A DNA stretch of 64,000 bases. Origin: Trujillonella endophytica (GTDB lineage: Bacteria > Actinomycetota > Actinomycetes > Mycobacteriales > Geodermatophilaceae). Location of the stretch: contig NZ_FOEE01000014.1 of the NCBI RefSeq assembly GCF_900110555.1, forward strand, positions 1 to 64,000, given 5' to 3'. The notes under the pieces were generated by a model. That model saw nothing but the letters and a program-made list of their open reading frames with translations. It made no database searches and was not told where the DNA came from. Below are positions 1 to 64,000 of this stretch, piece after piece. The stretch's first letter is position 1. The number at the start of each line of letters is the position of its first letter. Position numbers and translations under genes: made by a program.

Positions 1-39
1 CGGACAGGACAGTGATGGGCGCCTCTTGCACAGGCTCCT

Positions 40-3000
40 ATGAGGTCACGGACGTCCCGCCCGGTGACGTGCAGGGACGGGGCCACCCCCACACGGCCGA
101 CACATCCCACAGCAGGACAGCAAGGCGTCGGTCAGGCGGAGAGTCAGACCACCAGGGGTGACCCCGTCCTCTCCATCCTCACTGTCAGGCGACGTGGTTC
201 CGGCGACATCGGCGTCGTCGTCGGGGAGGCCGGGACGCACTTCAGGGTCGCTTTCGGTGCGGCCGTCGTCATGCTCGACGGCGAGGAGTTGGACTTCGCG
301 CCGAGAACGCCGGCCGAACTGCTCAGCGACGGCACCCTAGGAGATCCGGAGGCGCACGCTATTCGGATCCAGGCGCACTACCTCCAGCACGCCTACCGCC
401 ACGATCCTCTGGCGAGCCTCACCAACGCTCGTATCGAGCCGCAGATGCACCAGGTATTCGTGGCGCATCGGGTGACCAACAAGCTGCGGCCCCGCATGAT
501 CCTGGCGGATGAGGTAGGTCTCGGTAAGACGATCGAAGCCGGCCTCATCCTCAAGGAGCTGCGGGCGAGGGAGCAGATCTCACGGGTTCTCATCGTGAGC
601 CCGGCGAGTTTGACGCGGCAGTGGCAGACGGAACTAGCGTCGAAGTTCAACGAGAACTTCGAGATCATGGACGGCGCGGCGGCCAAGTACCTGGGAAGAG
701 CGGACGCCAATCCCTTCCTGGCTCGGGACAACGTCATCTGCTCTCTGCCGTTCGCCTACGGAGCGAAGAGGAGCGAGCAGATCCTCGAGGCCGAGTGGGA
801 TCTCGTCATCTTCGACGAGGCCCACAGGGTGCGCCGCACCCGTCAGAAGGAGACTAACGCTTACAAGCTCGCCGACGAGCTCAAGGAGACGACGAACGGT
901 CTCCTCCTCCTGACGGCGACCCCTGTGCAACTCGATCCGTTCGAGCTGTACTCGCTCATCCAGCTGGTCGAGCCCGGCATGTTCCGCAACGAGAAGGCGT
1001 TCGAGCAGCAGCGGTCGAACATCCCGCGGCTCAACGAGCTGATGAAGCAACTCGAGGCGTGGGACACGCTCAGTGCGGACGAGCGCCGAGCCCTCTTCAG
1101 CAAGGAGGGACGACTGCTCGATCACGTGGGTTGCGCTGACTCCGAGACCCTTGCGGACGATCACACTCGGGCCGAAGTCGTCGCGCGTGTCGTCGCCATG
1201 CATCCTCTCGCCGACGTCATGGTCCGGAACCGGAAGGCCGAGCTCGGACTGGCCGGGCGACGGCGGGCGAGTACTGAGTTGGTGGAGCTCTCCGTTGAGG
1301 AGCTAGAGCTGTACGACGATGTCACGGAGTACATCCGTGAGGGCTACAACCGAGCTCGGCTCGACAAGAACACCGCTGTCGGATTCCTGATGGTGGCGTA
1401 CCAGAAGATGTTGACCAGCAGTTCGCATGCTCTGAGGACGAGCTTCCGTCGCCGCATCGCCGCGCTCCAGGGGGATCGTGCCGCGGTGATCGCGCGTGCG
1501 AGGGCAACGGCAAGGTCGCTCGAGGGTGAGCTGGACGACCCCTTCGAGCTGAGCGACCCGACGGAGGAGGCGGCGGCCGTCTTGCTGCACGCCGACTACA
1601 TCGATGTGGAGATCAGGCAGCTGAGCGAGCTGGCTGCTCGTCTCGACCTCGTGCGGGACAGCAAGATGATGAAGGCTGCCGTCGTCTGTGAGCGGATCCT
1701 GCAGGAGCCCGACGCGAAGATCGTCATCTTCACGCAGTTCGTGGAGACGCAGACGTTTCTTGCCAAGACGCTCCGCTCCAATGGCATCGCCACGGCCCTC
1801 TTCAACGGTCGTATGGACGCCGACGAGAAGGAGCAGGCGGTCCGCGAGTTCCGGGAACGAGCTTCGGTGCTCGTCAGCACGGAGGCCGGCGGAGAGGGAC
1901 GGAACCTGCAGTTCGCCAACCATCTGATCAACTTCGACCTGCCGTGGAACCCCATGAAGGTCGAGCAGCGCATCGGTCGACTCGACCGGATCGGCCAGAA
2001 GCGACCGGTCAACATCTACAACCTCGTCGCGCAGGGAACTCTGGAGGAGAGAGTCCTCGAGGTGCTCGCCGTTCGCATCAGGCTGTTCGAGGAGTCGATC
2101 GGCGCGCTCGATCCGATCCTCGGAAGCATCGAGAAGGACATCGAGCGCTTCGCGCTCTCGGACGAGATCAACGGGGACGCGAGCTTCTCGCTGTACTCCG
2201 AGGAGCTCGAGAAGCAGGTCCTGCAAGCGCAGGCGGTCGAGAAGCGGCTGGGTGACTTCGTGCTCGACCGAGCCAGCTTCCGCCGGGATCAGCTCAACGA
2301 GCTTCAGCAGCACGCGTCCATGGCCACGCAAGACGACGTCGCCGAGTACTGCCGCCGCATCCTGGAGTGGAAGGGTGGCTTCCTGAGCGACCACGAGGAC
2401 GGTGGCGACGCCGTCCACCTGTCCCTCGGCGCCATGAACAGCCTCGGACTGCAGGAGAGAAGCTTTCGAGGGGTGTTCGCCACCTCGGAAGCCCTGCGCC
2501 GGGACGATCTGGAGTTCTTCGCCTTCGGCCACGCCCTGGTCGACAAGCTGGTGGCACACGGGGCGGCCCTCGAAGGCGCGACCGTGGGGTGCCGGTACTC
2601 AACCGACGTACCGCCAGGGACCTGGGTGGAGGTCGTCTACGAGACTCGGGTCAGAGGGCTGACGAACCGTGGCTCGCTGGTCCGCCATCTGGTCGGCGAG
2701 AATCTCGCTGTCAGCAGTCAGCGCTTGACCCGCCGACCGGACGACGCGCCCGCAGAGGTCGCTCCCCCCTCCTGGGTCTCCGACGCCGTCGTCGCCAGCC
2801 AGCGCCAGTTCGATGCTCAGTTCCAGGAGCAGCGGCGCACATTCACGCTGGAGTACGAGGACGTTCGCAAAGCTCTGCTGGAGCGTGCGGACAGGCTCTA
2901 CGCCTACAAGAAGGACCGCCTCGAACTGCAGGTCACCCAGGCGCGCGAGTGGCTCGACGCCCGGTCGGGCGGCGACGTCAGCGCCCGGGACCGCAAGGTG

Positions 3001-3150
3001 CTGCCCGCGCGCAAGGGAAAGCTGGCCAAGGACCTCGAGCGGGTGGCGGAGCTTGAGGAGCTGCACCAGCTCGAGTGCGACGACGTCCGACGGCGCGAGC
3101 TGGAGATGGAGTCGACCGTGGCGTGGGCAGCTGTGGTGGTCGGCCGGTGA
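40..3150 (+). CDS. RapA/SNF2-family DEAH helicase
   Basis: Large SNF2-type ATPase, expected to translocate on or remodel nucleic acid in the cytoplasm. Walker A DEVGLGKT lies at about residues 157-164, DEAH at 259-262, LTATP near 294, then the second RecA lobe with TEAGGEGRNL near 614 and QRIGRLDRIGQ near 644. The long C-terminal part (700-1036) is charged and helical with no domain I recognise. Residues 1-42 look unlike the family and the ATG at 40 has no Shine-Dalgarno; GTG 62 is an alternative start. The stop overlaps the next GTG by four bases, so it is co-translated with an Hsp70-like protein. RapA-like transcription recycling is possible, but the partners argue for a defence or stress complex. 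Helicase identity is firm; the role is inference. Confidence 0.88.
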   Translation: MRSRTSRPVTCRDGATPTRPTHPTAGQQGVGQAESQTTRGDPVLSILTVRRRGSGDIGVVVGEAGTHFRVAFGAAVVMLDGEELDFAPRTPAELLSDGTLGDPEAHAIRIQAHYLQHAYRHDPLASLTNARIEPQMHQVFVAHRVTNKLRPRMILADEVGLGKTIEAGLILKELRAREQISRVLIVSPASLTRQWQTELASKFNENFEIMDGAAAKYLGRADANPFLARDNVICSLPFAYGAKRSEQILEAEWDLVIFDEAHRVRRTRQKETNAYKLADELKETTNGLLLLTATPVQLDPFELYSLIQLVEPGMFRNEKAFEQQRSNIPRLNELMKQLEAWDTLSADERRALFSKEGRLLDHVGCADSETLADDHTRAEVVARVVAMHPLADVMVRNRKAELGLAGRRRASTELVELSVEELELYDDVTEYIREGYNRARLDKNTAVGFLMVAYQKMLTSSSHALRTSFRRRIAALQGDRAAVIARARATARSLEGELDDPFELSDPTEEAAAVLLHADYIDVEIRQLSELAARLDLVRDSKMMKAAVVCERILQEPDAKIVIFTQFVETQTFLAKTLRSNGIATALFNGRMDADEKEQAVREFRERASVLVSTEAGGEGRNLQFANHLINFDLPWNPMKVEQRIGRLDRIGQKRPVNIYNLVAQGTLEERVLEVLAVRIRLFEESIGALDPILGSIEKDIERFALSDEINGDASFSLYSEELEKQVLQAQAVEKRLGDFVLDRASFRRDQLNELQQHASMATQDDVAEYCRRILEWKGGFLSDHEDGGDAVHLSLGAMNSLGLQERSFRGVFATSEALRRDDLEFFAFGHALVDKLVAHGAALEGATVGCRYSTDVPPGTWVEVVYETRVRGLTNRGSLVRHLVGENLAVSSQRLTRRPDDAPAEVAPPSWVSDAVVASQRQFDAQFQEQRRTFTLEYEDVRKALLERADRLYAYKKDRLELQVTQAREWLDARSGGDVSARDRKVLPARKGKLAKDLERVAELEELHQLECDDVRRRELEMESTVAWAAVVVGR

Positions 3151-4511
3151 GCCAGGCAGTCGCGTATGGCGTCGACTTCGGGACGAGCAACAGCTCGATC
3201 GCCGTCGCCTACGCGGATGGGACGACGAAGGTCGTGGCCGCAGAGAAATCCGGTGCGCCGGAACTGCGGTCGCTCGTCTACCTCCACCGCGATGGCAACC
3301 GGCTGACTGGGCAGGCTTCGGCGCAGGCGTTCGTCGCGATGGCCACGGCCCAGACATCCTGCGGCACCTGCACCCTCGTGGACCGCGGACGCTCCGGGAC
3401 CTTCACCCAGTGTCGCCAGCACCGCCGGGGTGGGAGCTGCCGGGACAGCCGGCTGCTGGCTCAGATCAAGAGGGATCTTTCGTCCGAGCATCTGGATCGG
3501 ACGAACAGCTGGACCCGCGACTACCGCTTCACCGACCTCGTGGCCGTGATTCTCAAGCGGCTCAAGCGGTCTGCGGACCAGCTCACCGGTCAGGACGTTC
3601 GTACGGTCGCCATCGGTCGACCTGTGCGGTTCCCCGGTGTCGAGTCCGATCCTGTTCGACTGCAGAGCTTGGCGGAGGACCGGCTGCACCAGGCCGCCGT
3701 CAGCGCAGGATTCCGGCACGTCGACCTGGTGCCTGAACCGCAGGCTGCTGTGACGGTCGAGGGCGTGCAAGACGGGATTGTCGTCTGCACCGACTTCGGG
3801 GGCGGCACCTTCGACGTCGCGGTCCTCTCCAAGAGGCGGAACCACGGCAAGGTGCTGGCTCTGGGCGGAGTCACGGTTGGTGGGGAGACGTTCGACAGCC
3901 GGATCTTCGATTTGGAGCTCTTTGCTGCCCTCGGGCTCGACGCGGTGCCGACCATGTCCGGCCCGGAGCGCGTGCGGCTTCCCGGTTGGTTCCGGTCGAA
4001 GTTGCGGTCGCTGGCGGGCTGTCAGGAGCTCCTGATGGACGACCGAGTCGGACCCTTGCTGCGGGACTTGTCTGCAAGCGGCAACTCCCGAGTCGCTGAC
4101 GCCCTCCGTGAGTTGCTCTACGGGGGACAGGCGTGGGCGTGTTTCCAAGCCATCGAACGCGCGAAGATTCAGCTGTCGAGCCAGTACGAGGCGCGCCTGG
4201 TCCTGCGTCGCCCACCGCATCTCGACATCGATGTGGTCGTGGAGCGGTCGGAATTCGAGGATGCCATCGCCGCCGAGCTCGCCCGCGTGGAGGCTTGCAT
4301 CCTCGAAACCCTCGAGAAGGCGGGCGTGACGCCGACCGAGGTGAGCTACGTGACCCGGACCGGAGGTTCGTCGCGCATCCCGGCGTTCGAGGCGATGCTC
4401 GGTTTTCGCTTCGGCGCCGGGAACGTCGTCGATCGAGATGCCTTCACCACCGTCGTTACAGGCTTGGCGCAGTACGCCCACGGGTCTTGGCAGGAGCGGA
4501 GAGGCGCGTGA
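3147..4511 (+). CDS. Hsp70-like ATPase domain protein, no substrate-binding domain
   Basis: 454 residues forming only an actin/Hsp70-type nucleotide-binding fold. Phosphate-1 motif DFGTSNSS lies at 10-17, phosphate-2 DFGGGTFDVAV near 216, adenosine motif TGGSSRIP near 405. DnaK is about 600 residues; here the beta-sandwich substrate domain and lid are absent. Cysteines 72, 75, 89 and 98 (C-x2-C-x13-C-x8-C) sit in an insertion in subdomain I that could bind zinc. Starts at GTG in a GTGA overlap with the helicase stop and ends in another GTGA overlap with the next small gene, so the three are one translational unit. Probably an ATP-driven switch for the helicase rather than a general chaperone (inference). 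Confidence 0.85.
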   Translation: MSQAVAYGVDFGTSNSSIAVAYADGTTKVVAAEKSGAPELRSLVYLHRDGNRLTGQASAQAFVAMATAQTSCGTCTLVDRGRSGTFTQCRQHRRGGSCRDSRLLAQIKRDLSSEHLDRTNSWTRDYRFTDLVAVILKRLKRSADQLTGQDVRTVAIGRPVRFPGVESDPVRLQSLAEDRLHQAAVSAGFRHVDLVPEPQAAVTVEGVQDGIVVCTDFGGGTFDVAVLSKRRNHGKVLALGGVTVGGETFDSRIFDLELFAALGLDAVPTMSGPERVRLPGWFRSKLRSLAGCQELLMDDRVGPLLRDLSASGNSRVADALRELLYGGQAWACFQAIERAKIQLSSQYEARLVLRRPPHLDIDVVVERSEFEDAIAAELARVEACILETLEKAGVTPTEVSYVTRTGGSSRIPAFEAMLGFRFGAGNVVDRDAFTTVVTGLAQYAHGSWQERRGA

Positions 4512-4696
4512 ACGAGCCGTACGTCCCTACGGGCGAGGAGTTCGACGAGGGCAAGTTGCCTCAGCGGCCACGCCCTGAGAGGACTGCGAAAGAACCGGAC
4601 CGAACGCACCTGGCGGACCGTGCCCGACGGGTGCGCGAGTTCGTGCTGGAAGTCAGTCCGGACGTCGACGCGACGGAGCCGCGGCCGGAGCGCTGA
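4508..4696 (+). CDS. small charged protein, third gene of helicase-Hsp70 unit
   Basis: 62-residue protein rich in Glu, Asp, Arg and Pro, with no cysteine, signal peptide or membrane segment. The only predicted ordered part is a short amphipathic stretch (LADRARRVREFVLEV). It starts at GTG inside the stop of the Hsp70-like gene (GTGA), the same coupling used upstream, which is the best reason to believe it. I do not recognise a family. It could be an adaptor linking the Hsp70-like ATPase to the helicase, but that is only suggested by the coupling. Confidence 0.6.
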   Translation: MNEPYVPTGEEFDEGKLPQRPRPERTAKEPDRTHLADRARRVREFVLEVSPDVDATEPRPER

Positions 4697-5019
4697 CGCC
4701 GCTGACGTCGACGCTCCTGGCGGCACGTCGGCCCTCGCGTCGAACGCGAACCCCTAGCGACTGAGACGGCGGAAGCGAACGGCCCCGAGACCGTCGACCA
4801 CAGGCGGCTCCGCTTTCACTCGCGATGGCCAGCAGGTGTCGCTCGTCAGTGTCCTGGTTGACGCGTGTCAGTCTTCATGTGAGTCCCCGTGCAACTGGCG
4901 CGGGCAACCCGGTACGAGTGCTCAGTCGTCGACCGGGCGCAGGCCCCGAGTCAGGAGAGAAGTCGGTCTCTTGTTGCAGCCGGCTCGGTACGCGCACAAA
5001 TACTTCGAGGAGTGGGGCC
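4697..5019 (+). other. intergenic region, possible promoter at its end
   Basis: 323 bases without a supportable gene. The last 50 bases hold a weak promoter-like arrangement (TTGCAG followed about 18 bases later by AAATAC) and an AGGAG at 5008-5012 that serves the gene starting at 5020. No strong hairpin follows the small gene at 4696, so read-through from the helicase unit is possible. Confidence 0.3.
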
Positions 5020-6171
5020 GTGGAAACGCAGTTCACCCGCAGCGGGCCGGGACAGTCGTGGCGTCTCGCCTACCAGATCCTGGGCAGCGACGGGTCGATT
5101 CCGAATCCTCGCGGAATCCGCTACATCGCTCCCGGTTCAGCTGAGGCCGAGGGGCTCGGTCTGCCTTCGCCCGCGCGCCCCCTCCCGCCGCTACCGGCGG
5201 ACGCTTCCGCAGTCATGGGGGCGGTCCAACTCGCCAATCTCGGCATCGGCGTCGTAAACCTCGCAATCTCGACGGCTGTCCTGGTCGAGGTGAAGAAGCA
5301 GACCCGCATGCTCCGGGAACTCCAGGTCGGGCTCACTGAGGTCCGGGCCGGGGTCAGCGACATCCTGGAGAGGACGGAGCGCATCGACCTCAACGTCGCG
5401 GAGGTGCAGCTCCGCGAGACGCTCAAGCATGCGCTGAGGTCGGCAGCCAAGGACCATGAGGTCGACCTGGTTCTGTTGACCCAATTGGTTCGTGGGGCTC
5501 TCGGTCGGTTCTTCGAGTCGATCGGTGGACCCCTCGGTCCAGGAACCAAGCGAGACCTCACGCTCTCCTCGGACGTGCGCGAGATGGCGGAGGCCGCACT
5601 CCACCTCCTCTGGGCGGCCCGCTTGACCGCCATCGAGGCGCACAACCGGTCCTGCGGCGGTGACCCGCTGCAGGTCGTCCGCGACGACGGGGTGCAGAAC
5701 CGCCTCCGGACGCTCGCGGACACCGCAGCGCTCGTGGCTGCCACCGGAGTCGCCAAGCAGATGGCCAAGAGAGTCAGCAAGGACCTGCGCAGCAACCGGC
5801 TGTTCTTCGGGCGCGCCGATGGCGTCCTCCGCGTCATGGACGAGCACGTGGCACGCCTCGACACCTCTCTGAACAGTCTCGGTCCCGTTCCTCAGGCCCG
5901 GTCGCTGCTGGCGGAGCTCGAGGACCAGGAAGTCCTGGTCGAGGCCCGTAAGGTCGGCGCGGATGCGGTGAGTGCCGTGCTCGGTGACTACCTCTTGGCC
6001 TGGACGGCTCACACCGATGCCGGCCTGTTGTGGAGACTCTGCTACGAACTCGACCTGCAAGACGATGGGACCTACTGGCGTGGGCTCGAGGGCTGGATGA
6101 CAGCGTTGATGCCTGGGGCGGCGGATTCACCACTCGGCATCTCCCGTGGTGTCCCTGAACCCGTGGGCTGA
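5020..6171 (+). CDS. unknown protein with hydrophobic segment and coiled coil
   Basis: 383 residues. GTG 5020 is chosen over the upstream open frame because AGGAG sits eight bases before it. Residues 1-60 are soluble and Pro-rich toward the end. Residues 64-90 form one hydrophobic, Gly/Ala/Val-rich helix, 90-130 look like a coiled coil (VKKQTRMLRELQVGLTEV), and the rest is helical with many Leu/Arg/Glu. There is no catalytic motif. This architecture resembles membrane-tethered effector or sensor proteins, but I do not recognise the family. It follows the helicase-Hsp70 unit on the same strand after 323 bases and precedes a gene remnant, so it may be a fourth component or a separate cargo gene. 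Confidence 0.7.
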   Translation: METQFTRSGPGQSWRLAYQILGSDGSIPNPRGIRYIAPGSAEAEGLGLPSPARPLPPLPADASAVMGAVQLANLGIGVVNLAISTAVLVEVKKQTRMLRELQVGLTEVRAGVSDILERTERIDLNVAEVQLRETLKHALRSAAKDHEVDLVLLTQLVRGALGRFFESIGGPLGPGTKRDLTLSSDVREMAEAALHLLWAARLTAIEAHNRSCGGDPLQVVRDDGVQNRLRTLADTAALVAATGVAKQMAKRVSKDLRSNRLFFGRADGVLRVMDEHVARLDTSLNSLGPVPQARSLLAELEDQEVLVEARKVGADAVSAVLGDYLLAWTAHTDAGLLWRLCYELDLQDDGTYWRGLEGWMTALMPGAADSPLGISRGVPEPVG

Positions 6172-6288
6172 AGCCACGACGCAGACAAAAAATCGGCCTT
6201 TTCGAGATGCTCTAAGGCAACCCATCGGCGATGTCGGCGGCGGCGTGCGCGGACGAGCCCGCCGCGTAGCCGACCTGAGCGATCGCTG

Positions 6289-6692
6289 CAGGGCCGCGGC
6301 TGGGTGGACGCCGACGGCGTGCAGGCGCGCATCGGCCCGGACGACGTGCTCGTCGCGCCGTACAACAACCAGGGCCGTACAACAACCAGGTCGGGCTGAT
6401 CCGGTCGCTGCTGCCGGACGGCGCCCGGGTCGGCACCGTGGACAAGTTCCAGGGGCAGGAGGCGCCGGTCGTCATCTACTCGATGACCTCGACCAGCGCG
6501 GAGGACGCCCCGCGCGGCGTCTCGTTCCTCTACGACCTGCACCGGCTCAACGTCGCGGTCTCCCGGGCGAAGGCGCTGGCGGTCGTGGTGATGAGCGAGG
6601 AACTGCTGGGCGCCGCGGTGCGGACACCGGAGCAGCTGCGCCAGGTCAATGCGCTGTGTCGACTCGTCGAGATGGCGACCGTCGTCGATTGA
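6289..6692 (+). pseudogene. C-terminal remnant of superfamily 1 helicase, frameshifted
   Basis: The translation contains the end of a UvrD/Dna2-like helicase of the kind fused to RecB-like nucleases: GRGWVDADG and IGPDDVLVAPYNNQ in one frame, then VGTVDKFQGQEAPVV (motif V) and LNVAVSRAK (motif VI) in another. The frames are separated by a 17-bp tandem duplication at 6358-6390. The upstream ATPase lobe and any nuclease domain are absent, so this is a decayed 3-prime end. Its place beside the helicase-Hsp70 island suggests it marks an old recombination boundary. Confidence 0.75.
6358..6390 (+). repeat. 17-bp-period tandem duplication causing a frameshift
   Basis: The 16-mer ccgtacaacaaccagg occurs at 6358-6373 and again at 6375-6390. 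Removing one 17-base unit restores a continuous reading frame through PYNNQVGLIRSLL, which shows directly that the duplication broke the helicase frame. Confidence 0.9.
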
Positions 6693-7081
6693 GAGGCACG
6701 GCGTGGTTCCGGCGTGCGTGTCGCGGCCGTCGGTGCCGAAAGCGCGCGGGCGATCTCGGCTCTCGCGGGCGATCTCGCTCTTCAGGGGCTTCTGAGGGCC
6801 GTGGAGCCCGTGGGGCTGGACGGTTCCGGTACCGGCGCGTCATCCCATGAGAACCGCGTCGGGCGGCCATCCTTGCCCCACTGACAAGACGTCCGCTCCG
6901 TCGCGATAGCGGTTGATGTGGACTGTCCGCCGACCACGAGCCCACGCCCAGAACGACGGGGTCGGGCTTCGACAGGCGCACGGGTGATCGCCAGGTGAGT
7001 GCTGCCCTCGGCAGCGCGCCTTGACGCCTCTCCGTGCACCACGCCTGTGACCGGTTCGCGGACGACGACGAGAGGAACGAC
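6693..7081 (+). other. intergenic region, nothing recognised
   Basis: 389 bases between the helicase remnant and the next small gene. The open frames on both strands look like GC-driven shadows. It holds a short direct repeat (gcgggcgatctcg around 6748 and 6768). AGAGG at 7069-7073 is the ribosome binding site for the gene at 7082. Confidence 0.3.
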
Positions 7082-7375
7082 ATGACCCACATCCAGACGC
7101 AGGCGGAGCCGACGCCCGAGCAGCCGGTCAAGAAGCAGCGGCACATCTTCCGCTGGGTCTTCCTGGCGATCCAGGCGCTGTTCCTGATCTGGATCATCTC
7201 CGGCGTCGGGGACGCCGCCGACAACTGCGACGGCGAGGTCGGGCAGGCGCTCGATATGTGCCAGGCGGGTACTGCCGTCGGCGCCGGCATCGGTGTGGCC
7301 CTGGTGATCTTCCTGTGGGTTGCCGTCGACGTGATCCTCGGCATCACCTACTTGATCGTCCGCAAGAAGCGGTGA
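7082..7375 (+). CDS. small two-helix membrane protein
   Basis: 97 residues, starting at ATG 7082 after an AGAGG. The N-terminus is polar (about 23 residues); a first membrane helix follows (FRWVFLAIQALFLIWIISGV), then a short loop with two cysteines (NCDG...DMC), then a second helix (GAGIGVALVIFLWVAVDVIL) and a basic tail RKKR. The paired cysteines would lie between the helices, possibly outside the cell and disulphide-bonded. Similar small proteins are common and uncharacterised in actinomycetes. No functional call is possible. The last five codons are duplicated in tandem beyond the stop, and a strong terminator follows. Confidence 0.75.
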   Translation: MTHIQTQAEPTPEQPVKKQRHIFRWVFLAIQALFLIWIISGVGDAADNCDGEVGQALDMCQAGTAVGAGIGVALVIFLWVAVDVILGITYLIVRKKR

Positions 7376-7390
7376 CGCAAGAAGCGGTGA
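7361..7390 (+). repeat. tandem 15-bp duplication of a gene end including its stop
   Basis: cgcaagaagcggtga is repeated exactly at 7361-7375 and 7376-7390. The first copy encodes the last four residues and stop of the membrane protein; the second gives the same codons and an in-frame second stop immediately downstream. Confidence 0.95.
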
Positions 7391-7391
7391 C

Positions 7392-7444
7392 GCACTGACG
7401 GAGAAGGCCCCGGTCCTGGAGACCGGGGCCTTCTCCGTCAGCGC
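7392..7444. terminator. strong bidirectional hairpin terminator
   Basis: A 24-bp stem with one mismatch pairs 7392-7415 with 7421-7444 around a five-base loop. It lies between the convergent ends of the membrane protein (stop 7375) and the minus-strand zinc-ribbon gene (stop 7483), so it can serve both. Confidence 0.85.
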
Positions 7445-7482
7445 TCGATCGAGGACCCGGACGCCACCGGCATCCACGGGGC

Positions 7483-8307
7483 TCACCGGGCTGCGGGCGA
7501 CTGGTTCTTGGCCTGTGCCAGGAATTGCGCGGCCAGTTGCAGGTCGTCGAAGTGCGGCTCGACGAGCTCCTTCAGCAGGTCGTTGCTCCAGACGATCAGC
7601 CGGCCCAGCGTCCGCTGCGTCCGCTCGACGGCGGGCAGCTCGAGCCCGAACACCCGCTCGGCGATCTCCTTCTTGCCGCCGACCGCCGCCGTGTACTTCA
7701 GCACCGGCAGGAAGCGGTCGGGGTGGGCCACGACGAGCACCTTGGTCAGCAGCGCCTCCTTGAACCCGGGGAAGGCGGCCTGGTGCGTGCCGACGACGAG
7801 CTGGTCGATGCGGTCCTCTTCCCGGCCGGGCCCGCGCAGCAGGTGCTCGATGGTCCTGCGCAACTGCCGGGCGGCGCGCTCGGGCCCGACCCGCTCCCAC
7901 GTGGTGCTGAAGGTCGCCATCCGCCCGGCATTGGCGACGGTGGCTGTCGTGGTGAAGCTGTACAGCTCTTCCGGCGGGGCGGTCGGCAGGCCCTCCTCGC
8001 TGAAGAGGAACCGGTAGCGGGCGCGGTAGGCGGCCGTGTCCTCGTCGACCACCGGACGCTGCTCGAGGAACTGCTCCCGCAGCTGAGCCACGCGCTCCAG
8101 GACCTCGGGCCGGACGTCGGAGGCGCGGGGGAACTGGCCCTGCAGCGCGTCGATGCCCGGGGGAGGGGTGTAGCCCCGCCGGGCGGCCGCGGTCCGCTCG
8201 CGGGACCACCGGTGCCCGCAGGAGCCGCAGCGCAGGATCCGGGTGCCATCGGGCTGCACCTCACCGTCCAGGTCGTCGGACGAGCAGGTGGGGCAGATGA
8301 CCGGCAT
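7483..8307 (-). CDS. zinc-ribbon hypothetical protein
   Basis: 274 residues from ATG 8307, with GAGAGG upstream. Residues 1-35 are a zinc ribbon (CPTCSSDD and CGSCGHRW). After a linker comes a mixed helical domain in which the stretch HPDRFLPVLKYTAAVGGKKEIAERV and the C-terminal HFDDLQLAAQFLAQA recall the N-terminal modules of some McrB-like and restriction-associated proteins. That resemblance is weak and from memory. It is monocistronic, ends at a shared terminator and has no nuclease or ATPase motif. I would call it unknown, with a possible nucleic-acid-related role suggested only by the zinc ribbon. Confidence 0.75.
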   Translation of the reverse strand: MPVICPTCSSDDLDGEVQPDGTRILRCGSCGHRWSRERTAAARRGYTPPPGIDALQGQFPRASDVRPEVLERVAQLREQFLEQRPVVDEDTAAYRARYRFLFSEEGLPTAPPEELYSFTTTATVANAGRMATFSTTWERVGPERAARQLRRTIEHLLRGPGREEDRIDQLVVGTHQAAFPGFKEALLTKVLVVAHPDRFLPVLKYTAAVGGKKEIAERVFGLELPAVERTQRTLGRLIVWSNDLLKELVEPHFDDLQLAAQFLAQAKNQSPAAR

Positions 8308-8558
8308 TGCGGGTTCCTCTCGAGAGCGCGCCGCGGGGCGGTGCAACTCGGTGGTGGAGCTGTTCGGTCCGCGGTTCGCGGTGTGGCCGGCGCTCGGCGA
8401 CATGCGCCGTCGTCCCCTCCACCGACATCCTCTCCTCTCGCGCCGGCGAACCGTGCAGGAGGCGATCACGCCGGCCGTGGGACTTCCGACCTCCGCCCGC
8501 CGCGCCGCGGCGCCGGGCTCCGTACGCTGGGGCCAGACCAGCAGGGGAAGGACGCATC

Positions 8559-8750
8559 ATGGCGAGGCACCTGAACGACGAGACGGCCGAGTTCAAGATG
8601 CCCCGTCCGGGGCGGCACGCGGCCGACGACGAGAACCACGAGCAGGACGACGCCCAGCAGGAGCCCGAGGCGACCAAGCGCTTCGACCCGGGCTTCCGCG
8701 AGCGTCCCCGCCCCGCGCCGCCGGCGCCGCCGAGCTCCGACCAGCGGTAG
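8559..8750 (+). CDS. small acidic, proline-tailed protein
   Basis: 63 residues from ATG 8559, preceded by AGGGGAAGGA. The middle is strongly acidic (DDENHEQDDAQQEPE) and the tail is Arg/Pro-rich (RERPRPAPPAPP). It looks intrinsically disordered, with no cysteine or membrane segment. It lies alone between a divergent zinc-ribbon gene and a convergent alcohol dehydrogenase gene. The good ribosome site and an amino-acid make-up unlike the other frames support expression. Function unknown. Confidence 0.6.
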   Translation: MARHLNDETAEFKMPRPGRHAADDENHEQDDAQQEPEATKRFDPGFRERPRPAPPAPPSSDQR

Positions 8751-8798
8751 GACGGCACTGGCCGGCGACGAGCCGGACGAGAGTTGCCCGGCCGGTCG

Positions 8799-9839
8799 TC
8801 AGGCTCCGGGCACGATGACGGCGCGGCCGCGGACCGTGCCGTCGTGCAGCCGGCGGTAGGCCGCCGGCGTCTCGTCGAGCGTGTACCGCTCGACCTCGAC
8901 GTGGATCGCGCCGCTGCGGGCGAGGTCGAGCACCTCCATCAGCTCAGTCCGCGTACCCCAGTACGGAGCGCGGACCGACGCCCCGAACGGCGTCGAGAAG
9001 AAGCCGGTGGGCAGCACGCCGCCGCCGATCCCGACGATCTGGACGACGCCGTTCACCGCGACCACCTGGCGCGCGAGCTCGAGGGTCGGCGGGGCGCCGA
9101 CGATGTCGAACACCGCCTCCGCGCCCACTCCGCCGGTCAGCGAGCGGATCGCCTCGACGGCGGACGGGTCGGACCGCAGCACGTGGTGCGCCCCGACCTG
9201 CGAGGCCAGCTCCAGCTTCTCGTCGCTGATGTCGAGGGCCACGACCGTCGCCCCGGTGATCGCCCGCAGGATCTGGATCGCGACGTGCCCCAGGCCGCCG
9301 GCGCCGATCACGACGGCGGTGCTCCCCGCGGTCAGCGCGCCCAGGCTGGAGACGATCGCGTGGTACGGCGTCAGCCCGGCATCGGTGAGCGAGACGCTGG
9401 CCACCGGGTCCAGGTCGCCGAGCGGAACCAGGTGCCGGACGTCGTCCACGATCATGTACTCCGCCAGCGCGCCGGGGGCGCCCAGCCCGGGCGGCGCGAT
9501 CCCCAGCCCGGCGGCATGCGGGCAGTAGTTCTCCGCCCCGCGCGCGCAGGCGTGGCACAGCCCGCAGCCCCACGGCCCGTAGACGACGACGGAGTCGCCC
9601 ACCGCCACGCCGGTGACCCCGTCACCCAGGGCATCGACCACGCCGGCGCCCTCGTGCCCGAGCGTCAGCGGCAACCCGTACACGTACTGCTCGGCCGGGA
9701 GCCCCATGATGAACGAGTCGGAGTGGCACAGCCCCGCCGCGGTGACCCGCAGCCGCACCTGCCCCGGTGCGGGTTCCGGCGTCGGGATCTCCACCACCTC
9801 GGGCTCGCCGCCGATGGTCCGGTACTGCACAGCGCGCAT
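8799..9839 (-). CDS. zinc-dependent alcohol dehydrogenase (MDR family)
   Basis: 346 residues, the usual length for medium-chain dehydrogenases; oxidises an alcohol or reduces an aldehyde with NAD(P) in the cytoplasm. Catalytic zinc ligands C38 and GHE at 61-63 are present, and structural zinc ligands C92, C95, C98 and C106. The Rossmann motif GAGGLG lies near residue 180. The substrate cannot be told from sequence; it resembles the NAD-dependent, broad-range enzymes annotated Adh or AdhD in actinomycetes. It stands alone, convergent with the small gene at 8559 and followed upstream by another minus-strand gene after 64 bases. Confidence 0.92.
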   Translation of the reverse strand: MRAVQYRTIGGEPEVVEIPTPEPAPGQVRLRVTAAGLCHSDSFIMGLPAEQYVYGLPLTLGHEGAGVVDALGDGVTGVAVGDSVVVYGPWGCGLCHACARGAENYCPHAAGLGIAPPGLGAPGALAEYMIVDDVRHLVPLGDLDPVASVSLTDAGLTPYHAIVSSLGALTAGSTAVVIGAGGLGHVAIQILRAITGATVVALDISDEKLELASQVGAHHVLRSDPSAVEAIRSLTGGVGAEAVFDIVGAPPTLELARQVVAVNGVVQIVGIGGGVLPTGFFSTPFGASVRAPYWGTRTELMEVLDLARSGAIHVEVERYTLDETPAAYRRLHDGTVRGRAVIVPGA

Positions 9840-9903
9840 GCCGATCCCTCCAGGTGTCGTCCGGTCCAGGCGCCCCAGCCTGCCGGGCGGGGCAAGACCG
9901 GAG

Positions 9904-11301
9904 TCAGTCCCGACGCCCGAGCCGGTGCAGTGCCTCGGTGAAGCTGGCGTTCCACAGGCCCAGGTGCGGCCAGCGTTCGGCGACGTGGGCGGTGGCCTGC
10001 TCGACCGTCATGCCTTCCTCGCGGACGAGGTAGCCGCGCAGCGCGAGCCCGGTGCGGGAGGCGCCGCCGTGGCAGTGCACGAGGAGGCGGTGGCCCTCGT
10101 CGCGCAGGGCCTTCATGTCGTCGAGGACGTCGGCGAGCATGCCGTCGAGGTCGGCGTTGTAGTCGTTGTCGGCGATGTAGGCCATCCGCTGCACGGCGTG
10201 CGGGAAGGGCTCACCCAGCCGGCACAGGGAGATGACGGCGAAATCGGTGTCGCTGTACCGGGCGCCGTCGAGGTTGCCGGCCCAGATGCCGGGCAGGACC
10301 TCGGCGGGGCCGATGCGGGGGATGACGCCGGGGTCGTAGCTCTGCTGGACGCCGGAGTCGAGCGCGGCGGCGAGCTGCTGCAGGTCCGCGAGACGCCACA
10401 CGCGGTCGCCGTGGCCGGGGACGCGGCCGTGCACTGCCGAGGCCCACCGGCTGGGGATGCCGCCCATCCCGTGGACGGCGCCGGCGAGGCCGCCGGCGAC
10501 GCAGGCGACGGTGTCGGTGTCGCCGCCGAGGTCGATCACCAGCCGGAGTACCTCGGCGACGTCGCGGCCGGTGCGCAGGGCCCACACGGCCTGGCCGAGG
10601 GTGGGCCAGACGGCGCCGTTGCGTTCGGTGGCCTGGTCGGGCGTCCAGTTTTCCGCGAGGACGGCGGCCCAGCGGTCGCGGTGCTCGGGCGGCACGAGCT
10701 CCAGGGTGGCGGGGATCGCTGTCAGCGGGTCGCCGCCATCCAGCGCGACGCGGATCAGCTCGGAGAAGATCGCGCAGCCCTCGCCGGCGGAGGGGTCGCC
10801 GTGGGTGAGCGCGGAGATGCGCCGGGCGGCGTCCATGGTGGTCGCGGTGTCGGTCTTCGCGAACCGGATGGCGGCGGGGGTGGCGCGCATCAGGGAGCCG
10901 TTGCCGGCGGCGTGCCCGGAGCGGGTGAAGTGCTCGGCGGCGGCGACGTCCCAGGGCCGGCCGGCGCCGAGGACGGCGCGGGTCTGGTTGCCGATGTCGG
11001 GCGGGTTCGCCTGCGCCCAGGCGCTGAAGCGGTCGAAGACGTCGGCCTCGTCCAGCCCGTCGTGCTCGACGAGGGAGTGCGCGAGCAGCAGGGCCATCTG
11101 GGTGTCGTCGGTGAACTCGCCGGGCGCCCAGCCCAGCGCTCCGCCGCCGCACATCTCGGTCCGCGAGCCGCGGGCCGGGGTGGGGAAGCGGGCGGTGAAC
11201 TGCCCGGGCGGGCCGAACTCGAAGGGCGCCCCGAGGGCGTCGCCGACGGCCGAGCCGACCAGCGCGCCAGCGGCGCGGGACGAGCGGTGGATCGAAGCCA
11301 T
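9904..11301 (-). CDS. ADP-ribosylglycohydrolase fused to dual-specificity-type phosphatase
   Basis: 465 residues from ATG 11301. Residues 5-300 are an ARH/DraG-type ADP-ribosylglycohydrolase: the metal site EFTDDTQ lies at 62-68 and the second site GGDTDT near 260. These enzymes hydrolyse ADP-ribose from proteins or related substrates using Mg. Residues about 320-465 form a cysteine phosphatase with signature HCHGGASRTG near 407 (C-x5-R) and an upstream DNDYNAD segment. The fusion puts removal of ADP-ribose and of a phosphate on one chain, as in turnover of modified nucleotides or proteins. It is divergent from a small antitoxin gene, with only 42 bases between starts, so they may share control. 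Confidence 0.88.
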   Translation of the reverse strand: MASIHRSSRAAGALVGSAVGDALGAPFEFGPPGQFTARFPTPARGSRTEMCGGGALGWAPGEFTDDTQMALLLAHSLVEHDGLDEADVFDRFSAWAQANPPDIGNQTRAVLGAGRPWDVAAAEHFTRSGHAAGNGSLMRATPAAIRFAKTDTATTMDAARRISALTHGDPSAGEGCAIFSELIRVALDGGDPLTAIPATLELVPPEHRDRWAAVLAENWTPDQATERNGAVWPTLGQAVWALRTGRDVAEVLRLVIDLGGDTDTVACVAGGLAGAVHGMGGIPSRWASAVHGRVPGHGDRVWRLADLQQLAAALDSGVQQSYDPGVIPRIGPAEVLPGIWAGNLDGARYSDTDFAVISLCRLGEPFPHAVQRMAYIADNDYNADLDGMLADVLDDMKALRDEGHRLLVHCHGGASRTGLALRGYLVREEGMTVEQATAHVAERWPHLGLWNASFTEALHRLGRRD

Positions 11302-11343
11302 GGGAACCAGCTTCCCCGACGGCCTCGCCGCTACGGTGCCTCC

Positions 11344-11577
11344 ATGCCCGTTCCGCTGACGATCCGCGACCTGCCCGAGGCCACGATGAGCGAGCTGTCG
11401 GCCCGGGCCGCCCGGTCGGGCCGGGCGGTCGAGGAGTACGTGCGGGCGCAGCTGATCGAGCTCGCGGCGCGGTCCGGTGCCACGGAGCTGTGGGACCGGA
11501 TCGAGCAGCGGGTACGGGTCACCGGCGGCAACCTCCCGGCCGACGACATCCTCCGGTTCCGCGACGCCGATCGGTGA
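11344..11577 (+). CDS. FitA/VapB-type ribbon-helix-helix antitoxin
   Basis: 77 residues from ATG 11344. The N-terminal half has the FitA pattern (PLTIRDLPEATMSELSARAARSGRAVEEYVRAQL), a DNA-binding ribbon-helix-helix followed by an Arg-rich toxin-binding tail. Such proteins repress their own operon and neutralise a PIN-domain RNase encoded immediately downstream. Here the stop overlaps a GTG (GTGA) exactly as in vapBC operons, but the downstream frame stops after 11 codons, so the toxin is missing. Confidence 0.8.
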   Translation: MPVPLTIRDLPEATMSELSARAARSGRAVEEYVRAQLIELAARSGATELWDRIEQRVRVTGGNLPADDILRFRDADR

Positions 11578-11609
11578 CCGTCGTCGCGGCCTCGCCAGCC
11601 GGAACCTGA
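11574..11609 (+). pseudogene. remnant of VapC-type PIN toxin start
   Basis: The GTG overlapping the antitoxin stop opens a frame reading VTVVAASPAGT before TGA. Intact VapC proteins begin with VVDAS; here the first catalytic aspartate position is Ala and the frame ends at once. This is the position and style of a toxin start that has been truncated and has drifted. Eleven codons are little to go on, so the identification rests mostly on context. Confidence 0.5.
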
Positions 11610-11696
11610 CACCCACGGTCCGTTCTCGTCAGCCGCTCGGGGGAATCGGTCCGCTGAGCCTCAAGCTCTGCCATCAGTTGCTCGATCCCTCAGGAC

Positions 11697-12194
11697 ATGG
11701 GGCAACGGTTCGCGCTGACGCACGAGGACGAGACTCGCACCGAGATCAGCGACGTTCTGCGGGACGCGTTCGAGGCCCTGATGCGGGCGGCGGACGATCA
11801 CCCGTGGCTCGCAGGAGTGGTCGCGGTGGCCATCGTGTGGCGGCTGTTCCGTGGGATGCGAGCCGCCCTCTACGGGTGCCTGCCCCGAGACCCGCAGCGG
11901 CTCTTCGTCGGAGCCGACCGGTTCGCGATCATGAGCCGCGCCGGTCATCGATGCGAGCACCACTCGTGGCGGACCGGCCGATGCGAGACGACCGGACGTC
12001 TGCAGGCGGACCACGTCCATCCGCACAGCCGCGGAGGAACCACCACCATCGGCAACGGGCAGGCGCTGTGCGGCCCGCACAACGAGCGCAAGGGAAACCG
12101 GATCCCGTGGGCGTGGGAGCTCGACCGGCTGGCCCGCCGGAGGGCCGCCTACTTCCCCAGCGACGCTTCCGTGACGGTCCAGCGGTCGGGCTGA
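11697..12194 (+). CDS. HNH endonuclease-like protein with N-terminal hydrophobic segment
   Basis: 165 residues. Residues 37-52 are hydrophobic (WLAGVVAVAIVWRL), possibly a membrane anchor. Residues 80-135 form an HNH module: C86 and C96 with later C125 as likely zinc ligands, DH at 105-106, H108, H110, N120 and H128-N129. HNH domains cut nucleic acid with a metal ion; a membrane-anchored one is unusual and might act in competence, conjugation or defence. The first hydrophobic part could instead be a buried helix. It stands alone downstream of the antitoxin remnant. Confidence 0.8.
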   Translation: MGQRFALTHEDETRTEISDVLRDAFEALMRAADDHPWLAGVVAVAIVWRLFRGMRAALYGCLPRDPQRLFVGADRFAIMSRAGHRCEHHSWRTGRCETTGRLQADHVHPHSRGGTTTIGNGQALCGPHNERKGNRIPWAWELDRLARRRAAYFPSDASVTVQRSG

Positions 12195-12233
12195 CTCCGC
12201 CGCCGACCGCGCCCGGTGGGCTGACGCCAGGCC

Positions 12234-13139
12234 TCAGGACGGCGGCTGAGCGCCCACCACGCCCGCGACCAGCGCTGCCGCGGCGTGCCCCGCCTCCACC
12301 GCCGTCCGCACCGGCGACCCTGCGCGCCACCCGGCGAGCACCCCGGCCGCGAACGCGTCCCCGCAGCCGGTGGTGTCGCGCACGGCGGCCAGCGGCGCGA
12401 CCGGCACCTCGGCCACCCCGCCCCGCGTCACCATCCGGGTCGGGCGCGGCCCCTCGTGCACGAGCACCAGCTCCGGCGCCCACGCGGGCAACTCCTCCGT
12501 CAGGCCCAGCACCACCGCTTCGCCCGCGTTGCAGAACAGCACGTCCGCCGCGAGCGCGGCCAGCAACTCCACGTACGCCTCGACGCCGTGCTTCGCGATC
12601 CGGGTCGCGGCGGCGACGTCGGCGCTCACCGGCACGCCGGCCTCGTGCGCCAGCGACGCCGCGGCAGCCAGCGCCCGCGGGGAGCGCAGCAGGTCGTAGC
12701 CGTCCAGATGGACGACGGCGGCACCGGCCACCCACTCCGGCTGCACGTCGCCCACCTCGAGCCCACCCTCGCCGCGGTCGGTGAGCATCGTGCGCTCGCC
12801 GTCCGGGTGCACCAGGACCGTCGTCAGGGGTGACCGCCCGCGACGCACCACGGCGAGCTCCACCCCGCGCGACGCCAGCCCGTCGAGCAGCCCGTCCGTG
12901 AGCGGGTCCGCGCCCGCCCAGCCGGCCAGCCGCGCCGGCACCCCCGCCCGCGCCAGCCCGGCGGTCACGTTGGCCGCCGCACCACCCGCGGATGCCGTCC
13001 GCGCCACCCGCTGCTGCCCGCCGACCACCAGCGGCCCGGACAGCTCCAGCACCTGGTCGGCCACCAGCTTGCCGACCACCACGACCGAGCCGGACCTCGC
13101 CGGGCGGGGCCAGTCCGGGAACGCGGTGTCGGCAGGCAC
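12234..13139 (-). CDS. PfkB-family carbohydrate kinase
   Basis: 301 residues. Ribokinase fold that phosphorylates a sugar or nucleoside with ATP in the cytoplasm. The N-terminal signature is ASAGGAAANVTAGLARAG; the C-terminal signature DTTGCGDAFAAG starts at D255, with catalytic D261. Length fits the family. The substrate is not determined by these motifs; ribokinase- or fructokinase-like and nucleoside kinase roles are all possible. The next gene upstream on the same strand (13165-13569) ends 25 bases before its start, so they may be cotranscribed. Confidence 0.9.
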   Translation of the reverse strand: MPADTAFPDWPRPARSGSVVVVGKLVADQVLELSGPLVVGGQQRVARTASAGGAAANVTAGLARAGVPARLAGWAGADPLTDGLLDGLASRGVELAVVRRGRSPLTTVLVHPDGERTMLTDRGEGGLEVGDVQPEWVAGAAVVHLDGYDLLRSPRALAAAASLAHEAGVPVSADVAAATRIAKHGVEAYVELLAALAADVLFCNAGEAVVLGLTEELPAWAPELVLVHEGPRPTRMVTRGGVAEVPVAPLAAVRDTTGCGDAFAAGVLAGWRAGSPVRTAVEAGHAAAALVAGVVGAQPPS

Positions 13140-13164
13140 GGACCCGACCGTAGGACCCGCCCGC

Positions 13165-13569
13165 TCAGCCCTCGCGGGCCACCTCGTCGTACACCCGCAC
13201 GGGCACGGGCACCGTCCAGAAGCGCTGCTCCCGGGCCCGCTCCAGCAGCTCCTGCAGCCGGTCCTCCCCGAGCCGGATCAGCCGGAAGTGCGCCGGGTCG
13301 CCCTGCGCCACGTTCTCCACCAGGTACAGCCAGAAGCCGTCCGGCTCACCTCTGGCGGCCACGTAGTGGCTGGGCTCCAGCCACAGCTCGTGCCCCCGCG
13401 AGGAGGTGCCGCACGCCTTCACCACGATGACCCGGTCGCCGCTCAGCAGGTCGCCGACGCCGGTTCCCCGGGTGTCGCGGGCCGTCCGCCCCTGCTCCCG
13501 CTCGCGCCCGATCACGTACTCGATCGCGGCGTCCTCGATCTGTCTCGGTCCCAGCTCGGTCGTCGTCAT
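13165..13569 (-). CDS. DUF3883-like protein, paralogue 1
   Basis: 134 residues. It has a DUF3883-like pattern: an IEDAAIEYVIGREREQGR helix, a DRVIVVKACG strand in the place of the IEVKG nuclease-like motif, WLEPSHYVAA, then FWLYLVENV. DUF3883 is related to restriction-endonuclease-like folds and occurs in some defence proteins, but the key Glu of IEVKG is Val here, so catalysis is doubtful. It is clearly homologous along its length to the protein at 16149-16607. Together they bracket a TetR/MFS pair. Function unknown. Confidence 0.65.
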   Translation of the reverse strand: MTTTELGPRQIEDAAIEYVIGREREQGRTARDTRGTGVGDLLSGDRVIVVKACGTSSRGHELWLEPSHYVAARGEPDGFWLYLVENVAQGDPAHFRLIRLGEDRLQELLERAREQRFWTVPVPVRVYDEVAREG

Positions 13570-13646
13570 CGGTTCCCCTCCGGTCGACCTCCCCCGGTCC
13601 GACCGGTCTACACCGCCGGGACCGGAACCGGAAGGTAGGACGCAGA

Positions 13647-13682
13647 ACGGCGCCGGTGGTTCCGAGGAACCACCGGCGCCGT
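13647..13682 (-). terminator. hairpin terminator after MFS gene
   Basis: A perfect 17-bp inverted repeat (13647-13663 against 13666-13682) with almost no loop lies 20 bases past the stop of the minus-strand MFS gene. Confidence 0.8.
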
Positions 13683-13702
13683 CCGTGCCGGAGCGGGGAC
13701 CG

Positions 13703-15238
13703 TCAGACGGCGACGGCGCCCTCGGCCGGCAGGTCTTCCTTCTTGGCCTTGATCAGCCAGAACGCGAAGATCAGCGCCAGCACGAACAGCCCGGCGGCGG
13801 AGTAGAAGGCCGCCTCGAAGCCGTTCACCGAGGCCTCGGCCTCGGCCGTTGCTGCGAAGGCCGGGTCGGTGGCGACGCGGGCGCCGTTGTCCTCGAACCA
13901 GCCGGTGACCGTGGACGAGAAGATCGTCGTCAGGATCGCCAGGCCGAGCGACCCGCCCACCTGCTGCGCGGTGTTCAGCACCGCGGAGGCGATGCCGGCG
14001 TCCCGCTCCTCGACCCCGACGAGCGCGGTGCTCGCCGCCGGCACGAAGACCGAGGCCAGGCCGAAGCTCATCAGCAGCATCGCGGGCAGGACCGTGGTGA
14101 CGTAGTCGCTCTCCACCCCGATGCGGGTCAGCGACAGCATCCCGACCGCGGCGAGGACGAGACCGACGATCATGAGCGGCCGCGGTCCGACGCGGGGCAG
14201 GAGCTGCGACACGACGCCGGCACCGACGATGACGCCGCCGCTGAAGGGCAGGAACGCCCAGCCGGCCTCGAGCGGGCTGTAGCCGAGGGTCCGCTGGAAG
14301 TACAGCGTCAGGTAAAGGAACATCGCGAACAGCCCGGCGCCGACCAGCAGGAAGATCAGGTATGACCCACCGCGGGTGCGGTCCAGGATCACGCGCATCG
14401 GCAGCAGCGGGTGCTCGGTGCGGGTCTCGCGGACCACGAACGCCACCAGGAGCACGGCCGCGATGACGAGCAGCGCGATGGTCAGCGGGTCGCCCCAGCC
14501 CACGCCCTCCTCGGCGGCCTTGGTGAAGCCGTAGACGAGGCTGACCAGGCCGAGCGCCGAGAGGAGCACGCCGGGGATGTCGAAGTGGCGGTCGCCCTCG
14601 GCGCGGCTCTCCTTGACCAGCGGGACGGCCAGACCGGCGGCGAGGAGCGCGATCGGCACGTTGACGCCGAGGGTCCAGCGCCACGAGGCGTACTCGGTGA
14701 GGACGCCGCCGAGGATGAGGCCGATCGCGGCGCCACCGCCGGAGATCGCACCGAAGACGCCGAACGCGCGGGCGCGCTCCTTGGTGTCGACGAACGTGAC
14801 CGTCAGCAGCGACAGCGCGGCGGGCGCCATCAGGGCGGCGAAGGCACCCTGCAGGGCGCGGGCGGCGAACAGCAGCTCCGCGTTGGGGGCGATGCCGCCC
14901 AGCCCGGAGGCGAAGGCGAAGCCGATCAGCGCGATGATGAAGGACCGCTTGCGGCCCATGAAGTCGGCGATCCGGCCGCCGAACAGCAGCAGCCCGCCGA
15001 ACGCCAGCGTGTAGGCGGTGATCACCCACTGCAGGTTGGGCTCGGTGATGTTCAGGTCGTCCTGCATCGCGGGCAGGGCGACGTTCACGATCGACGCGTC
15101 CAGGATGATCATCAGCTGCGCGATCGCGATGACCGCCAGCGCCAGCCAGCGCTTGGGGTCGGGCCCATCGGTGGGTCCGGGGGGCCCGGCCTTGGCGAGG
15201 TCGGGACCCGGTGGGGTCATGAGTCCTTCAGCGGACAT
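13703..15238 (-). CDS. MFS drug/solute exporter, DHA2 (EmrB/QacA) type
   Basis: 511 residues with about 14 hydrophobic segments, the DHA2 length. The motif WVITAYTLAFGGLLLFGGRIADFMGRKR in TM2 and loop 2 is the MFS signature. A cytoplasmic N-terminus (about 30 residues) is rich in Pro and Gly. It should export toxic or signalling compounds using the proton gradient from the membrane. It lies 130 bases downstream of a TetR-family gene on the same strand, the classic arrangement of an inducible efflux pump. Substrate unknown. Confidence 0.93.
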   Translation of the reverse strand: MSAEGLMTPPGPDLAKAGPPGPTDGPDPKRWLALAVIAIAQLMIILDASIVNVALPAMQDDLNITEPNLQWVITAYTLAFGGLLLFGGRIADFMGRKRSFIIALIGFAFASGLGGIAPNAELLFAARALQGAFAALMAPAALSLLTVTFVDTKERARAFGVFGAISGGGAAIGLILGGVLTEYASWRWTLGVNVPIALLAAGLAVPLVKESRAEGDRHFDIPGVLLSALGLVSLVYGFTKAAEEGVGWGDPLTIALLVIAAVLLVAFVVRETRTEHPLLPMRVILDRTRGGSYLIFLLVGAGLFAMFLYLTLYFQRTLGYSPLEAGWAFLPFSGGVIVGAGVVSQLLPRVGPRPLMIVGLVLAAVGMLSLTRIGVESDYVTTVLPAMLLMSFGLASVFVPAASTALVGVEERDAGIASAVLNTAQQVGGSLGLAILTTIFSSTVTGWFEDNGARVATDPAFAATAEAEASVNGFEAAFYSAAGLFVLALIFAFWLIKAKKEDLPAEGAVAV

Positions 15239-15368
15239 GGGAAGTGCCGTCCTTCCTGCGCGGGGCGCAGTTCCGTCGTGTGGTGCGGTGCGGGCGCGCG
15301 GACGTGCACGGCCCGTGCAGTGGTGCGCCCGGCGTCGGTGCCGGGCGGGTCTCGGGTGTGGGCTTCGG

Positions 15369-15947
15369 TCAGCTCACGGGGTGGGCGAGTCCTGCGCCGG
15401 CCCAGCGCAGGCAGTCGCTCAGCAGCTCCAGGAGCCGGTCGTAGGGCTGGTGCGGGTCCCACGCGTCGATGGCCGTGGTGACCGCGGCCATCGCGGTGTT
15501 GAGGACCAGGGCGGTCCTCACGTCGTCGCCGTCCGGACAGCGCCGGCCGAGCCACTCGCGCAGCTCGGGCTCGATGCCGTCACAGACACCCCGCGTCGAT
15601 CGGCACAACCCCGGCGACTGCTCGAGCAGCCGCTTCTGCAGGGGCAGCCGCTCGCTCAGGAGCCGCGCCAGGCCGAGCGCGAGATCGGTGAGCGCGTCCC
15701 AGAGTGGCGTGTCGGTACGACAGTTCTCGAGCAGCTCGCGCCACTGGCGTACCTCGTCGGGGTCGAGGTCGAAGACGACGGCTTCCTTGCTCGCGAAGTA
15801 GCTGAAGAACGTCGTCCGGGAGACGCCGGCCTCGGCGGCGATGTCCTCCACGCTCACCGCGTCGAACCCGCGCTCGTCGATGAGGCGCAGTGCGGTCGAG
15901 CGGATGGTGCGCCAGGCCGCGAGCTTCTTGCGCTCCCGCAGGCCCAT
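15369..15947 (-). CDS. TetR-family regulator of the MFS exporter
   Basis: 192 residues from ATG 15947 (MGLRERKK), the usual place for this family to begin. A GTG at 16001 in frame gives 210 residues and sits just where transcription should start (see promoter 16009-16038), so a leaderless longer form is possible. The helix-turn-helix is IAAEAGVSRTTFFSYFASK near residues 38-56; the rest is a ligand-binding helical domain with two Cys. It probably represses itself and the MFS exporter downstream and is released by the exported compound. Confidence 0.9.
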   Translation of the reverse strand: MGLRERKKLAAWRTIRSTALRLIDERGFDAVSVEDIAAEAGVSRTTFFSYFASKEAVVFDLDPDEVRQWRELLENCRTDTPLWDALTDLALGLARLLSERLPLQKRLLEQSPGLCRSTRGVCDGIEPELREWLGRRCPDGDDVRTALVLNTAMAAVTTAIDAWDPHQPYDRLLELLSDCLRWAGAGLAHPVS

Positions 15948-16008
15948 GACCGCGGACACGGGACAGTGCGCCACGGATGCCGCCCTGCCCGTCTTCGCCA
16001 CGTGCGGG

Positions 16009-16038
16009 AAGGTAGACCGAAAAGCGGACTCGGTACAA
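16009..16038 (-). promoter_or_regulatory. putative tetR promoter
   Basis: On the minus strand TTGTAC (16038-16033) and TACCTT (16014-16009) are separated by 18 bases and match the actinomycete -35/-10 pattern. The predicted transcript start falls at the GTG at 16001. Confidence 0.4.
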
Positions 16039-16061
16039 GTTCTTACTGCGTCCGGATTTGT

Positions 16062-16077
16062 GTGTCGTGCGCGACAC
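16062..16077. promoter_or_regulatory. dyad upstream of tetR, candidate operator
   Basis: gtgtcg-tgcg-cgacac has perfect six-base arms. It lies 24 bases upstream of the putative tetR -35 element, a plausible autoregulatory site, though no second copy was found before the MFS gene. Confidence 0.35.
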
Positions 16078-16148
16078 CCGTCCGGGGTGCTCGCGGAGGC
16101 CGGTGCGGTGGGTTCGGATGGCCGTGACTCCGAGGTGGAGCGCAGGGC

Positions 16149-16607
16149 TCAGGAGGCGGCCGCGGCCCCGTCGTCGTCCTCGATCCCGGCCGCGTCCTCG
16201 TCCTCCTGGAAGGTGGCGGGCACGGGGACGGCGTAATAGCGGCGCTTGATCGCCTGCTCGAGCATCCGCTGCAGCGGCTCGCCGCCCAGGCGCAGCAGCC
16301 GGAACCGCGCAACGTCGGAGCCGAGGTCCTCGACGACGTAGAACCAGAAGCGGTCGGGGTGCGCCCGGGCGGTCTCGTACAAGTGCGGTTCCAGCCAGAC
16401 GTCCTGGCCGCGCACCGGCGTGGCGAAGACCCGCACCTCGACGATCCGCTCGCCGCTGACCACGTCCCCGAGGGCGCGGGTGCCGCGGACGTCGCGGGCG
16501 AGCCGGCCCTCGACCGCCTCCTGCTCGAGGACGAACGCGATCGCCGCGTCCTCGACGATCCTGCGGTCGGCGGCGCTGCCGAGCGACGGGGTGTCGGTGA
16601 GGTACAT
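16149..16607 (-). CDS. DUF3883-like protein, paralogue 2
   Basis: 152 residues from ATG 16607, with GGAG nine bases upstream. It is homologous to the protein at 13165-13569: VEDAAIAFVLEQEAVEG, GERIVEVRVFATPVRGQDVWLEP and DRFWFYVVEDLG align in order. Here the central strand reads IVEVR, closer to the nuclease-like IEVK motif than paralogue 1. The C-terminal 20 residues are very acidic then Ala-rich, as in a flexible tail. It lies upstream of the TetR gene on the same strand, separated by 201 bases that contain a promoter and dyad. Function unknown. Confidence 0.65.
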   Translation of the reverse strand: MYLTDTPSLGSAADRRIVEDAAIAFVLEQEAVEGRLARDVRGTRALGDVVSGERIVEVRVFATPVRGQDVWLEPHLYETARAHPDRFWFYVVEDLGSDVARFRLLRLGGEPLQRMLEQAIKRRYYAVPVPATFQEDEDAAGIEDDDGAAAAS

Positions 16608-16967
16608 CGCAGGCTCCGCTCTGCGCCGGGCGTAGCTGAGGGAGCCGGTGTACACCTCTCGCGGGGGCGGGGGAGCGACGCCGGACGCGCCGACCGTGCC
16701 GTCGTGCGGGCGGTGACCGCCGGCTGGCGCACCGTGACGAATCAGTGGCCGATCTCGTCCCGGTTGTCACGTTCTGTGCTCGCGGACTGTGCTGTCTCCC
16801 GCGGTTCCGCCGGGTGGTCGCTCAGCGTCACCCCCGCCCGGCGCCGCCACCCGCGCGACGGAGTGCGGTCACTCGTCGTGGTGGCGCACTCGCCGGTTCC
16901 TGCGTTCCCGTGCCGATGGACGGGCAACGAGCTCGGGACCGAGCCAGGACAACCCGACGGAGGAACC
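16608..16967. other. intergenic region, nothing recognised
   Basis: 360 bases between the divergent DUF3883-like gene and the small gene at 16968. Open frames here look like GC shadows. It presumably holds both promoters; I see no clear -10/-35 pair or dyad worth calling. GGAGG at 16959-16963 belongs to the downstream gene. Confidence 0.3.
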
Positions 16968-17336
16968 GTGCCGAACGACGTCGATCCGCGGCCGAGCGCG
17001 GGAGCCCGGAGCGGAACCCCCTGCACCCGTCGAACGGCGGGGCACACCCCCCACCGCGCCACGATCCTGCTGTGTCACACGGGCGCGCTCGCCGAGTGGC
17101 GGTCGGTGTTCGTCCTCGGCGTGGACGACGGCGGGGTGACCCTCGCCGACGGCGACGAGCTCGTGCGCTTCACCACCCACGACCACGCCGATCTGGCGCG
17201 GGCCGTGACCGACGCCGGCCCGCAGGCGCACCTCAACACGCGGTTCGGCTACCTCTTCCTCGCCTCGTGGCCGCGCGACCCCGAGGCCGTGTTCTCGCTG
17301 TGCCCCGCGGACCAGCCCTGCCCCCCGTGCGGCTGA
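16968..17336 (+). CDS. small protein with cysteine-rich tail
   Basis: 122 residues from GTG 16968, chosen because GGAGG ends four bases before it. The first 45 residues are Arg/Thr/Pro-rich and probably disordered. The remainder is compact and folded-looking (SVFVLGVDDGGVTLADGDELVRF, then FGYLFLASWP) and ends CPADQPCPPCG, a cluster of cysteines suggesting metal binding or a disulphide. No family recognised. Its end is duplicated in tandem after the stop and is followed by a strong terminator, as for the gene at 7082. Confidence 0.6.
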   Translation: MPNDVDPRPSAGARSGTPCTRRTAGHTPHRATILLCHTGALAEWRSVFVLGVDDGGVTLADGDELVRFTTHDHADLARAVTDAGPQAHLNTRFGYLFLASWPRDPEAVFSLCPADQPCPPCG

Positions 17337-17364
17337 GCGCCCCGGAACGGCTGAGCGCCCCGGA
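17331..17364 (+). repeat. tandem duplication of a gene end including its stop
   Basis: ggctgagcgccccgga occurs at 17331-17346 and 17349-17364, period 18, so a second in-frame TGA follows the real stop. The second copy runs into the terminator stem. Confidence 0.9.
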
Positions 17365-17399
17365 GCCCCGGTAGCAGCGCGGCTACCGGGGCTCCGGGG
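17358..17399. terminator. bidirectional hairpin terminator
   Basis: A perfect 18-bp stem (17358-17375 against 17382-17399) with a six-base loop lies between the convergent ends of the small gene (17336) and the NlpC/P60 gene (17427). Confidence 0.9.
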
Positions 17400-17426
17400 T
17401 CACGACCCGGGCGATGGGGCCGCGAC

Positions 17427-17963
17427 TCAGGCGACCCGGGTCGCGCCGACGAAGCCGGGCATCGAACCGGCCCACACCACCGAGACGGGCCTGCCCGGGG
17501 TGGACGCGTGGACCATCATCCCGTCGCCGATGTACATCGCGACGTGGCTGACCGGGCTGTAATAGAAGAGCAGGTCGCCGGGCTGCAGGCTCCACAGGCC
17601 GACGGGGGTGCCCATCCTCGACTGCATCCGCGAGGAGTGCGGCAGGCTGATCCCCGCCGACGCGTACGCGAACTGGGTCAGCCCCGAGCAGTCGAAGCTG
17701 TTCGGGCCACCACCGCCCCAGACATAGGGCTTGCCGACCTGGGCCAGCGCGGTGGCGACGGCCCGCTGGGCCGCCGGGGTGGGGGCCACGACGCTGAGCA
17801 CCGACGACGGCACCGCCGTCGGCACGGCGGCGGGTACGGCGGCGGGTACGGCCAGGGCCGTGGTGGGGGTGAGGGCGATGCCGGCTCCGGCGACGAGGGC
17901 GATGACGGCGCCTCGGGCGGTGCGGGACGTGCGGCGGGACAGGGTGATGCGACTGGTCGTCAT
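17427..17963 (-). CDS. secreted NlpC/P60 cell-wall peptidase
   Basis: 178 residues. An N-terminal signal peptide with Arg-rich start, hydrophobic core (ALVAGAGIAL) and Ala-type cleavage region leads into VPAA-type repeats. The NlpC/P60 domain follows: catalytic C92 in FDCSGLTQFAYASAG, H140 in SHVAMYIGDG and H152. It cuts peptide cross-bridges in peptidoglycan outside the cell. There is no separate cell-wall-binding module, so it is a minimal secreted form. The ATG at 17963 follows GAGGAG. The leader carries a c-di-AMP riboswitch, the standard control for such hydrolases in actinomycetes. Confidence 0.93.
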   Translation of the reverse strand: MTTSRITLSRRTSRTARGAVIALVAGAGIALTPTTALAVPAAVPAAVPTAVPSSVLSVVAPTPAAQRAVATALAQVGKPYVWGGGGPNSFDCSGLTQFAYASAGISLPHSSRMQSRMGTPVGLWSLQPGDLLFYYSPVSHVAMYIGDGMMVHASTPGRPVSVVWAGSMPGFVGATRVA

Positions 17964-17984
17964 GGACGACGGTTCTCCTCAGGT

Positions 17985-18150
17985 CTCCGTGCTCCGCCTA
18001 CCGGGTCAGCTGACGGGTTCGGGCGCAGGAAGTCGCCCGGCCTGCCCGGGACGTGGTCCCGGGCACGGCTTCACCCCAGTGGTTCGGTGGGTCCCCGGCC
18101 CGGCGCGGCAGGCTGCACGCGCCTGATTCGGCGGTTCCCGTGAGTGGCGC
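17985..18150 (-). promoter_or_regulatory. ydaO-yuaA (cyclic di-AMP) riboswitch
   Basis: Read on the minus strand, the leader of the NlpC/P60 gene has the conserved blocks of this class in order: gggaaccgccgaatc, ccggggacccacc, ggggtgaagccg, then cgcccgaacccgtcagct and gacccggtaggcgg, followed by GAGGAG and the ATG at 17963. The blocks and the downstream cell-wall hydrolase are the usual combination. c-di-AMP binding normally turns the gene off. End coordinates are approximate. Confidence 0.88.
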
Positions 18151-18490
18151 CATTTCTCGGCGTCGTTGTGCGGCCTCACGGACGGCGCGAACGCTAGGTC
18201 GGCTCCCGGACGGCGCCAACTCGGCGGACGGTCGGACACGCCTGCCTGCAGCGAGCGGGGGTCGGCGTGTCCCGGACATGGATCGCCGTCCTGGCCAGCG
18301 CGGACCACCGACCGAGCCAACGGAGCCGGAAACGGATCGGACGAATTCCGGACACGCCGCGCCGGCACCACGCAGCGTTGCAGTTCGTTGTCGTCACGTC
18401 GTCGTAGCGCCCCGGGGATTGACCCGGTCCCCACCCGGGCACACGACAGGTCAACCGACCCACGACAGACCACTGGCACGAGGAGGACCC

Positions 18491-18649
18491 ATGCCCGGCA
18501 TGTTCCGGAAGCTCATCGCCTCGGGCGTAGCTGCAAAGCTCGTCCAGGAGGCCCGCAAGCCGCAGAACCAGGAGAAGGCCAAGCAGCTGTTCGCCCAGCT
18601 CCAGCAGAAGCGCAAGGGCGGCGGAACCCCCCGCGGCCACGCCCGCTGA
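18491..18649 (+). CDS. small basic protein
   Basis: 52 residues from ATG 18491 with a strong AGGAGGA ten bases upstream. The protein is Lys/Gln-rich (MPGMFRKLIASGVAAKLVQEAR, then QEKAKQLFAQLQQKRK) and probably forms one amphipathic helix with a basic glycine tail. It has its own terminator. The ribosome site makes it a real gene; it may bind nucleic acid or a membrane surface, but no function can be assigned. Confidence 0.7.
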   Translation: MPGMFRKLIASGVAAKLVQEARKPQNQEKAKQLFAQLQQKRKGGGTPRGHAR

Positions 18650-18667
18650 CCCTCCGCACCACGCACG

Positions 18668-18703
18668 GCGACCCCCGCCCGGCAGCCGCCGGGCGGGGGT
18701 CGC
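18668..18703. terminator. bidirectional hairpin terminator
   Basis: A 16-bp perfect stem (18668-18683 with 18688-18703) and four-base loop lies between the small gene and the convergent PHA synthase gene. Confidence 0.88.
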
Positions 18704-18717
18704 TCGCGTCTCTGCAC

Positions 18718-20388
18718 TCAGTTCGGCGAGCGGTCCAGCACGTAGAGCCCCGGGGCCGCGTCGAGAGCCGGGTGCCGCTCGCTGCCGAGCGTCGCCGGCG
18801 CGGGCACGCGCGGCCCGGAGCGCACCGCCGTCCACTCGGCCCAGGTCTCCCACCAGCTGCCGGACCGCTCCTCGGCGCCGGCCCGCCACTCCTCGGGGTC
18901 GGCGACGGCCTCACCCCCGACCCAGTGCCGCGCCTTCGGGTTGCCGGGCGGGTTCACCAGGCTCTGCACGTGCCCGCCGTTGCTCAGCACGAAGGTGCTC
19001 GGGCCCGACAGCAGCCGCGACGTCCGGTAGCAGCCGCGCCACGGGGTGAGGTGGTCGGTGATCGCACCTGTCACGAACGTCGGCACGGTGATCTCGCCCA
19101 GGTCGACCGGTGACCCCAGCACGGTCAGCGCCCCGGGCCGCACGAGGGTGTTGTCCCGGAAGAAGTCGAGGAACTGCGCGTGCAGCCGGGCGGGCAGGTT
19201 CGGCGCGTCGGCGTTCCACGCGAGGACGTCGAAGGAGGGCACCGGCTCGCCGTGGAGCCACTGCGACACCAGGCCGTCGAAGACCAGGTCGTTCGGCTTC
19301 ATGAAGCTGAACACCGAGCCGAGCGACTTCCCGCCCAGCACGCCGCGCGTCCCCGAGGCACGCCGCGCCAGGCCGGTCACCCACTTGCCGGCGAACGCGC
19401 CGATCGGCGCGCGCTCGCCGAAGTCCAGCAGCGTGACGCCGTACGCGGCGCTGTGCACGCTGGTGTCCTCGTGGGCGGCCAGGTGGTTCAGCAGCAGGGT
19501 CTGCAGGATCCCGCCGGCGCAGAAGCCGACCGTGTTGACGTCGGGTGAGCCGGTCACCTGCCGCACCACCGCGACCGCCCGGCGCAGCCGCTCGGTGTAG
19601 GTGTCGAGGTTCCAGTGCGCGTCCTTCTTGCCCGGGTTCCGCCAGCTGACGATGAAGGTCTGGAAGCCCTTGCCGACGGCGTGCTCGACGAAGCTGCGGC
19701 CGGCGCGCAGGTCCAGCAGGTAGTAGCGGTTGATCACGGGCGGGACGACCAGCAGCGGCCGCGCGTGCACCTCGGCGGTCGTCGGCGCGTACTGGAGGAT
19801 CTCGACGACGTCGTCCCGGTAGACGACGGCGCCGCGCGTGGTGGCCAGGTTCCGGCCGACGGCGAAGGCGGCGGGATCGCACAGCGCCGGCAGCCCGCCG
19901 TTCTCCCGGAGATCGGTGAGCATCGCGCTCAGGCCGCGGACGACGCTCCGCCCTCCGGTGTCCAGCGCCTTCTTCAGCGCCGCCGGGTTGCCCAGCAGCG
20001 TGTTCGTCGGGGACGCGGCGGCGGTCAGCGCGCGGACGGCGAAGCGGGCCCGCTCCACCTCGCGCCAGCCGGCCCCGCCGGCCTCGTACCGGTCGACCAG
20101 CCGCTCCAGGGAGGCGCTCCACGCGAGGTATCCCTGCCCCAGCCGGCGGTAGCCGGGATGGCCCGTCCACGCGGAGTCGGCGAACCGCTTGTCGGTCACG
20201 GCCTCGGCGTTCCCCACGGCGATGTGCGCGAGTTCCCGCGCCAGCCGGGCCGTCTCCGCGCCGACGGCGACGGAGCCCGCGAGAGCGGCGGGGCCGCGGC
20301 GGCGGGGCTCGGGCTCCGGAGTGCCCGGCACCGGCTCCGGTCGGGTGGTGGGGGTCGTTCCGGTCGATGGGTGCTGGACTGCCGTCAC
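18718..20388 (-). CDS. phaC: poly(3-hydroxyalkanoate) synthase
   Basis: 556 residues from GTG 20388 (GGAG eight bases upstream), matching PhaC length. It polymerises hydroxyacyl-CoA to storage polyester at the granule surface. The PhaC N-terminal domain is followed by an alpha/beta hydrolase core with VGFCAGG near 287 (nucleophile Cys in the lipase-box position), Asp in ITDHLTPW near 444 and His in GGHVQS near 473. All three catalytic residues are present. No phaA, phaB or phasin gene adjoins it. A dyad at 20477-20490 lies upstream and may be an operator. Confidence 0.92.
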   Translation of the reverse strand: MTAVQHPSTGTTPTTRPEPVPGTPEPEPRRRGPAALAGSVAVGAETARLARELAHIAVGNAEAVTDKRFADSAWTGHPGYRRLGQGYLAWSASLERLVDRYEAGGAGWREVERARFAVRALTAAASPTNTLLGNPAALKKALDTGGRSVVRGLSAMLTDLRENGGLPALCDPAAFAVGRNLATTRGAVVYRDDVVEILQYAPTTAEVHARPLLVVPPVINRYYLLDLRAGRSFVEHAVGKGFQTFIVSWRNPGKKDAHWNLDTYTERLRRAVAVVRQVTGSPDVNTVGFCAGGILQTLLLNHLAAHEDTSVHSAAYGVTLLDFGERAPIGAFAGKWVTGLARRASGTRGVLGGKSLGSVFSFMKPNDLVFDGLVSQWLHGEPVPSFDVLAWNADAPNLPARLHAQFLDFFRDNTLVRPGALTVLGSPVDLGEITVPTFVTGAITDHLTPWRGCYRTSRLLSGPSTFVLSNGGHVQSLVNPPGNPKARHWVGGEAVADPEEWRAGAEERSGSWWETWAEWTAVRSGPRVPAPATLGSERHPALDAAPGLYVLDRSPN

Positions 20389-20476
20389 GCCGTCTCCATT
20401 CGTCGGTGCCGCTGACGCTAGGGAGGGACGGCCCACCCCGTACCGGGCCTTAGGGCCCAGTCTGGTAAAGGGATGT

Positions 20477-20490
20477 GTCACAGGTGTGAC
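20477..20490. promoter_or_regulatory. dyad upstream of phaC
   Basis: gtcaca-gg-tgtgac is a perfect dyad about 90 bases upstream of the phaC start. It is CRP-like in its half-site bases but with much shorter spacing. Candidate operator only. Confidence 0.3.
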
Positions 20491-20541
20491 GGTGCCCTCA
20501 CGAACGCGGCACGCGCCGGAGAAATCCCGGTGAGGGCGCCG

Positions 20542-21441
20542 TCAGGGCCGGCCGGCGTGGGCGACGCCCACCTCGGTCGAGACGAGTACGGCCTCCCGGA
20601 CCGGCGCCCGGTTGTGCTCGTAGAAGTCCGGCGCGCAGCACATGAGCAGGGTCCGGCCGTCCTCGCCGCCGAGCATGCAGGCGAACACACCCATGCCGTC
20701 GGGCGCGGCCACGGACTCCACGATCGACCCGCCCGGCGCGATCCGGGCGACCCGGCCGCCGACCGCGTCGGCCGACCAGATGTGGCCCTCGGCGTCCAGC
20801 GCGCAGCCGTCCGGGGCGACGACGACCTGGCCGAGCACCTCCTCGGTGGTCCGCCCGGTGACCTCCGGACCGAGGATCGCCCACTCGTGCCGGTTGGACA
20901 GCGAGCCGTCGGGGCCGAGGTCGAACGCCGTGTACCGGTTGCCGAGGGTCTCGCCGACGACGAGCGTGCCGCCGTCCGGGGTGATGACCGCGCCGTTGGG
21001 GAACTGCAGCCCGTCCGCCACGACGGTCACCGAGCCGTCGGGGTCCACGCGCTTGAGCGTGGCGGCGTGCGCGTCGCCGCCGCCCATCAGGTCGAAGCCG
21101 AAGTCGCCGACGAACACCCGCCCCTGCGCGTCGACCACGAGGTCGTTGAGGTGCCCGCCGCAGTGCTCGCCCAGGTCGGCGTACGTGGACAGCTCGCCGT
21201 CGGCGAAGCGGAGCAGCCGGTGGTCCTTCATCGACACGACCACGAGCGAGCCGTCGGCCAGCCAGCCGAGCCCCGAGGGCTGGTTCTCCACCTCGAAGAG
21301 GACCGTCTCCCGGCCGTCGGGCGTCACCCGGCTCACCGTGTGCCGGTAGAAATCCGACACCCACCAGGTGCCGTCGCGCCAGCGCGGGCCCTCGAAGAAC
21401 CCGCCACCCGTCAGGACCGTCCGCAGCTCTCGTTCCGCCAT
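20542..21441 (-). CDS. SMP-30/gluconolactonase-family protein
   Basis: 299 residues from ATG 21441. Six-bladed propeller lactonase family: GGFFEGPRWRDGTWWVSDF with the metal Glu near residue 18, the HLNDLVVDAQGRVFVGD strand with the Asn/Asp metal pair near 110, and FPNGAVITPDGGTLVV near 155. Members hydrolyse sugar lactones or other esters with a divalent metal. It lies ten bases after an SRPBCC-protein gene, so the two form an operon. The substrate is not clear from sequence. Confidence 0.88.
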   Translation of the reverse strand: MAERELRTVLTGGGFFEGPRWRDGTWWVSDFYRHTVSRVTPDGRETVLFEVENQPSGLGWLADGSLVVVSMKDHRLLRFADGELSTYADLGEHCGGHLNDLVVDAQGRVFVGDFGFDLMGGGDAHAATLKRVDPDGSVTVVADGLQFPNGAVITPDGGTLVVGETLGNRYTAFDLGPDGSLSNRHEWAILGPEVTGRTTEEVLGQVVVAPDGCALDAEGHIWSADAVGGRVARIAPGGSIVESVAAPDGMGVFACMLGGEDGRTLLMCCAPDFYEHNRAPVREAVLVSTEVGVAHAGRP

Positions 21442-21451
21442 GTCGCGGACC

Positions 21452-21928
21452 CTAGGACCGGCGCTGCTCCGCGGCCCGGCGGACGCCCGCGAGCATCCGC
21501 CGGACCGCGAGGGCGTGCCCGCCGGTGCCGACCACGGCCAGCCGGTACAGCCGCCCGTGCGCGCCGGGGAACGCCCCGCGGCTCTCCAGCCGCACCCGCG
21601 TACCGCCGGCACCTGGCTCCCCGTCCACCGGCTCCAGCCGGACGACGATGCCGTACCGGGAGAACCGGTGCCGGCCGGCGACGACGAGCAGTCGGGGCTC
21701 TGCGGCCGCCACGATCCGGAAGCCCGGCACGGTGGAGCCGACGGTCGGCCGGTCCCAGCCGGACGTCGTTGCCGGCTCGCAGCCGAGCACCCGCGCGGCC
21801 GCGGCGGCCGCCGGCGCGGCGAAGGTGGTGTGCAGCATCGTGAGCACGGCACGCCAGGCGGTTCCGGGCGGCGCCGCGACCGTGACGGCGTGCTCGTCGA
21901 TCCGCGGCAGCTCCTCCAGCGGCGGCAT
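21452..21928 (-). CDS. SRPBCC-family (polyketide cyclase-like) protein
   Basis: 158 residues. It begins EHAVTVAAPPGTAWRAVLTML, the typical first strand and helix of a START/SRPBCC fold, with later strands FRIVAAAEPRLLVVAGRHRFSRYGIVVRLEP. It is a small hydrophobic-ligand-binding fold with no catalytic motif visible. It is the first gene of a two-gene operon with the SMP-30-like lactonase. Probably binds or modifies a small molecule, unidentified. Confidence 0.75.
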   Translation of the reverse strand: MPPLEELPRIDEHAVTVAAPPGTAWRAVLTMLHTTFAAPAAAAAARVLGCEPATTSGWDRPTVGSTVPGFRIVAAAEPRLLVVAGRHRFSRYGIVVRLEPVDGEPGAGGTRVRLESRGAFPGAHGRLYRLAVVGTGGHALAVRRMLAGVRRAAEQRRS

Positions 21929-21964
21929 CGCGCCACCGTAGGGCCGCCGGTTCCTCGGGCGGCG

Positions 21965-22004
21965 CGCCCGTGCTCTGCGTCCACCGGTACGCAGAGCACG
22001 GGCG
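21965..22004 (-). terminator. hairpin terminator of a lost gene
   Basis: A perfect 16-bp stem (21965-21980 with 21989-22004) lies 25 bases past the stop of the minus-strand gene remnant at 22029 and upstream of the SRPBCC gene, so it insulates that operon. Confidence 0.85.
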
Positions 22005-22028
22005 AGCGGGGAGAAGAGCGACCGGCGG

Positions 22029-22119
22029 TCAGGCCGAGAACTGCTGCTCGCCGATCACCGACAGCAACTGCAGCTTCTCCGCGGCCTCCGAGCCGGGCGC
22101 CGCGGTCAGCACCAGCCTG
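22029..22119 (-). pseudogene. 3-prime remnant of an unidentified gene
   Basis: The minus strand reads RRLVLTAAPGSEAAEKLQLL then SVIGEQQFSA and a stop, followed by a proper terminator. The peptide looks like a real C-terminus, but the frame has no start and upstream sequence belongs to a different gene end. Identity unknown. Confidence 0.4.
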
Positions 22120-22185
22120 CGCCGGGCCGAGGCCGAGGGCCGCTACGCCGACGTCCTCGCCGGGCTGTCCGCCCTCCCCGCCTGA
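22120..22185 (+). pseudogene. 3-prime remnant of a second unidentified gene
   Basis: The plus strand reads LRRAEAEGRYADVLAGLSAL PA and a stop just before cobU. It looks like a true C-terminal helix, but upstream codons are antisense to the remnant at 22029. The two ends meet at about 22120, consistent with a deletion between convergent genes. Confidence 0.35.
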
Positions 22186-22206
22186 GCGCCGGTAGCGTCG
22201 CGCGGC

Positions 22207-22755
22207 GTGAGGCTGCCGCGACGTCCTCGGCGCGTGCTGGTTCTCGGCGGTGCCCGCTCGGGCAAGTCCCGGTACGCCGAGGAGCTGCTGGGCCGGGCCA
22301 GGGACGTCGACTACGTCGCCTGCGGGCTCGTGCCCGGCGGGGACGACGCCGAGTGGGCCGACCGCGTGGCGCTGCACCGCGCCCGCCGCCCGGTCACGTG
22401 GCGCACCGTCGAGACCGTCGACCTGCCGCCGGTGCTGGCGACCACGGGCCCGCCGGTGCTCCTGGACTGCCTCACCACCTGGCTGGCCCGCGCCATGGAC
22501 GACTGCGGCGTCTGGGCCGGCACCCCCGGCGCGGATGACCGGCTGGCCGCGGGGGTCGACGCCGCCGTCGACGCCTGGGCCACCGGACGACGGCGGGTGG
22601 TCGCGGTCAGCAACGAGGTCGGCAGCGGGGTGGTGCCGGCGACCGCGTCGGGACGCCGGTTCCGCGACGAGCTCGGCGTCCTCAACACCCGGTTCGCCGC
22701 CGCGGCCGACCGGGTGGTCCTCGTGACCGCCGGCCTGCCCCGGCGCCTGCGCTGA
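22207..22755 (+). CDS. cobU: adenosylcobinamide kinase / guanylyltransferase
   Basis: 182 residues from GTG 22207. Phosphorylates adenosylcobinamide and then transfers GMP in late cobalamin assembly. P-loop GGARSGKS lies at 14-21; VSNEVGSGVVPATASGRRFRDELG near 137-160 is the family-defining block with E139; LLDCLTTWLAR near 95 is also typical. The length matches CobU/CobP. No cobS, cobT or cobalamin riboswitch is adjacent, so it is separated from the rest of its pathway here. Confidence 0.93.
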   Translation: MRLPRRPRRVLVLGGARSGKSRYAEELLGRARDVDYVACGLVPGGDDAEWADRVALHRARRPVTWRTVETVDLPPVLATTGPPVLLDCLTTWLARAMDDCGVWAGTPGADDRLAAGVDAAVDAWATGRRRVVAVSNEVGSGVVPATASGRRFRDELGVLNTRFAAAADRVVLVTAGLPRRLR

Positions 22756-22781
22756 CGCCTCCCGGCTGACAGGCTGGGCGC

Positions 22782-24116
22782 GTGGGACACGGGGAGCGGG
22801 ACTGGGTCGAGCACGTGATCTGGTGGCACGTCTACCCGCTGGGCTTCGTCGGCGCCGAGCCGGAGGGCGATCCGGCCGCCCCCGTCGTCCACCGGCTGGG
22901 CCGGGTGACCGCGTGGCTGGACCACCTCCTGGAACTCGGCGCCTCCGGCCTGGCGCTCGGGCCCGTCTTCGCGTCCGGGACACACGGGTACGACACCGTC
23001 GACCACCTCCGGATCGACCCCCGCCTGGGCGACGACGCCGACCTCGACGCCCTGATCGCCGCCGCGCACGACCGCGGCATCCGCGTGCTGCTCGACGGCG
23101 TCTTCCACCACGTCGGCCGTGGCCATCCCGCGTTCCGGGCGGTGCTCGAGCAGGGGCCGGCAGCGCCGACCGCGTCCTGGTTCCGGCTGCGCTGGCCCGG
23201 CGGCCCCGAGGCCTGGCGCCCCGGCGTCGAGCCCGGCTACGACGACTTCGAGGGCCACTCGGCCCTCGTCGCGCTGGACCACGCCGAGCCCGCGGTCGTC
23301 GAGCACGTCGCCGAGGTCATGACGCACTGGCTCGACCGCGGTGTCGACGGCTGGCGCCTGGACGCCGCCTACGCCGTGCCGACGGCGTTCTGGGCGCAGG
23401 TGGCCGGGCGGGTGCGCGCCCGCCACCCCGGCGCCTACCTCATGGGCGAGGTCATCCACGGCGACTACCCACGCTTCGTCGCCGGGAGCGGCCTGGACTC
23501 GGTCACGCAGTACGAGCTGTGGAAGGCCGTCTGGAGCTCGCTCAACGACGCCAACCTGCACGAGCTCGCCCACGCGCTGCGCCGGCACGACTCCTTCGTC
23601 GAGCACTTCGTGCCGTACACGTTCCTCGGCAACCACGACGTCACCCGTATCGCCAGCCGGCTCACCGACCCCGCGCACCTGGCCCACGCGGTCGTCGTGC
23701 TGGCCACGGTCGCCGGCACCCCGGCGGTGTACGCCGGCGACGAGCACGCCTTCCGCGGGGTCAAGGAGGACCGCGCCGGTGGGGACGACGCCGTGCGGCC
23801 GGCCTTCCCCGACACCCCGCAGGAGCTCTCGCCGCTGGGCCTGCCCACGTTCGGCCTGCACCAGGAGCTGCTCGGGCTGCGCCGCCGGCACGCGTGGCTG
23901 CACGCCGCGCGGACCGAGGTGCTCGACGTCGCCAACGAGACGCTGGTCTACGCGTCGGCCGCACCGCAGGGCCGGCTGCTGGTCGCGCTCTCGACCGCGG
24001 CCGCCCCCGTGACCCTGCCGGCCCCCGGCGCGCGCGCCGTCCTGGCCGGCGCCGCCGAGCTCCGCGACGGGCGGGTCGTGCTGCCCGCCGGCGGCTGGGC
24101 GGTGCTCGGGGCATGA
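22782..24116 (+). CDS. GH13 alpha-amylase-family glycoside hydrolase
   Basis: 444 residues, GTG start, no signal peptide, so cytoplasmic. Four GH13 regions: DGVFHH (D105), GWRLDAAYA (nucleophile D near 194), GEVIHGDY (acid/base E near 222) and FLGNHD (D near 285). It probably acts on alpha-glucosides such as maltodextrin or trehalose-type oligosaccharides. First gene of a tightly overlapping operon (ATGA junctions) with an alpha/beta hydrolase and an epoxide hydrolase, an odd company for a glycosidase. Confidence 0.92.
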   Translation: MGHGERDWVEHVIWWHVYPLGFVGAEPEGDPAAPVVHRLGRVTAWLDHLLELGASGLALGPVFASGTHGYDTVDHLRIDPRLGDDADLDALIAAAHDRGIRVLLDGVFHHVGRGHPAFRAVLEQGPAAPTASWFRLRWPGGPEAWRPGVEPGYDDFEGHSALVALDHAEPAVVEHVAEVMTHWLDRGVDGWRLDAAYAVPTAFWAQVAGRVRARHPGAYLMGEVIHGDYPRFVAGSGLDSVTQYELWKAVWSSLNDANLHELAHALRRHDSFVEHFVPYTFLGNHDVTRIASRLTDPAHLAHAVVVLATVAGTPAVYAGDEHAFRGVKEDRAGGDDAVRPAFPDTPQELSPLGLPTFGLHQELLGLRRRHAWLHAARTEVLDVANETLVYASAAPQGRLLVALSTAAAPVTLPAPGARAVLAGAAELRDGRVVLPAGGWAVLGA

Positions 24117-25057
24117 GCGCGCCGGTGACCGTCGAGGTCGACGTCCGGGCGGTCGCGCCGCCCGGCGGGGCCCGGGCCGTCGTCGACGTGTTCCTGCCGC
24201 CGGCGGACGTCGGACCCGCCGGCACGCTGTGGTGGCTGCTGCCCGGTGGCGGCATGTCCCGGCGGTACTGGGACCTCGACCTGCCCGGCGCGGGCCTCGC
24301 CCGGTTCCTCGCCGCCCGCGGGCACGTCGCCGTGACCGTCGACCACCTGGGGGTGGGGGAGAGCAGCGTGCCCGACGACCCCTACGCGCTCACCGCGCAC
24401 GCGGTCGCCGACGTGAACGCCGCCGTCCTCCGGTCCGTCGCCGACGGGCTGCGGGCGGGCACCATCGGGCCGGAGCCGCTGCCCGGCCTGCGCACCGTGG
24501 GCGTCGGGCACTCGGCCGGGGCCGGGCTGCTGGTCACCCAGCAGGCGCGGCACGGTGGCTGCGAGGCCCTCGCCCTCCTCGGCTACGGCGGGCGCGGCAT
24601 GCCCGAGCAGCTCGATCCCGCGCTCGCCCGGTACGCCGACGACCCCGACGGCCTGCGTCGCGCCCTGCCCGGCCTGGTCCGCGACCGGTTCGGCACCGCC
24701 CTGCCCGACCTCGACCGGCGGCACGGGCGGGACCGGTCGGCCGAGCCGGGCGTCCCCGGCGCGCTGGCCCGCGCGAGCACCCCGCTGCTGGCGCTGGTCG
24801 GGCTGGCGGCGATGGTGCCCGGCAACGCCGCGGCGGAGATCGCCGCGCTCGACGTCCCGGTGCTCCTCGCGCACGGCGACCGGGAGATCGGCGCGCCGCT
24901 GGCCGAGGTCGCCCCGGAGTTCTGCGGCACCGGCGACCTCACGCTGTACCGGGTGACCGACTCCGGCCACCACCACGTCGTCGGCCCGCACCGCGGCCGG
25001 CTGTTCGACCGCCTGCTCGCCTGGGCCGGCGCCGTCCTGCCCCGAGGAGAGCGATGA
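24113..25057 (+). CDS. alpha/beta hydrolase
   Basis: 314 residues. Nucleophile elbow GHSAGA with S134; oxyanion region LLPGGGMSRRYW near 42; acid in AHGDREIG near 260; His in GHHHVVGP near 289. Serine esterase or lipase-like, substrate unknown. Its ATG overlaps the GH13 stop, and its own stop overlaps the epoxide hydrolase start (ATGA both times), so the three are co-translated. Confidence 0.85.
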   Translation: MSAPVTVEVDVRAVAPPGGARAVVDVFLPPADVGPAGTLWWLLPGGGMSRRYWDLDLPGAGLARFLAARGHVAVTVDHLGVGESSVPDDPYALTAHAVADVNAAVLRSVADGLRAGTIGPEPLPGLRTVGVGHSAGAGLLVTQQARHGGCEALALLGYGGRGMPEQLDPALARYADDPDGLRRALPGLVRDRFGTALPDLDRRHGRDRSAEPGVPGALARASTPLLALVGLAAMVPGNAAAEIAALDVPVLLAHGDREIGAPLAEVAPEFCGTGDLTLYRVTDSGHHHVVGPHRGRLFDRLLAWAGAVLPRGER

Positions 25058-26199
25058 CCGCACCGGGCCTCGAGCCGTTCACCGTCGACGTCGCCCCGGC
25101 CGTCCTCGACGACCTGCGCGAGCGCCTCCGCCGGACCCGCTGGCCCGAGGACGAACCGGTCGCCGACTGGTCGCAGGGCGTGCCTGCGGCGTACCTGCGC
25201 GACCTGTGCCGCTACTGGGCGGAGGAGTACGACTGGCCCGCCCGGCAGCAGTTGCTCAACCGCTTTCCGCAGTACCGGACGACGGTCGACGGCCTCGGCA
25301 TCCACCTGATCCACGTGCCCTCGCCGCACCCGGGGGCGATGCCGCTGGTGCTCACGCACGGCTGGCCCGGGTCGGTCGTGGAGTTCCTCGACGTCATCGG
25401 GCCGCTCACCGATCCGGTCGCGCACGGCGGCGACGCCCGGGACGCGTTCTCGGTCGTCTGCCCGTCGCTGCCCGGCTACGGCTGGAGCGACCGCCCGGCC
25501 CGCACCGGCTGGGGCGTCGAGGCGATCGCCGCCGCCTGGGCCGAGATCATGTCCCGGCTCGGCTACCAGCGGTTCGGTGCGCAGGGCGGCGACTGGGGCG
25601 CGGAGGTCACCCGCGCCCTGGCCGACGCGTTCCCCGACCGGCTGACCGGCATCCACCTGAACATGGTCACCGTCCGGCCCGACCGCGAACCCGAGGGCGG
25701 CCTCACCGACGCCGAGCAGCGGGCCCTCGGCCGGCTCGCCGAGCACCGCGAGCAGGGCACGGGCTACTCCACTCAGCAGGCCACCCGCCCGCAGACGCTC
25801 GGGTACGGCCTGACCGACTCACCCGCGGGGCAGCTCGCCTGGATCCTGGAGAAGTTCGCCGTCTGGGCCGACTGCGACCTCGACCCGGTGGCGGCGCTCG
25901 GCGCGGACCGGCTGCTGGACAACGCGATGCTCTACTGGGTGCCGGCCACGGCGGCGTCGTCGGCGCGGCTGTACCGGGAGAGCTTCCGGCGCCCCGGGTG
26001 GCCCCCGACCTCCGTGCCGACCGGCGCGGCGATCTTCCCGCACGAGATCGTCACCCCGTCCCGGCGCTGGGCCGAGCGCGCGTTCCTCGACCTCCGCCGC
26101 TGGAGCGAGCTGCCGGCCGGCGGCCACTTCGCGGCCCTCGAGCAGCCCGACGTCCTCGTCGCGGAGGTCCGCGCCTTCTTCCGCACCGTCCGGATCTGA
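25054..26199 (+). CDS. epoxide hydrolase with EHN domain
   Basis: 381 residues. The N-terminal EHN segment (VAPAVLDDLRERLRRTRWPEDE) is followed by an alpha/beta hydrolase core: HGWPGS oxyanion motif near 110, nucleophile D181 in QGGDWGAEV, and H358 in GGHFAALE. It opens epoxides to diols by an Asp-ester intermediate. Length fits microsomal-type bacterial epoxide hydrolases. Last gene of the GH13 operon. The true substrate is unknown; a role in detoxification is the safest guess. Confidence 0.93.
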   Translation: MTAPGLEPFTVDVAPAVLDDLRERLRRTRWPEDEPVADWSQGVPAAYLRDLCRYWAEEYDWPARQQLLNRFPQYRTTVDGLGIHLIHVPSPHPGAMPLVLTHGWPGSVVEFLDVIGPLTDPVAHGGDARDAFSVVCPSLPGYGWSDRPARTGWGVEAIAAAWAEIMSRLGYQRFGAQGGDWGAEVTRALADAFPDRLTGIHLNMVTVRPDREPEGGLTDAEQRALGRLAEHREQGTGYSTQQATRPQTLGYGLTDSPAGQLAWILEKFAVWADCDLDPVAALGADRLLDNAMLYWVPATAASSARLYRESFRRPGWPPTSVPTGAAIFPHEIVTPSRRWAERAFLDLRRWSELPAGGHFAALEQPDVLVAEVRAFFRTVRI

Positions 26200-26356
26200 A
26201 GCCGGCTCGGCACGCGACCCACCGCGCATTGCACCTACTATGTCGGCGCGCGGACCGGTCGGTTCCGCGGGGGGACGGCGCACGACGGGTCGGCGGCACG
26301 GGGGCGCCGACCTGTCGCGCGCCCCCGGCCCCGTCGCATCGAGTCAGGGAGTGCCC

Positions 26357-27277
26357 GTGGACGTCGTCGGCCTCAACCGCGTGGAGCTGGTCATCGACCA
26401 GGCGCGCATCCACGACGCGGTGAAGCAGTTCAACGAGGCGTTCGGGCTCCGGCTGCCCGATCCCATCGACATCGCCGGCCACGGTGCGCTGTCGGCCACG
26501 GACTTCGCGGGCGGCCTGGAGTTCATCGCGCCCGCGCCGGGGGACACCAGCAGCAGCGTCGGCCGGCGGCTCGCGGAGTTCGGCGAGGGCCAGCTCGGTC
26601 CGCTGGTCTTCCGGATCCGGGACGTCGAGGCCGCACGCGGCTGGCTGGAGTCCCGCGGCTTCCGCATCCGCTACGAGTACGACAGCCGCCAGGGCAGCGC
26701 CGACGAGGTCGAGATGTCGGTGCACCAGCTGCACCTGGACCCCGAGCAGTGGTTCGGCTTCAACGTCACCCTGATGCGCCCGTTCGAGGGCGGCGCAGCC
26801 GCGACCGCGGTGGCGCAGGCCGCGGACGGCGGCGCGGCGACCCGCGAGCGCAACAAGGCCGCCGTCCTCGCCTTCGCCGCCGCGCTCGGCGCCGGCGACA
26901 TCGACGCCCTCGCCGAGCTGCTGGCCCCGGACTTCTCGTGGGAGGTCCCGGTGGCCGCGGCGCCCGTCTCCTCCCGGCTGGCCGGCATCGGCGCGCCGTC
27001 CGGCGAGCCGCGAGACCGGGCCACCACGCTCGCCGTCCTGGACGCGACGCTCGAGGCCACCGTCGGGCGGAGCCTGCGCCTGGACGTGGGCACGATGACC
27101 GCCGAGGACGACCGCGTGGCCGCCACCGCGACCGGGCACGCGGTGATCGCGGCGACCGGCCGCACCTACGCCAACCGCTACCACCAGCTGTTCACCTTCG
27201 ACGGTGAGGGCCTGATCCGCCGGTTCGTGGAGTACCAGGACACGCTGCACACCGTCGACGTGTGGGTCGCCGGGTGA
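26357..27277 (+). CDS. VOC domain fused to SnoaL-like domain
   Basis: 306 residues from GTG 26357, with AGGGAG seven bases before it (GTG 26351 is an alternative). Residues 1-140 resemble a vicinal-oxygen-chelate (glyoxalase/dioxygenase) fold: LNRVELVIDQARIHDAVKQF, and LGPLVFRIRDVEAARGWL. Residues 160-306 form a SnoaL/NTF2-like cone ending YHQLFTFDGEGLIRRFVEY. Neither half has obvious catalytic residues in my reading. It overlaps an SDR gene by four bases. Possibly a lyase or isomerase for a small metabolite. Confidence 0.78.
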   Translation: MDVVGLNRVELVIDQARIHDAVKQFNEAFGLRLPDPIDIAGHGALSATDFAGGLEFIAPAPGDTSSSVGRRLAEFGEGQLGPLVFRIRDVEAARGWLESRGFRIRYEYDSRQGSADEVEMSVHQLHLDPEQWFGFNVTLMRPFEGGAAATAVAQAADGGAATRERNKAAVLAFAAALGAGDIDALAELLAPDFSWEVPVAAAPVSSRLAGIGAPSGEPRDRATTLAVLDATLEATVGRSLRLDVGTMTAEDDRVAATATGHAVIAATGRTYANRYHQLFTFDGEGLIRRFVEYQDTLHTVDVWVAG

Positions 27278-28032
27278 CCGGCCCGCTGGAGGGCCGGGTC
27301 GCGATCGTCACGGGCGCCGCGCGGGGGATCGGCGCGGCGACCGCGCGCGTGCTGGTGGCGCAGGGCGCCCGGGTGGTGCTGGCCGACGTCGACGGCGCCG
27401 GGGTCGAGCGGGTGGCCGGCGAGCTGGGGCCCGCCGCGGTGGCCCGGTGCGCCGACGTCACCGACGAGGACGCCGTCGCCGGCCTGGTCGCCACCGCGGT
27501 CGGCACCTTCGGCCGGCTCGACGTCCTGCACAACAACGCCGTCGCCCAGGACCCGCGGGACACCGACACGGTCGGCGCCCCGGACGAGGCCTGGCGCGGC
27601 GCCTTCGACCTGGTCGTGATGGCCGCCGTGTACGGCTGCCGGCACGCGATCCCGGCGATGGTCGGGACCGGCGGCGGGTCGATCGTGAACACGTCGTCCG
27701 GCGCGGCGGTCAACCCGACCGGATCGCACGTCGCCTACGGGACGGCGAAGGCGGCGCTGGAGACCCTGTCGGCGTACACGGCGGCGAACTACGGCACCCG
27801 GGGCATCCGCAGCAACGTCGTCGCCCCGGGCTTCGTGCTCACCGAGGGCGTGCGCGAGGTCTTCGACGACGCCGCGGTGGCGCGCTTCGCCGAGGGCGCC
27901 GCGGCCGGCCGGGTGTGCACCCCCGAGGACGTCGCGGAGGTCGTCGCCTTCCTCGCCTCCGACGCCGCCCGGTACGTCAGCGGCCAGGTCGTGCGCGTGA
28001 CCGGCGGGGGAGCCCGGCCCCTCGTCTGGTGA
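27274..28032 (+). CDS. short-chain dehydrogenase/reductase
   Basis: 252 residues. Classical SDR: TGAARGIG at 13-20 for NAD(P), NNAVAQ near 91, catalytic Y155-x3-K159 (YGTAK), and the Ser in NTSSGAA near 142. It oxidises or reduces an alcohol/ketone pair in the cytoplasm. Its GTG overlaps the stop of the VOC-SnoaL gene, so both likely act on one pathway. It is convergent with the molybdenum hydroxylase operon, only 21 bases from its end. Confidence 0.92.
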   Translation: MTGPLEGRVAIVTGAARGIGAATARVLVAQGARVVLADVDGAGVERVAGELGPAAVARCADVTDEDAVAGLVATAVGTFGRLDVLHNNAVAQDPRDTDTVGAPDEAWRGAFDLVVMAAVYGCRHAIPAMVGTGGGSIVNTSSGAAVNPTGSHVAYGTAKAALETLSAYTAANYGTRGIRSNVVAPGFVLTEGVREVFDDAAVARFAEGAAAGRVCTPEDVAEVVAFLASDAARYVSGQVVRVTGGGARPLVW

Positions 28033-28053
28033 CGGAGGGGCCGGGCTGCTCGC

Positions 28054-30393
28054 TCAGGCCGCGCCGGCGCCCACCACGCCCGCCAGTCGGAGGACCTCCG
28101 CCGGGGGCAGGTACTGCTCGGTCACCCGGGCCCCGAACGGCGCGAGCGCGTCGGAGATCGCGTTGGTCAGCGTCGCGGGGGCGACGATCATGCCGCCCTC
28201 GCCGACGCCCCGGAAGCCGACGCCGTCGTCGTCCGGCGACTCGATGTGCACGATCTCGATCGGCGGGATCTCGGCCGAGGTGGGCAGCAGGTAGTCCATG
28301 AACGTCCCGGCGAGGAAGGTGCCCTCGCTGTCGTAGGGGATCCGCTCGTACAGGACGCTGCCGATGCCCTGGGCCACCCCGCCGCGGATCTGCCCGTCGA
28401 CGATCGCCGGGTTGATGATCCGGCCGCAGTCCTCGACGACGACCCACCGCTTGATCTCGACCCCGCCGGTGCCGAGGTCGACCTCGACGATGCAGGCGTG
28501 CACCCCGCCGGACCAGCCGCTGCCGGTGGTCTCCTCGCCGGTGAACCGCTCCTCCGCCATCAGGTTGGGGTCGGTGCCCGGGGGCGCGGTCTGCGGCATC
28601 AGCGTCATCTGGCCGGCGAGCCGGGCCAGCGGGATCTCCTTGCCCGGCACGCCCTTGGGGCTGACGACGCCGTCGACGATCTGCAGGTCCGACGGGTCGA
28701 TCTCCAGCTGGCCGGCGGCGATCGCGAGGACCTTCTCCCGCAGCTTCCGGGTGGACACCATCACCGCGCCGCTGCCCCAGGTCGCGGCCCGGCTGCCCCC
28801 GGTGCCGATGATGTTGAACGGGGTGAGGCGGGTGTCGCCGTGCACCACGCGGACGGAGTCGAACGGCACCCCCATCTCGTCGGCGGCGAGCTGGGCCAGC
28901 GTGGTCTCGTGCCCCTGCCCGTGCGGCGACTGCGCCGTGATCACGGTCAGCGCGCCGTCCATCTCCAGCCGGACCTTCGCCGACTCACCGCCGGTGAACC
29001 CGCCGCCGGGCCGCATCTCCTTCGGGCCGGGCGCGTTCTCGATGAACGCCGCCATGCCGATGCCGAGGTACCGGCCCTCGGCGCGCGCGGCCTCCTGCTC
29101 CGTGCGGAAGGCGGGGTAGTCGATCCGCTCCAGCGCACGGTCCAGGCACTCGCGGGTGGTGATGCCGCGGACCGTCGGGCCGGTGATCAGCCGGTCCTCG
29201 TCGGCCCCCTCGAGCAGGTTGCGCCGGCGCACCTCGGCGGGGTCCAGCCCCAGCTCGGCGGCGACCATGTCGATCAGCCGCTCGCGGGTGAAGGTCTCCA
29301 TCGCCCACGGGCCGCGGTAGGCCACGTAGGTCGACTTGTTGGTGGCCACCACGCGGGTGTCGCACCGGTAGCCGCGCACCTTGTAGGGGCCGGGCAGCAG
29401 GAGCGCGATGACCCCGGTGAACGACGCCGCGGAGAACGGCATCCCCGGATAGGCGCCCATGTCCAGGTCCAGAGCCGCCGTGAGCCCGAGGATGTCGCCG
29501 GCCTCGGTGACCGCGACGCGGGCGGCGATGCGCTCCTCGCGGGCGTGCCCGGACGCCATCAGGTGCTCGTTGCGGTCCTCGATCCACTTCACCGGCCGGC
29601 CGAGCTGCCGGCTGGCGATGGGCACGCAGAAGTCCTCGCGGAAGATGTTGCCCTTCAGGCCGAACGCGCCGCCGACGTCCTGGGTCAGCACCCGGAGCCG
29701 GTCCATCGGCTGGTCCAGCGTCTGCGCCAGTTGCAGCCGCAGGCCCTGCGGCGACTGGGTGGCCGCGTGCACGGTCAGCTCGCCGGAGCCGGCGTCGTAG
29801 TCGGCCACCAGGCCGCGCGTCTCGATCGGCACGTTGGCGATCCGGTGCTGGCTGAGGGTCACCTCGATGATCCGGTCGGCCGCCGCGAACGCCGCGTCGA
29901 CGTCGCCGGACTCCTTCGTCGCCGTGTGGACGACGTTGCTGTCCAGGTCGGCGAACAGCGGCGGCACGGAGGGGTCCAGCGCCGCCTCGTAGTCCATGAC
30001 GACGGGGAGGTCGGCGTACTCGACGTCGATCATGCCGACGGCGTCCTCGGCCGTGTACCGCGAGTCGGCGACCACCATCGCGACCAGGTCGCCGACGAAG
30101 CGCACGGTGTCGGTGACCAGGGGATAGACCTCCGGGACCGCACCCTGCGACAGCGGGCTGCGGATCGGCTTGCTCAGCTCCCGCATGTCCGCGCCGGTGT
30201 AGACCGCGTGCACGCCCGGGGCCGCCCGGGCCGCCTCGACGTCCAGGTGGGTGACCCGGCCGTGCGCGATCGGGCTGCGCAGGAACGCCGCGTGCAGCAT
30301 GCGGGGCAGCTGCAGGTCGTCGACGTAGTGGCCGCGCCCGGTCAGGATGCGGCGGTCCTCCACGCGCGGGACCTTCGCGCCGACCATCCTCAT
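28054..30393 (-). CDS. xanthine dehydrogenase-family Mo-binding large subunit (cassette 1)
   Basis: 779 residues. Large subunit of a molybdenum hydroxylase that hydroxylates a carbon next to a hetero-atom or aldehyde using water. MCD-binding domains: GRGHYVDDLQLP near 19, DVGGAFGLKGN near 234, AYRGPWAMETF near 348, GQGHETTLAQLAADEMGVP near 490, and the base Glu in GVGEGG near 730. The active-site loop is AYRGPWA, neither AYRCSFR of CO dehydrogenase form I nor AYRGAGR of form II, so CO is not the substrate. Overlaps the small subunit gene (ATGA). Confidence 0.9.
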   Translation of the reverse strand: MRMVGAKVPRVEDRRILTGRGHYVDDLQLPRMLHAAFLRSPIAHGRVTHLDVEAARAAPGVHAVYTGADMRELSKPIRSPLSQGAVPEVYPLVTDTVRFVGDLVAMVVADSRYTAEDAVGMIDVEYADLPVVMDYEAALDPSVPPLFADLDSNVVHTATKESGDVDAAFAAADRIIEVTLSQHRIANVPIETRGLVADYDAGSGELTVHAATQSPQGLRLQLAQTLDQPMDRLRVLTQDVGGAFGLKGNIFREDFCVPIASRQLGRPVKWIEDRNEHLMASGHAREERIAARVAVTEAGDILGLTAALDLDMGAYPGMPFSAASFTGVIALLLPGPYKVRGYRCDTRVVATNKSTYVAYRGPWAMETFTRERLIDMVAAELGLDPAEVRRRNLLEGADEDRLITGPTVRGITTRECLDRALERIDYPAFRTEQEAARAEGRYLGIGMAAFIENAPGPKEMRPGGGFTGGESAKVRLEMDGALTVITAQSPHGQGHETTLAQLAADEMGVPFDSVRVVHGDTRLTPFNIIGTGGSRAATWGSGAVMVSTRKLREKVLAIAAGQLEIDPSDLQIVDGVVSPKGVPGKEIPLARLAGQMTLMPQTAPPGTDPNLMAEERFTGEETTGSGWSGGVHACIVEVDLGTGGVEIKRWVVVEDCGRIINPAIVDGQIRGGVAQGIGSVLYERIPYDSEGTFLAGTFMDYLLPTSAEIPPIEIVHIESPDDDGVGFRGVGEGGMIVAPATLTNAISDALAPFGARVTEQYLPPAEVLRLAGVVGAGAA

Positions 30394-30914
30394 CGGGAGA
30401 TCTCCTCGACCCGTCGCGCGTCGCCGGAGGCGCCGCCGCCGTCGCCGTTGACCCGACGCACGGCCTCGGAGACGCCGGCGACGATCGACTGGTAGCCCGT
30501 GCAGCGGCAGAGGTTGCCCGACAGCTCCTCGCGCAGCTCCTCCTCGGTCGGCGTCGCGCCCTCCTCCAGCAGCGCCACCGCCGTCATCACGAACCCCGGC
30601 GTGCAGAACCCGCACTGGAAGCTGTGGCAGTCGCGCAGCGCCTCCTGCAGCGGGTGCAGCTGCCCGTCGCGCTCCAGCCCCTCGATGGTGCGGATCTCCC
30701 GGCCGTCGACCTGAACGGCGAGCAGCAGGCACGCCCGGACGGCGTCGCCGTCGAGCAGGACGGTGCACGCCCCGCACACCCCGTGCTCGCAGCCGACGTG
30801 GGTGCCGGTCAGCCGCAGGTCGTCGCGGATGAAGTCGGTCAGCGTCCGCCGCGCCTCGACGGAGCGCTCGTAGGCGACCCCGTTGACCGTCACGCGGACG
30901 GTTCGTCCGGTCAT
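30390..30914 (-). CDS. 2Fe-2S small subunit of molybdenum hydroxylase (cassette 1)
   Basis: 174 residues. Carries two [2Fe-2S] clusters that pass electrons from Mo to FAD. The first, plant-type cluster: C42, C47, C50, C62 (GCEHGVCGACTVLLDG). The second: CGFCTPG near 101 and CRCTGY near 136. Length and cysteine pattern match CoxS. ATGA overlaps on both sides couple it to the FAD subunit and large subunit genes. The C-terminal tail (about 25 residues, Gly/Asp/Arg-rich) is extra. Confidence 0.93.
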   Translation of the reverse strand: MTGRTVRVTVNGVAYERSVEARRTLTDFIRDDLRLTGTHVGCEHGVCGACTVLLDGDAVRACLLLAVQVDGREIRTIEGLERDGQLHPLQEALRDCHSFQCGFCTPGFVMTAVALLEEGATPTEEELREELSGNLCRCTGYQSIVAGVSEAVRRVNGDGGGASGDARRVEEISR

Positions 30915-31786
30915 GCCCGTACCCCTGCTCTCTCGGAGGCCTGCTGGAGGGCCCGGGCCGTGAGCGTGGCGGCGAGGTGCCGCCGGTACTCGGCCGAGCC
31001 GTTGAGGTCGCTCGCCGGCTCCAGGACCACGGCCGCGTCGTGCCCGACCGCCGTCCAGAGCTCGGCCGACGCGGTCTGCCCGACCAGCGCCGTCTCCGCC
31101 ACCGGGGAGCGCAGCGGAACGGCGTCCACCCCGGCGTACGCGACCCTGGCCGCGGAGATCCGGCCGTCGCCGTCGAGGGCCAGCGTCGCCAGGACCGTGA
31201 CGATCCCGTAGTCACCGCTGCGCCGGCTGAACTGCTGCACGGCCCACCCGGTGCCCGCCGGCAGCGCCGGCACGTGCACCGCCGTGAGCAGTTCCTCGGG
31301 CTCCAGGGTGGTCGTGAAGTAGCCGTCGAACAGGTCGGCGGCGGCGATGGTGCGCCCGCCGCCGGTGCCGCGCACCTCGACCGACCCGTCGAGCAGGGTC
31401 AGCACGGCCGGGAGTTCGGCCGCCGGGTCGGCGTGGGCCACGGTGCCGCCGATCGTGCCGCGGTTGCGGATCGCGGCGTGGCCGATCCGGCGCACCGCCG
31501 CCGCCAGCAGCGGGTTGGCCGCCGCAACCTCCGGGGAGCGCTCCACCTGGCGGTGCCGCACGGTGGCCCCGATCGCCAGCCCGTCCCCGTCGGCGATCGT
31601 GGCCAGCTCGGTCACCCCGTTGACGTCGACCAGGTGCCCCACCGAGGCCAGCCGCAGCGCCAGCAGGGGCACCAGGCTCTGGCCGCCGGCCAGCACCTTG
31701 ACGTCGTCGTCGGCGAGCTCGGTGAGGAGGCCGACCGCCTCCTCGACCGAGTCGACGGCGTGGTGTTCGAACTCCGCGGGCTTCAT
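30911..31786 (-). CDS. FAD-binding medium subunit of molybdenum hydroxylase (cassette 1)
   Basis: 291 residues, CoxM type. FAD motifs: AGGQSLVPLLALR at 33-45 and TIGGTVAHADPAAE near 112-125. It takes electrons from the Fe-S subunit to an acceptor. It starts seven bases after the SDR stop and overlaps the small subunit, so the operon order is SDR, M, S, L. The SDR may supply or consume the carbonyl/alcohol partner of the hydroxylase reaction (inference). Confidence 0.92.
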   Translation of the reverse strand: MKPAEFEHHAVDSVEEAVGLLTELADDDVKVLAGGQSLVPLLALRLASVGHLVDVNGVTELATIADGDGLAIGATVRHRQVERSPEVAAANPLLAAAVRRIGHAAIRNRGTIGGTVAHADPAAELPAVLTLLDGSVEVRGTGGGRTIAAADLFDGYFTTTLEPEELLTAVHVPALPAGTGWAVQQFSRRSGDYGIVTVLATLALDGDGRISAARVAYAGVDAVPLRSPVAETALVGQTASAELWTAVGHDAAVVLEPASDLNGSAEYRRHLAATLTARALQQASERAGVRA

Positions 31787-31793
31787 CGGCCGG

Positions 31794-32636
31794 TCACCAC
31801 AGGTGGCCCTCCGGGGTCCCGTCGCTGATCTGCGCCTCGGCGCGGGAGCGGATGACCCGCTCGTTCCACTCGAAGAAGTCGTCGGACACGGCCCCGTTGT
31901 ACAGGCTCGCGCTCTGTTCGCGACCGATCCGGATGTAGAAACGTCCGCGGCGCACGCCGTCGAGCAGGAGCTCGGCGACGTCCTCGGGCTGCATGAGGGT
32001 CGCGGGCACGCCGTTGCCCCGCAGCCAGGCCTCGACCTGCGGGTTGCCCATGCTGCTGGCGGTCAGCGGCGGGAACAGCACCGCGGCGCGGACGGCGGCC
32101 TTCCGGTCCCGCAGCTCGCCGTAGAGGCTCTCCATCACCGAGACGACGGCGTTCTTGGTCGCGGCGTAGGGCCCGGACAGGTACGAGGTGCCCTCGGCCC
32201 CGGCGCCGGAGCTCGTGGCCACGATGACGCCCGGCTCGCCGCTCTCGACCATGCGGGCGCCGAAGGCCTTGATGCCGTAGACGACGCCCAGCAGGTTCAC
32301 GCCGACCACGCGCTGCCACACCTTGGGATCCGGGTCGAGCAGCGGCACCGTGCCGCCGATGCCCGCGTTCAGGTGCAGCAGGTGCACCGCCCCGTGGGCG
32401 TCGTAGGCGGCGTCGGCCAGGCGCGCGTTGGCGTCGGGGTCGGAGACGTCGGTCGGCACGCCGGTGACCTCGGCTCCCTCGCCCCGCAGCTCCGCGACGG
32501 TGGCATCGAGGGCGTCGGCGTCCCGGTCGGCGAGCACCACCGTCATGCCCTCGCGGGCGAGTCGCCGGCCCACCGCCCGTCCGATGCCCGCCGCGCCGCC
32601 CGTGACGACGGCGGTCCTCCCGCTCAGCTCTTCCAC
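31794..32636 (-). CDS. short-chain dehydrogenase/reductase, first gene of Mo hydroxylase operon
   Basis: 280 residues. TGGAAGIG at 12-19 for the dinucleotide, LNAGIGG near 89, Ser in ATSSGAG near 142, and Y-x3-K in YAATKNAV near 158. The extended C-terminus (FYIRIGREQSASLY) is typical of the acyl/steroid-type SDRs of actinomycete catabolic clusters. It leads the operon that continues into the molybdenum hydroxylase subunits and is divergent from an enoyl-CoA hydratase gene, with two dyads in the 107-base gap. Confidence 0.9.
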   Translation of the reverse strand: MEELSGRTAVVTGGAAGIGRAVGRRLAREGMTVVLADRDADALDATVAELRGEGAEVTGVPTDVSDPDANARLADAAYDAHGAVHLLHLNAGIGGTVPLLDPDPKVWQRVVGVNLLGVVYGIKAFGARMVESGEPGVIVATSSGAGAEGTSYLSGPYAATKNAVVSVMESLYGELRDRKAAVRAAVLFPPLTASSMGNPQVEAWLRGNGVPATLMQPEDVAELLLDGVRRGRFYIRIGREQSASLYNGAVSDDFFEWNERVIRSRAEAQISDGTPEGHLW

Positions 32637-32682
32637 CGGGCGCTCCTTCTGCTCAGCCGCTGCTGCGGCACGACGACGCTGT

Positions 32683-32701
32683 CCTCGTTAACTTAGCGAG
32701 G
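32683..32701. promoter_or_regulatory. 19-bp dyad in divergent promoter
   Basis: cctcgttaacttagcgagg is a near-perfect inverted repeat (two mismatched pairs and a centre base) in the SDR/enoyl-CoA hydratase divergent gap. Its A+T-rich core stands out in this sequence. Candidate operator. Confidence 0.5.
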
Positions 32702-32705
32702 AAAG

Positions 32706-32719
32706 ATAGTGATCACTAT
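32706..32719. promoter_or_regulatory. 14-bp perfect palindrome in divergent promoter
   Basis: atagtgatcactat is a perfect palindrome five bases from the dyad at 32683-32701, 24 bases before the enoyl-CoA hydratase start. Likely a second operator or promoter core. Confidence 0.5.
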
Positions 32720-32743
32720 GGGTCGGGGTGCTTCGATCCGACC

Positions 32744-33469
32744 GTGATCGAGCTGAGCCGGCCGCTGCCCGGCGTCGTCCAGGTGACCCTGCGCCGGCCG
32801 GAGCGCCGCAACGCCCTCTCGCTGGCCGGGTTCCGGGAGCTGGCCGCCGCCTGGGGGGAGGTGGCCGGCAGCGGGGCGCGGGCCTGTGTGCTGACCGGCG
32901 GCGCCGACTTCTCCTCCGGCGCGGACCTGGCCGGGTTCGCCGAGGACCTGGTCGCGGCCGCGGGGCAGGGCCCGGGCGGGGGCCGGGAGGTGTGGGCGAC
33001 GGTGAACGCCGCCGTCCTCCGCGACACCGACCTGGAGATTCCCGTGATCGCGGCGGTGGAGGGGGTCTGCATGGGCGCGGGGATGGAACTGGTCGGCGCG
33101 ACCGACGTGCGGATCGCGGGGGAGTCGGCGGTGTTCGCCCTTCCCGAGGTGCGGCACGGCTTCCTCGCCTCCGGCGGCTCGGTGGCCCGGCTGCCCCGCC
33201 AGATCGGATACGCCGCGGCGATGCAGGTGCTGCTCACCGGCGCCCGGTTCGGCGCGGCCGACATGCTCGCGCGCGGGTTCGTCAGCGAGGTCGTCCCCGA
33301 CGGGACGGCGCTGGCGCGGGCGCTCGAGGTGGCCGCGCAGATCGCGGCGAACGACCCGCGCGCGGTGGCCGCCGTCAAGCGGGTGGTGGCGCAGACCCTG
33401 CGCGGCACGCTCGCCGACGCCCTCGCCGCGGAGACCCGCGAGTTCCGCGCCCTCGTGGAACGTCCCTAG
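32744..33469 (+). CDS. enoyl-CoA hydratase/isomerase family protein
   Basis: 241 residues, GTG start. Crotonase fold: the oxyanion segment GADFSSGADLAGFAED near 55-70 and MGAGMELVGATDVRIAGESAVFALPEVRHG near 109-138. Hydrates or isomerises enoyl-CoA esters. The position of the first catalytic Glu is not occupied by the usual CEL pattern, so it may be a decarboxylase or isomerase variant. Divergent from the SDR-Mo hydroxylase operon and abutting a convergent gene with no spacer. Confidence 0.88.
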   Translation: MIELSRPLPGVVQVTLRRPERRNALSLAGFRELAAAWGEVAGSGARACVLTGGADFSSGADLAGFAEDLVAAAGQGPGGGREVWATVNAAVLRDTDLEIPVIAAVEGVCMGAGMELVGATDVRIAGESAVFALPEVRHGFLASGGSVARLPRQIGYAAAMQVLLTGARFGAADMLARGFVSEVVPDGTALARALEVAAQIAANDPRAVAAVKRVVAQTLRGTLADALAAETREFRALVERP

Positions 33470-34258
33470 TCAGAGCTCCGTCAGGGGGCGGGTGGCCGCG
33501 TCCATCGTCCCGAGGGAGACCCCGAGGTCGGCGGCCACCTGGCGGGCCACCAACACGTCCTTGCGGATGTAGGGCCCGGCGCCCTGGACCAGCGCCGCCG
33601 CCGAGCCGGACGCGGCCACCAGGTCGAGCGCGTAGCTCTGCCCGCTGCAGGTGTGCAGGGTGCGGGCCACCTGGGCGACGTCGAGCCCGAACGACTCCGC
33701 GACCCGGGCCGCCTCGACGGCCAGCTGCACGTGCGCGCCGAAGAGCAGGTTGTTCAGCAGCTTGACCCGCTGTCCCGACCCCAGCGGCCCGACGTGCTCC
33801 ACGTGCGACGCGTAGGCCTCGACGACCGGCCGGAACCGCTCGACGTCCTCGGCGGTTCCGCCCAGGAACACCGTGAGCGTGCCCGCGGCGATCGAGGCCG
33901 GCCCGCCGCTGGCGGCCGCGTCGACTACGGCCACGCCGCGGGCGGCGATGTCCTCCACCGTCCGCGGGCTGCCCGTCGTGTGCACCACCACCAGCGCGCC
34001 CGGCTCGAGGGACTCGAGCAGCCCGCTGTCCAGGGTCACCTCGCGGGCCTGCTCGTCGCTGTAGACGTAGACGAGGACGACGTCGCGGCCGCGGCCGAGC
34101 TCCGCCGGGCTCGCCACGACCTCGACGCCCGCGGCGGTCAGCTCGTCCCGCACCTCCGGACGCCGGACGACGGCGGCCACCTCGTGGCCGGCGGCCAGCA
34201 GCCGGTCGACGACCGGGCGCCCCATCGCCCCCGTGCCGATGATGCCCACGCGAGTCAT
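33470..34258 (-). CDS. 3-hydroxyisobutyrate dehydrogenase-family oxidoreductase
   Basis: 262 residues. Beta-hydroxyacid dehydrogenase: GIIGTGAMGRPV at 5-16, substrate strand DAAASGGPASIAAGTLTVFLGG near 113, catalytic Lys in RVKLLNNLLFG near 163. NAD(P)-dependent oxidation of a small hydroxy acid or reduction of a semialdehyde or imine. It abuts the enoyl-CoA hydratase stop. The fused acyl-CoA dehydrogenase gene ends 55 bases upstream on the same strand, so this is the last gene of that short operon. Confidence 0.9.
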   Translation of the reverse strand: MTRVGIIGTGAMGRPVVDRLLAAGHEVAAVVRRPEVRDELTAAGVEVVASPAELGRGRDVVLVYVYSDEQAREVTLDSGLLESLEPGALVVVHTTGSPRTVEDIAARGVAVVDAAASGGPASIAAGTLTVFLGGTAEDVERFRPVVEAYASHVEHVGPLGSGQRVKLLNNLLFGAHVQLAVEAARVAESFGLDVAQVARTLHTCSGQSYALDLVAASGSAAALVQGAGPYIRKDVLVARQVAADLGVSLGTMDAATRPLTEL

Positions 34259-34313
34259 CGCGGTCCTCCTCGTTGATGGACGGGATTGCCGGGAGAAGCT
34301 AGCGCCCGCCCGG

Positions 34314-36455
34314 TCACGACCGCGGCAGCCCGAGGATGCGCTCGCCGATCATGTTCAGCTGCATCTCCACCGTCCCCCCGCCGATGAGCACCCGCGGGGC
34401 CGAGAGGAGGGCTGTCGCGGCGCCGCCGTCGAGGGCGCCGGCGTCCCCCGCGCACGCCAGCTCGAACTCGGCCACGCGGGGCGCGAGCTGCGAGTGCAGC
34501 AGCTTGAGCACCGCCCCCTCCGGCCCGGGCTCCAGGGCGTCGAGGCTGCGCACCAGGATCCGCTGCCCCATCGCGTCGAGGCTGTCGTAGTCCGCGGTGA
34601 GCTCGCCGGCCCGCTGCTCGAGATCCGGGCCGGCCGCGCCGTACGCGGCGGCGATGTCGACCGGCAGGCGTCGCGAGCCGTGCCCCCCGCCGATGCTCAG
34701 CCGCTCGTTGCCCAGCGTCGTGCGCGCCAGCCGCCAGCCCTCGCCCGGATCGCCGATCACGCACGCATCGGGGACGAACACGTCGTCGAAGAACGTCTCG
34801 TTGAACTCGGCGCGGCCGTTGGCCTCGCGGATCTGCCGCACGGTGAGGCCCGGGCTCCGCATGTCGACCAGGAAGTAGGTGATGCCGTGGTGCTTGGCCG
34901 CGGCCGGGTCGGTGCGGGCCAGGCAGATGCCCCAGTCGGCGGTGTGGGCGTTGGAGCTCCAGATCTTCTGGCCGGCGAGCCGCCAGCCGCCGTCCACCCG
35001 GTCCGCGCGCATCCGCAGCGAGGCGAGGTCCGAGCCCGCCCCGGGCTCGCTGAACAGCTGGCACCAGGTGATCTCGCCGCGCAGCGAGGGTCGGACGAAC
35101 CGCTCCCGCTGGGCGTCGTCGCCGTGGACGATGATGGTGGGCAGCGCCCACTCGCCGATGACCATGGAGGGCTGCGGCAGCCCGGCGCGCTGGAACTCCT
35201 GGGCGATCACGATCTGCTCGACCGGTCCGGCGTCCAGCCCGTGGGGGGCCGGGTACTGCGGCGCCACCAGACCCGCCTCGGCCAGCAGCGCCTGCCGTTG
35301 CCCGGCGGGGGCGGCCACGACGCCCTGCAGGACGGCGGCGACCCGCTCCCGCAGGCCCGCCGGCTCGGCGCCCAGCTCGAGGGAGCGGGAACGGTGCACC
35401 GAGCGGGCGCTGCGGGCGACCTCGCCGGCGGTCCGGGCGGTCGGGCCGAAGAGCGCCCGCAGGGTCATCGCCCGCCGCCAGTACAGGTGCGCGTCGTGCT
35501 CCCAGGTGTTCCCGATGGCTCCGAGCAGCGTGACGGTGTCCAGGCACAGGTCGACGGCGCGCTGCAGGCACTGGGTCGCGGCGACGGCGGCGGCGTGCCC
35601 GAACTGGTCGTCGCCCTGGCCGAACGCGGTCGCCGCATCCCAGGCCGCGGCGGCCATGAGCTCGCCGGCCACGAAGGTGCGCGCGCACTTGTGCTTGACC
35701 GCCTGGAAGGCGCCGATCGGGCGGCCGAACTGCTCGCGGATCTTCGCGTAGGCGGTCCCGGTCTCCTCGCACCACCGGGCGATGCCCGCGGCCTCGGCGG
35801 CGAACAGCGTCGCGGCCACGGCGCGGACCTGCGCGGTGGACACCGGCACCCGCAGGCCGGCCTGCACCGCGAGACCCGAGCACTCGACGGTCCCCAGCGC
35901 GCGGGTCCCGTCGAGCCCCGGCTCGGCGTGCACGGTCACCTCCGCGGCCGGCACGACGAACCAGACGTCCTCCCCGTCACCCGCCGCCGCGAGCAGCAGG
36001 TGCTCGGCGCCGGGCGCGCCCAGGACCGGACCGGTGCGGCCGTCGACCGTCCAGCCGTCGGCGGTGCGCCGGGCGACCAGCCCGGTGGGGGAGAGGGCCG
36101 CGGCGGCAGGCGCGCTCGTGGGCAGGGCGGCGCGGGCCTCCGCGTCGCCGTCGGCCGCGCGGTGCACGACGAAACCGGCCAGGAGCGTGGGCAGGAGCGG
36201 GCCGGGCAGCAGCCGGCGGCCGGCCTGCTCGACGAGGACGGCGACGTCGACCAGGGTGGCGCCGGCCCCGTCCGGCTCGGGGAGGTACAGCTCCAGGAAG
36301 CCCTGGTCGACCAGCCGGACCCAGAGTCCGGCGACGACGTCGCCGGGCGTCCCGTTGACCACCGCCCGGATCCTCTCGGCCGGGGCGTGCCGCGCGGCGA
36401 ACGCGGCCACCGCCTCGGCGAACGCGGTCTCGTCCCCGGTGACGGCGATGCCCAT
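34314..36455 (-). CDS. fused two-domain acyl-CoA dehydrogenase
   Basis: 713 residues from ATG 36455 after AGGAGG. There are two consecutive acyl-CoA dehydrogenase folds: residues 1-335 (AYAKIREQFGRPIGAFQAVKHKCAR near 238) and about 345-713 (WCQLFSEPGAGSDLASLRMRA near 450, GLPRS end). This doubled form corresponds to FadE34-like enzymes of actinomycetes, whose two halves are otherwise separate genes forming alpha2beta2 enzymes that act on bulky ring-linked side chains. FAD enzyme, cytoplasmic. It is divergent from an LLM oxidoreductase. Confidence 0.9.
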   Translation of the reverse strand: MGIAVTGDETAFAEAVAAFAARHAPAERIRAVVNGTPGDVVAGLWVRLVDQGFLELYLPEPDGAGATLVDVAVLVEQAGRRLLPGPLLPTLLAGFVVHRAADGDAEARAALPTSAPAAAALSPTGLVARRTADGWTVDGRTGPVLGAPGAEHLLLAAAGDGEDVWFVVPAAEVTVHAEPGLDGTRALGTVECSGLAVQAGLRVPVSTAQVRAVAATLFAAEAAGIARWCEETGTAYAKIREQFGRPIGAFQAVKHKCARTFVAGELMAAAAWDAATAFGQGDDQFGHAAAVAATQCLQRAVDLCLDTVTLLGAIGNTWEHDAHLYWRRAMTLRALFGPTARTAGEVARSARSVHRSRSLELGAEPAGLRERVAAVLQGVVAAPAGQRQALLAEAGLVAPQYPAPHGLDAGPVEQIVIAQEFQRAGLPQPSMVIGEWALPTIIVHGDDAQRERFVRPSLRGEITWCQLFSEPGAGSDLASLRMRADRVDGGWRLAGQKIWSSNAHTADWGICLARTDPAAAKHHGITYFLVDMRSPGLTVRQIREANGRAEFNETFFDDVFVPDACVIGDPGEGWRLARTTLGNERLSIGGGHGSRRLPVDIAAAYGAAGPDLEQRAGELTADYDSLDAMGQRILVRSLDALEPGPEGAVLKLLHSQLAPRVAEFELACAGDAGALDGGAATALLSAPRVLIGGGTVEMQLNMIGERILGLPRS

Positions 36456-36569
36456 GACGGTTCCCTCCTCGTGGCCACGCGCCGTGGCCGTCGCGACCGC
36501 GCGCGGCCCTGCGCTCGATCCCAAAGATGTAAAGATAGAGCCCATGCGATGGAACCAGGAGAAGGGCGC

Positions 36570-37697
36570 GTGACCGCGGCCGGGCACGCCCTCCGCATCG
36601 ACGCCTTCGGCGGCGGGCAGACGGTGCGGGCCGTCCAGGCCGCCGCCCGGCAGGTCGAGGACGTCGGCTTCGACGGTCTGTGGATCCCCGAGGGTGCCGC
36701 GCCGGCCTTCTCTCTGGCAGCCGTCGCCGCCGCGGCGACCGACCGGCTGATGCTCGGCACCGGGATCGCGGTCGCGTTCGCGCGCAGCCCGATGGTCACC
36801 GCGCAGGCCGCGTGGATGCTGGCCGAGGCCACGGAGGGCCGGTTCGTCCTCGGGCTGGGCACGCAGGTCAAGGCGCACGTCGAGCGCCGCTACTCGATGC
36901 CCTTCGACCCGCCCGGCCCCCGGCTGAGGGAGTACGTGCAGGCGCTGCGCGCGATCTTCGCCGCCTTCGCGCGGGAGGAGCGGCTGGCGTTCGCCGGGGA
37001 CCACTACGGCTTCAGCCTGCTCCCCGAGACCTGGGCGCCGGATCCCCTGCCGTACCCGGCCCCGCCGATCCACCTCGCCGGCGTCCGGCCCTACATGTGC
37101 CGGATGATCGGCGAGGTCGCCGACGGCATCAAGGTGCACCCGCTGCACACCGTCGCCTACCTGGACGGGCTCGTGCGGCCCAACCTCGTGGCCGGGGCCG
37201 AGCGGGCCGGGCGGTCGGCCGACGAGCTCGAGGTGGTCTGTCCCGTGATGACCGCCGTCGCCGACGACGAGCGGTCCCTCGCCGAGCAGCGCGAGCGCCT
37301 GCGGGAGCGGCTGGCCTTCTACGGTTCGACGCCCGGCTACGGGGTCGTCTTCGACTCCTCCGGCTGGCCCGGCGTGGGCGAGCGGCTCCACGAGCTGGCG
37401 CGCGCCGGACGGCACGAGGAGGCCACGGCGCTGGTCACCGACGAGATGGTCGACGCCATGGCGGTCACCACGACCTGGGCGGAGCTGCCGGCGGCACTGG
37501 TGGCGAAGTACCGCGGCCGGGCCACGCGGCTCGTCTGCTACTCGACCCTCAAGCAGTGGGAGACCGACCCGGAATCGGTCGACCGGTGGCGCGACGTCGT
37601 GCGCGACGTGCGGCGGCTGGGTGAGGACCCCGCCGGCCCACCCGCCCCGCAGGCCCGGCACGAGCCCCCGCGGCGGGCCCCCGATGGCTCTCGCTGA
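36570..37697 (+). CDS. LLM-class F420-dependent oxidoreductase
   Basis: 375 residues from GTG 36570, because AGGAG sits about nine bases upstream (ATG 36549 in frame is an alternative). TIM-barrel luciferase-like family: DVGFDGLWIPEGA near 31, FVLGLGTQVKAHVERRYSMPFDPP near 92, and PPIHLAGVRPYMCRMIGEVADGI near 168, the pattern of the TIGR03617-type F420 enzymes of mycobacteria. Probably reduces or oxidises a CoA ester or ketone with F420. Its end overlaps the enoyl-CoA hydratase start by 14 bases. Confidence 0.9.
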   Translation: MTAAGHALRIDAFGGGQTVRAVQAAARQVEDVGFDGLWIPEGAAPAFSLAAVAAAATDRLMLGTGIAVAFARSPMVTAQAAWMLAEATEGRFVLGLGTQVKAHVERRYSMPFDPPGPRLREYVQALRAIFAAFAREERLAFAGDHYGFSLLPETWAPDPLPYPAPPIHLAGVRPYMCRMIGEVADGIKVHPLHTVAYLDGLVRPNLVAGAERAGRSADELEVVCPVMTAVADDERSLAEQRERLRERLAFYGSTPGYGVVFDSSGWPGVGERLHELARAGRHEEATALVTDEMVDAMAVTTTWAELPAALVAKYRGRATRLVCYSTLKQWETDPESVDRWRDVVRDVRRLGEDPAGPPAPQARHEPPRRAPDGSR

Positions 37698-38520
37698 GGT
37701 CACCGTGGCGGTGAGCGGTGGGGTCGCCGTCCTCACCCTGAACCGGCCCGATCGGCTCAACGTGTACTCCCGGGCGATGGGGGAGCAGCTCGGCGCCGCC
37801 TATGCCCGGTGCGACATCGACGACGACGTCCGCGTCGTCGTCCTCACCGGCGCGGGGAGGGCCTTCTGCGCCGGGGCCGACATGCAGCCCGAGGCCGACA
37901 CCTTCCGCGGCGTGGCGCCGGAGTTCTCCGCCCAGCCGCTGTCCCTGCCCGCGTGGGAGGTGCGCAAGCCGGTCATCGCCGCGGTCAACGGCCATGCCAT
38001 CGGCATCGGTCTCACCCTCGCGATGCAGTGCGACATCCGGTACGTCGCCGAGACCGCGAAGCTCGCGATCCCGCAGGTGCGCCGCGGCATGCTCGGCGAC
38101 GGCGGATCGCACTGGACGGTGGCGCACGCCGCCTCGCGCGCCGTGGCGGCCGACGTCCTGCTGACCGGCCGGACGTTCCTCGGCGACGAGGCGGTGCGGC
38201 TGGGGCTGGCCTCGGCGTCGCTGCCCGCCGACGAGGTGCTGCCGAAGGCGCTGGCGGTGGCGCAGGACATCGCGGACAACTGCGCCCCGCTGTCCCTGGC
38301 CATGTCGAAGCGGCTGCTGTGGGCCGATGTCTCCCTGCCCGAGGTGGTCGACCGGGAGACCCGCTACCACCGCGTCGTCATGGGCAGCGCCGACTCCCGG
38401 GAGGGCCCGCGGGCCTGGGTGGAGCGCCGCCCGCCGCGGTGGACGTACGGAGTGGACGCCGACTGGCACCGCGTCCTCGCCGAGGAGGACCGCGTCCGGC
38501 CGGGCGAGGAGCGGACCTGA
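37684..38520 (+). CDS. enoyl-CoA hydratase family protein
   Basis: 278 residues from ATG 37684. Crotonase: GAGRAFCAGADMQPEA near 56 and NGHAIGIGLTLAMQCDIRYVAETAKLAIPQVRRGM near 103. Canonical active-site Glu positions carry other residues, so hydratase chemistry is not certain; retro-Claisen or isomerase variants are possible. Extra C-terminal segment WVERRPPRWTYGVDADW. Cotranscribed with the LLM oxidoreductase. Confidence 0.88.
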   Translation: MALAEVTVAVSGGVAVLTLNRPDRLNVYSRAMGEQLGAAYARCDIDDDVRVVVLTGAGRAFCAGADMQPEADTFRGVAPEFSAQPLSLPAWEVRKPVIAAVNGHAIGIGLTLAMQCDIRYVAETAKLAIPQVRRGMLGDGGSHWTVAHAASRAVAADVLLTGRTFLGDEAVRLGLASASLPADEVLPKALAVAQDIADNCAPLSLAMSKRLLWADVSLPEVVDRETRYHRVVMGSADSREGPRAWVERRPPRWTYGVDADWHRVLAEEDRVRPGEERT

Positions 38521-38607
38521 GGGCGACGGGCGACGACCGCCGCCGGGACGACGTCGACGCGATCCACGACCTGCTGGTGCGCGACGCCCAGCCCCCGTGG
38601 CGCCGGC

Positions 38608-40182
38608 TCACGCGTCGGGGAGGGGCTCCGCGAACAGCTCGCGGACCCGCCGCCGCTGCAGCTTCCCCGACTCCGTGCGCGGGAGGTCGGCCACGAAGTC
38701 GATGCGCCGGGGCCGCTTGAACGCGGCGAGACCGGTGCGGCAGTGGGCGTCCAGTTCCGCGCGCAGCGCGTCGTCCGCGACGATCCCGGGTGCGGGCTGG
38801 ACGACGGCGAGCACCGACTGCCCCCACTCCGGGTCCGGCAGGCCGACGACGGCGGTGTCGTGCACCGCCGGGTGGGTGAGCAGGTGCTGCTCGACCTCCG
38901 CCGGGTAGACGTTGACGCCGCCGGTGATGACGAGGTCGGTCCGGCGGTCGAGCAGGAACACGTAGCCGTCGTCGTCCACGAGTCCGGTGTCGCCGGCCGT
39001 CACCAGGTTCCCGCGACGGCTCTCGGCGGTCTTCTGCGGGTCGCCGTGGTAGCTGAAGGACGGTGGCACGCCCTCGACCCCGAAGTAGATGGTGCCGGGC
39101 TCGCCGGCCGCGGCCTCCGTGCCGTCGTCCCGGACGATCCGGACCACGGTCCCGGGCAGCGGTCGGCCCACGGTGCCGGGCTTGGCCGGCCACTCCTGCG
39201 GGGACACCAGCGTGACGACGCCCTCGGTCGAGCCCAGGTACTCCCAGAGGACCGGCCCCCACTCCTCGAGCATGCGCCGCTTGACGTCGACCGGGCACGG
39301 GGCGCCGGCGTGCGCGACGATCTTCAGGGTCGACGTGTCGTAGCGGCGGCGCGTCGCCTCCGGCAGTGCGAGCAGCCGGTGGAAGTGCGTCGGGACCATG
39401 TGCGTGCTTCTGACCCCGTGCTCCGCGACGTCGCGGAGGAACGTCTCGGCGTCGAACGAGTCCTGGACGACGAGCGTGTGCCCGAGGTGCAGGAAGCCGA
39501 CGGCGTGGCTGCCCGGCGCCGCGTGGTACATCGGCGAGCACACCAGGTGCACGCCCCGGCCCGGCCGCGCGCCGTAGCGGAGCAGCAGTCCCTGGGCGCG
39601 GGTCAGGGCGGCCTCGGGCGGCACGCCGGGGAGGTTCCGCCGCACGCCCTTGGGCCGGCCGGTGGTGCCCGAGGTGTAGGCCATCACCGCGCCGGCGGTG
39701 CGGCCCTCCGGGGCGGACGAGGGGTACCCGGCGCCCAGCTCCGCGTACGGCCGACAGCCGGCCGGTGCGCCACCGATCGTGAACCGGTGCCGGGGGAGGG
39801 CGTCGGCGGGGAGTCCCGGCACCGACCCGGCCCCGGCGACCAGGACCTGCGCGCCGCTGTCGGCGACGACGAAGGCGATCTCGGGCGGTGCGAGGTGCCG
39901 GTTGACGGGGACCAGGTACATCCCCACCTGGGCCGTGGCCAGCACGAGTTCGACGTACTCCGCGCCGTTGGGCACGACCGCCGCGACGACGTCGCCCGTT
40001 CCCAGCCCCAGCGCGCGCAGGTGGTGCGAGATCGCGTTCACCCGCGCGTCGAGGGCGCCGAAGCTCAGCACCGCGCCGGCGGGGGTGACGATCGCGGGCC
40101 GCCCGGGGTCCCGGGCGGCCACCGCGGAGCAGCTCGATCCCTCGTCGGTCGTGCCGGCGCTGTCGAACGGATCTGTGGCCAT
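38608..40182 (-). CDS. acyl-CoA synthetase (AMP-binding), FadD type
   Basis: 524 residues from ATG 40182 with GGGAG upstream. ANL family: YTSGTTGRPKGVRRN near 178, WEYLGSTEGV near 304, DTGLVDDDGYVFLLDRRTDLVITGGVNVYPAEVE near 396-430, and a C-terminal ESGKLQRR Lys near 508. Activates a carboxylic acid to acyl-CoA via an adenylate. Likely the entry step for the CoA-ester genes around it. Divergent from an NTF2-like gene with a dyad between. Confidence 0.92.
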   Translation of the reverse strand: MATDPFDSAGTTDEGSSCSAVAARDPGRPAIVTPAGAVLSFGALDARVNAISHHLRALGLGTGDVVAAVVPNGAEYVELVLATAQVGMYLVPVNRHLAPPEIAFVVADSGAQVLVAGAGSVPGLPADALPRHRFTIGGAPAGCRPYAELGAGYPSSAPEGRTAGAVMAYTSGTTGRPKGVRRNLPGVPPEAALTRAQGLLLRYGARPGRGVHLVCSPMYHAAPGSHAVGFLHLGHTLVVQDSFDAETFLRDVAEHGVRSTHMVPTHFHRLLALPEATRRRYDTSTLKIVAHAGAPCPVDVKRRMLEEWGPVLWEYLGSTEGVVTLVSPQEWPAKPGTVGRPLPGTVVRIVRDDGTEAAAGEPGTIYFGVEGVPPSFSYHGDPQKTAESRRGNLVTAGDTGLVDDDGYVFLLDRRTDLVITGGVNVYPAEVEQHLLTHPAVHDTAVVGLPDPEWGQSVLAVVQPAPGIVADDALRAELDAHCRTGLAAFKRPRRIDFVADLPRTESGKLQRRRVRELFAEPLPDA

Positions 40183-40266
40183 GGGTGCTCCCTGCGCGAC
40201 GGGTGGTCCCGGCATGGTGGCAGCACGGGCGGCGGCACCCCGCTCGTGGCGAGCAACGCCCGCAAA

Positions 40267-40287
40267 CCATCATCTTTGTATTGATGG
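40267..40287. promoter_or_regulatory. A+T-rich dyad in divergent promoter
   Basis: ccatca-N9-tgatgg has perfect six-base arms, with tctttgtat as spacer. The minus strand contains caaagatg, also present at 36523 in the fadE/LLM gap. Candidate operator for the synthetase and NTF2-like genes. Confidence 0.4.
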
Positions 40288-40414
40288 GGGTCCCCTGCGG
40301 TGTTAGCGTCCGGACGCGACCCAGCGGGGTCCCCGGCCCCGCCCTGCGCGCCTTCCGCCCCGCCCCCGTCGTCGCGCGCGCCGCGGAAGCGGCCCCGTTC
40401 CTGGAGGAGTTCCC

Positions 40415-40972
40415 ATGTCCGCACCCACCGAGCAGTCCAGCAGCACCGACGTCCTGGCCCGCCTGGAGGCCCTGGAGTCCCGGGTCCGCGACCTGGAGGA
40501 CGTCCGCGAGATCAACGACGTCTTCCGCCGCTGGCACCGGGCGTGCACCGGTGGCTTCAACGGCATCCCCACCCACCGCACGCTGGAGGGGATCGACCTG
40601 CTGACCGACGACGCCACCATCGAGGTGCAGGGCCTGCACGAGCCCGGCACCGGCCCCACCGGCCGCGAGGCGCTGCTGGCCTACTTCAAGCCCTACCACG
40701 GCACCGAGGGGCTGCTGCCCCGTGTCTTCCAGACCGGAGTCGACTACGGCGTCACGGTCGACGGCGACACCGCCGTCCAGGAGTCGAACCTGATCATCCT
40801 GACCGGCTACCAGAACGGCGCCGCGGCCTTCAGCATGTCGCGCTACACGAACACCTACCGGCGCACCGCCGAGGGCTGGCGGATCACGCGGATCGGCCTG
40901 GAGCAGGGGTACACCATGCCGATCGACAACCTGCAGACCGCGAAGGAGTACTTCGCCTCGATGCCGCAGTGA
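40415..40972 (+). CDS. SnoaL/NTF2-like protein
   Basis: 185 residues from ATG 40415 with GGAGGAG upstream. A short coiled coil (LARLEALESRVRDLEDVREI) leads into a SnoaL-like cone (VFRRWHRACTGGFNG, and YTNTYRRTAEGWRITRIGLEQGY), as in the small-subunit-like or isomerase-type NTF2 proteins of ring catabolism. Catalytic residues are not obvious. It may be a ketosteroid-isomerase-like enzyme or a binding protein; alone in its transcription unit. Confidence 0.8.
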   Translation: MSAPTEQSSSTDVLARLEALESRVRDLEDVREINDVFRRWHRACTGGFNGIPTHRTLEGIDLLTDDATIEVQGLHEPGTGPTGREALLAYFKPYHGTEGLLPRVFQTGVDYGVTVDGDTAVQESNLIILTGYQNGAAAFSMSRYTNTYRRTAEGWRITRIGLEQGYTMPIDNLQTAKEYFASMPQ

Positions 40973-41114
40973 CCGGCCGCGGCGCCGACTCCTGCGAGCC
41001 CGCGCCGCGCGAAGGGCATGCCCGTCCCGACGGCGCGGGGCCGGCCACGGTGGGACCGTGACCGGCCTCGCGCCGTTCCCGTGCCGGGCGCGCTGTGCCG
41101 CACGGGCTTAAAGA

Positions 41115-41134
41115 GCTATGATTGTGATGATAGC
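41115..41134. promoter_or_regulatory. 20-bp dyad upstream of acyl-CoA synthetase 2
   Basis: gctatgattgtgatgatagc pairs gctat with atagc plus inner at/at positions (14 of 20 symmetric). A+T-rich relative to its surroundings, about 95 bases before the GTG at 41228. Candidate operator. Confidence 0.4.
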
Positions 41135-41227
41135 GAGGACGACGACCCCCTCGGGTCGCAGACCGCCGACGGGGGTACGCCGCATGCGGGCACGGGTACC
41201 GGACCGGTTCGGGCAGGGGTGCCGCCC

Positions 41228-42691
41228 GTGACGGCCGCCGAGCCGGCCGAGGACTCGCTCGCCGCGCTGCTGCTGGACCACCCCGCCGCCGACGACCAGC
41301 CGCTGCTGCACACGGCGACCCGGACGCTGACCGCCGGCGAGGCCCGCGCCACCTGCCGGGCCTGGGCGGCCGAACTGCGCGCGCTGGGCGTCGTGCCGGG
41401 GGAGGCGGTCGCCGTCCGGCTGGACAACGCGCCCGAGTGCGTCCTCGCGATGGCGGCCGTCTGGACCGCCGGCGCCGTCTTCGTGCCGCTGAACCCCGCC
41501 TCGCCCGCCACCGAGATCGCGCACTCCCTCGCCGCGACGCTGCCCGCGGCGATCATCGAGTCCGGCGGCGCGGACGAGGCGGCGGTGCGCATCCGCGCCC
41601 TGGACGGCGAGCCGCGCCGCTACGAGGCGGGCGCGGCCTTCATCACCTGGACGTCGGGCACCACCGGTCCGCCCAAGGCGATCCTGCACACCCACGGCGG
41701 GTACCTGGAGCTGCTCGACCGGGTCCTCGGCCCGCTGCGGGCCGGCGGCGAGCGGACGACGGCCCGGCCCCCCTCGCCCAACCTGATCCCGGTCTCCCTG
41801 GCGCTGAACTCGGGCATCTACAACGCGCTGTTCGGCCTGCGCGCCGGCGCCCCGCTGGTGATCATGGACCGCTTCCGGCCCGAGGTCTTCGCCGAGCTGG
41901 TCGCCCGCTTCGACGTCCGGTCCGTCGTGCTCCCGCCGGCCGCGATCGCGATGCTCAACGCCTCCGACGTCGCGAGCCTGGTGCCCCTGAGGTACGTCCG
42001 CAGCATCACCGCCCCGCTGTCGCCGACCCAGGCGCGGCTGTTCCGCGAGCGGTTCGGCGTCTTCGTGCTCAACAGCTACGGCCAGGCCGAGCTCGGCGAG
42101 GTCGTCGGCTGGACCGCGGCCGACGCGCGCGAGCACCCGGAGAAGGTGGGCGCCGCCGGGCGCCCGCTGCCCGGGGTCGGCGTGCGCATCGTCGGCCCGG
42201 ACGGCGGCGAGCTGCCGGCCGGCCGGGTCGGCGCGCTGCGGGTCCGGACGGCGCGGATGGCGTCGGGCTACGCCACCGGCGAGCAGTTGTCCGCGCGGAT
42301 CGACGCCGACGGCTACGTGGAGACCGGGGACCTCGCGCGGATCGACGACGACGGCTTCGTCTGGATCGAGGGCCGCGCCGGGATCCTGATCAACCGCGGC
42401 GGCAACAAGGTCTTCCCCGAGCAGGTGGAAGAGGTCCTGGAGCTGTGCGCCGCGGTGGCGGAGGCGGCGGTCGTGGGTGCCCCGGACGCGCGGCTCGGCG
42501 AGGTCCCGGTCGCCTTCGTCGTCGACGCGCCGGGCCTGCCCCCGGCCACGGACGCCGAGCTGAGCGCGCTGTGCCGCGAGCACCTCGTCGCCTACAAGGT
42601 GCCGGTGGCCTTCCACCACGTGGCCGCGCTGCCGCGCACCGACGTCGGCAAGCTCCGCCGTCCCGACGTCGCCGCGATGCTGCCCAGCTGA
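41228..42691 (+). CDS. acyl-CoA synthetase (AMP-binding), second copy
   Basis: 487 residues from GTG 41228 (GTG 41219 is an alternative). ANL motifs: TWTSGTTGPPKAILH near 147, NSYGQAELGEV near 280, ETGDLARIDDDGFVWIEGRAGILINRGGNKVFPEQVEEVL near 363-402, TDVGKLRRPD Lys near 475. Forms an acyl-adenylate and then acyl-CoA. Less similar to the copy at 38608 than a recent duplication would be, so the two probably have different acids. It precedes the amidohydrolase operon by 108 bases that contain a separate promoter. Confidence 0.9.
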   Translation: MTAAEPAEDSLAALLLDHPAADDQPLLHTATRTLTAGEARATCRAWAAELRALGVVPGEAVAVRLDNAPECVLAMAAVWTAGAVFVPLNPASPATEIAHSLAATLPAAIIESGGADEAAVRIRALDGEPRRYEAGAAFITWTSGTTGPPKAILHTHGGYLELLDRVLGPLRAGGERTTARPPSPNLIPVSLALNSGIYNALFGLRAGAPLVIMDRFRPEVFAELVARFDVRSVVLPPAAIAMLNASDVASLVPLRYVRSITAPLSPTQARLFRERFGVFVLNSYGQAELGEVVGWTAADAREHPEKVGAAGRPLPGVGVRIVGPDGGELPAGRVGALRVRTARMASGYATGEQLSARIDADGYVETGDLARIDDDGFVWIEGRAGILINRGGNKVFPEQVEEVLELCAAVAEAAVVGAPDARLGEVPVAFVVDAPGLPPATDAELSALCREHLVAYKVPVAFHHVAALPRTDVGKLRRPDVAAMLPS

Positions 42692-42711
42692 AACGTTGTT
42701 CCATTCCCGCG

Positions 42712-42741
42712 TTGACCCGTGCGGAGCGACTGAACTAGGCT
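42712..42741 (+). promoter_or_regulatory. promoter of amidohydrolase operon
   Basis: TTGACC (42712-42717), 18-base spacer, TAGGCT (42736-42741). The -10 lies inside the operator at 42729-42745. Confidence 0.6.
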
Positions 42742-42745
42742 CAGT
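42729..42745. promoter_or_regulatory. operator of the 57-kb TetR regulon (distant copy)
   Basis: actgaactaggctcagt. Its reverse complement reads ACTGAGC-CTA-GTTCAGT and differs only in the three central bases from the site at 58114-58130. It overlaps the -10 element, so binding would block transcription. Confidence 0.7.
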
Positions 42746-42799
42746 CTGTTTGTGCCCTGGACCACACCCGGGCGGGACCACGACCCCGGAGGTCAGACC

Positions 42800-43999
42800 A
42801 TGACTGTCGCCCTGGACCCGGAGCTCTTCCTCCCCGAGCCCGAGCCGGCACAGGTCCGCTACACCGTGATCTCCGTCGACGACCACGTCGTCGAGCCGCC
42901 GCACCTGTTCCGCACGTGGCTGCCCGAGCGCCTGCGGCAGCGCGGCCCGCAGATGGTCGAGACCGACACCGGGGCCCTGGTCTGGGAGTTCGAGGGCAAG
43001 ATCTTCAAGCAGGTGGGCATGAACGCCGTCGCCGGGCGGCGCCCGGAGACCGTGGCGATGGAGCCGTTCCGGCTCGACCAGATGCGGGCCGGCTGCTACG
43101 ACGTGCACGCCCGGGTGCGGGACATGGACACCGGCGGCATCTGGGCGATGCTCAACTTCCCGTCGCAGATCACCGGCTTCAGCGGCCGGGTCTTCTTCGG
43201 CGCGCAGGACGTCGAGGTCGGGCTGGCCTGCGTGCGGGCCTGGAACGACTGGCTGTACCACGAGTGGTACCTGGCCTACCCGGAGCGGATCATCCCCGGC
43301 GGCATCACCTACCTGGCCGACCCGGTCGAGGCCGTGCGCGAGATCGAGCGCAACGCCGCCCGCGGGTTCACCTCGGTGACCTTCCCCGAGCGCCCGCACG
43401 CGATCGGCCTGCCCTCGCTGTGGGACCGCGACCACTGGGACCCGATCATCCGCGCCTGCGTGGAGACCGACACCGTCATCTCCCTGCACGTGGGCAGCTC
43501 CGGCATGCACCCCTTCCCGCCCGGCGCCCCGATCCTGGAGCTCGGCGCCACGCTGTTCGGGCAGATGTCGCTCGGCGCGTGCTGCGAGTGGCTGTGGTCG
43601 GGCTTCCCGCGCGACTACCCGGGCCTGAAGATCGCGATGAGCGAGGGCGGCATCGGATGGGTGCCGATGCTGGTCGACCGCCTGGACAACATCGTCGACC
43701 GCTCCGGTTACGGCCGCGGCTGGGCCGACCGGCCCTCGGACGTGCTGCGCCGCAACTTCTGGTTCTGCACCATCGACGACCCGTCGACGATCGCGCTGCG
43801 CGACGTCATCGGCGTCGACCACATCATGCTGGAGACCGACTACCCGCACGGGGACGGCACCTGGCCGCACACGCAGGACGTCATCGAGAAGGCGTGGGCC
43901 GGCATCCCCGCCGCGGAGCTGCGGAAGATGTGCAGCGAGAACGCGGCCGTGCTCTACCGCCACCCGCTGCCCGACGTCGTCCTCCCGCTGGACTCCTGA
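42800..43999 (+). CDS. amidohydrolase-family (ACMSD-like) metalloenzyme
   Basis: 399 residues from ATG 42800 with GGAGG upstream. Amidohydrolase-2 TIM barrel: first metal segment SVDDHVVEPP near 22, ISLHVGSSG His near 231, IMLETDYPHGDGTWPHT near 342 with the metal Asp. This family includes decarboxylases such as ACMSD and gamma-resorcylate decarboxylase and also hydrolases; the reaction is unknown. First gene of an operon with a class II aldolase and an RraA-like aldolase, a set typical of ring-cleavage or ketone-acid catabolism. Confidence 0.88.
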   Translation: MTVALDPELFLPEPEPAQVRYTVISVDDHVVEPPHLFRTWLPERLRQRGPQMVETDTGALVWEFEGKIFKQVGMNAVAGRRPETVAMEPFRLDQMRAGCYDVHARVRDMDTGGIWAMLNFPSQITGFSGRVFFGAQDVEVGLACVRAWNDWLYHEWYLAYPERIIPGGITYLADPVEAVREIERNAARGFTSVTFPERPHAIGLPSLWDRDHWDPIIRACVETDTVISLHVGSSGMHPFPPGAPILELGATLFGQMSLGACCEWLWSGFPRDYPGLKIAMSEGGIGWVPMLVDRLDNIVDRSGYGRGWADRPSDVLRRNFWFCTIDDPSTIALRDVIGVDHIMLETDYPHGDGTWPHTQDVIEKAWAGIPAAELRKMCSENAAVLYRHPLPDVVLPLDS

Positions 44000-44019
44000 C
44001 CCCTTTCCCTGGAGGACCG

Positions 44020-44754
44020 ATGTCGTTCGTCCCGACCGCCGACGAGCTCGTTCCCGAGCTGACCCCGGCGCAGGAGATCGTCGTCCTGGCCCGCACGCTG
44101 TGGCGCGAGGGCTACGACGACCACCTCGCCGGGCACATCACCGTCAACCTCGGCGACGGCACCCTGCTGTGCAATCCGTGGCTGCTGAGCTGGGCGGAGT
44201 TCCGGCCGCGCGACGTCATCCGGATCGACCTCGACGGCAACCTGGTCGAGGGCGACTGGCCGGTGCCGCTCGGCATCCCGCTGCACCTGGAGCTGCACCG
44301 CGCCCGCCCCGGCGTGCAGGTGGCGCTGCACAACCACTCCCAGTACGGCACCGTCTGGGCCGACATGGGCGAGATCCCGCCCGTCTACGACCAGAGCTCC
44401 AGCCTCGGCGGCGGCGACCTGGTGCTGGTCGACGAGTACGACGGCGGCGTGGACAACTCCGCCGCGGCCGCCAAGGCCGTCGCCGCGATGGGGGACGCCG
44501 AGCTGGCCCTGCTGGCCGGCCACGGCGTCTTCGTCCTCGGCTCCACCATCCGTGCCGTGCACCAGCGGGCCGTCGCGCTCGAGCAGCGGTGTCGCACCGC
44601 GTGGCGGATCCGAGCCGCCGGGAGCCGGGCCGGCACCCGCCTGCCCGACTGGTACCTGGAGCGCAGCGCGCGGGCCGACGGCAACCGGTTCCACGGCTTC
44701 TGGGAGTCCAGCGTGCGCGCGGAGCTGCGGCGCGAGCCGACCCTGCTCTCGTGA
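44020..44754 (+). CDS. class II aldolase/adducin-family protein
   Basis: 244 residues from ATG 44020, GGAGG upstream. Zinc aldolase fold: GHITVNLGDG near 38, HNHSQYGTVWADMG near 106 with the two His ligands, and the third His in LAGHGVFVLGS near 168. Members cleave sugar-phosphates or decarboxylate aromatic acids. The absence of a phosphate-binding loop that I recognise and the neighbours suggest an aromatic or keto-acid substrate. GTGA overlap with the RraA-like gene. Confidence 0.88.
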   Translation: MSFVPTADELVPELTPAQEIVVLARTLWREGYDDHLAGHITVNLGDGTLLCNPWLLSWAEFRPRDVIRIDLDGNLVEGDWPVPLGIPLHLELHRARPGVQVALHNHSQYGTVWADMGEIPPVYDQSSSLGGGDLVLVDEYDGGVDNSAAAAKAVAAMGDAELALLAGHGVFVLGSTIRAVHQRAVALEQRCRTAWRIRAAGSRAGTRLPDWYLERSARADGNRFHGFWESSVRAELRREPTLLS

Positions 44755-45443
44755 CGGCGCTCGATCCCGGCGTCCTCGCCGAGCTGGCGGGGTTCAGCAC
44801 GCCGTCGGTGCTCAACGGGCTCAAGCGGCTCGGCGTCGACCCCGCCGACCTGCAGACCGTGGACCGGCATGCCGCCCGCTGCACCTCCCCGGAGCTCGGG
44901 GTGCGGGTCGGCTTCGCGGTCACCCGCACGGTCAGCACCCGCCGGCACGGCCCCCCGGCCGATCCCGAGCGCACCCGCGCGCTGACCGAGGCGGGGGAGG
45001 CGCAGCTGCGCGCGCTGCCCGGGCCGGGCTTCCTGGTCGCGCAGAACGTCGGCGACTGGCAGGGGCCGGTCTGCATCTGGGGCGACGTGGGTGCCGCGAT
45101 CAACCTGGCCGCCGGCGTGGTCGGCGGCCTCACCAACGGGCCGGTGCGCGACGTCCCGGAGATGGCCGCCGCCGGGTTCGCCACGTGGTCGGCCGGGCCC
45201 GACGTCGGTGGCGGTCACGTCGAGCTGGTCGCGGTGGGGGAGCCGGTGGAGATCGGCGGCGTCCGGTTCGCCGACGGCGACCTGGTGCACGCCGACCTGC
45301 ACGGTGTCGCCAGGATCCCGGTCGAGCTGGCCGCCGACCTGCCAGCCGCCGTCCGCGCGCACGAGGCGGTGGAACGGCGGGTCATGGACGTGGCCCGGAG
45401 CGGGGCCGGCGTGGCCGAGATCGCCCGCGCCTGGCGCTCCTGA
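44751..45443 (+). CDS. RraA/HMG-aldolase-like protein
   Basis: 230 residues from GTG 44751. RraA fold with the metal/substrate motif GGLTNGPVRD near 124-133 (G-x3-R-D pattern) and the WGDVGAAINLAAGVVGG segment before it. Related enzymes are 4-hydroxy-4-methyl-2-oxoglutarate or oxaloacetate aldolases; others act in 4,5-cleavage of aromatics. Last gene of the three-gene operon, co-translated with the class II aldolase. Confidence 0.88.
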   Translation: MTALDPGVLAELAGFSTPSVLNGLKRLGVDPADLQTVDRHAARCTSPELGVRVGFAVTRTVSTRRHGPPADPERTRALTEAGEAQLRALPGPGFLVAQNVGDWQGPVCIWGDVGAAINLAAGVVGGLTNGPVRDVPEMAAAGFATWSAGPDVGGGHVELVAVGEPVEIGGVRFADGDLVHADLHGVARIPVELAADLPAAVRAHEAVERRVMDVARSGAGVAEIARAWRS

Positions 45444-45494
45444 CCGGCTGACGCGGCCGGCCCGCCGGCGTCCCGGGTCGCGGTGCGGCGCGAC

Positions 45495-45532
45495 GTTACG
45501 CGGACGAAACGGGCGATGACCCCCTCGGCAAC
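45495..45532 (+). promoter_or_regulatory. GlnR-type nitrogen-control box
   Basis: GTTAC-N6-GAAAC-N6-TGACC-N6-GCAAC. The first two half-sites are exact matches and the spacings are all six, as in the actinomycete GlnR box (gTnAC-n6-GaAAC, twice); the second pair is weaker. It lies 61 bases before the synthetase ATG. Confidence 0.75.
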
Positions 45533-45592
45533 ACGTTTCCTATCTACTCCCATGACACGGCGATTCATTGCAGTGATCACAGGGAGTCCGGA

Positions 45593-46918
45593 ATGTCTGA
45601 ACCGAGTGCGCTGGCAGTGCTGGCCGAGAAGGCCGGGACGAGGTTCATCCTGGCGCTGTTCGTCGATCTGACCGGCAAGCCGTGCGCGAAGCTGGTGCCG
45701 GTCGAGGCCGTGGAGCAGCTGGCGACCGAGGGCGTCGGCTTCGCCGGGTACGCGGTCGGCGCGATCGGCCAGCAGCCGCGCGACCCGGACCTGATGGCGA
45801 TGCCGGACGTCGCCTCGTTCACCCCCATCCCCTTCGTCAAGGAGGGGCTGGCGCTGGTGCACTGCGACCCGCACGTCGAGGGCGAGCCCTGGCCCTACGC
45901 GCCGCGGGTGATCCTCAAGGCCGCCGTCGCCCGGGCCGCGGCGGCGGGGTACGCGCCGTACGCGGGCGCCGAGGTGGAGTACTTCCTCCTCCGGCGCGAC
46001 GAGCACGGCCGCCTGGTCCCCGCCGACGGCGACGACACGGCGGCCCAGCCCTGCTACGACGCGCGGGGCGTGACCCGGATGTACGACCACCTGGTCGGCA
46101 TCAGCCAGGCCATGAACAGCCTGGGCTGGGGCAACTACGCCAACGACCACGAGGACGGCAACGGCCAGTTCGAGCAGAACTTCGAGTACGCCGACGCCCT
46201 CACGACCGCCGACCGGGTGGTCACCCTGCGCTATCTGCTCAACGTGATGGCGGCCGAGCGCGGGATGATCGCGACGTTCATGCCCAAGCCGTTCGCCGAC
46301 CGCACCGGCTCGGGGCTGCACCTGCACCTGTCGCTGCGCGACACCGCCACCGGCGCGAGCGTCTTCCCGGCCGGCGGGGACGCGGACCCGGTCGGGCTGG
46401 GCCTGTCGAAGACGGCGTACTCGTTCGTGGCCGGCATCCTCGAGCACGCCTGCGCTCTGCAGGCGGTGATCGCGCCGACGGTCAACTCCTACAAGCGCAC
46501 CGGCGCGGTCGCCTCGAGCGCCAGCGGCGCGACCTGGGCGCCGACCCTGCCGACGTACGGCGGGAACGACCGGACGCACTACGTGCGCATCCCCGACGAC
46601 CAGCGGATCGAACTGCGCGGCGGGGACGGGTCGGCGAACCCTTACCTGGCCATCGCGGCCGCCGTCGGCGCGGGCCTCGACGGCATCGCCCACGGCCGCT
46701 CGCTCGGCGAGGTCGGCACCGGCCCGGACACCCCGTTCCCCGCGACGCTGCTGCACGCGGTGGAGGCGTTCGAGGGCGACGACGTGGTGACGGGCGTGCT
46801 CGACGCGGTCGGCCCGGGCGTCGCCGAGTACTTCGCGAGGCTCAAGAAGGACGAGTTCTTCGCCTACCACGCGGCGGTCTCCGCGTGGGAGCACGACCGC
46901 TACCTGACCGCGATCTGA
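45593..46918 (+). CDS. type III-like glutamine synthetase / gamma-glutamylmethylamide synthetase
   Basis: 441 residues from ATG 45593 with GGGAG upstream. Glutamine synthetase fold: AEVEYFLLRRDE near 123, NGQFEQNFEYADA near 187, GSGLHLHLSLRD near 241, NSYKRTG near 297, IELRGGDGSANPYLA near 339. It joins glutamate with ammonia or an amine using ATP. Neighbours glxB, glxC and glxD are the three N-methylglutamate synthase subunits, so methylamine is the likely amine (GmaS role, inference). No GlnE adenylylation site motif seen. Confidence 0.88.
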   Translation: MSEPSALAVLAEKAGTRFILALFVDLTGKPCAKLVPVEAVEQLATEGVGFAGYAVGAIGQQPRDPDLMAMPDVASFTPIPFVKEGLALVHCDPHVEGEPWPYAPRVILKAAVARAAAAGYAPYAGAEVEYFLLRRDEHGRLVPADGDDTAAQPCYDARGVTRMYDHLVGISQAMNSLGWGNYANDHEDGNGQFEQNFEYADALTTADRVVTLRYLLNVMAAERGMIATFMPKPFADRTGSGLHLHLSLRDTATGASVFPAGGDADPVGLGLSKTAYSFVAGILEHACALQAVIAPTVNSYKRTGAVASSASGATWAPTLPTYGGNDRTHYVRIPDDQRIELRGGDGSANPYLAIAAAVGAGLDGIAHGRSLGEVGTGPDTPFPATLLHAVEAFEGDDVVTGVLDAVGPGVAEYFARLKKDEFFAYHAAVSAWEHDRYLTAI

Positions 46919-46931
46919 GAGAGGAACGACG

Positions 46932-47849
46932 ATGTGCGGGATCGTCGGGTTGCACGTGCGCAACCCCGAGCTCCACTCCCGGCTGGGCGAGCTGCTCACC
47001 GGGATGCTGTGCGCGATGGAGGACCGGGGCGCCGACTCCGCCGGCATCGCCGTCTACGGCAACGAGGCGTGGTCCCCGGCGGGCCGGGCCACGATCTCCC
47101 TGATCGACGTCGGGGCGCCGGCGGCCGAGGTGGCCGCGGCCCTGACCGCCGAGCTGGGCGCCGACGTCGTCGTCACGGAGGTGGGCGACGTCCTGCTCGC
47201 GTCCGCCGACGTGGACCCCGAGGTCCTGCCGGCCGCCGCGCGGCGTCGCTACCCGCACGTGCTCGTCGGCGGATTCGGCACCGATCTGGCCGTGCTCAAG
47301 GGCGTCGGCCGCCCGCGCGACCTCGCGCAGCGGTGGGGGCTGGCGGCGGCGCAGGGCTGGCAGGGTGTCGGTCACACGCGGATGGCCACGGAGTCGGCGG
47401 TCACCCCCGCCGGCGCGCACCCCTACGCCGTCGGCCCCGACCAGTGCCTGGTCCACAACGGGTCCTTCTCCAACCACGCCACGATCCGCCGCGAGCTGCT
47501 GGCCGCCGGGGTCGAGTTCGACTCGCTCAACGACACCGAGGTCGGCGCCCGCTTCGTGGCCCACCGGCTGGCCGCCGGCCGGGACGTCGCGACCGCACTG
47601 ACCGACCTGACGACGACGTTCGACGGCTTCTACACGCTCCTGGTCTCCGACCGGAACTCCTTCGCCGTCGTGCGCGACGCCATCGCCTGCAAGCCCGCCG
47701 TGATCGCCGAGACCGGCGACTGGGTGGCGATGGCCAGCGAGTTCCGCGCGCTGGCCCACCTGCCGGGGATCGAGGACGCCCGGATCTGGGAGCCGGAGCC
47801 GGAGGTCATCTACGCCTGGACCCGCGCGCAGGAAGTGGTGACCGCATGA
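46932..47849 (+). CDS. glxB: glutamine amidotransferase subunit, GlxB/MgsA type
   Basis: 305 residues. Class II amidotransferase: N-terminal nucleophile C2 (MCGIVGLH), GHTRMATESAVT near 144, HNGSFSNH near 173. It corresponds to the amidotransferase domain of glutamate synthase split into its own gene. In the MGS complex it releases the amine from gamma-glutamylmethylamide or glutamine. It follows the synthetase by 13 bases with AGAGAGGA and overlaps glxC. Confidence 0.92.
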   Translation: MCGIVGLHVRNPELHSRLGELLTGMLCAMEDRGADSAGIAVYGNEAWSPAGRATISLIDVGAPAAEVAAALTAELGADVVVTEVGDVLLASADVDPEVLPAAARRRYPHVLVGGFGTDLAVLKGVGRPRDLAQRWGLAAAQGWQGVGHTRMATESAVTPAGAHPYAVGPDQCLVHNGSFSNHATIRRELLAAGVEFDSLNDTEVGARFVAHRLAAGRDVATALTDLTTTFDGFYTLLVSDRNSFAVVRDAIACKPAVIAETGDWVAMASEFRALAHLPGIEDARIWEPEPEVIYAWTRAQEVVTA

Positions 47850-48520
47850 GCACCACCTTCGACCTGGCCACGACCCCGCTGCGGGAGGTCAACGCCGCCC
47901 TGCACGCCCCCGGCATCTCCGGCGACTTCGTCATCGGCAACCCCCAGGGGGCCCACAACGTCGCCGTCGGCCTCGACGCCCCGGTGAGCGTGACCGTCGA
48001 GGGGCACGTCGGCTACTACGCGGCGGGGATGAACCAGCGCGCCGACGTGACGATCCGCGGCAACGCCGGCACCGGACTGGCCGAGAACATGATGAGCGGA
48101 ACGGTGCACGTCACCGGCAACGCCTCGCAATCCGCCGGCGCCACCGGCCGCGGGGGGCTCCTGGTCGTCGACGGGGACGCGGCGGCCCGGTGCGGCATCT
48201 CGCTCAAGGGGCTCGACGTCGTCGTCGGCGGCTCGGTCGGCCACATGAGCGCGTTCATGGCCCAGCGCGGGCGGATGGTCGTGCGCGGTGACGCCGGCGA
48301 CGCCCTGGGCGACTCGATCTACGAGGCCCGGCTCTACGTGCGCGGCCGCGTGCAGAGCCTGGGCGCCGACTGCGAGCCCAAGGAGATGCGCGCCGAGCAC
48401 CTCGAGGAGCTGGCGGACCTGCTCAAGACCGCCGGCTTCGAGGAGGACGACCCGGCGTCCTACACCCGCTACGGATCGGCCCGCACGCTCTACCACTTCC
48501 ACTCGGACAACACGTACTGA
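47846..48520 (+). CDS. glxC: glutamate synthase C-terminal beta-helix subunit, GlxC/MgsB type
   Basis: 224 residues from ATG 47846 (ATGA overlap). Parallel beta-helix GltB3-like domain: GAHNVAVGLD, GHVGYYAAGMNQRADVTIRGNAGTG, GSVGHMSAFMAQRGRMVVRGDAGDALGDSIYEA in regular strands. A structural part of glutamate synthase, here a stand-alone gene as in Glx/Mgs systems. Immediately precedes the FMN subunit (TGATG). Confidence 0.92.
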   Translation: MSTTFDLATTPLREVNAALHAPGISGDFVIGNPQGAHNVAVGLDAPVSVTVEGHVGYYAAGMNQRADVTIRGNAGTGLAENMMSGTVHVTGNASQSAGATGRGGLLVVDGDAAARCGISLKGLDVVVGGSVGHMSAFMAQRGRMVVRGDAGDALGDSIYEARLYVRGRVQSLGADCEPKEMRAEHLEELADLLKTAGFEEDDPASYTRYGSARTLYHFHSDNTY

Positions 48521-49896
48521 TGACGACGAGCCCGCGAACGGGGACCCCGATGACGAGCGCTCCCGACGACCTGGCCAGCCGTGGGCTGCGCGAGTCGGCG
48601 ACCTTCGACCGCACCACCATCGCCGCCATCCAGCGCGCGGCCGAGACCGGGATCTACGACATCCGCGGCTGGGGCGCCAAGCGCGCCCTGCCGCACTTCG
48701 ACGACCTGCTGTTCCTCGGCGCCAGCATGAGCCGCTACCCGTTGGAGGGCTACCGCGAGAGGTGCGGCACCGACGTGGTGCTCGGCGCCCGGAACGCGCG
48801 GTTCCCGCTGCACCTGGACATCCCGGTCACCATCGCCGGCATGTCCTTCGGGGCGCTCTCGGGTCGCGCCAAGGAGGCGCTGGGCCGGGGCGCGTCGGAG
48901 ACCGGCACCTCGACCACCACCGGCGACGGCGGCATGACCCAGGAGGAGCGCGGCCACTCCCAGCACCTCGTTTACCAGTACCTCCCCAACCGCTACGGCA
49001 TGAACCCCGACGACCTGCGGCGCGCCGACGCCATCGAGATCGTGCTCGGGCAGGGCGCCAAGCCCGGCGGCGGCGGGATGCTCCTGGGGCAGAAGGTCTC
49101 CGAGCGGGTCGCCGGCATGCGCGACCTGCCGGTCGGCATCGACCAGCGGTCGGCCTCCCGGCACCCCGACTGGACCGGGCCCGACGACCTGACGATCAAG
49201 ATCAACGAGCTGCGGGAGATCACCGACTGGGAGAAGCCGATCTACGTCAAGGTCGGCGCCAGCCGCACCTACTACGACGTCAAGCTGGCCGTCCACGCCG
49301 GCGCCGACGTCGTGGTGGTCGACGGGATGCAGGGCGGCACCGCGGCCACCCAGGAGGTCTTCATCGAGCACGTCGGCATCCCCACGATCGCCGCGATCCC
49401 GCAGGCCGTGCAGGCCCTGCAGGAGCTGGGCGTGCACAAGAAGCCCGACGGCGTCCAGCTGATCGTGTCCGGCGGGATCCGCAACGGGGCCGACGTCGCC
49501 AAGTGCCTCGCCCTCGGCGCCGACGCGGTCGCGATCGGCACGGCCGCGCTCATCGCACTGGGTGACAACCACCCCCGCTATGCCGCCGCGTACCAGGCCC
49601 TGGGGTCCGCGGCCGGCTTCTACGACCAGTTCCAGGCGGGGCAGGACCCGGCCGGCATCACCACGCAGGACCCCGACCTCCAGCAGGCGCTCGACCCGGT
49701 CGCCGGCGGACGGCGGGTCGCCAACTTCCTCCGGGTGCTGACCATGGAGGCCCAGACGGTCGCCCGCGCGTGCGGCAAGGCCCACGTCACCCACCTCGAG
49801 CCCGAGGACATGGTGGCCCTGACCGTCGAGGCCGCCGCGATGACGCGGATCCCGCTCGCCGGCACCAGCTGGATCCCAGGGCAGGGGTCCTGGTGA
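48520..49896 (+). CDS. glxD: FMN-dependent glutamate synthase domain subunit, GlxD/MgsC type
   Basis: 458 residues. GltB2-like FMN barrel: FGALSGRAKEALGRGASETGTSTTTGDGGM near 105-135, GMQGGTAATQEV near 269, GGIRNGADVAKCLALGADAVAIGTAAL near 317. It reductively joins 2-oxoglutarate with the amine. The 3Fe-4S cysteines of full-size GltB are not evident in the short C-terminus, as in MgsC-like proteins. Its stop overlaps the FAD oxidoreductase start (GTGA). Confidence 0.92.
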   Translation: MTTSPRTGTPMTSAPDDLASRGLRESATFDRTTIAAIQRAAETGIYDIRGWGAKRALPHFDDLLFLGASMSRYPLEGYRERCGTDVVLGARNARFPLHLDIPVTIAGMSFGALSGRAKEALGRGASETGTSTTTGDGGMTQEERGHSQHLVYQYLPNRYGMNPDDLRRADAIEIVLGQGAKPGGGGMLLGQKVSERVAGMRDLPVGIDQRSASRHPDWTGPDDLTIKINELREITDWEKPIYVKVGASRTYYDVKLAVHAGADVVVVDGMQGGTAATQEVFIEHVGIPTIAAIPQAVQALQELGVHKKPDGVQLIVSGGIRNGADVAKCLALGADAVAIGTAALIALGDNHPRYAAAYQALGSAAGFYDQFQAGQDPAGITTQDPDLQQALDPVAGGRRVANFLRVLTMEAQTVARACGKAHVTHLEPEDMVALTVEAAAMTRIPLAGTSWIPGQGSW

Positions 49897-51065
49897 GGGC
49901 GATCGTCATCGGGGGCGGGCTGATCGGCCTGTCCATCGCGCGCGCGCTCGCCGAGCGCGGCGTCGGCGACGTCCTCGTCCTCGAGCGCCGGGAGCTGGTC
50001 AGCGGGGGCACCGGCAAGTCCAGCGGGATCGTCCGCGCGCACTACGGCGTCCCCTCCATCGCCGCCATGGCGTGGCGCAGCCTGCCCACGTTCGAGGATC
50101 TGGGTGCCGAGGTGGGCTTCCGGCAGGTCGGCTACGCCGTCCTCGTGGGCGAGGAGAACGTCGCCGCGCTCGCGGCCAACACCGCGATGCACCGGTCCCT
50201 CGGGATCGAGGTCGACCTGATCGACCTCGACGAGCTCTCGGCCCTGTGGCCGATGCTGAACGTCGAGGACGTCGCCTCGGCCTCGTTCGAGCCCCGCGGC
50301 GGCTTCGCCGACGCAACCCAGCTCGGGCTGCACTTCGGCCGGGTGGCCCGCGACCACGGCGCCCGGATCCGGCAGAACGCCCCGGTCGCGCGGCTGCTCA
50401 CCACCGGCGACCGGGTCACCGGCGTGGAGCTGGCGAACGGCGAGGTGTGCGAGGCCGACGTGGTCGTCCTCGCGTCGGGCTGGTGGTCGGCGAAGCTGCT
50501 GGCCGACGTCGGGATCGAGTTCCCGATGGCGGCCTACCGCTCGGAGCTGCTCGTCGTCGACGCCGGCGAGCCGCTGCCGGACCTGCCCGTCCTCTCCGAC
50601 CTGGTGAGCCTCCAGTACTGCCGGGTCGAGGGCGCCGGCCAGTTCCTCGTCGGCAACAGCGACCACGCCGACGTCGAGGACAAGATCGTCGATCCCGACG
50701 ACTACTCCAACATCGCGACCGAGGCGAGCATCGAGAGGTACGCGCACAAGGTGCTGCACCGCTTCCCGGGGTTCCCCGACCCCTCGGTCACCCACACCTA
50801 TGCCGGCGTCTACGACGTGCCCCCGGACTGGAACCCGGTCATCGCCCCCGCGCCCGGCCTCGACGGACTCGTCCTGGCCGCGGGCTTCGCCGGGCACGGG
50901 TTCAAGATCAGCCCCGCCGTCGGGGACCTCGTGGCCGACCTCGTCCTGGAGGGCGACAGCACCGACCCCGACGTCCCCGCGGCGGACTTCCGGCTGGAGC
51001 GGTTCGCCGAGGGCCGGCCGCTGGCGAGCCTGCACCCCTACGTGGGGGCGGGGGAGATGCGGTGA
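49893..51065 (+). CDS. FAD-dependent amine oxidoreductase (DAO family)
   Basis: 390 residues from GTG 49893. GGGLIGLSIARALAERG at 7-23 binds FAD; the DAO-type fold ends with PVIAPAPGLDGLVLAAGFAGHGFKISPAVGDLVADLV near 321-357. Most like monomeric sarcosine oxidase / N-methyl amino acid oxidases. Inside the methylamine-type operon it could oxidise N-methylglutamate or another N-methyl compound, doing the job of the missing MgdABCD dehydrogenase (inference). Four-base overlaps on both sides. Confidence 0.9.
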   Translation: MRAIVIGGGLIGLSIARALAERGVGDVLVLERRELVSGGTGKSSGIVRAHYGVPSIAAMAWRSLPTFEDLGAEVGFRQVGYAVLVGEENVAALAANTAMHRSLGIEVDLIDLDELSALWPMLNVEDVASASFEPRGGFADATQLGLHFGRVARDHGARIRQNAPVARLLTTGDRVTGVELANGEVCEADVVVLASGWWSAKLLADVGIEFPMAAYRSELLVVDAGEPLPDLPVLSDLVSLQYCRVEGAGQFLVGNSDHADVEDKIVDPDDYSNIATEASIERYAHKVLHRFPGFPDPSVTHTYAGVYDVPPDWNPVIAPAPGLDGLVLAAGFAGHGFKISPAVGDLVADLVLEGDSTDPDVPAADFRLERFAEGRPLASLHPYVGAGEMR

Positions 51066-52267
51066 CCCGCGCGCGCACGACCGTGGGCGGCCTGCTGGCC
51101 GAGATCGCCGCGATCGGCCGGGCGGCCGACTCCGGCGGCTACCGCCGGTTCGCGTGGACCCGGGCCGACGCCGACCTCCGGGAGTGGTTCGCGGGCTCGG
51201 CGACGGCGCTGGGCCTGGACGTGACCGAGGACCGCGTCGGCAACCAGTGGGCGTGGTGGGGCGACCCCGACGCGAGCGCGGCCGCCGGCCGGCCCGGCGT
51301 CGTCACGGGGTCGCACCTGGACTCGGTGCCCGACGGCGGCGCCTTCGACGGGCCGCTCGGGGTGGCCTCCTCGCTCGCCGCCGTCGCGGCGCTGAAGGCC
51401 GAGGGCTTCGTGCCCGGCCGGGCCCTGGGCGTGGCCAACTTCGTCGACGAGGAGGGCGCGCGGTTCGGGGTCGCCTGCGCGGGGTCGCGGGTGCTGACCG
51501 GCGCCATGACCGCCGACCACGCGCTCGGCCTGACCGACGCCGACGGGACGACCATGGCCGACGCGCTGCGGTCGGCCGGTCGCGAGCCCGGGGTCATGGG
51601 GCGCGACGACGAGACCCTTGCCCGCATCGGCACGTTCGTGGAGCTGCACATCGAGCAGGGCCGCCACCTCGGCGACACCCCGTGGCCGGTGGCGGTCGGC
51701 TCGGCCATCTGGCCGCACGGCCGCTGGCGCTTCGACTTCGCCGGCGAGGCCAATCACGCCGGCACGACCCGGCTGGCCGACCGGCGCGACCCGATGCTCG
51801 ACCTCGCCGCCCTGATCCAGGCGGCCCGGCGCTCCGCCGAGGAGCTCGGCTGCGTCGCCACCGTCGGCAAGGTCCGGGTGCTGCCCAACGGGGTGAACGC
51901 GATCCCGTCGGCGGTCAGCGGATGGCTGGACGCCCGCGGTCCCGACGAGGCGGCGGTCCGGCGGCTCGTGCCGTCGGTGGAGGCGGCCCTGGGACATCCG
52001 GCGGTCACGGAGTCGTTCACGGCGGACACGCGGTTCGACGCCGACCTGGCAGCGGGGCTGGCCGACCTCCTCGGCGGCGTGCCGGTCATCGGCACCGGCG
52101 CCGGCCACGACGCCGGCATCCTCTCCACCGCGGGCGTCCGCTCGGCGATGCTCTTCGTGCGCAATCCGACCGGGGTCTCGCACTCGCCGGCGGAGCACGC
52201 CGGGGACGACGACTGCGAGGCGGGCGTGGGTGCGCTGGCGACAGTCCTGCGCTCCCTCGCCGGCTGA
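51062..52267 (+). CDS. M20-family amidohydrolase (hydantoinase/carbamoylase type)
   Basis: 401 residues from GTG 51062. Zinc peptidase-fold amidohydrolase: GSHLDSVPDGGAFDGPLGV near 80-98, DEEGARFGVACAGSR near 128, VELHIEQGRHL near 194, GAGHDAGILSTAGVRSAMLFV near 346, and the C-terminal SHSPAEH with a metal His. Family members cleave N-carbamoyl amino acids or allantoate; here it could free ammonia from an N-acyl or carbamoyl substrate. Last enzyme of the nitrogen operon. Confidence 0.9.
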   Translation: MTRARTTVGGLLAEIAAIGRAADSGGYRRFAWTRADADLREWFAGSATALGLDVTEDRVGNQWAWWGDPDASAAAGRPGVVTGSHLDSVPDGGAFDGPLGVASSLAAVAALKAEGFVPGRALGVANFVDEEGARFGVACAGSRVLTGAMTADHALGLTDADGTTMADALRSAGREPGVMGRDDETLARIGTFVELHIEQGRHLGDTPWPVAVGSAIWPHGRWRFDFAGEANHAGTTRLADRRDPMLDLAALIQAARRSAEELGCVATVGKVRVLPNGVNAIPSAVSGWLDARGPDEAAVRRLVPSVEAALGHPAVTESFTADTRFDADLAAGLADLLGGVPVIGTGAGHDAGILSTAGVRSAMLFVRNPTGVSHSPAEHAGDDDCEAGVGALATVLRSLAG

Positions 52268-52312
52268 CCCGGGCGTTTCCTGCCAGTGGACGATCACTCG
52301 TACCCTGCATCG

Positions 52313-52960
52313 ATGACCGATCCCTCGCTGCTCCGCAACGCCTCGGGCACCGCGCGCGACCGGGCGCCGGGCGAGCCGATCGAGGAGCTCGAGCTCGAGG
52401 CGGCGATCGGCCGCAACGTCCGCGAGCTCCGCCTCCGGCACGGCTGGTCGATCGCGGACCTCGCCGGCCGGACCGGGATCTCCAAGGCGATGCTCTCCAA
52501 GATCGAGAACGCGCTGACCTCGTGCAGCCTGGGCACCCTCGCCGCGCTGTCCAGGGGACTGGACGTGCCCGTCACCTCGCTGTTCCGCGGCGCGGACGTC
52601 GAGCGGCCGGCCTCCTTCGTCAAGGCCGGGCAGGGCACGCCCATCGTCCGCAACGGCACCCGGGCCGGGCACGAGTACAACCTGCTCGGCGGGCTGCGGG
52701 GCGAGCACAAGCGGCTCGAGTGCCTGCTGGTCACCCTCACCGACGCGAGCGAGGCCTATCCGCTGTTCCAGCACCCGGGCACCGAGTTCATCTACGTGCT
52801 CGAGGGCGCCATGGACTACGGCCACAGCCGCTCGGTGTACCGGCTGGAGGCCGGGGACTCGCTGCAGATCGACGGCGAGGGCGCGCACGGGCCCGTCGAC
52901 CTGGTGCGGCTGCCCATCCGCTTCCTGTCGATCATCGCCTTTCCCGACGACGCCGTCTGA
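52313..52960 (+). CDS. XRE-cupin transcriptional regulator
   Basis: 215 residues from ATG 52313. Residues 31-85 are an XRE helix-turn-helix (LRLRHGWSIADLAGRTGISKAMLSKIEN); residues 110-200 a cupin (FQHPGTEFIYVLEGAMDYGH) that binds a small ligand. TACCCT lies six bases before the ATG and could be a leaderless promoter's -10. Such proteins control amine and amino-acid catabolic operons; it probably regulates the operon upstream together with GlnR. Confidence 0.9.
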   Translation: MTDPSLLRNASGTARDRAPGEPIEELELEAAIGRNVRELRLRHGWSIADLAGRTGISKAMLSKIENALTSCSLGTLAALSRGLDVPVTSLFRGADVERPASFVKAGQGTPIVRNGTRAGHEYNLLGGLRGEHKRLECLLVTLTDASEAYPLFQHPGTEFIYVLEGAMDYGHSRSVYRLEAGDSLQIDGEGAHGPVDLVRLPIRFLSIIAFPDDAV

Positions 52961-53062
52961 CGTGCTCCCGGTCCGCGCCGCCGGCGGACCGACGGGCGAG
53001 GGACGCGCCCGTGCCCGACCCCGCCCCCGTGCCGAGGACCCGCCGACCCGCCAGGCGACCGG

Positions 53063-54688
53063 TCACAGCGGCGCCTGCTCCCGGGCGCCGGTCATGGCGA
53101 AGCCGCGGTACCCGTCGGTGGCGATGCCGTCGGCGACCACGCGGTAGTTGTCGAGGCCGCCGGCGTAGGGGAGGAAGAGGCGGGGTTTGCCGGGGATGTT
53201 CGTGCCCAGGTACCAGGAGCTCGGCGCATGGCGGTGCAGCGTGAGCTGCGTGGTCGCCCGGACCTGGTCGGTCCACCAGTCGCGGGCGGCGGGCTCGGCC
53301 TCGGTCCGGGTCCAGCCGTGCGCGCGCAGGTGCACGAGGTGGCCGCTGATCCAGTCGACGTGGTGCTCGATGGCGATGACCACGGTGACCAGTACCGAGG
53401 GGCTGCCCGGCCCGGTGACGGTGAACAGGTTGGGGAAGCCGGGCACGGTGAGGCCGAGGTACGTCTGCGCGCCAGGGGCCCACTCGTCGGCCAGGCTCTG
53501 GCCGTCGGTGCCGCGGATGTCGATCCGGGTGAGGGCGCCGGTGAGGGCGTCGAAGCCGGTGGCGAGGACGACGGTGTCGAAGGCGTACTCGGCGGCGGTG
53601 GTGCGCAGCCCGGTGGGGGTGAAGGTCTCGATCGTCTCGGCGCGCAGGTCGACCAGCTCCACGTCCGGCCGGTTGAACGTCTCGTAGTAGGCGGTGTCGA
53701 CACAGATCCGCTTGCTGCCGATCGGGTGGCCGGTCGGGACGAGCTTCTCGGCCGTCGCCGGGTCGTGCACGATCGAGCGGATCTTGTCCCGCACGAAGTC
53801 GGCGAGCAGGGCGTTGGCCTCGAGGTCCTTGCTGGTGTCGATGTAGGTGCCGAGGAACTCGTTGCCGCCGAACTGCCAGGCCTTCTCCAGATCGGCCATC
53901 CGCTCCTCGGGGGAGACGTCGAGGATGCGCTTGCCGGTGGTGGGGATGACGTGGCCGGCGCGGGTCGTGAAGGTGGCGGCGCGGCGGTCGGCCCAGTGGG
54001 CCTTCGCCCGGGCGACCTCGTCGGGGGGCAGCGGCCGGTTCTGCGCGGGGACGCTGAAGTTCGCCGTCCGCTGGAACACGGTGACGTGCTCGGCCTGCTC
54101 CGCGATCTCGGGGACGGCCTGGATGCCGGTGGAGCCGGTGCCGATGACCGCGACCCGCTTGCCGGTGAGGTCGACGCCGTCGGCGGGCCACCGGGAGGTG
54201 TGGAGCGCCTGCCCGGCGAAGTCCTCGATCCCGGCGAAGGGCGGGGTCTGAGCGGCCGACAGGGCTCCGGCGGCCGAGATCAGGAAGCGGCAGGTGACCG
54301 TCGTGCCGGTGTCGGTGACCACCCGCCAGCCGGTGAGCTCCTCGTCCCAGGCCGCGGCGGTGACGCGGGTGTCGAACGTGATGTGCGGGAGGACGTCGAG
54401 GCGCTCGGCGACGAACCGGGCGTAGCGCTGGATCTCCGGCTGCGTCGCGAACCGCTCGCTCCAGGTCCAGTCCCGGTCCAGCTCCTCCGAGAAGGAGTAC
54501 TGGTAGGCCAGGCTCGGGACGTCGCAGCGGGCGCCGGGGTAGCGGTTCCAGAACCACACCCCGCCGACGTCGCTGCCGGCCTCGAACGCCCGCACGCCGA
54601 AGCCGGCCTCGCGCAGCTTGTGGACGGCGTAGATGCCGCCGAAGCCGGCACCGATCACGAGGCAGTCGACGTCGGGGGTGGGGGTCAT
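53063..54688 (-). CDS. Baeyer-Villiger flavin monooxygenase
   Basis: 541 residues from ATG 54688. FAD motif GAGFGG near 13, NADPH motif GTGSTG near 181, and between them the Baeyer-Villiger fingerprint F-x-G-x3-H-x3-W-P (FAGQALHTSRWP) near 156. Inserts oxygen beside a ketone to give an ester or lactone using NADPH. Its start overlaps the upstream esterase stop (ATGA). The pair converts a ketone to an ester and then to acid plus alcohol. Confidence 0.94.
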   Translation of the reverse strand: MTPTPDVDCLVIGAGFGGIYAVHKLREAGFGVRAFEAGSDVGGVWFWNRYPGARCDVPSLAYQYSFSEELDRDWTWSERFATQPEIQRYARFVAERLDVLPHITFDTRVTAAAWDEELTGWRVVTDTGTTVTCRFLISAAGALSAAQTPPFAGIEDFAGQALHTSRWPADGVDLTGKRVAVIGTGSTGIQAVPEIAEQAEHVTVFQRTANFSVPAQNRPLPPDEVARAKAHWADRRAATFTTRAGHVIPTTGKRILDVSPEERMADLEKAWQFGGNEFLGTYIDTSKDLEANALLADFVRDKIRSIVHDPATAEKLVPTGHPIGSKRICVDTAYYETFNRPDVELVDLRAETIETFTPTGLRTTAAEYAFDTVVLATGFDALTGALTRIDIRGTDGQSLADEWAPGAQTYLGLTVPGFPNLFTVTGPGSPSVLVTVVIAIEHHVDWISGHLVHLRAHGWTRTEAEPAARDWWTDQVRATTQLTLHRHAPSSWYLGTNIPGKPRLFLPYAGGLDNYRVVADGIATDGYRGFAMTGAREQAPL

Positions 54689-55635
54689 CGTGGGTCTCCG
54701 GTCGGGGTGGGGGAGGCGAGGCCGCGGCGCAGGGCGTCGACGAGCTCGGCGCGCATCCGGCGGGACACCCCGGCCTGCGGAAGGGCGCCGGCCGAGCCGT
54801 GGAAGGTGCCGGGGAAGGCGTGCAGCTCCACCGGGACCCCGGCGGTCATGAGCCGGGCGGCGTAGGCGATGCCCTCGTCGCGCAGCGGGTCGAACTCGGC
54901 GACGGCGAGGTAGGCCGGGGGGAGCCCGGCCAGGTCGCCGGCTCGCGCCGGCGAGGCGTAGGGGGAGGGCGCCGAGTCGCCGAGGTAGTGCGACCAGGCC
55001 TGCTGCGCGTTGGCGAGGTTCCACAGCGGGGTGTCGGTGAAGGCCAGCATCGACGCCGTGTCCAGGCGGTCGTCGAGGACCGGGATGTCCAGCAGCTGGA
55101 AGGCCACGGCCGGCCCGCCCCGGTCCCGGGCGGCGAGCGCGAGCGCCGCCGCGAGCCCGGCACCGGCGCTGACCCCGCCGACGGCGATCCGCGCCGGGTC
55201 GACGCCCAGCTCGGCGGCGTGCTCGGCCAGCCAGCACAGCCCGGTCCAGCAGTCGTCGAACGCGGCCGGGAACCGGTGCTCGGGCGCCAGCCGGTAGTCC
55301 ACCGACACCACCACCGCGCCGACCTCGGCGCACAGCCCCGCGGGGGAGGCGAGGTCGGTCTCGGCGCTGTGCATGACGTAGCCGCCCCCGTGGGCGTACA
55401 GCAGCGCCGGCAGGGGACCGGGCATGTCGGGGCGGAACACCACCACCGGCACCTCGACGCCGCCGACGCCGGGCACCGTCCGGCGCGCCACCGTGACGCC
55501 CGGAGGAGGCGTGAAGGGCGGCCGCCCGGCCTGCATCGCGGTCAGCGTCGCCCGGGCGGCAGTCGCGTCGGTGACGTCGAGGTCGGGGAGCAGCGGCACG
55601 AACGGCGCCAGCTCGGGGTCGAAGCGTCGGGCCAT
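54685..55635 (-). CDS. HSL-type alpha/beta hydrolase (esterase)
   Basis: 316 residues from ATG 55635 after AGGAGGAG. HSL family: oxyanion HGGGY near 85, nucleophile Ser in GGVSAGAGLA near 158, Asp in EFDPLRDEG near 249, His in FHGSA near 279. Esterase for short or medium acyl groups, most likely cleaving the ester or lactone made by the Baeyer-Villiger monooxygenase. First gene of the two-gene operon, with a dyad overlapping its promoter region. Confidence 0.92.
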   Translation of the reverse strand: MARRFDPELAPFVPLLPDLDVTDATAARATLTAMQAGRPPFTPPPGVTVARRTVPGVGGVEVPVVVFRPDMPGPLPALLYAHGGGYVMHSAETDLASPAGLCAEVGAVVVSVDYRLAPEHRFPAAFDDCWTGLCWLAEHAAELGVDPARIAVGGVSAGAGLAAALALAARDRGGPAVAFQLLDIPVLDDRLDTASMLAFTDTPLWNLANAQQAWSHYLGDSAPSPYASPARAGDLAGLPPAYLAVAEFDPLRDEGIAYAARLMTAGVPVELHAFPGTFHGSAGALPQAGVSRRMRAELVDALRRGLASPTPTGDPR

Positions 55636-55696
55636 GCGGCTCCTCCTCGGTGAGGGGTCCGGTCGGATCGGCGGACGCCATCCCGCCACCATCAGT

Positions 55697-55715
55697 GCAA
55701 ACATAGTTAGTTTGC
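55697..55715. promoter_or_regulatory. dyad upstream of esterase-BVMO operon
   Basis: gcaaac-N7-gtttgc, A+T-rich core atagtta, 62 bases before the esterase start. On the minus strand TATGTT, a possible -10, falls inside it. Not the same motif as the CTGAGY-N3-GTTCAG sites. Confidence 0.5.
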
Positions 55716-55742
55716 GGCCGGCTCCGCCCGCGCGCGCTCCGG

Positions 55743-57266
55743 TCAGCCGGAGGTCGGCGCCGGTGCGCTGCGCAGGTCCATCCCGCGGACGGTGAGGCAG
55801 GCGCCGTCGGCCAGCCGCCACCGCCACCCGTGCACGCCGCAGGTCAGGACGCCGTCCTCGACCGACCCCACCTCGGTCAGGTCGGCCTGCTGGTGCGGGC
55901 ACAGCCGCTGGACGGTCCAGCCGTCGATCGTCACGTCGTCCCCGCCGGAGTGCCGGTGGGTCAGCCAGGACTCCAGCCGGCCGAGCCGGACCGGGTCGAG
56001 GCTGCCGAGGAACAGGAAGACCAGCTCGTTCTCGCGGCCGATGCGGCGGGCGGTGAAGCGCCCGGACAGGAAGAGGCTGTGCACCCAGTCGGTCTCCCGG
56101 ACGGCGACGAGGTGCTCGAGCAGCGCGCGGTCCACCCTCAGCTCGTAGCGGACCTTCTCGCCGTCGTAGGCGCGCACCGAGCGGCCGCGGAAGTCCAGCA
56201 GCACGTCGACGTCGCCGCGGCCGGCGTCGGCGCCGGTCAGCCGCACGGCCGTGCCCACCCCGTCGGCGACGGCGGGGAAGCTCGTCAGCAAGGGCTCCCA
56301 CCACGCCCGCAGCTCGGCGAGGACGTCGAGGTCGCGGGCGGGCGGGGCATCCCACGGGGCGCGGTCCGTTCCCCGCAGGAGCGCCGCCTTGTCCGCGTAC
56401 ACGGCCTCGCCGGCCGGGAGCGCGTGGGTCACCGGCATGCCGGCCTCGCGCGGGTCCGCCGTCGACCCGGGCAGGAGCAGCCGGACGTTGTCGTAGCCCC
56501 GCTCGGCCATCCAGTCGCGGAACTCGGTCGGGTCGAGGTGGGTGCTCCCGCCGTCCTCACCGAGCCGGTTGAGGTGCGCGAGGCCGTCGTCCCGGAAGGC
56601 CGGCGGGCCCCCGATGGGGACGACGTAGGCCGCGCCCACCTCGCTGACGTACCGGCGGGCGGTGCGGAACGCGTGGGCGCGCAGGTCGTCCGCGATGGCG
56701 CGTCTCGCCTGCTCGGGCAGGTCGTACGCCATCGGCGACCAGCCCGCCGGGGTCGCCTGCAGCAGGTGGACGTCGACCGGCCCGAGGGCGGTGAACAGCC
56801 GCAGGTCCCGCGGCTGCGCCTCGCCCTGGACGAGCACGGTGGCCGTGCCGTCGGAGAGCCACACGACCGCCTGGCCCGACGGGCCGTCGGTGGGGCGGGT
56901 CTGAGCGTCGATTCCGACGCGGAGGCCGCCGAGGTCGGTGACCACGCCGGCGCGGGTCTCGACGAACCGGGTGAACCCGGCGCCGGCCAGCCGGTCGCGG
57001 AGCTCGGTCGTGGGGAGGTCGGGCAGGAGGACGGAGACGTCGCGGCGCACGTGCCGGCGCAGCAGCTCCAGGTCCAGGTGATCGGGGGCGACGGAGGTGA
57101 CGACGAGGTGGTCGGTGTCGGCCAGCCGCGCCCAGTCCAGGCCGGCATTGTCGGGGAACGGCGTCCAGGCGCCCAGGTACGCCGGCGTCGTCCACGGGTC
57201 GACGAGCACGCTGCCCGCGGCGGTGTCGATGCGCAGGCCGGCGTGGCCGAGCCCGGTGATCCGCAT
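55743..57266 (-). CDS. metallo-beta-lactamase-like protein with C-terminal Rieske domain
   Basis: 507 residues from ATG 57266 after AGGAGGAG. Residues 1-300 have the start of an MBL fold (LGHAGLRIDTAAGSVLVDPW), but the expected HxHxDH reads SVAPDHLD, so the first two metal His are lost. Residues about 455-500 are a Rieske [2Fe-2S] site: CPH near 461 and CGVH near 482. CMP-sialate hydroxylase has Rieske then MBL; here the order is reversed. Probably an oxygenase-like or redox protein of unknown substrate. It lies beside the TetR gene, with a regulon operator between them. Confidence 0.82.
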   Translation of the reverse strand: MRITGLGHAGLRIDTAAGSVLVDPWTTPAYLGAWTPFPDNAGLDWARLADTDHLVVTSVAPDHLDLELLRRHVRRDVSVLLPDLPTTELRDRLAGAGFTRFVETRAGVVTDLGGLRVGIDAQTRPTDGPSGQAVVWLSDGTATVLVQGEAQPRDLRLFTALGPVDVHLLQATPAGWSPMAYDLPEQARRAIADDLRAHAFRTARRYVSEVGAAYVVPIGGPPAFRDDGLAHLNRLGEDGGSTHLDPTEFRDWMAERGYDNVRLLLPGSTADPREAGMPVTHALPAGEAVYADKAALLRGTDRAPWDAPPARDLDVLAELRAWWEPLLTSFPAVADGVGTAVRLTGADAGRGDVDVLLDFRGRSVRAYDGEKVRYELRVDRALLEHLVAVRETDWVHSLFLSGRFTARRIGRENELVFLFLGSLDPVRLGRLESWLTHRHSGGDDVTIDGWTVQRLCPHQQADLTEVGSVEDGVLTCGVHGWRWRLADGACLTVRGMDLRSAPAPTSG

Positions 57267-57306
57267 GGGTGCTGCTCCTCCTGGCGGGGTCGTCGGGCGG
57301 CGCGGT

Positions 57307-57323
57307 GCTGAGTGTCGTTCAGG
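57307..57323. promoter_or_regulatory. TetR regulon operator, autoregulatory copy
   Basis: gctgagtgtcgttcagg matches the CTGAGY-N3-GTTCAG core. It lies between the divergent MBL-Rieske (start 57266) and TetR (start 57399) genes. Confidence 0.6.
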
Positions 57324-57398
57324 AGTCTGACACCGGCACGGGAACCGGCCGGCGACGCGGGGCCGGCCCGCCACCTACCCTGGGCTGCCCCACAGCCG

Positions 57399-58070
57399 AT
57401 GCCCAGGACGGTCCGCGTGCCCACAGTCCGCAACGACGGGACGCCCGCCGTCCCGCCCCCGGCGTACGCCGGGGACGCACCCCCGGTCGTCGACGGCACC
57501 GCGCGGACCATCCTCTCGGTCGCGCGGGCCGCCTTCGCCGAGCGCGGTTTCCACCGGGCGAGCGTGGCGCGCATCGCGGAGGAGGCCGGCGTCAGCGTCG
57601 GCCTCCTCTACTACCACTTCGCCAACAAGGAGGGCCTGTACCGGGCCGTCTGGACCGACTACCAGCAGCGGCAGTGGGCGGACACCCGGCAGGCGATCGA
57701 GGCCGCGCGGCAGTCGGGGGAGGACGACGGGGGCGCGCTGTTCCTGGTCGGTACCCGCGCCTACCTCTCGCACTGCTGGCAGGCGCGCGACATCGTGCAC
57801 ATGGCCCTCAACGGCGACCTGCCGCCGGGGTTCTCGGCCGAGGACCGGGCATTGAGCCGGTCGTGGCTGCGCGTGCACGCCGAGCTGCTGGAGCTCCCGG
57901 AGGGCACCGCGACACAGGTGCTGGTGGAGATGGCGTCGGCGGCGATGGGCGGGGCCTGCCGGGCGGTGGCCGCCTGCGCGACCGAGGCCGAGGCCGCCGT
58001 CGTCGTCGATGCCGCGCTGGCCGTGCTGCGGCGGATGCTGCCGGGGATCGCAGAGAACCCGACCGCCTGA
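57399..58070 (+). CDS. TetR-family regulator
   Basis: 223 residues from ATG 57399, with TACCCT 18 bases upstream as a possible -10. Helix-turn-helix IAEEAGVSVGLLYYHFANKEG near 58-78; the C-terminal ligand domain is larger than in the 15369 regulator. One operator dyad lies upstream and another downstream of it, at the promoter of the VOC/molybdenum hydroxylase operon. It likely represses itself, the MBL-Rieske gene, that operon, and the amidohydrolase operon at 42800 (inference from shared sites). Confidence 0.9.
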   Translation: MPRTVRVPTVRNDGTPAVPPPAYAGDAPPVVDGTARTILSVARAAFAERGFHRASVARIAEEAGVSVGLLYYHFANKEGLYRAVWTDYQQRQWADTRQAIEAARQSGEDDGGALFLVGTRAYLSHCWQARDIVHMALNGDLPPGFSAEDRALSRSWLRVHAELLELPEGTATQVLVEMASAAMGGACRAVAACATEAEAAVVVDAALAVLRRMLPGIAENPTA

Positions 58071-58082
58071 GCCGCGAGTGTG

Positions 58083-58111
58083 TTGAGCGTCTCTCCTCGC
58101 AATGATAGCCT
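58083..58111 (+). promoter_or_regulatory. promoter of VOC/Mo hydroxylase operon
   Basis: TTGAGC (58083-58088), 17-base spacer, TAGCCT (58106-58111). The operator at 58114-58130 begins two bases after the -10, over the transcript start. Confidence 0.6.
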
Positions 58112-58113
58112 CG

Positions 58114-58130
58114 ACTGAGCGCGGTTCAGT
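58114..58130. promoter_or_regulatory. TetR regulon operator, operon copy
   Basis: ACTGAGC-GCG-GTTCAGT, a 17-base dyad over the predicted start of transcription. Same 14 outer bases as the reverse complement of the site at 42729-42745. Confidence 0.75.
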
Positions 58131-58175
58131 GCGAGTGGGGTCGACCCTCGGTCGACGTGTGAGACGGGAAGTGCG

Positions 58176-58613
58176 ATGGCGAAGCTGCGGCATGTTGCGA
58201 TCCGGTGCGACGACCTCGACTGGGGCGCGAAGTTCTACTCGGAGCTGTTCGAGATGGACTTCGTCAGCCGCGTCGGCCCTCCCGGCGACGACAGCCAGGG
58301 CGCGGTGTACCTCAGCGACGGCATCGTCAACGTGGCCCTGATCAAGGTGCACGCCGACTACCCCAACGCCAAGCCGGAGGGCATCAACCACATCGGCTTC
58401 GTCGTCGACGACGTCGACGCCGCGGTCGCCCGGGCGGAGTCCCTGGGCGCGGTGAGCATGACCGGCAACATGTCCCGCGAGGAAGCGGCGGCCGCCGGCG
58501 CCACGTGGGAGGTCAAGATGAAGACCCCCGACGGCACGGTCGCCTTCGACATCTCCGACCACCACTGGCCGGGCACCGCCGAGCCCGCGCAGGCCCAGGC
58601 CGCGACCGCCTGA
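58176..58613 (+). CDS. VOC-family protein
   Basis: 145 residues from ATG 58176. Glyoxalase/dioxygenase-superfamily fold: LRHVAIRCDDLDWGAKFYSEL with the first metal His, and NHIGFVVDDVDAAVARAESLG with the second; C-terminal GTVAFDISDHHW. The metal pattern is compatible with a lyase or dioxygenase. First gene of the Mo hydroxylase operon, separated from it by a hairpin. Could open or rearrange the hydroxylated product. Confidence 0.85.
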   Translation: MAKLRHVAIRCDDLDWGAKFYSELFEMDFVSRVGPPGDDSQGAVYLSDGIVNVALIKVHADYPNAKPEGINHIGFVVDDVDAAVARAESLGAVSMTGNMSREEAAAAGATWEVKMKTPDGTVAFDISDHHWPGTAEPAQAQAATA

Positions 58614-58641
58614 GCCGGTCCACGTTCCACCGCCTTCCACC

Positions 58642-58668
58642 ACGGCCCCGTGTTCCGCACGGGGCCGT
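58642..58668 (+). terminator. hairpin between VOC and CoxM genes, possible attenuator
   Basis: An 11-bp perfect stem (58642-58652 with 58658-58668) and five-base loop lies 28 bases past the VOC stop and 37 bases before the next start. It may lower expression of the downstream subunits or stabilise the first message. Confidence 0.6.
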
Positions 58669-58704
58669 AGTGCGTTCGCGGACCCCTCACGAACTGGAGA
58701 GCCA

Positions 58705-59571
58705 GTGAAGCCTGCTCCGTTCACCTACGAGGCGCCGACGACGCTCGGTGAGGCCGTCGACGTCCTCGGCCGCTACGGCGACGAGGCCAAGGTCCTCGCC
58801 GGGGGCCAGAGCCTCGTCCCCGTCCTCGCGTTGAGGCTGGCCCGCTTCGAGGCGCTGGTGGACCTGAACCGGGTCGACGAGCTCGCCTACGTGCGGGAGG
58901 ACGACGGCGCCGTCGTCGTCGGCGCGATGACCCGGCAGGCCACGGTCGAGGCCGATCCCCTGGTCCGCCGGGCGGTGCCGGTGCTCGCCGAGGCGACCCG
59001 GTTGATCGGGCACTTCCAGATCCGCAACCGCGGCACGCTCGGCGGCTCGATCGCGCACGGCGACCCGGCCGCGGAGTACCCCGCCGTGGTCACCGCCCTG
59101 GACGCGACGGTGACGGTCGCCGGGCCCTCGGGCACGCGGCAGTTGGCCGCCGCGGACCTCTACGACGGGCCGATGACGACGACGCTCGCCGACGACGAGA
59201 TCCTCGCCGCGGTCTCCTTCCCGGTCTGGGGCCCGCGCAGTGGCTTCGCCGTGCGCGAGATGGCCCGCCGCGAGGGCGACTTCGCCACCGCCGGCACCGT
59301 CGTCGGCGTGACCGTCGCCGACGGGCGGATCACCCGTGCGGCGATCTCCCTGTTCGGCATGGGACCCGTGCCGCTGCGTGCCCGCGACGCCGAGTCCCAC
59401 CTCGTCGGGGCCGCTACCGCCGGCCTCGACCTGACCGCCGTCGGCGCGGCGGCCGTCGCCGGCGTCGACCCCCCGTCCGACGTCCACGCGTCCGGCCGCT
59501 ACCGCACCCGCGTGGCGTCCCGGCTCGTGGCCCGCGCCCTCGAATCAGCTCTGCAGGAGGCGACAGCGTGA
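58705..59571 (+). CDS. FAD-binding medium subunit of molybdenum hydroxylase (cassette 2)
   Basis: 288 residues from GTG 58705, GGAGAG upstream. CoxM type: FAD motifs AGGQSLVPVLALR at 32-44 and TLGGSIAHGDPAAEY near 111-125. Electron output of the complex. Followed by the Fe-S subunit with a GTGA overlap. Clearly homologous to the cassette 1 FAD subunit but not a recent copy. Confidence 0.93.
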   Translation: MKPAPFTYEAPTTLGEAVDVLGRYGDEAKVLAGGQSLVPVLALRLARFEALVDLNRVDELAYVREDDGAVVVGAMTRQATVEADPLVRRAVPVLAEATRLIGHFQIRNRGTLGGSIAHGDPAAEYPAVVTALDATVTVAGPSGTRQLAAADLYDGPMTTTLADDEILAAVSFPVWGPRSGFAVREMARREGDFATAGTVVGVTVADGRITRAAISLFGMGPVPLRARDAESHLVGAATAGLDLTAVGAAAVAGVDPPSDVHASGRYRTRVASRLVARALESALQEATA

Positions 59572-60113
59572 GCGATCCGCACCCCATCACGATCACGGTC
59601 AACGGCCAGGCCCGGTCGGCGATCGTCGAGCCGCGCAAGACCCTCGCCGACGTCCTCCGCGAAGACCTGCGGCTCACCGGCACCCACCTGGCCTGCGAGC
59701 ACGGCGTCTGCGGCGCCTGCACCGTCCTGCTCGACGGCAGCGCCGTCCGCTCCTGCCTCGTCTTCGGGGTGCAGGCCGACGGCGCCGAGGTGACGACCGT
59801 CGAGGGGCTGGCGCCGGCACCCGGCGAGCTCAGCGACGTGCAGGCCGCCTTCCGCGACTGCCACGGCCTGCAGTGCGGCTTCTGCACCCCCGGCTTCGTC
59901 GTCTCCATCCACGCCTTCCTCGACGCGAACCCCGCGCCGACCGATGAGGAGATCCGCTCGGGGCTGTCGGGCAACCTGTGCCGCTGCACCGGGTACGCGG
60001 GCATCGTCAACGCCGTCCGCCAGGTGGTCCGGGAACGGGCCGGCGGGCCGCCGACCGAGGGCGTGCCGACGGTCGCCGGGCACGCCGTCACCACGCTGCC
60101 GAGCGCCCCGTGA
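59568..60113 (+). CDS. 2Fe-2S small subunit of molybdenum hydroxylase (cassette 2)
   Basis: 181 residues from GTG 59568. First cluster C43, C48, C51, C63 (ACEHGVCGACTVLLDG); second cluster CGFCTPG near 104 and CRCTGY near 139. CoxS-like length with a short extra tail. Stop overlaps the large subunit GTG, so all three subunits are co-translated. Confidence 0.93.
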   Translation: MSDPHPITITVNGQARSAIVEPRKTLADVLREDLRLTGTHLACEHGVCGACTVLLDGSAVRSCLVFGVQADGAEVTTVEGLAPAPGELSDVQAAFRDCHGLQCGFCTPGFVVSIHAFLDANPAPTDEEIRSGLSGNLCRCTGYAGIVNAVRQVVRERAGGPPTEGVPTVAGHAVTTLPSAP

Positions 60114-62473
60114 CCGCGACGCAGGCCGCCCCCGGGTCGGGTGTCGGCCGCTTCCTCGGGCAGTCGGTCAAGCGCCGCGAGGACGCCCGGCTCGTCACCG
60201 GGCACGGCCGCTACCTCGAGGACGTGCTCTGGCCCGACGCCTGGCACGTGGCCTTCCTCCGCAGCCCGGTCGCCCGCGGCCGGATCAGCACGCTGGACGT
60301 CAAGGCCGCCCGCGCGCTGCCCGGCGTGCGCGCGGTGCTGACCGGCGCCGACCTCGACCCGCTGGTGAAGTCGTGGTGGCAGACCGCCATGGGCAAGGAC
60401 TCGCCGCAGCCGCCGCGCCGGCTGCTGGCCGCCGACGACGTCCGCTACGCCGGGGAACCGATCGCCATGGTGCTGGCCGAGTCCCGCTACCTCGCCGAGG
60501 ACGCCCTGGAGCTCATCGACCTCGACATCGAGACGCAGCCGGCGATCGTGTCCGACCACCGCGGCCGGTGGGGTGCCGCGAAGGACGGCGAGCTCGTGCA
60601 CCCCGAGTACGGCAGCAACGTCGCCTCGACCCTGCCCTATCCGGGGATGCCCGACTCGAACCCGGCCCTGGAGGAGGTGCTCGCCTCGGCGCCGCACGTC
60701 GTCGAGGAGACGTTCCACCAGCACCGCTACATCTGCGTGCCGATGGAGACCCGCGGCATCCAGGCCCGCTGGGACCCCGCCCGCGACCTGCTGGAGATCG
60801 TCTCCTCGACGCAGAACGTGCACGAGGTCCGGTCCACCGTCTCGCGCCTGCTGGGACTCAGCGACGTGCAGGTGCACGCGCGCGCCGAGGACGTCGGCGG
60901 CGCCTTCGGGCTGAAGTGCTTCGTCGACTCCGAGGAGCTCGCCGTGGCCGCGGCCGCCTACTCGCAGCAGTGCGCCGTCGCCTGGATCGAGGACCGCAAC
61001 GAGAACCTCGTCGCGGGCGGGCACTCGCGGACCGAGGACCTGACCGTCTCCCTGGCGACCGACGCCGACGGGAAGATCCTCGGCATCAAGGGCCACCACG
61101 TCGAGGACGTCGGCGCCTTCCCGACCTACGGGGTGGGCGGCAACGCCGGCCTCGCGATGATGATGCTGCCCGGGCCCTACGACGTCGGGCAGTACTTCTA
61201 CTCGGCCGAGGCGGTCTTCTCCAACACCTGCGGGATGACCCCCTACCGGGGGCCGTTCCTCATGGAGACCGTCGCCCGCGAGCAGCTGATCGACATCACC
61301 GCCGCTCGGCTGGGCATCGACCCGGTCGAGTTCCGCCGGCGGAACATGATCCGGCCCGACCAGCTGCCGTTCACCACGCCCACCGGACTGGTGCTCGAGA
61401 CGATCACGCCGATCGAGACCCTCGACCAGGCGACGGAGATGATCGGCTACGCGGACTTCCGGAAGGAACAGGCCGCCGCGCGCGCCGAGGGCCGGATCCT
61501 CGGCATCGGCATCGCCTCCTACATCGAGGGCTCGCCGGCCTTCGGCGCCGCCGGCGCGGAGCAGGTCACGGTCCGGATGGACATGGCCGGCCAGGCACTG
61601 GTGTTCATGGGCAGCGGCAGCCACGGGCAGAGCGTCGAGACGACGATGGCGCAGGTCGTGGCCGAGGAACTCGGCATCGACATCGACGACGTCCGGATCG
61701 TCCAGGGCGACACGATCTCCTCGCCCTACGGCACCGGCACCGCGGGCAGTCGCACGGCGACCACCTTCGGTGGGGCCGCCCGGATCGCCGGCCAGAAGCT
61801 GAAGGAGAAGATCCTGCAGGTGGCGGCGGTCGCCCTGGAGGCCTCCCCGGACGACCTGGAGATCACCGACGGTGTGGTATCGGTCAAGGGCACCCCGGGC
61901 GCCGCCATCGGCATGGAGCAGATCGCGGCCATGGCCTACGCCGGCCACACGATGCTGCCCGCCGACATGGAGCCCGGTCTGGAGGCCAAGCACCGGATCC
62001 GCAACCCCCCGCTGATGTTCTCCAACGCCTGCCACGCGGCGATCGTCGAGATCGACCGGGACACCGGCGCGGTGGAGATCAAGCGGTACGTGGTCAGCGA
62101 GGACTGCGGCAACATGATCAACCCGATGGTCGTCGAGGGGCAGATCACCGGCGGCGTGGTGCAGGGCATCGGCGGGGTGTTCTACGAGCACTTCGTCTAC
62201 GACGGCGACGGCAACCCGCTGACGACGACGTTCCTGGACTACCTGCTGCCGACCGCGGCCGACGTCCCCGACATCGAGATCGGTCACGTCATCACGCCGT
62301 CCAACACACCGGGCGGGTTCAAGCCGATGGGCGAGGGCGGGGCGATCTGCTCGCCGCCGGCGCTGATCAACGCCGTCCGCGATGCGCTGGCCCCCTTCGG
62401 GGGGCTGCCGAACGTGCAGCCGCTGACGCCGGAGGTCGTGCTCGACGTGATCGACGGGGTGCCCGCGGTCTGA
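60110..62473 (+). CDS. xanthine dehydrogenase-family Mo-binding large subunit (cassette 2)
   Basis: 787 residues from GTG 60110. Mo hydroxylase catalytic subunit: GHGRYLEDVLWP near 31, DVGGAFGLKCF near 263, PYRGPFLMETVAREQLI near 379, GSGSHGQSVETTMAQVVAEELGI near 501, catalytic Glu in PMGEGGAICSPPA near 742. The active-site loop PYRGPFL differs from cassette 1 (AYRGPWA) and from both CO dehydrogenase forms, so the two enzymes probably have different carbon substrates. Ends at two terminator hairpins. Confidence 0.92.
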   Translation: MTATQAAPGSGVGRFLGQSVKRREDARLVTGHGRYLEDVLWPDAWHVAFLRSPVARGRISTLDVKAARALPGVRAVLTGADLDPLVKSWWQTAMGKDSPQPPRRLLAADDVRYAGEPIAMVLAESRYLAEDALELIDLDIETQPAIVSDHRGRWGAAKDGELVHPEYGSNVASTLPYPGMPDSNPALEEVLASAPHVVEETFHQHRYICVPMETRGIQARWDPARDLLEIVSSTQNVHEVRSTVSRLLGLSDVQVHARAEDVGGAFGLKCFVDSEELAVAAAAYSQQCAVAWIEDRNENLVAGGHSRTEDLTVSLATDADGKILGIKGHHVEDVGAFPTYGVGGNAGLAMMMLPGPYDVGQYFYSAEAVFSNTCGMTPYRGPFLMETVAREQLIDITAARLGIDPVEFRRRNMIRPDQLPFTTPTGLVLETITPIETLDQATEMIGYADFRKEQAAARAEGRILGIGIASYIEGSPAFGAAGAEQVTVRMDMAGQALVFMGSGSHGQSVETTMAQVVAEELGIDIDDVRIVQGDTISSPYGTGTAGSRTATTFGGAARIAGQKLKEKILQVAAVALEASPDDLEITDGVVSVKGTPGAAIGMEQIAAMAYAGHTMLPADMEPGLEAKHRIRNPPLMFSNACHAAIVEIDRDTGAVEIKRYVVSEDCGNMINPMVVEGQITGGVVQGIGGVFYEHFVYDGDGNPLTTTFLDYLLPTAADVPDIEIGHVITPSNTPGGFKPMGEGGAICSPPALINAVRDALAPFGGLPNVQPLTPEVVLDVIDGVPAV

Positions 62474-62475
62474 GG

Positions 62476-62504
62476 GCGCCCGCAGGGTCGCACCCTGCGG
62501 GCGC
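62476..62504. terminator. first of two hairpin terminators
   Basis: A 13-bp perfect stem (62476-62488 with 62492-62504), three-base loop, then TTTCC, three bases past the large subunit stop. Confidence 0.85.
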
Positions 62505-62505
62505 T

Positions 62506-62547
62506 TTCCGGACGTTGCCGGCGCGATCTGCCCGGCAACGTCCGGAA
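62506..62547. terminator. second hairpin terminator, convergent
   Basis: A 16-bp perfect stem (62506-62521 with 62532-62547) and ten-base loop; serves the minus-strand acyl-CoA dehydrogenase ending at 62590 and backs up the first terminator. Confidence 0.85.
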
Positions 62548-62589
62548 CCCACCGGCACGGTGGCCGACCCCCGGCGGTCGCGCGCCGGG

Positions 62590-63720
62590 TCAGCCGCGAG
62601 GGAGGCCGAGCAGGCGCTGGGCGACGATCTGCCGCTGGATCTGCTGGGTGCCGCCGTAGATCGACTGCGCCCGGGACCACAGGTACTCGGAGAACGGTCG
62701 CTGGTCGCCCACGACGACCGCGGCGCCGAGCAGGTCGTCGACCACGTGGTAGAGCTCCTGCTCGACCCGCGTGGTCAGCAGCTTGTCGATCGAGCCGCTG
62801 GAGCCGGGGTCGGCCGACTCCCGGTCGACCAGGGAGCGGGCGACGTGCCACGACAGCACCTGCGCGTCGACGGCGACCGCGGCCAGCCGGCGGCGCAGCA
62901 CGTCGTCGGCGGGGAGGCGACCGCTGCGCACGGCCTCCTGGGCGGCGGCCAGCACATTGCCCAGCCGCCCGGTCCAGCCCATGTCGGCGGGACCGCGCTC
63001 GTAGGTGAGCATGTGCTGGGCGATCTTCCAGCCCTGCCCGCGCTCGCCGACCAGGTTCGCGGCGGGCACCCGGACGTCGTCGAAGAAGACCTCGGCGAAC
63101 TCGCGGCTGCCGTTGGCCAGCGTGATCTCCCGCCGGGTGATGCCCGGGGTGTCCATGTCGACGACGAGCATCGACAGCCCGCGGTGGCGCGGCTGGTCGG
63201 GCTCGGTGCGGCACAGCAGGAGGCAGCGGTCGGCCCACATCGCCCAGCTGGTCCAGATCTTCTGGCCGTTGACGACGAAGCCGCCGTCGGTCGCGGCCGC
63301 CGTGGTGGAGAGCCCGGCCAGGTCGGAGCCGGCGCCGGGCTCGCTGAACCCCTGGCACCAGCTCTCCGTGCAGCCGAGCAGGCCCGGCAGCACCCGGCCC
63401 TTCAGGTCGTCGGACGCGAAGTCGGCGACGGCGTGCGCGATGTGGCCGATCGGCGGCGGGGGAGGGGCGGCCGCGGCGGCGAGCTCCTCGTTGATCACCG
63501 CCTCGTACAGATCGGACAGGCCGCGCCCGCCGTACCGCGGGTCCAGCGACACCGCGACGTACCCCGCAGCGGCGAGTGCCCGGTGCCAGCGGTGGGTGGC
63601 CTCGACGCCCTCGGCGCTGTCGTAGGAGACGCCGTCGGCGTGCTCGGCCAGGTGCTCGGCCAGCCAGGCGCGCAGGTCGGCCCGGAACTCGGCGACCTCG
63701 GGGGAGTCGGAGAAGTCCAC
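62590..63720 (-). CDS. acyl-CoA dehydrogenase
   Basis: 376 residues from GTG 63720. Single ACAD fold: QGFSEPGAGSDLAGLSTTA near 119, GGFVVNGQKIWTSWAMWADRC near 138, and C-terminal QSIYGGTQQIQRQIVAQRLLGLPRG. FAD enzyme that forms an alpha-beta double bond in an acyl-CoA. The catalytic Glu position is not obvious, as in the ring/side-chain type heteromeric FadE pairs; the partner is the gene that starts off the window, whose stop lies two bases upstream of this start. Confidence 0.9.
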   Translation of the reverse strand: MDFSDSPEVAEFRADLRAWLAEHLAEHADGVSYDSAEGVEATHRWHRALAAAGYVAVSLDPRYGGRGLSDLYEAVINEELAAAAAPPPPPIGHIAHAVADFASDDLKGRVLPGLLGCTESWCQGFSEPGAGSDLAGLSTTAAATDGGFVVNGQKIWTSWAMWADRCLLLCRTEPDQPRHRGLSMLVVDMDTPGITRREITLANGSREFAEVFFDDVRVPAANLVGERGQGWKIAQHMLTYERGPADMGWTGRLGNVLAAAQEAVRSGRLPADDVLRRRLAAVAVDAQVLSWHVARSLVDRESADPGSSGSIDKLLTTRVEQELYHVVDDLLGAAVVVGDQRPFSEYLWSRAQSIYGGTQQIQRQIVAQRLLGLPRG

Positions 63721-63722
63721 GG

Positions 63723-64000
63723 TCAGGCTCCCGGAGCGAGGTCGAGGTCGGCCAGCACGGCCTGGTGGGTGTGCTCGTCGCCGAACGAGGTCCGGTCGGT
63801 CTGCGCCCGCCGCAGCCACACGTGGACCGGCGACTCCCAGGTCATGCCGATGCCGCCGAAGAGCTGGACGACGTCCTCGCACACCGCGACCCCGGCCCGG
63901 GAGGCGAACGCCTTGGCGACCCGCGCCGCCCGCAGCGCCTCCGCGGCCGGCAGCGCGTCGACCGCCCACGCGGAGTGGTACACGGCGCTGCGGGTCGCCT
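63723..64000 (-). CDS. acyl-CoA dehydrogenase C-terminus, cut by window end
   Basis: The C-terminal 92 residues of an ACAD-type protein: ALRAARVAKAFASRAGVAVCEDVVQLFGGIGMTWESPVHVWLRRAQTD. The frame stays open to the window edge (ATRSAVYHSAWAVD), so the gene continues upstream. It ends two bases before the next ACAD gene, and the two probably form one alpha2beta2 FadE pair. Confidence 0.85.
   Translation of the reverse strand, partial: ATRSAVYHSAWAVDALPAAEALRAARVAKAFASRAGVAVCEDVVQLFGGIGMTWESPVHVWLRRAQTDRTSFGDEHTHQAVLADLDLAPGA

Follow-up and report, generated by a model that had tools for sequence, protein, structure and literature searches.

In the window, i.e., the 64,000 nucleotides that begin contig NZ_FOEE01000014.1 of Trujillonella endophytica, we have found three overlapping genes, here called D, E and F, which we consider with moderate confidence to be a horizontally exchanged module, probably directed against phages or plasmids, in which a translocase would be gated by an Hsp70-like ATPase. 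The gene order, the overlaps and several motifs are conserved among the relatives, the distribution is patchy, some copies lie within defence islands, and in one genome the site is empty.

The three genes and the left edge of the contig

The features of the region are as follows.

1..190, minus strand: end of an IS110-family element, whose transposase reads away from the helicase gene
190..3150, plus strand: gene D, RapA/DrmD/BrxHI-like SNF2 helicase, 5'-truncated; the open frame runs into the IS, with an ATG at 40 (ORF 40-3150)
3147..4511, plus strand: gene E, 454 aa, an Hsp70 ATPase domain that has no substrate-binding domain; its GTG start overlaps the D stop
3360..3440, plus strand: four-cysteine insert of E (C72, C75, C89, C98), from cysteine conservation
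4508..4696, plus strand: gene F, 62 aa, with the motifs PTGxExDxG and EVxP; its GTG start overlaps the E stop
5020..6171, plus strand: ORF of no recognised family, 383 aa from the GTG at 5020 (the frame opens at 4825)
6237..6692, plus strand: remnant of an AAA_12 helicase gene, 3' end (AAA_12 E 6.6e-12)

The sequence-only reading had described three genes joined by two GTGA overlaps, and this is exact at both joints (40-3150, 3147-4511, 4508-4696). The lower GC content that it had noticed is also confirmed: 190-4693 has 65.9%, versus a mean of 74.4% (range 72.3–77.2%) in 103 windows of equal length taken from 8–64 kb of the window.

Gene D contains the Pfam domains SNF2-rel_dom (3e-26) and Helicase_C (5.7e-23), and an alignment with three relatives supports its assignment. 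RapA, the E. coli RNA polymerase recycling factor, resembles D in the SNF2 core, the length and, partially, the C-terminal part. It is the best NCBIfam match (345 bits) and, among solved structures, the one closest in sequence (E 6e-64), and the Pfam RapA_C score, 19.9 in the window, reaches 39.2 in Modestobacter lapidis, over the cutoff of 26.8. These likenesses would suit a horizontally spread pair for transcription or stress recovery, made of a RapA-like RNA-polymerase recycler and its own Hsp70 helper, which we nevertheless regard as unlikely. D stays far under the RapA equivalog cutoff (NF003426, 576 bits), as does the Prauserella copy with 364 bits, and it scores comparably for DrmD (NCBIfam, 294 bits, under the cutoff of 610) and BrxHI (PADLOC model, 375 bits). 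Moreover, unlike RapA, D overlaps an Hsp70 gene and is accessory rather than core.

Gene E scores 91.4 bits against Pfam HSP70 (PF00012), over the gathering cutoff of 20.6, and keeps the phosphate-1, phosphate-2 and adenosine motifs of the nucleotide site. It reaches neither the cutoff of DnaK TIGR02350 (90.7 versus 822.55 bits) nor that of YegD NF008673 (116.3 versus 331 bits). The absence of a substrate domain, as read earlier, is confirmed: the protein stops after the ATPase domain in all five full-length copies. E. coli YegD is of similar size and likewise has no substrate domain, but it does not have the four-cysteine insert, and no SNF2 gene adjoins it in K-12. All four cysteines are present in 6/6 E proteins but not in the Hsp70s compared with them (YegD, one DnaK and two more); the insert may form a metal-binding hairpin. 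Homologues of F stand at the equivalent position in four other loci, with nine invariant columns, and both short motifs are invariant. For D and E, dN/dS values of 0.07–0.17 in six comparisons indicate purifying selection; in F the sites are too few to give a reliable value.

Base 1 of the window is base 1 of the contig, and the contig end falls inside an IS110-type repeat. Bases 1-190 are the terminal part of this repeat, which is matched in five further contigs of the genome (96–100% identical), always within about 550 bases of the contig end; in one of the five, the start of a DEDD transposase ORF adjoins the repeat (Pfam DEDD_Tnp_IS110, E 3.4e-11). The segment at 1-190 is probably the left, non-coding end of the element. 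Repeat comparison and alignment with relatives place the boundary between the IS and gene D at ~190, and nucleotide similarity with the relatives starts at base 188, i.e., at codon ~13 of the M. lapidis gene. Since bases 1-190 are repeat, the ATG at 40 is IS sequence and not the native start of the helicase that it had been taken for. Gene D is 5'-truncated by the IS, and about its first dozen codons are gone.

Probably the unit of this T. endophytica strain is either crippled or driven from within the IS. That it is a dead fragment, a mere relic beside an IS element, seems improbable to us: the position of the IS110 end within D would suit this, as would the finding of no promoter-like site in 1-5000 by a scan for sigma-70-type sites only, but the frames of D, E and F are all open, and D retains an in-frame ATG inside the IS. 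In addition, the four other D-E-F copies that were read completely have frames open from end to end, and therefore this reading concerns the strain, not the module.

Distribution and genomic neighbourhoods

Gene E was found in six genomes overall, two of them from one genus. Counting the window's own genome, the family has 3 carriers among 112 genomes and the order 4 among 387; in the class draw the only carrier among 296 genomes is that of the window, and the phylum draw gave 2 of 296. A pattern scan of genome contigs gave three loci, and is not a census because the patterns are narrow. The family count and the two draws rule out a housekeeping operon; the unit occurs in few, scattered genomes. 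The search in actinomycete genomes that the sequence-only reading had proposed came out mostly in its favour: D and E stand together in all six loci, overlapping by GTGA in four and by ATGA in two, and F is present in all five readable loci, where it always overlaps E.

Among the five loci with readable flanks, three have known or candidate defence genes. Azaca genes (zacABC) lie in the D-E-F island of both M. lapidis, where D-E-F adjoins zacA-zacB-zacC with about 470 bp between the two sets, and M. caceresii, whose island also has a PDC-S37-like helicase and a type IV restriction enzyme. The island of Prauserella includes an MTase, McrBC and a UvrD helicase; the McrBC genes form a pair apart from the unit, on the opposite strand, and ARMADA-type genes lie close by on the other strand, with an SNF2 gene of their own. 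No recognised defence gene was seen on either side of the G922 unit (read by eye) or among the window ORFs tested beside the unit. The suggestion of an anti-phage or anti-plasmid island thus finds support at three loci, but not at G922 or in the window, where D is moreover cut by the IS. From these neighbourhoods we infer a defence role for D-E-F. As to the transcription or stress pair, the G922 unit is outside any defence cluster seen, in agreement with it, whereas the patchy distribution and the three defence clusters argue against it.

The empty site is that of G338, of the same genus as a carrier: the island is 91–94% identical and has no trio, with 1.1 kb where the carrier has a 6.8-kb segment containing D-E-F.

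The closeness to Azaca raises the possibility that D-E-F serves as an extension or regulator of zacABC, without a function by itself. ZacC is found in 2 of 4 carriers versus 17 of 387 genomes of the order (hypergeometric 0.010, a value that treats two draws as the same set and leaves kinship uncorrected, both ZacC carriers being Modestobacter). Against this, 15 of 17 zacC loci have no trio (16–20 kb read; two end at the contig end), the window's genome has no ZacC match, and no zac gene was read around the Prauserella, G922 and window units except a 44-residue helicase-motif match. We think it quite improbable that the module is such an accessory; it is a neighbour of Azaca in two Modestobacter islands, with a different gene set.

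Downstream of the trio, the ORF at 5020..6171 has no family within the cutoffs of PADLOC, NCBIfam and PHROGs and one Pfam match below cutoff, and no convincing counterpart was seen in the loci of three relatives. The remnant at 6237..6692 is the final ~440 bp of a helicase gene, 76–81% identical to the gene ends of three relatives (G346, G887 and G406), in which the open lengths are 1091, 1096 and 1127 codons. The gene remnant that had been read as closing the low-GC stretch is real, but sits further on; it likely marks the edge of a replaced chromosome segment.

In viral contigs, E gave 36 Hsp70 matches at 22–30% identity, many of them as long as DnaK (30 ORFs selected), and none has a relative of D in its locus (E 1e-4). 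The cysteine region of E gave no viral match, and D gave two distant helicases. Among plasmids, 162 records have general Hsp70s at less than 60% identity, and the cysteine region gave no plasmid match.

Known systems and a second helicase pairing

By profile scores, D belongs to the same helicase group as DrmD of DISARM and BrxHI of BREX, with which it has the defence context in common. DISARM combines DrmD with drmA, drmB and drmC, and BREX has pglZ, brxC and a methylase beside brxH. Among the window ORFs tested (5 against PADLOC and 8 against Pfam), neither drmA/drmB/drmC nor pglZ, brxC or a methylase was found, the upstream side being unassembled. ARMADA (PMC12458937) is one operon of a BrxHII-like helicase, a PglX-like methylase and a YprA-like helicase; ArmA, by this description, and BrxHII of BREX are also among the nearest known counterparts of D. 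The ARMADA gene set is not in the D-E-F unit. In comparison with all three systems, the module has no methylase, YprA helicase, drmA/B/C or pglZ, and has an Hsp70-type partner in their place. As to the earlier statement that it is none of the named systems, PADLOC gave nothing for E and F even with E values up to 1, and D matches models of helicase relatives (BrxHI, DrmD and HmaA, among the best 25 of 50 matches).

Hsp70-like ATPases have been described in other predicted conflict systems. In the CoCoNuT systems (PMC11090510), an Hsp70 domain fused to McrB or McrC, or standing as CnuD, belongs to predicted restriction systems with SWI2/SNF2 genes sometimes near, and membership is defined by an NxD McrB GTPase with a McrC-type partner. 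No McrB GTPase or HEPN is recognised in D-E-F, and CoCoNuT identity is ruled out because McrB/McrC are missing from the unit. In GTPase-centred conflict systems, according to PMC7159879, the HSP70 is sometimes without the peptide-binding domain, an ATPase domain alone as in E, but the core partners are GTPases, tubulin or GrpE, whereas that of E is a RapA-like helicase.

Plasmid relatives of D were found in 1038 records, of which 40 were listed and 8 of these read. Five of the eight have a gene for a methylase or DUF1156 next to them, in one case together with a BREX-3 pglZ. Behind another, from an Aeromonas plasmid, come genes for an AAA ATPase and DUF4276 and then a methylase. A second, separate SNF2 lineage is paired with a putative actin/Hsp70-fold protein in three alphaproteobacterial loci, and one of these pairs adjoins McrBC and Hachiman. 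The fold of this partner is supported with moderate confidence: hhalign probability rises from 5% with one row to 19% with two and 94% (E 1.9e-7) with three, over 44 columns only, while no Pfam match passes the cutoff and the PDB gives no match of weight (best Ta0583, an actin-like protein, E 0.055). The partner has no match in viral contigs. One partner weakly matches PDC-M61B (E 3.6e-4); PDC-M61A (482 positions) matched 0/5 records, a weak negative as the controls were silent too, and PDC-M61 was rejected.

The first tree of D (16 rows) joined long branches. In the second (17 rows; the Prauserella methylase-operon SNF2 dropped and two rows added), a single clade of both paired helicase groups is rejected with p-AU 5e-5, which is optimistic because the taxa are few and the group was named after the first tree. 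The pairing of SNF2 with an actin/Hsp70-fold protein has probably arisen twice.

The alphaproteobacterial pairs also bear on whether the module helps mobile elements to be maintained or transferred, E then acting as a motor or filament in the manner of actin. Two pairs are plasmid-borne, in Aminobacter and, near parAB and mobC, in Sphingobium, both plasmids being typed as conjugative; that of Shinella lies between recombinase and integrase genes, and IS110 is beside the window copy. On the other hand, no plasmid gene was noticed by eye beside the actinobacterial copies, and E resembles Hsp70 and YegD, with a weak partition-family match (PHROG, E 4e-4) and an MreB match below that of Hsp70. We consider such a role very unlikely.

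Proposed mechanism and its meaning

Returning to the defence module, D, as a member of the RapA/DrmD/BrxHI group, would use ATP to translocate along double-stranded DNA, and E would be a nucleotide switch of the Hsp70 type that has no substrate domain. Judging from motifs, the four-cysteine insert of E probably binds zinc, plus nucleic acid or D, and F, largely without structure, may be an adaptor that docks to E and/or D through its two short motifs. The nucleotide state of E might then decide whether D is kept inactive or loaded onto foreign DNA, where D would strip or block RNA polymerase or replication proteins. This last step is proposed because no nuclease or methylase domain has been recognised in the module, nor has any other effector in D, E or F.

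More broadly, and only tentatively, Hsp70/actin-fold-gated translocases of the RapA/DrmD type might be a recurring nuclease-less immune class that evolved at least twice. Its members would be the actinobacterial module, in which the Hsp70 has four cysteines and the motif protein stands apart, and the alphaproteobacterial pairs, with a DrmD-type helicase and an actin-like ATPase that has an N-terminal tail. The recurrence of SNF2 with a putative actin/Hsp70-fold ATPase in two helicase lineages makes this idea directly testable, and suggests that some PADLOC-scored DrmD genes are not parts of DISARM. To our knowledge, an SNF2-type translocase and an Hsp70-type ATPase are not known to work as a pair in immunity. 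If the module does defend, it would do so by means of a translocase and an Hsp70-type switch, with no nuclease or methylase recognised among its parts.

The D-E-F unit and its proteins

We have annotated five features at this end of the window, where D is a RapA/DrmD/BrxHI-like helicase gene, E an Hsp70 ATPase-domain gene and F a 62-aa gene.

Features of the D-E-F stretch in the window
40-3150, + strand: D, SNF2-type helicase ORF with SNF2 and Helicase_C domains (Pfam)
3147-4511, + strand: E, Hsp70-family ORF (HSP70 match of 91.4 bits, cutoff 20.6, Pfam)
4508-4696, + strand: F, small ORF with a GTGA overlap with E
4825-6171: family-less ORF separating the trio from the helicase remnant
6237-6692: AAA_12 helicase gene remnant, 3' end

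The sequence-only reading had described a trio coupled by two GTGA overlaps in a less GC-rich stretch that ends at a gene remnant, and this description holds: GTGA is present at both the D/E and the E/F joints, the GC content is 65.9% across 190-4693 vs 72.3 to 77.2% in 103 same-length windows from 8-64 kb, and the remnant is what is left, at the 3' end, of an AAA_12 helicase gene, with 1091, 1096 and 1127 open codons in the three relatives read. The ORF at 4825-6171 shows nothing above cutoff in Pfam, NCBIfam, PADLOC or PHROGs, and F has no matches in Pfam, PADLOC or PHROGs. Nuclease and methylase domains were not found in D, E and F with Pfam and PADLOC, nor in D and E with NCBIfam.

An alignment with three relatives covers the length of D, including the helicase motifs. 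E retains the nucleotide-binding motifs and stops after the ATPase domain, which agrees with the earlier description of an Hsp70 ATPase without a substrate domain. Its residues 72 to 98 form C-x2-C-x(13-21)-C-x8-C, a putative zinc site, with the four cysteines found in all six E proteins but lacking from YegD, a DnaK and two other Hsp70s, the four proteins used for comparison. For F, an alignment of five sequences reveals 9 invariant columns in two motifs, PTGxExDxG and EVxP. Both D and E are constrained, with dN/dS values of 0.07-0.17, synonymous sites being close to saturation.

Distribution and genomic neighbourhoods

E is rare. Searches with E at E-value limits of 1e-25 to 1e-40 found it in 2/296 genomes of the phylum draw, 1/296 of the class draw, 3/298 and 4/387 in two draws of the order, 3/112 of the family, 2/200 of Prauserella's family and 1/3 of the class of genome G042; the draws overlap, and all except the last two include the window's own genome. 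Six distinct carriers were obtained, i.e., the window, Modestobacter caceresii (G385), M. lapidis (G887), Prauserella shujinwangii (G537), G922 and G042. The gene order is conserved, as the sequence-only reading had suggested checking: the D/E overlap is 4 bases long in 6/6 carriers, and the E/F overlap 4 or 8 bases long in the 5/5 whose sequence continues (the G042 piece stops inside E, and the M. lapidis contig within F).

That reading had also proposed looking for defence genes nearby, and these are present at three of the five D-E-F loci with readable flanks. In M. lapidis, where only the upstream side is readable, ZacA, ZacB and ZacC of the known defence system Azaca precede the trio co-directionally. 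M. caceresii has a PDC-S37/Hhe-like helicase separated by two small ORFs from D-E-F, after which come a type IV restriction enzyme and then zacCBA. The Prauserella trio is flanked on one side by an Eco57I-type methylase, an Imm1-like gene, McrB, McrC and a UvrD helicase, and on the other by an SMC-like ATPase; further out lie a second SNF2 gene and a kinase-helicase with an MrfA Zn-binding domain. No defence genes were recognised beside the other two loci: in G922 the ORFs, judged by eye, are respiratory-complex and RuBisCO-like genes at one flank and a transporter at the opposite flank, and the window has the family-less ORF and the helicase remnant downstream. Within the Prauserella island (L048, L065), the kinase-fused helicase with its MrfA domain, SNF2, methylase, Imm1-like, McrBC and UvrD helicase genes are co-directional, a row resembling ARMADA/DISARM operons but with McrBC inside it.

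G338, a congener of M. caceresii, shares its island (91-94% identity) but lacks D-E-F there; the distance between the shared flanks is 1.1 kb there vs 6.8 kb in M. caceresii. Azaca, listed through ZacC with helicase-bearing defence systems in PMC12278908, does not depend on D-E-F, since ZacC occurs in 17/387 genomes of the order and only 2/17 zacC loci (15, two of them ending at a contig end, plus two from Modestobacter) have D-E-F. The stretches read around the trio in Prauserella, G922 and the window contain no zac genes, except for a 44-residue helicase-motif match.

Separately, a conserved gene of ~600 aa, starting with AKLVFLHGVGDG and hydrolase-like by eye, lies ahead of zacA in 5/6 ZacC-bearing genomes of the family (L064:3002-4786, L063:6725-8554, L084, L085, L088) and was not seen at the other 12 zacC loci read, two of them cut; it is a possible fourth Azaca gene. 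Downstream of Azaca in G885 (L085:8130-13498), another SNF2 gene overlaps a UvrD-like helicase gene.

The IS110 end and the 5' side of D

Base 1 of the window is base 1 of its contig. The first ~190 bases are repeated in five further contigs (L002-L006), each time near a contig end, so that this IS110-type repeat has at least six copies including window 1-190. Similarity to the Modestobacter genes starts only at base 188, around codon 13 of M. lapidis D, and the ATG at 40 therefore lies inside the IS. The native first codons of D are missing from this copy, and presumably its native promoter as well; a scan limited to sigma-70-type sites gave no promoter in window 1-5000. We infer that the window's D-E-F copy is crippled, or else driven by the IS. 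In one of the five other contigs an IS110-type transposase start adjoins the repeat, at its end distal to the helicase gene, and thus the window probably holds the non-coding IS end. IS110 bridge RNAs sit at the non-coding end of the element.

Related pairings and proposed mechanism

Eight plasmid relatives of D were opened from the 40 listed among 1038 matching records. A methylase or DUF1156 gene adjoins the relative in five of them, with a small hypothetical gene intervening in one and BREX-3 pglZ also adjoining in one. The Aeromonas relative is followed by an AAA ATPase, a DUF4276 gene and a methylase, the Deinococcus relative has neither arrangement, and the eighth is from Sphingobium.

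An SNF2 gene in each of Sphingobium fuliginis, Aminobacter and Shinella fits one PADLOC DrmD model along almost its whole length, and a partner gene overlaps it or follows within 13 bases.

Alphaproteobacterial pairs of an SNF2 gene (DrmD model) and a probable actin/Hsp70-fold ATPase gene
L104:3698-8571
L107:4364-9332
L108:5577-10329

The partner proteins (537-589 aa) contain Hsp70/actin-like motifs, first recognised by eye, and the hhalign probability against the E alignment rose from 5% with one partner sequence and 19% with two to 94%, over 44 columns, with three; an actin/Hsp70 fold is probable on this sequence evidence. McrBC and Hachiman adjoin the Aminobacter pair, and the Shinella pair is flanked by a recombinase gene and, on the opposite side, an integrase gene. 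No further DISARM genes are annotated beside L104 and L107 (the L108 record carries no annotation).

In a tree of 17 helicases, a small set with long branches, D (5 rows) forms one group with support of 99/99, separate from the alphaproteobacterial paired helicases. A single clade of both paired groups, a grouping defined after an initial tree had been seen, was rejected (p-AU 5e-5), and the SNF2 + Hsp70/actin-type pairing has therefore probably arisen twice.

By helicase, D-E-F is closest to RapA, DrmD, BrxHI and ArmA (the last by its description in PMC12458937), and by the use of Hsp70 domains in conflict systems, to CoCoNuTs and GTPase-HSP70 systems (PMC11090510, PMC7159879). Titles, abstract openings and selected passages of open-licence papers yielded no description of a system that pairs an SNF2 helicase with an Hsp70 ATPase, which is weak evidence of novelty. 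As a proposal, D would most likely act as a translocase along DNA, E would switch or load it according to nucleotide state, and F would connect the two, with the outcome that polymerases on invading DNA would be removed or blocked.
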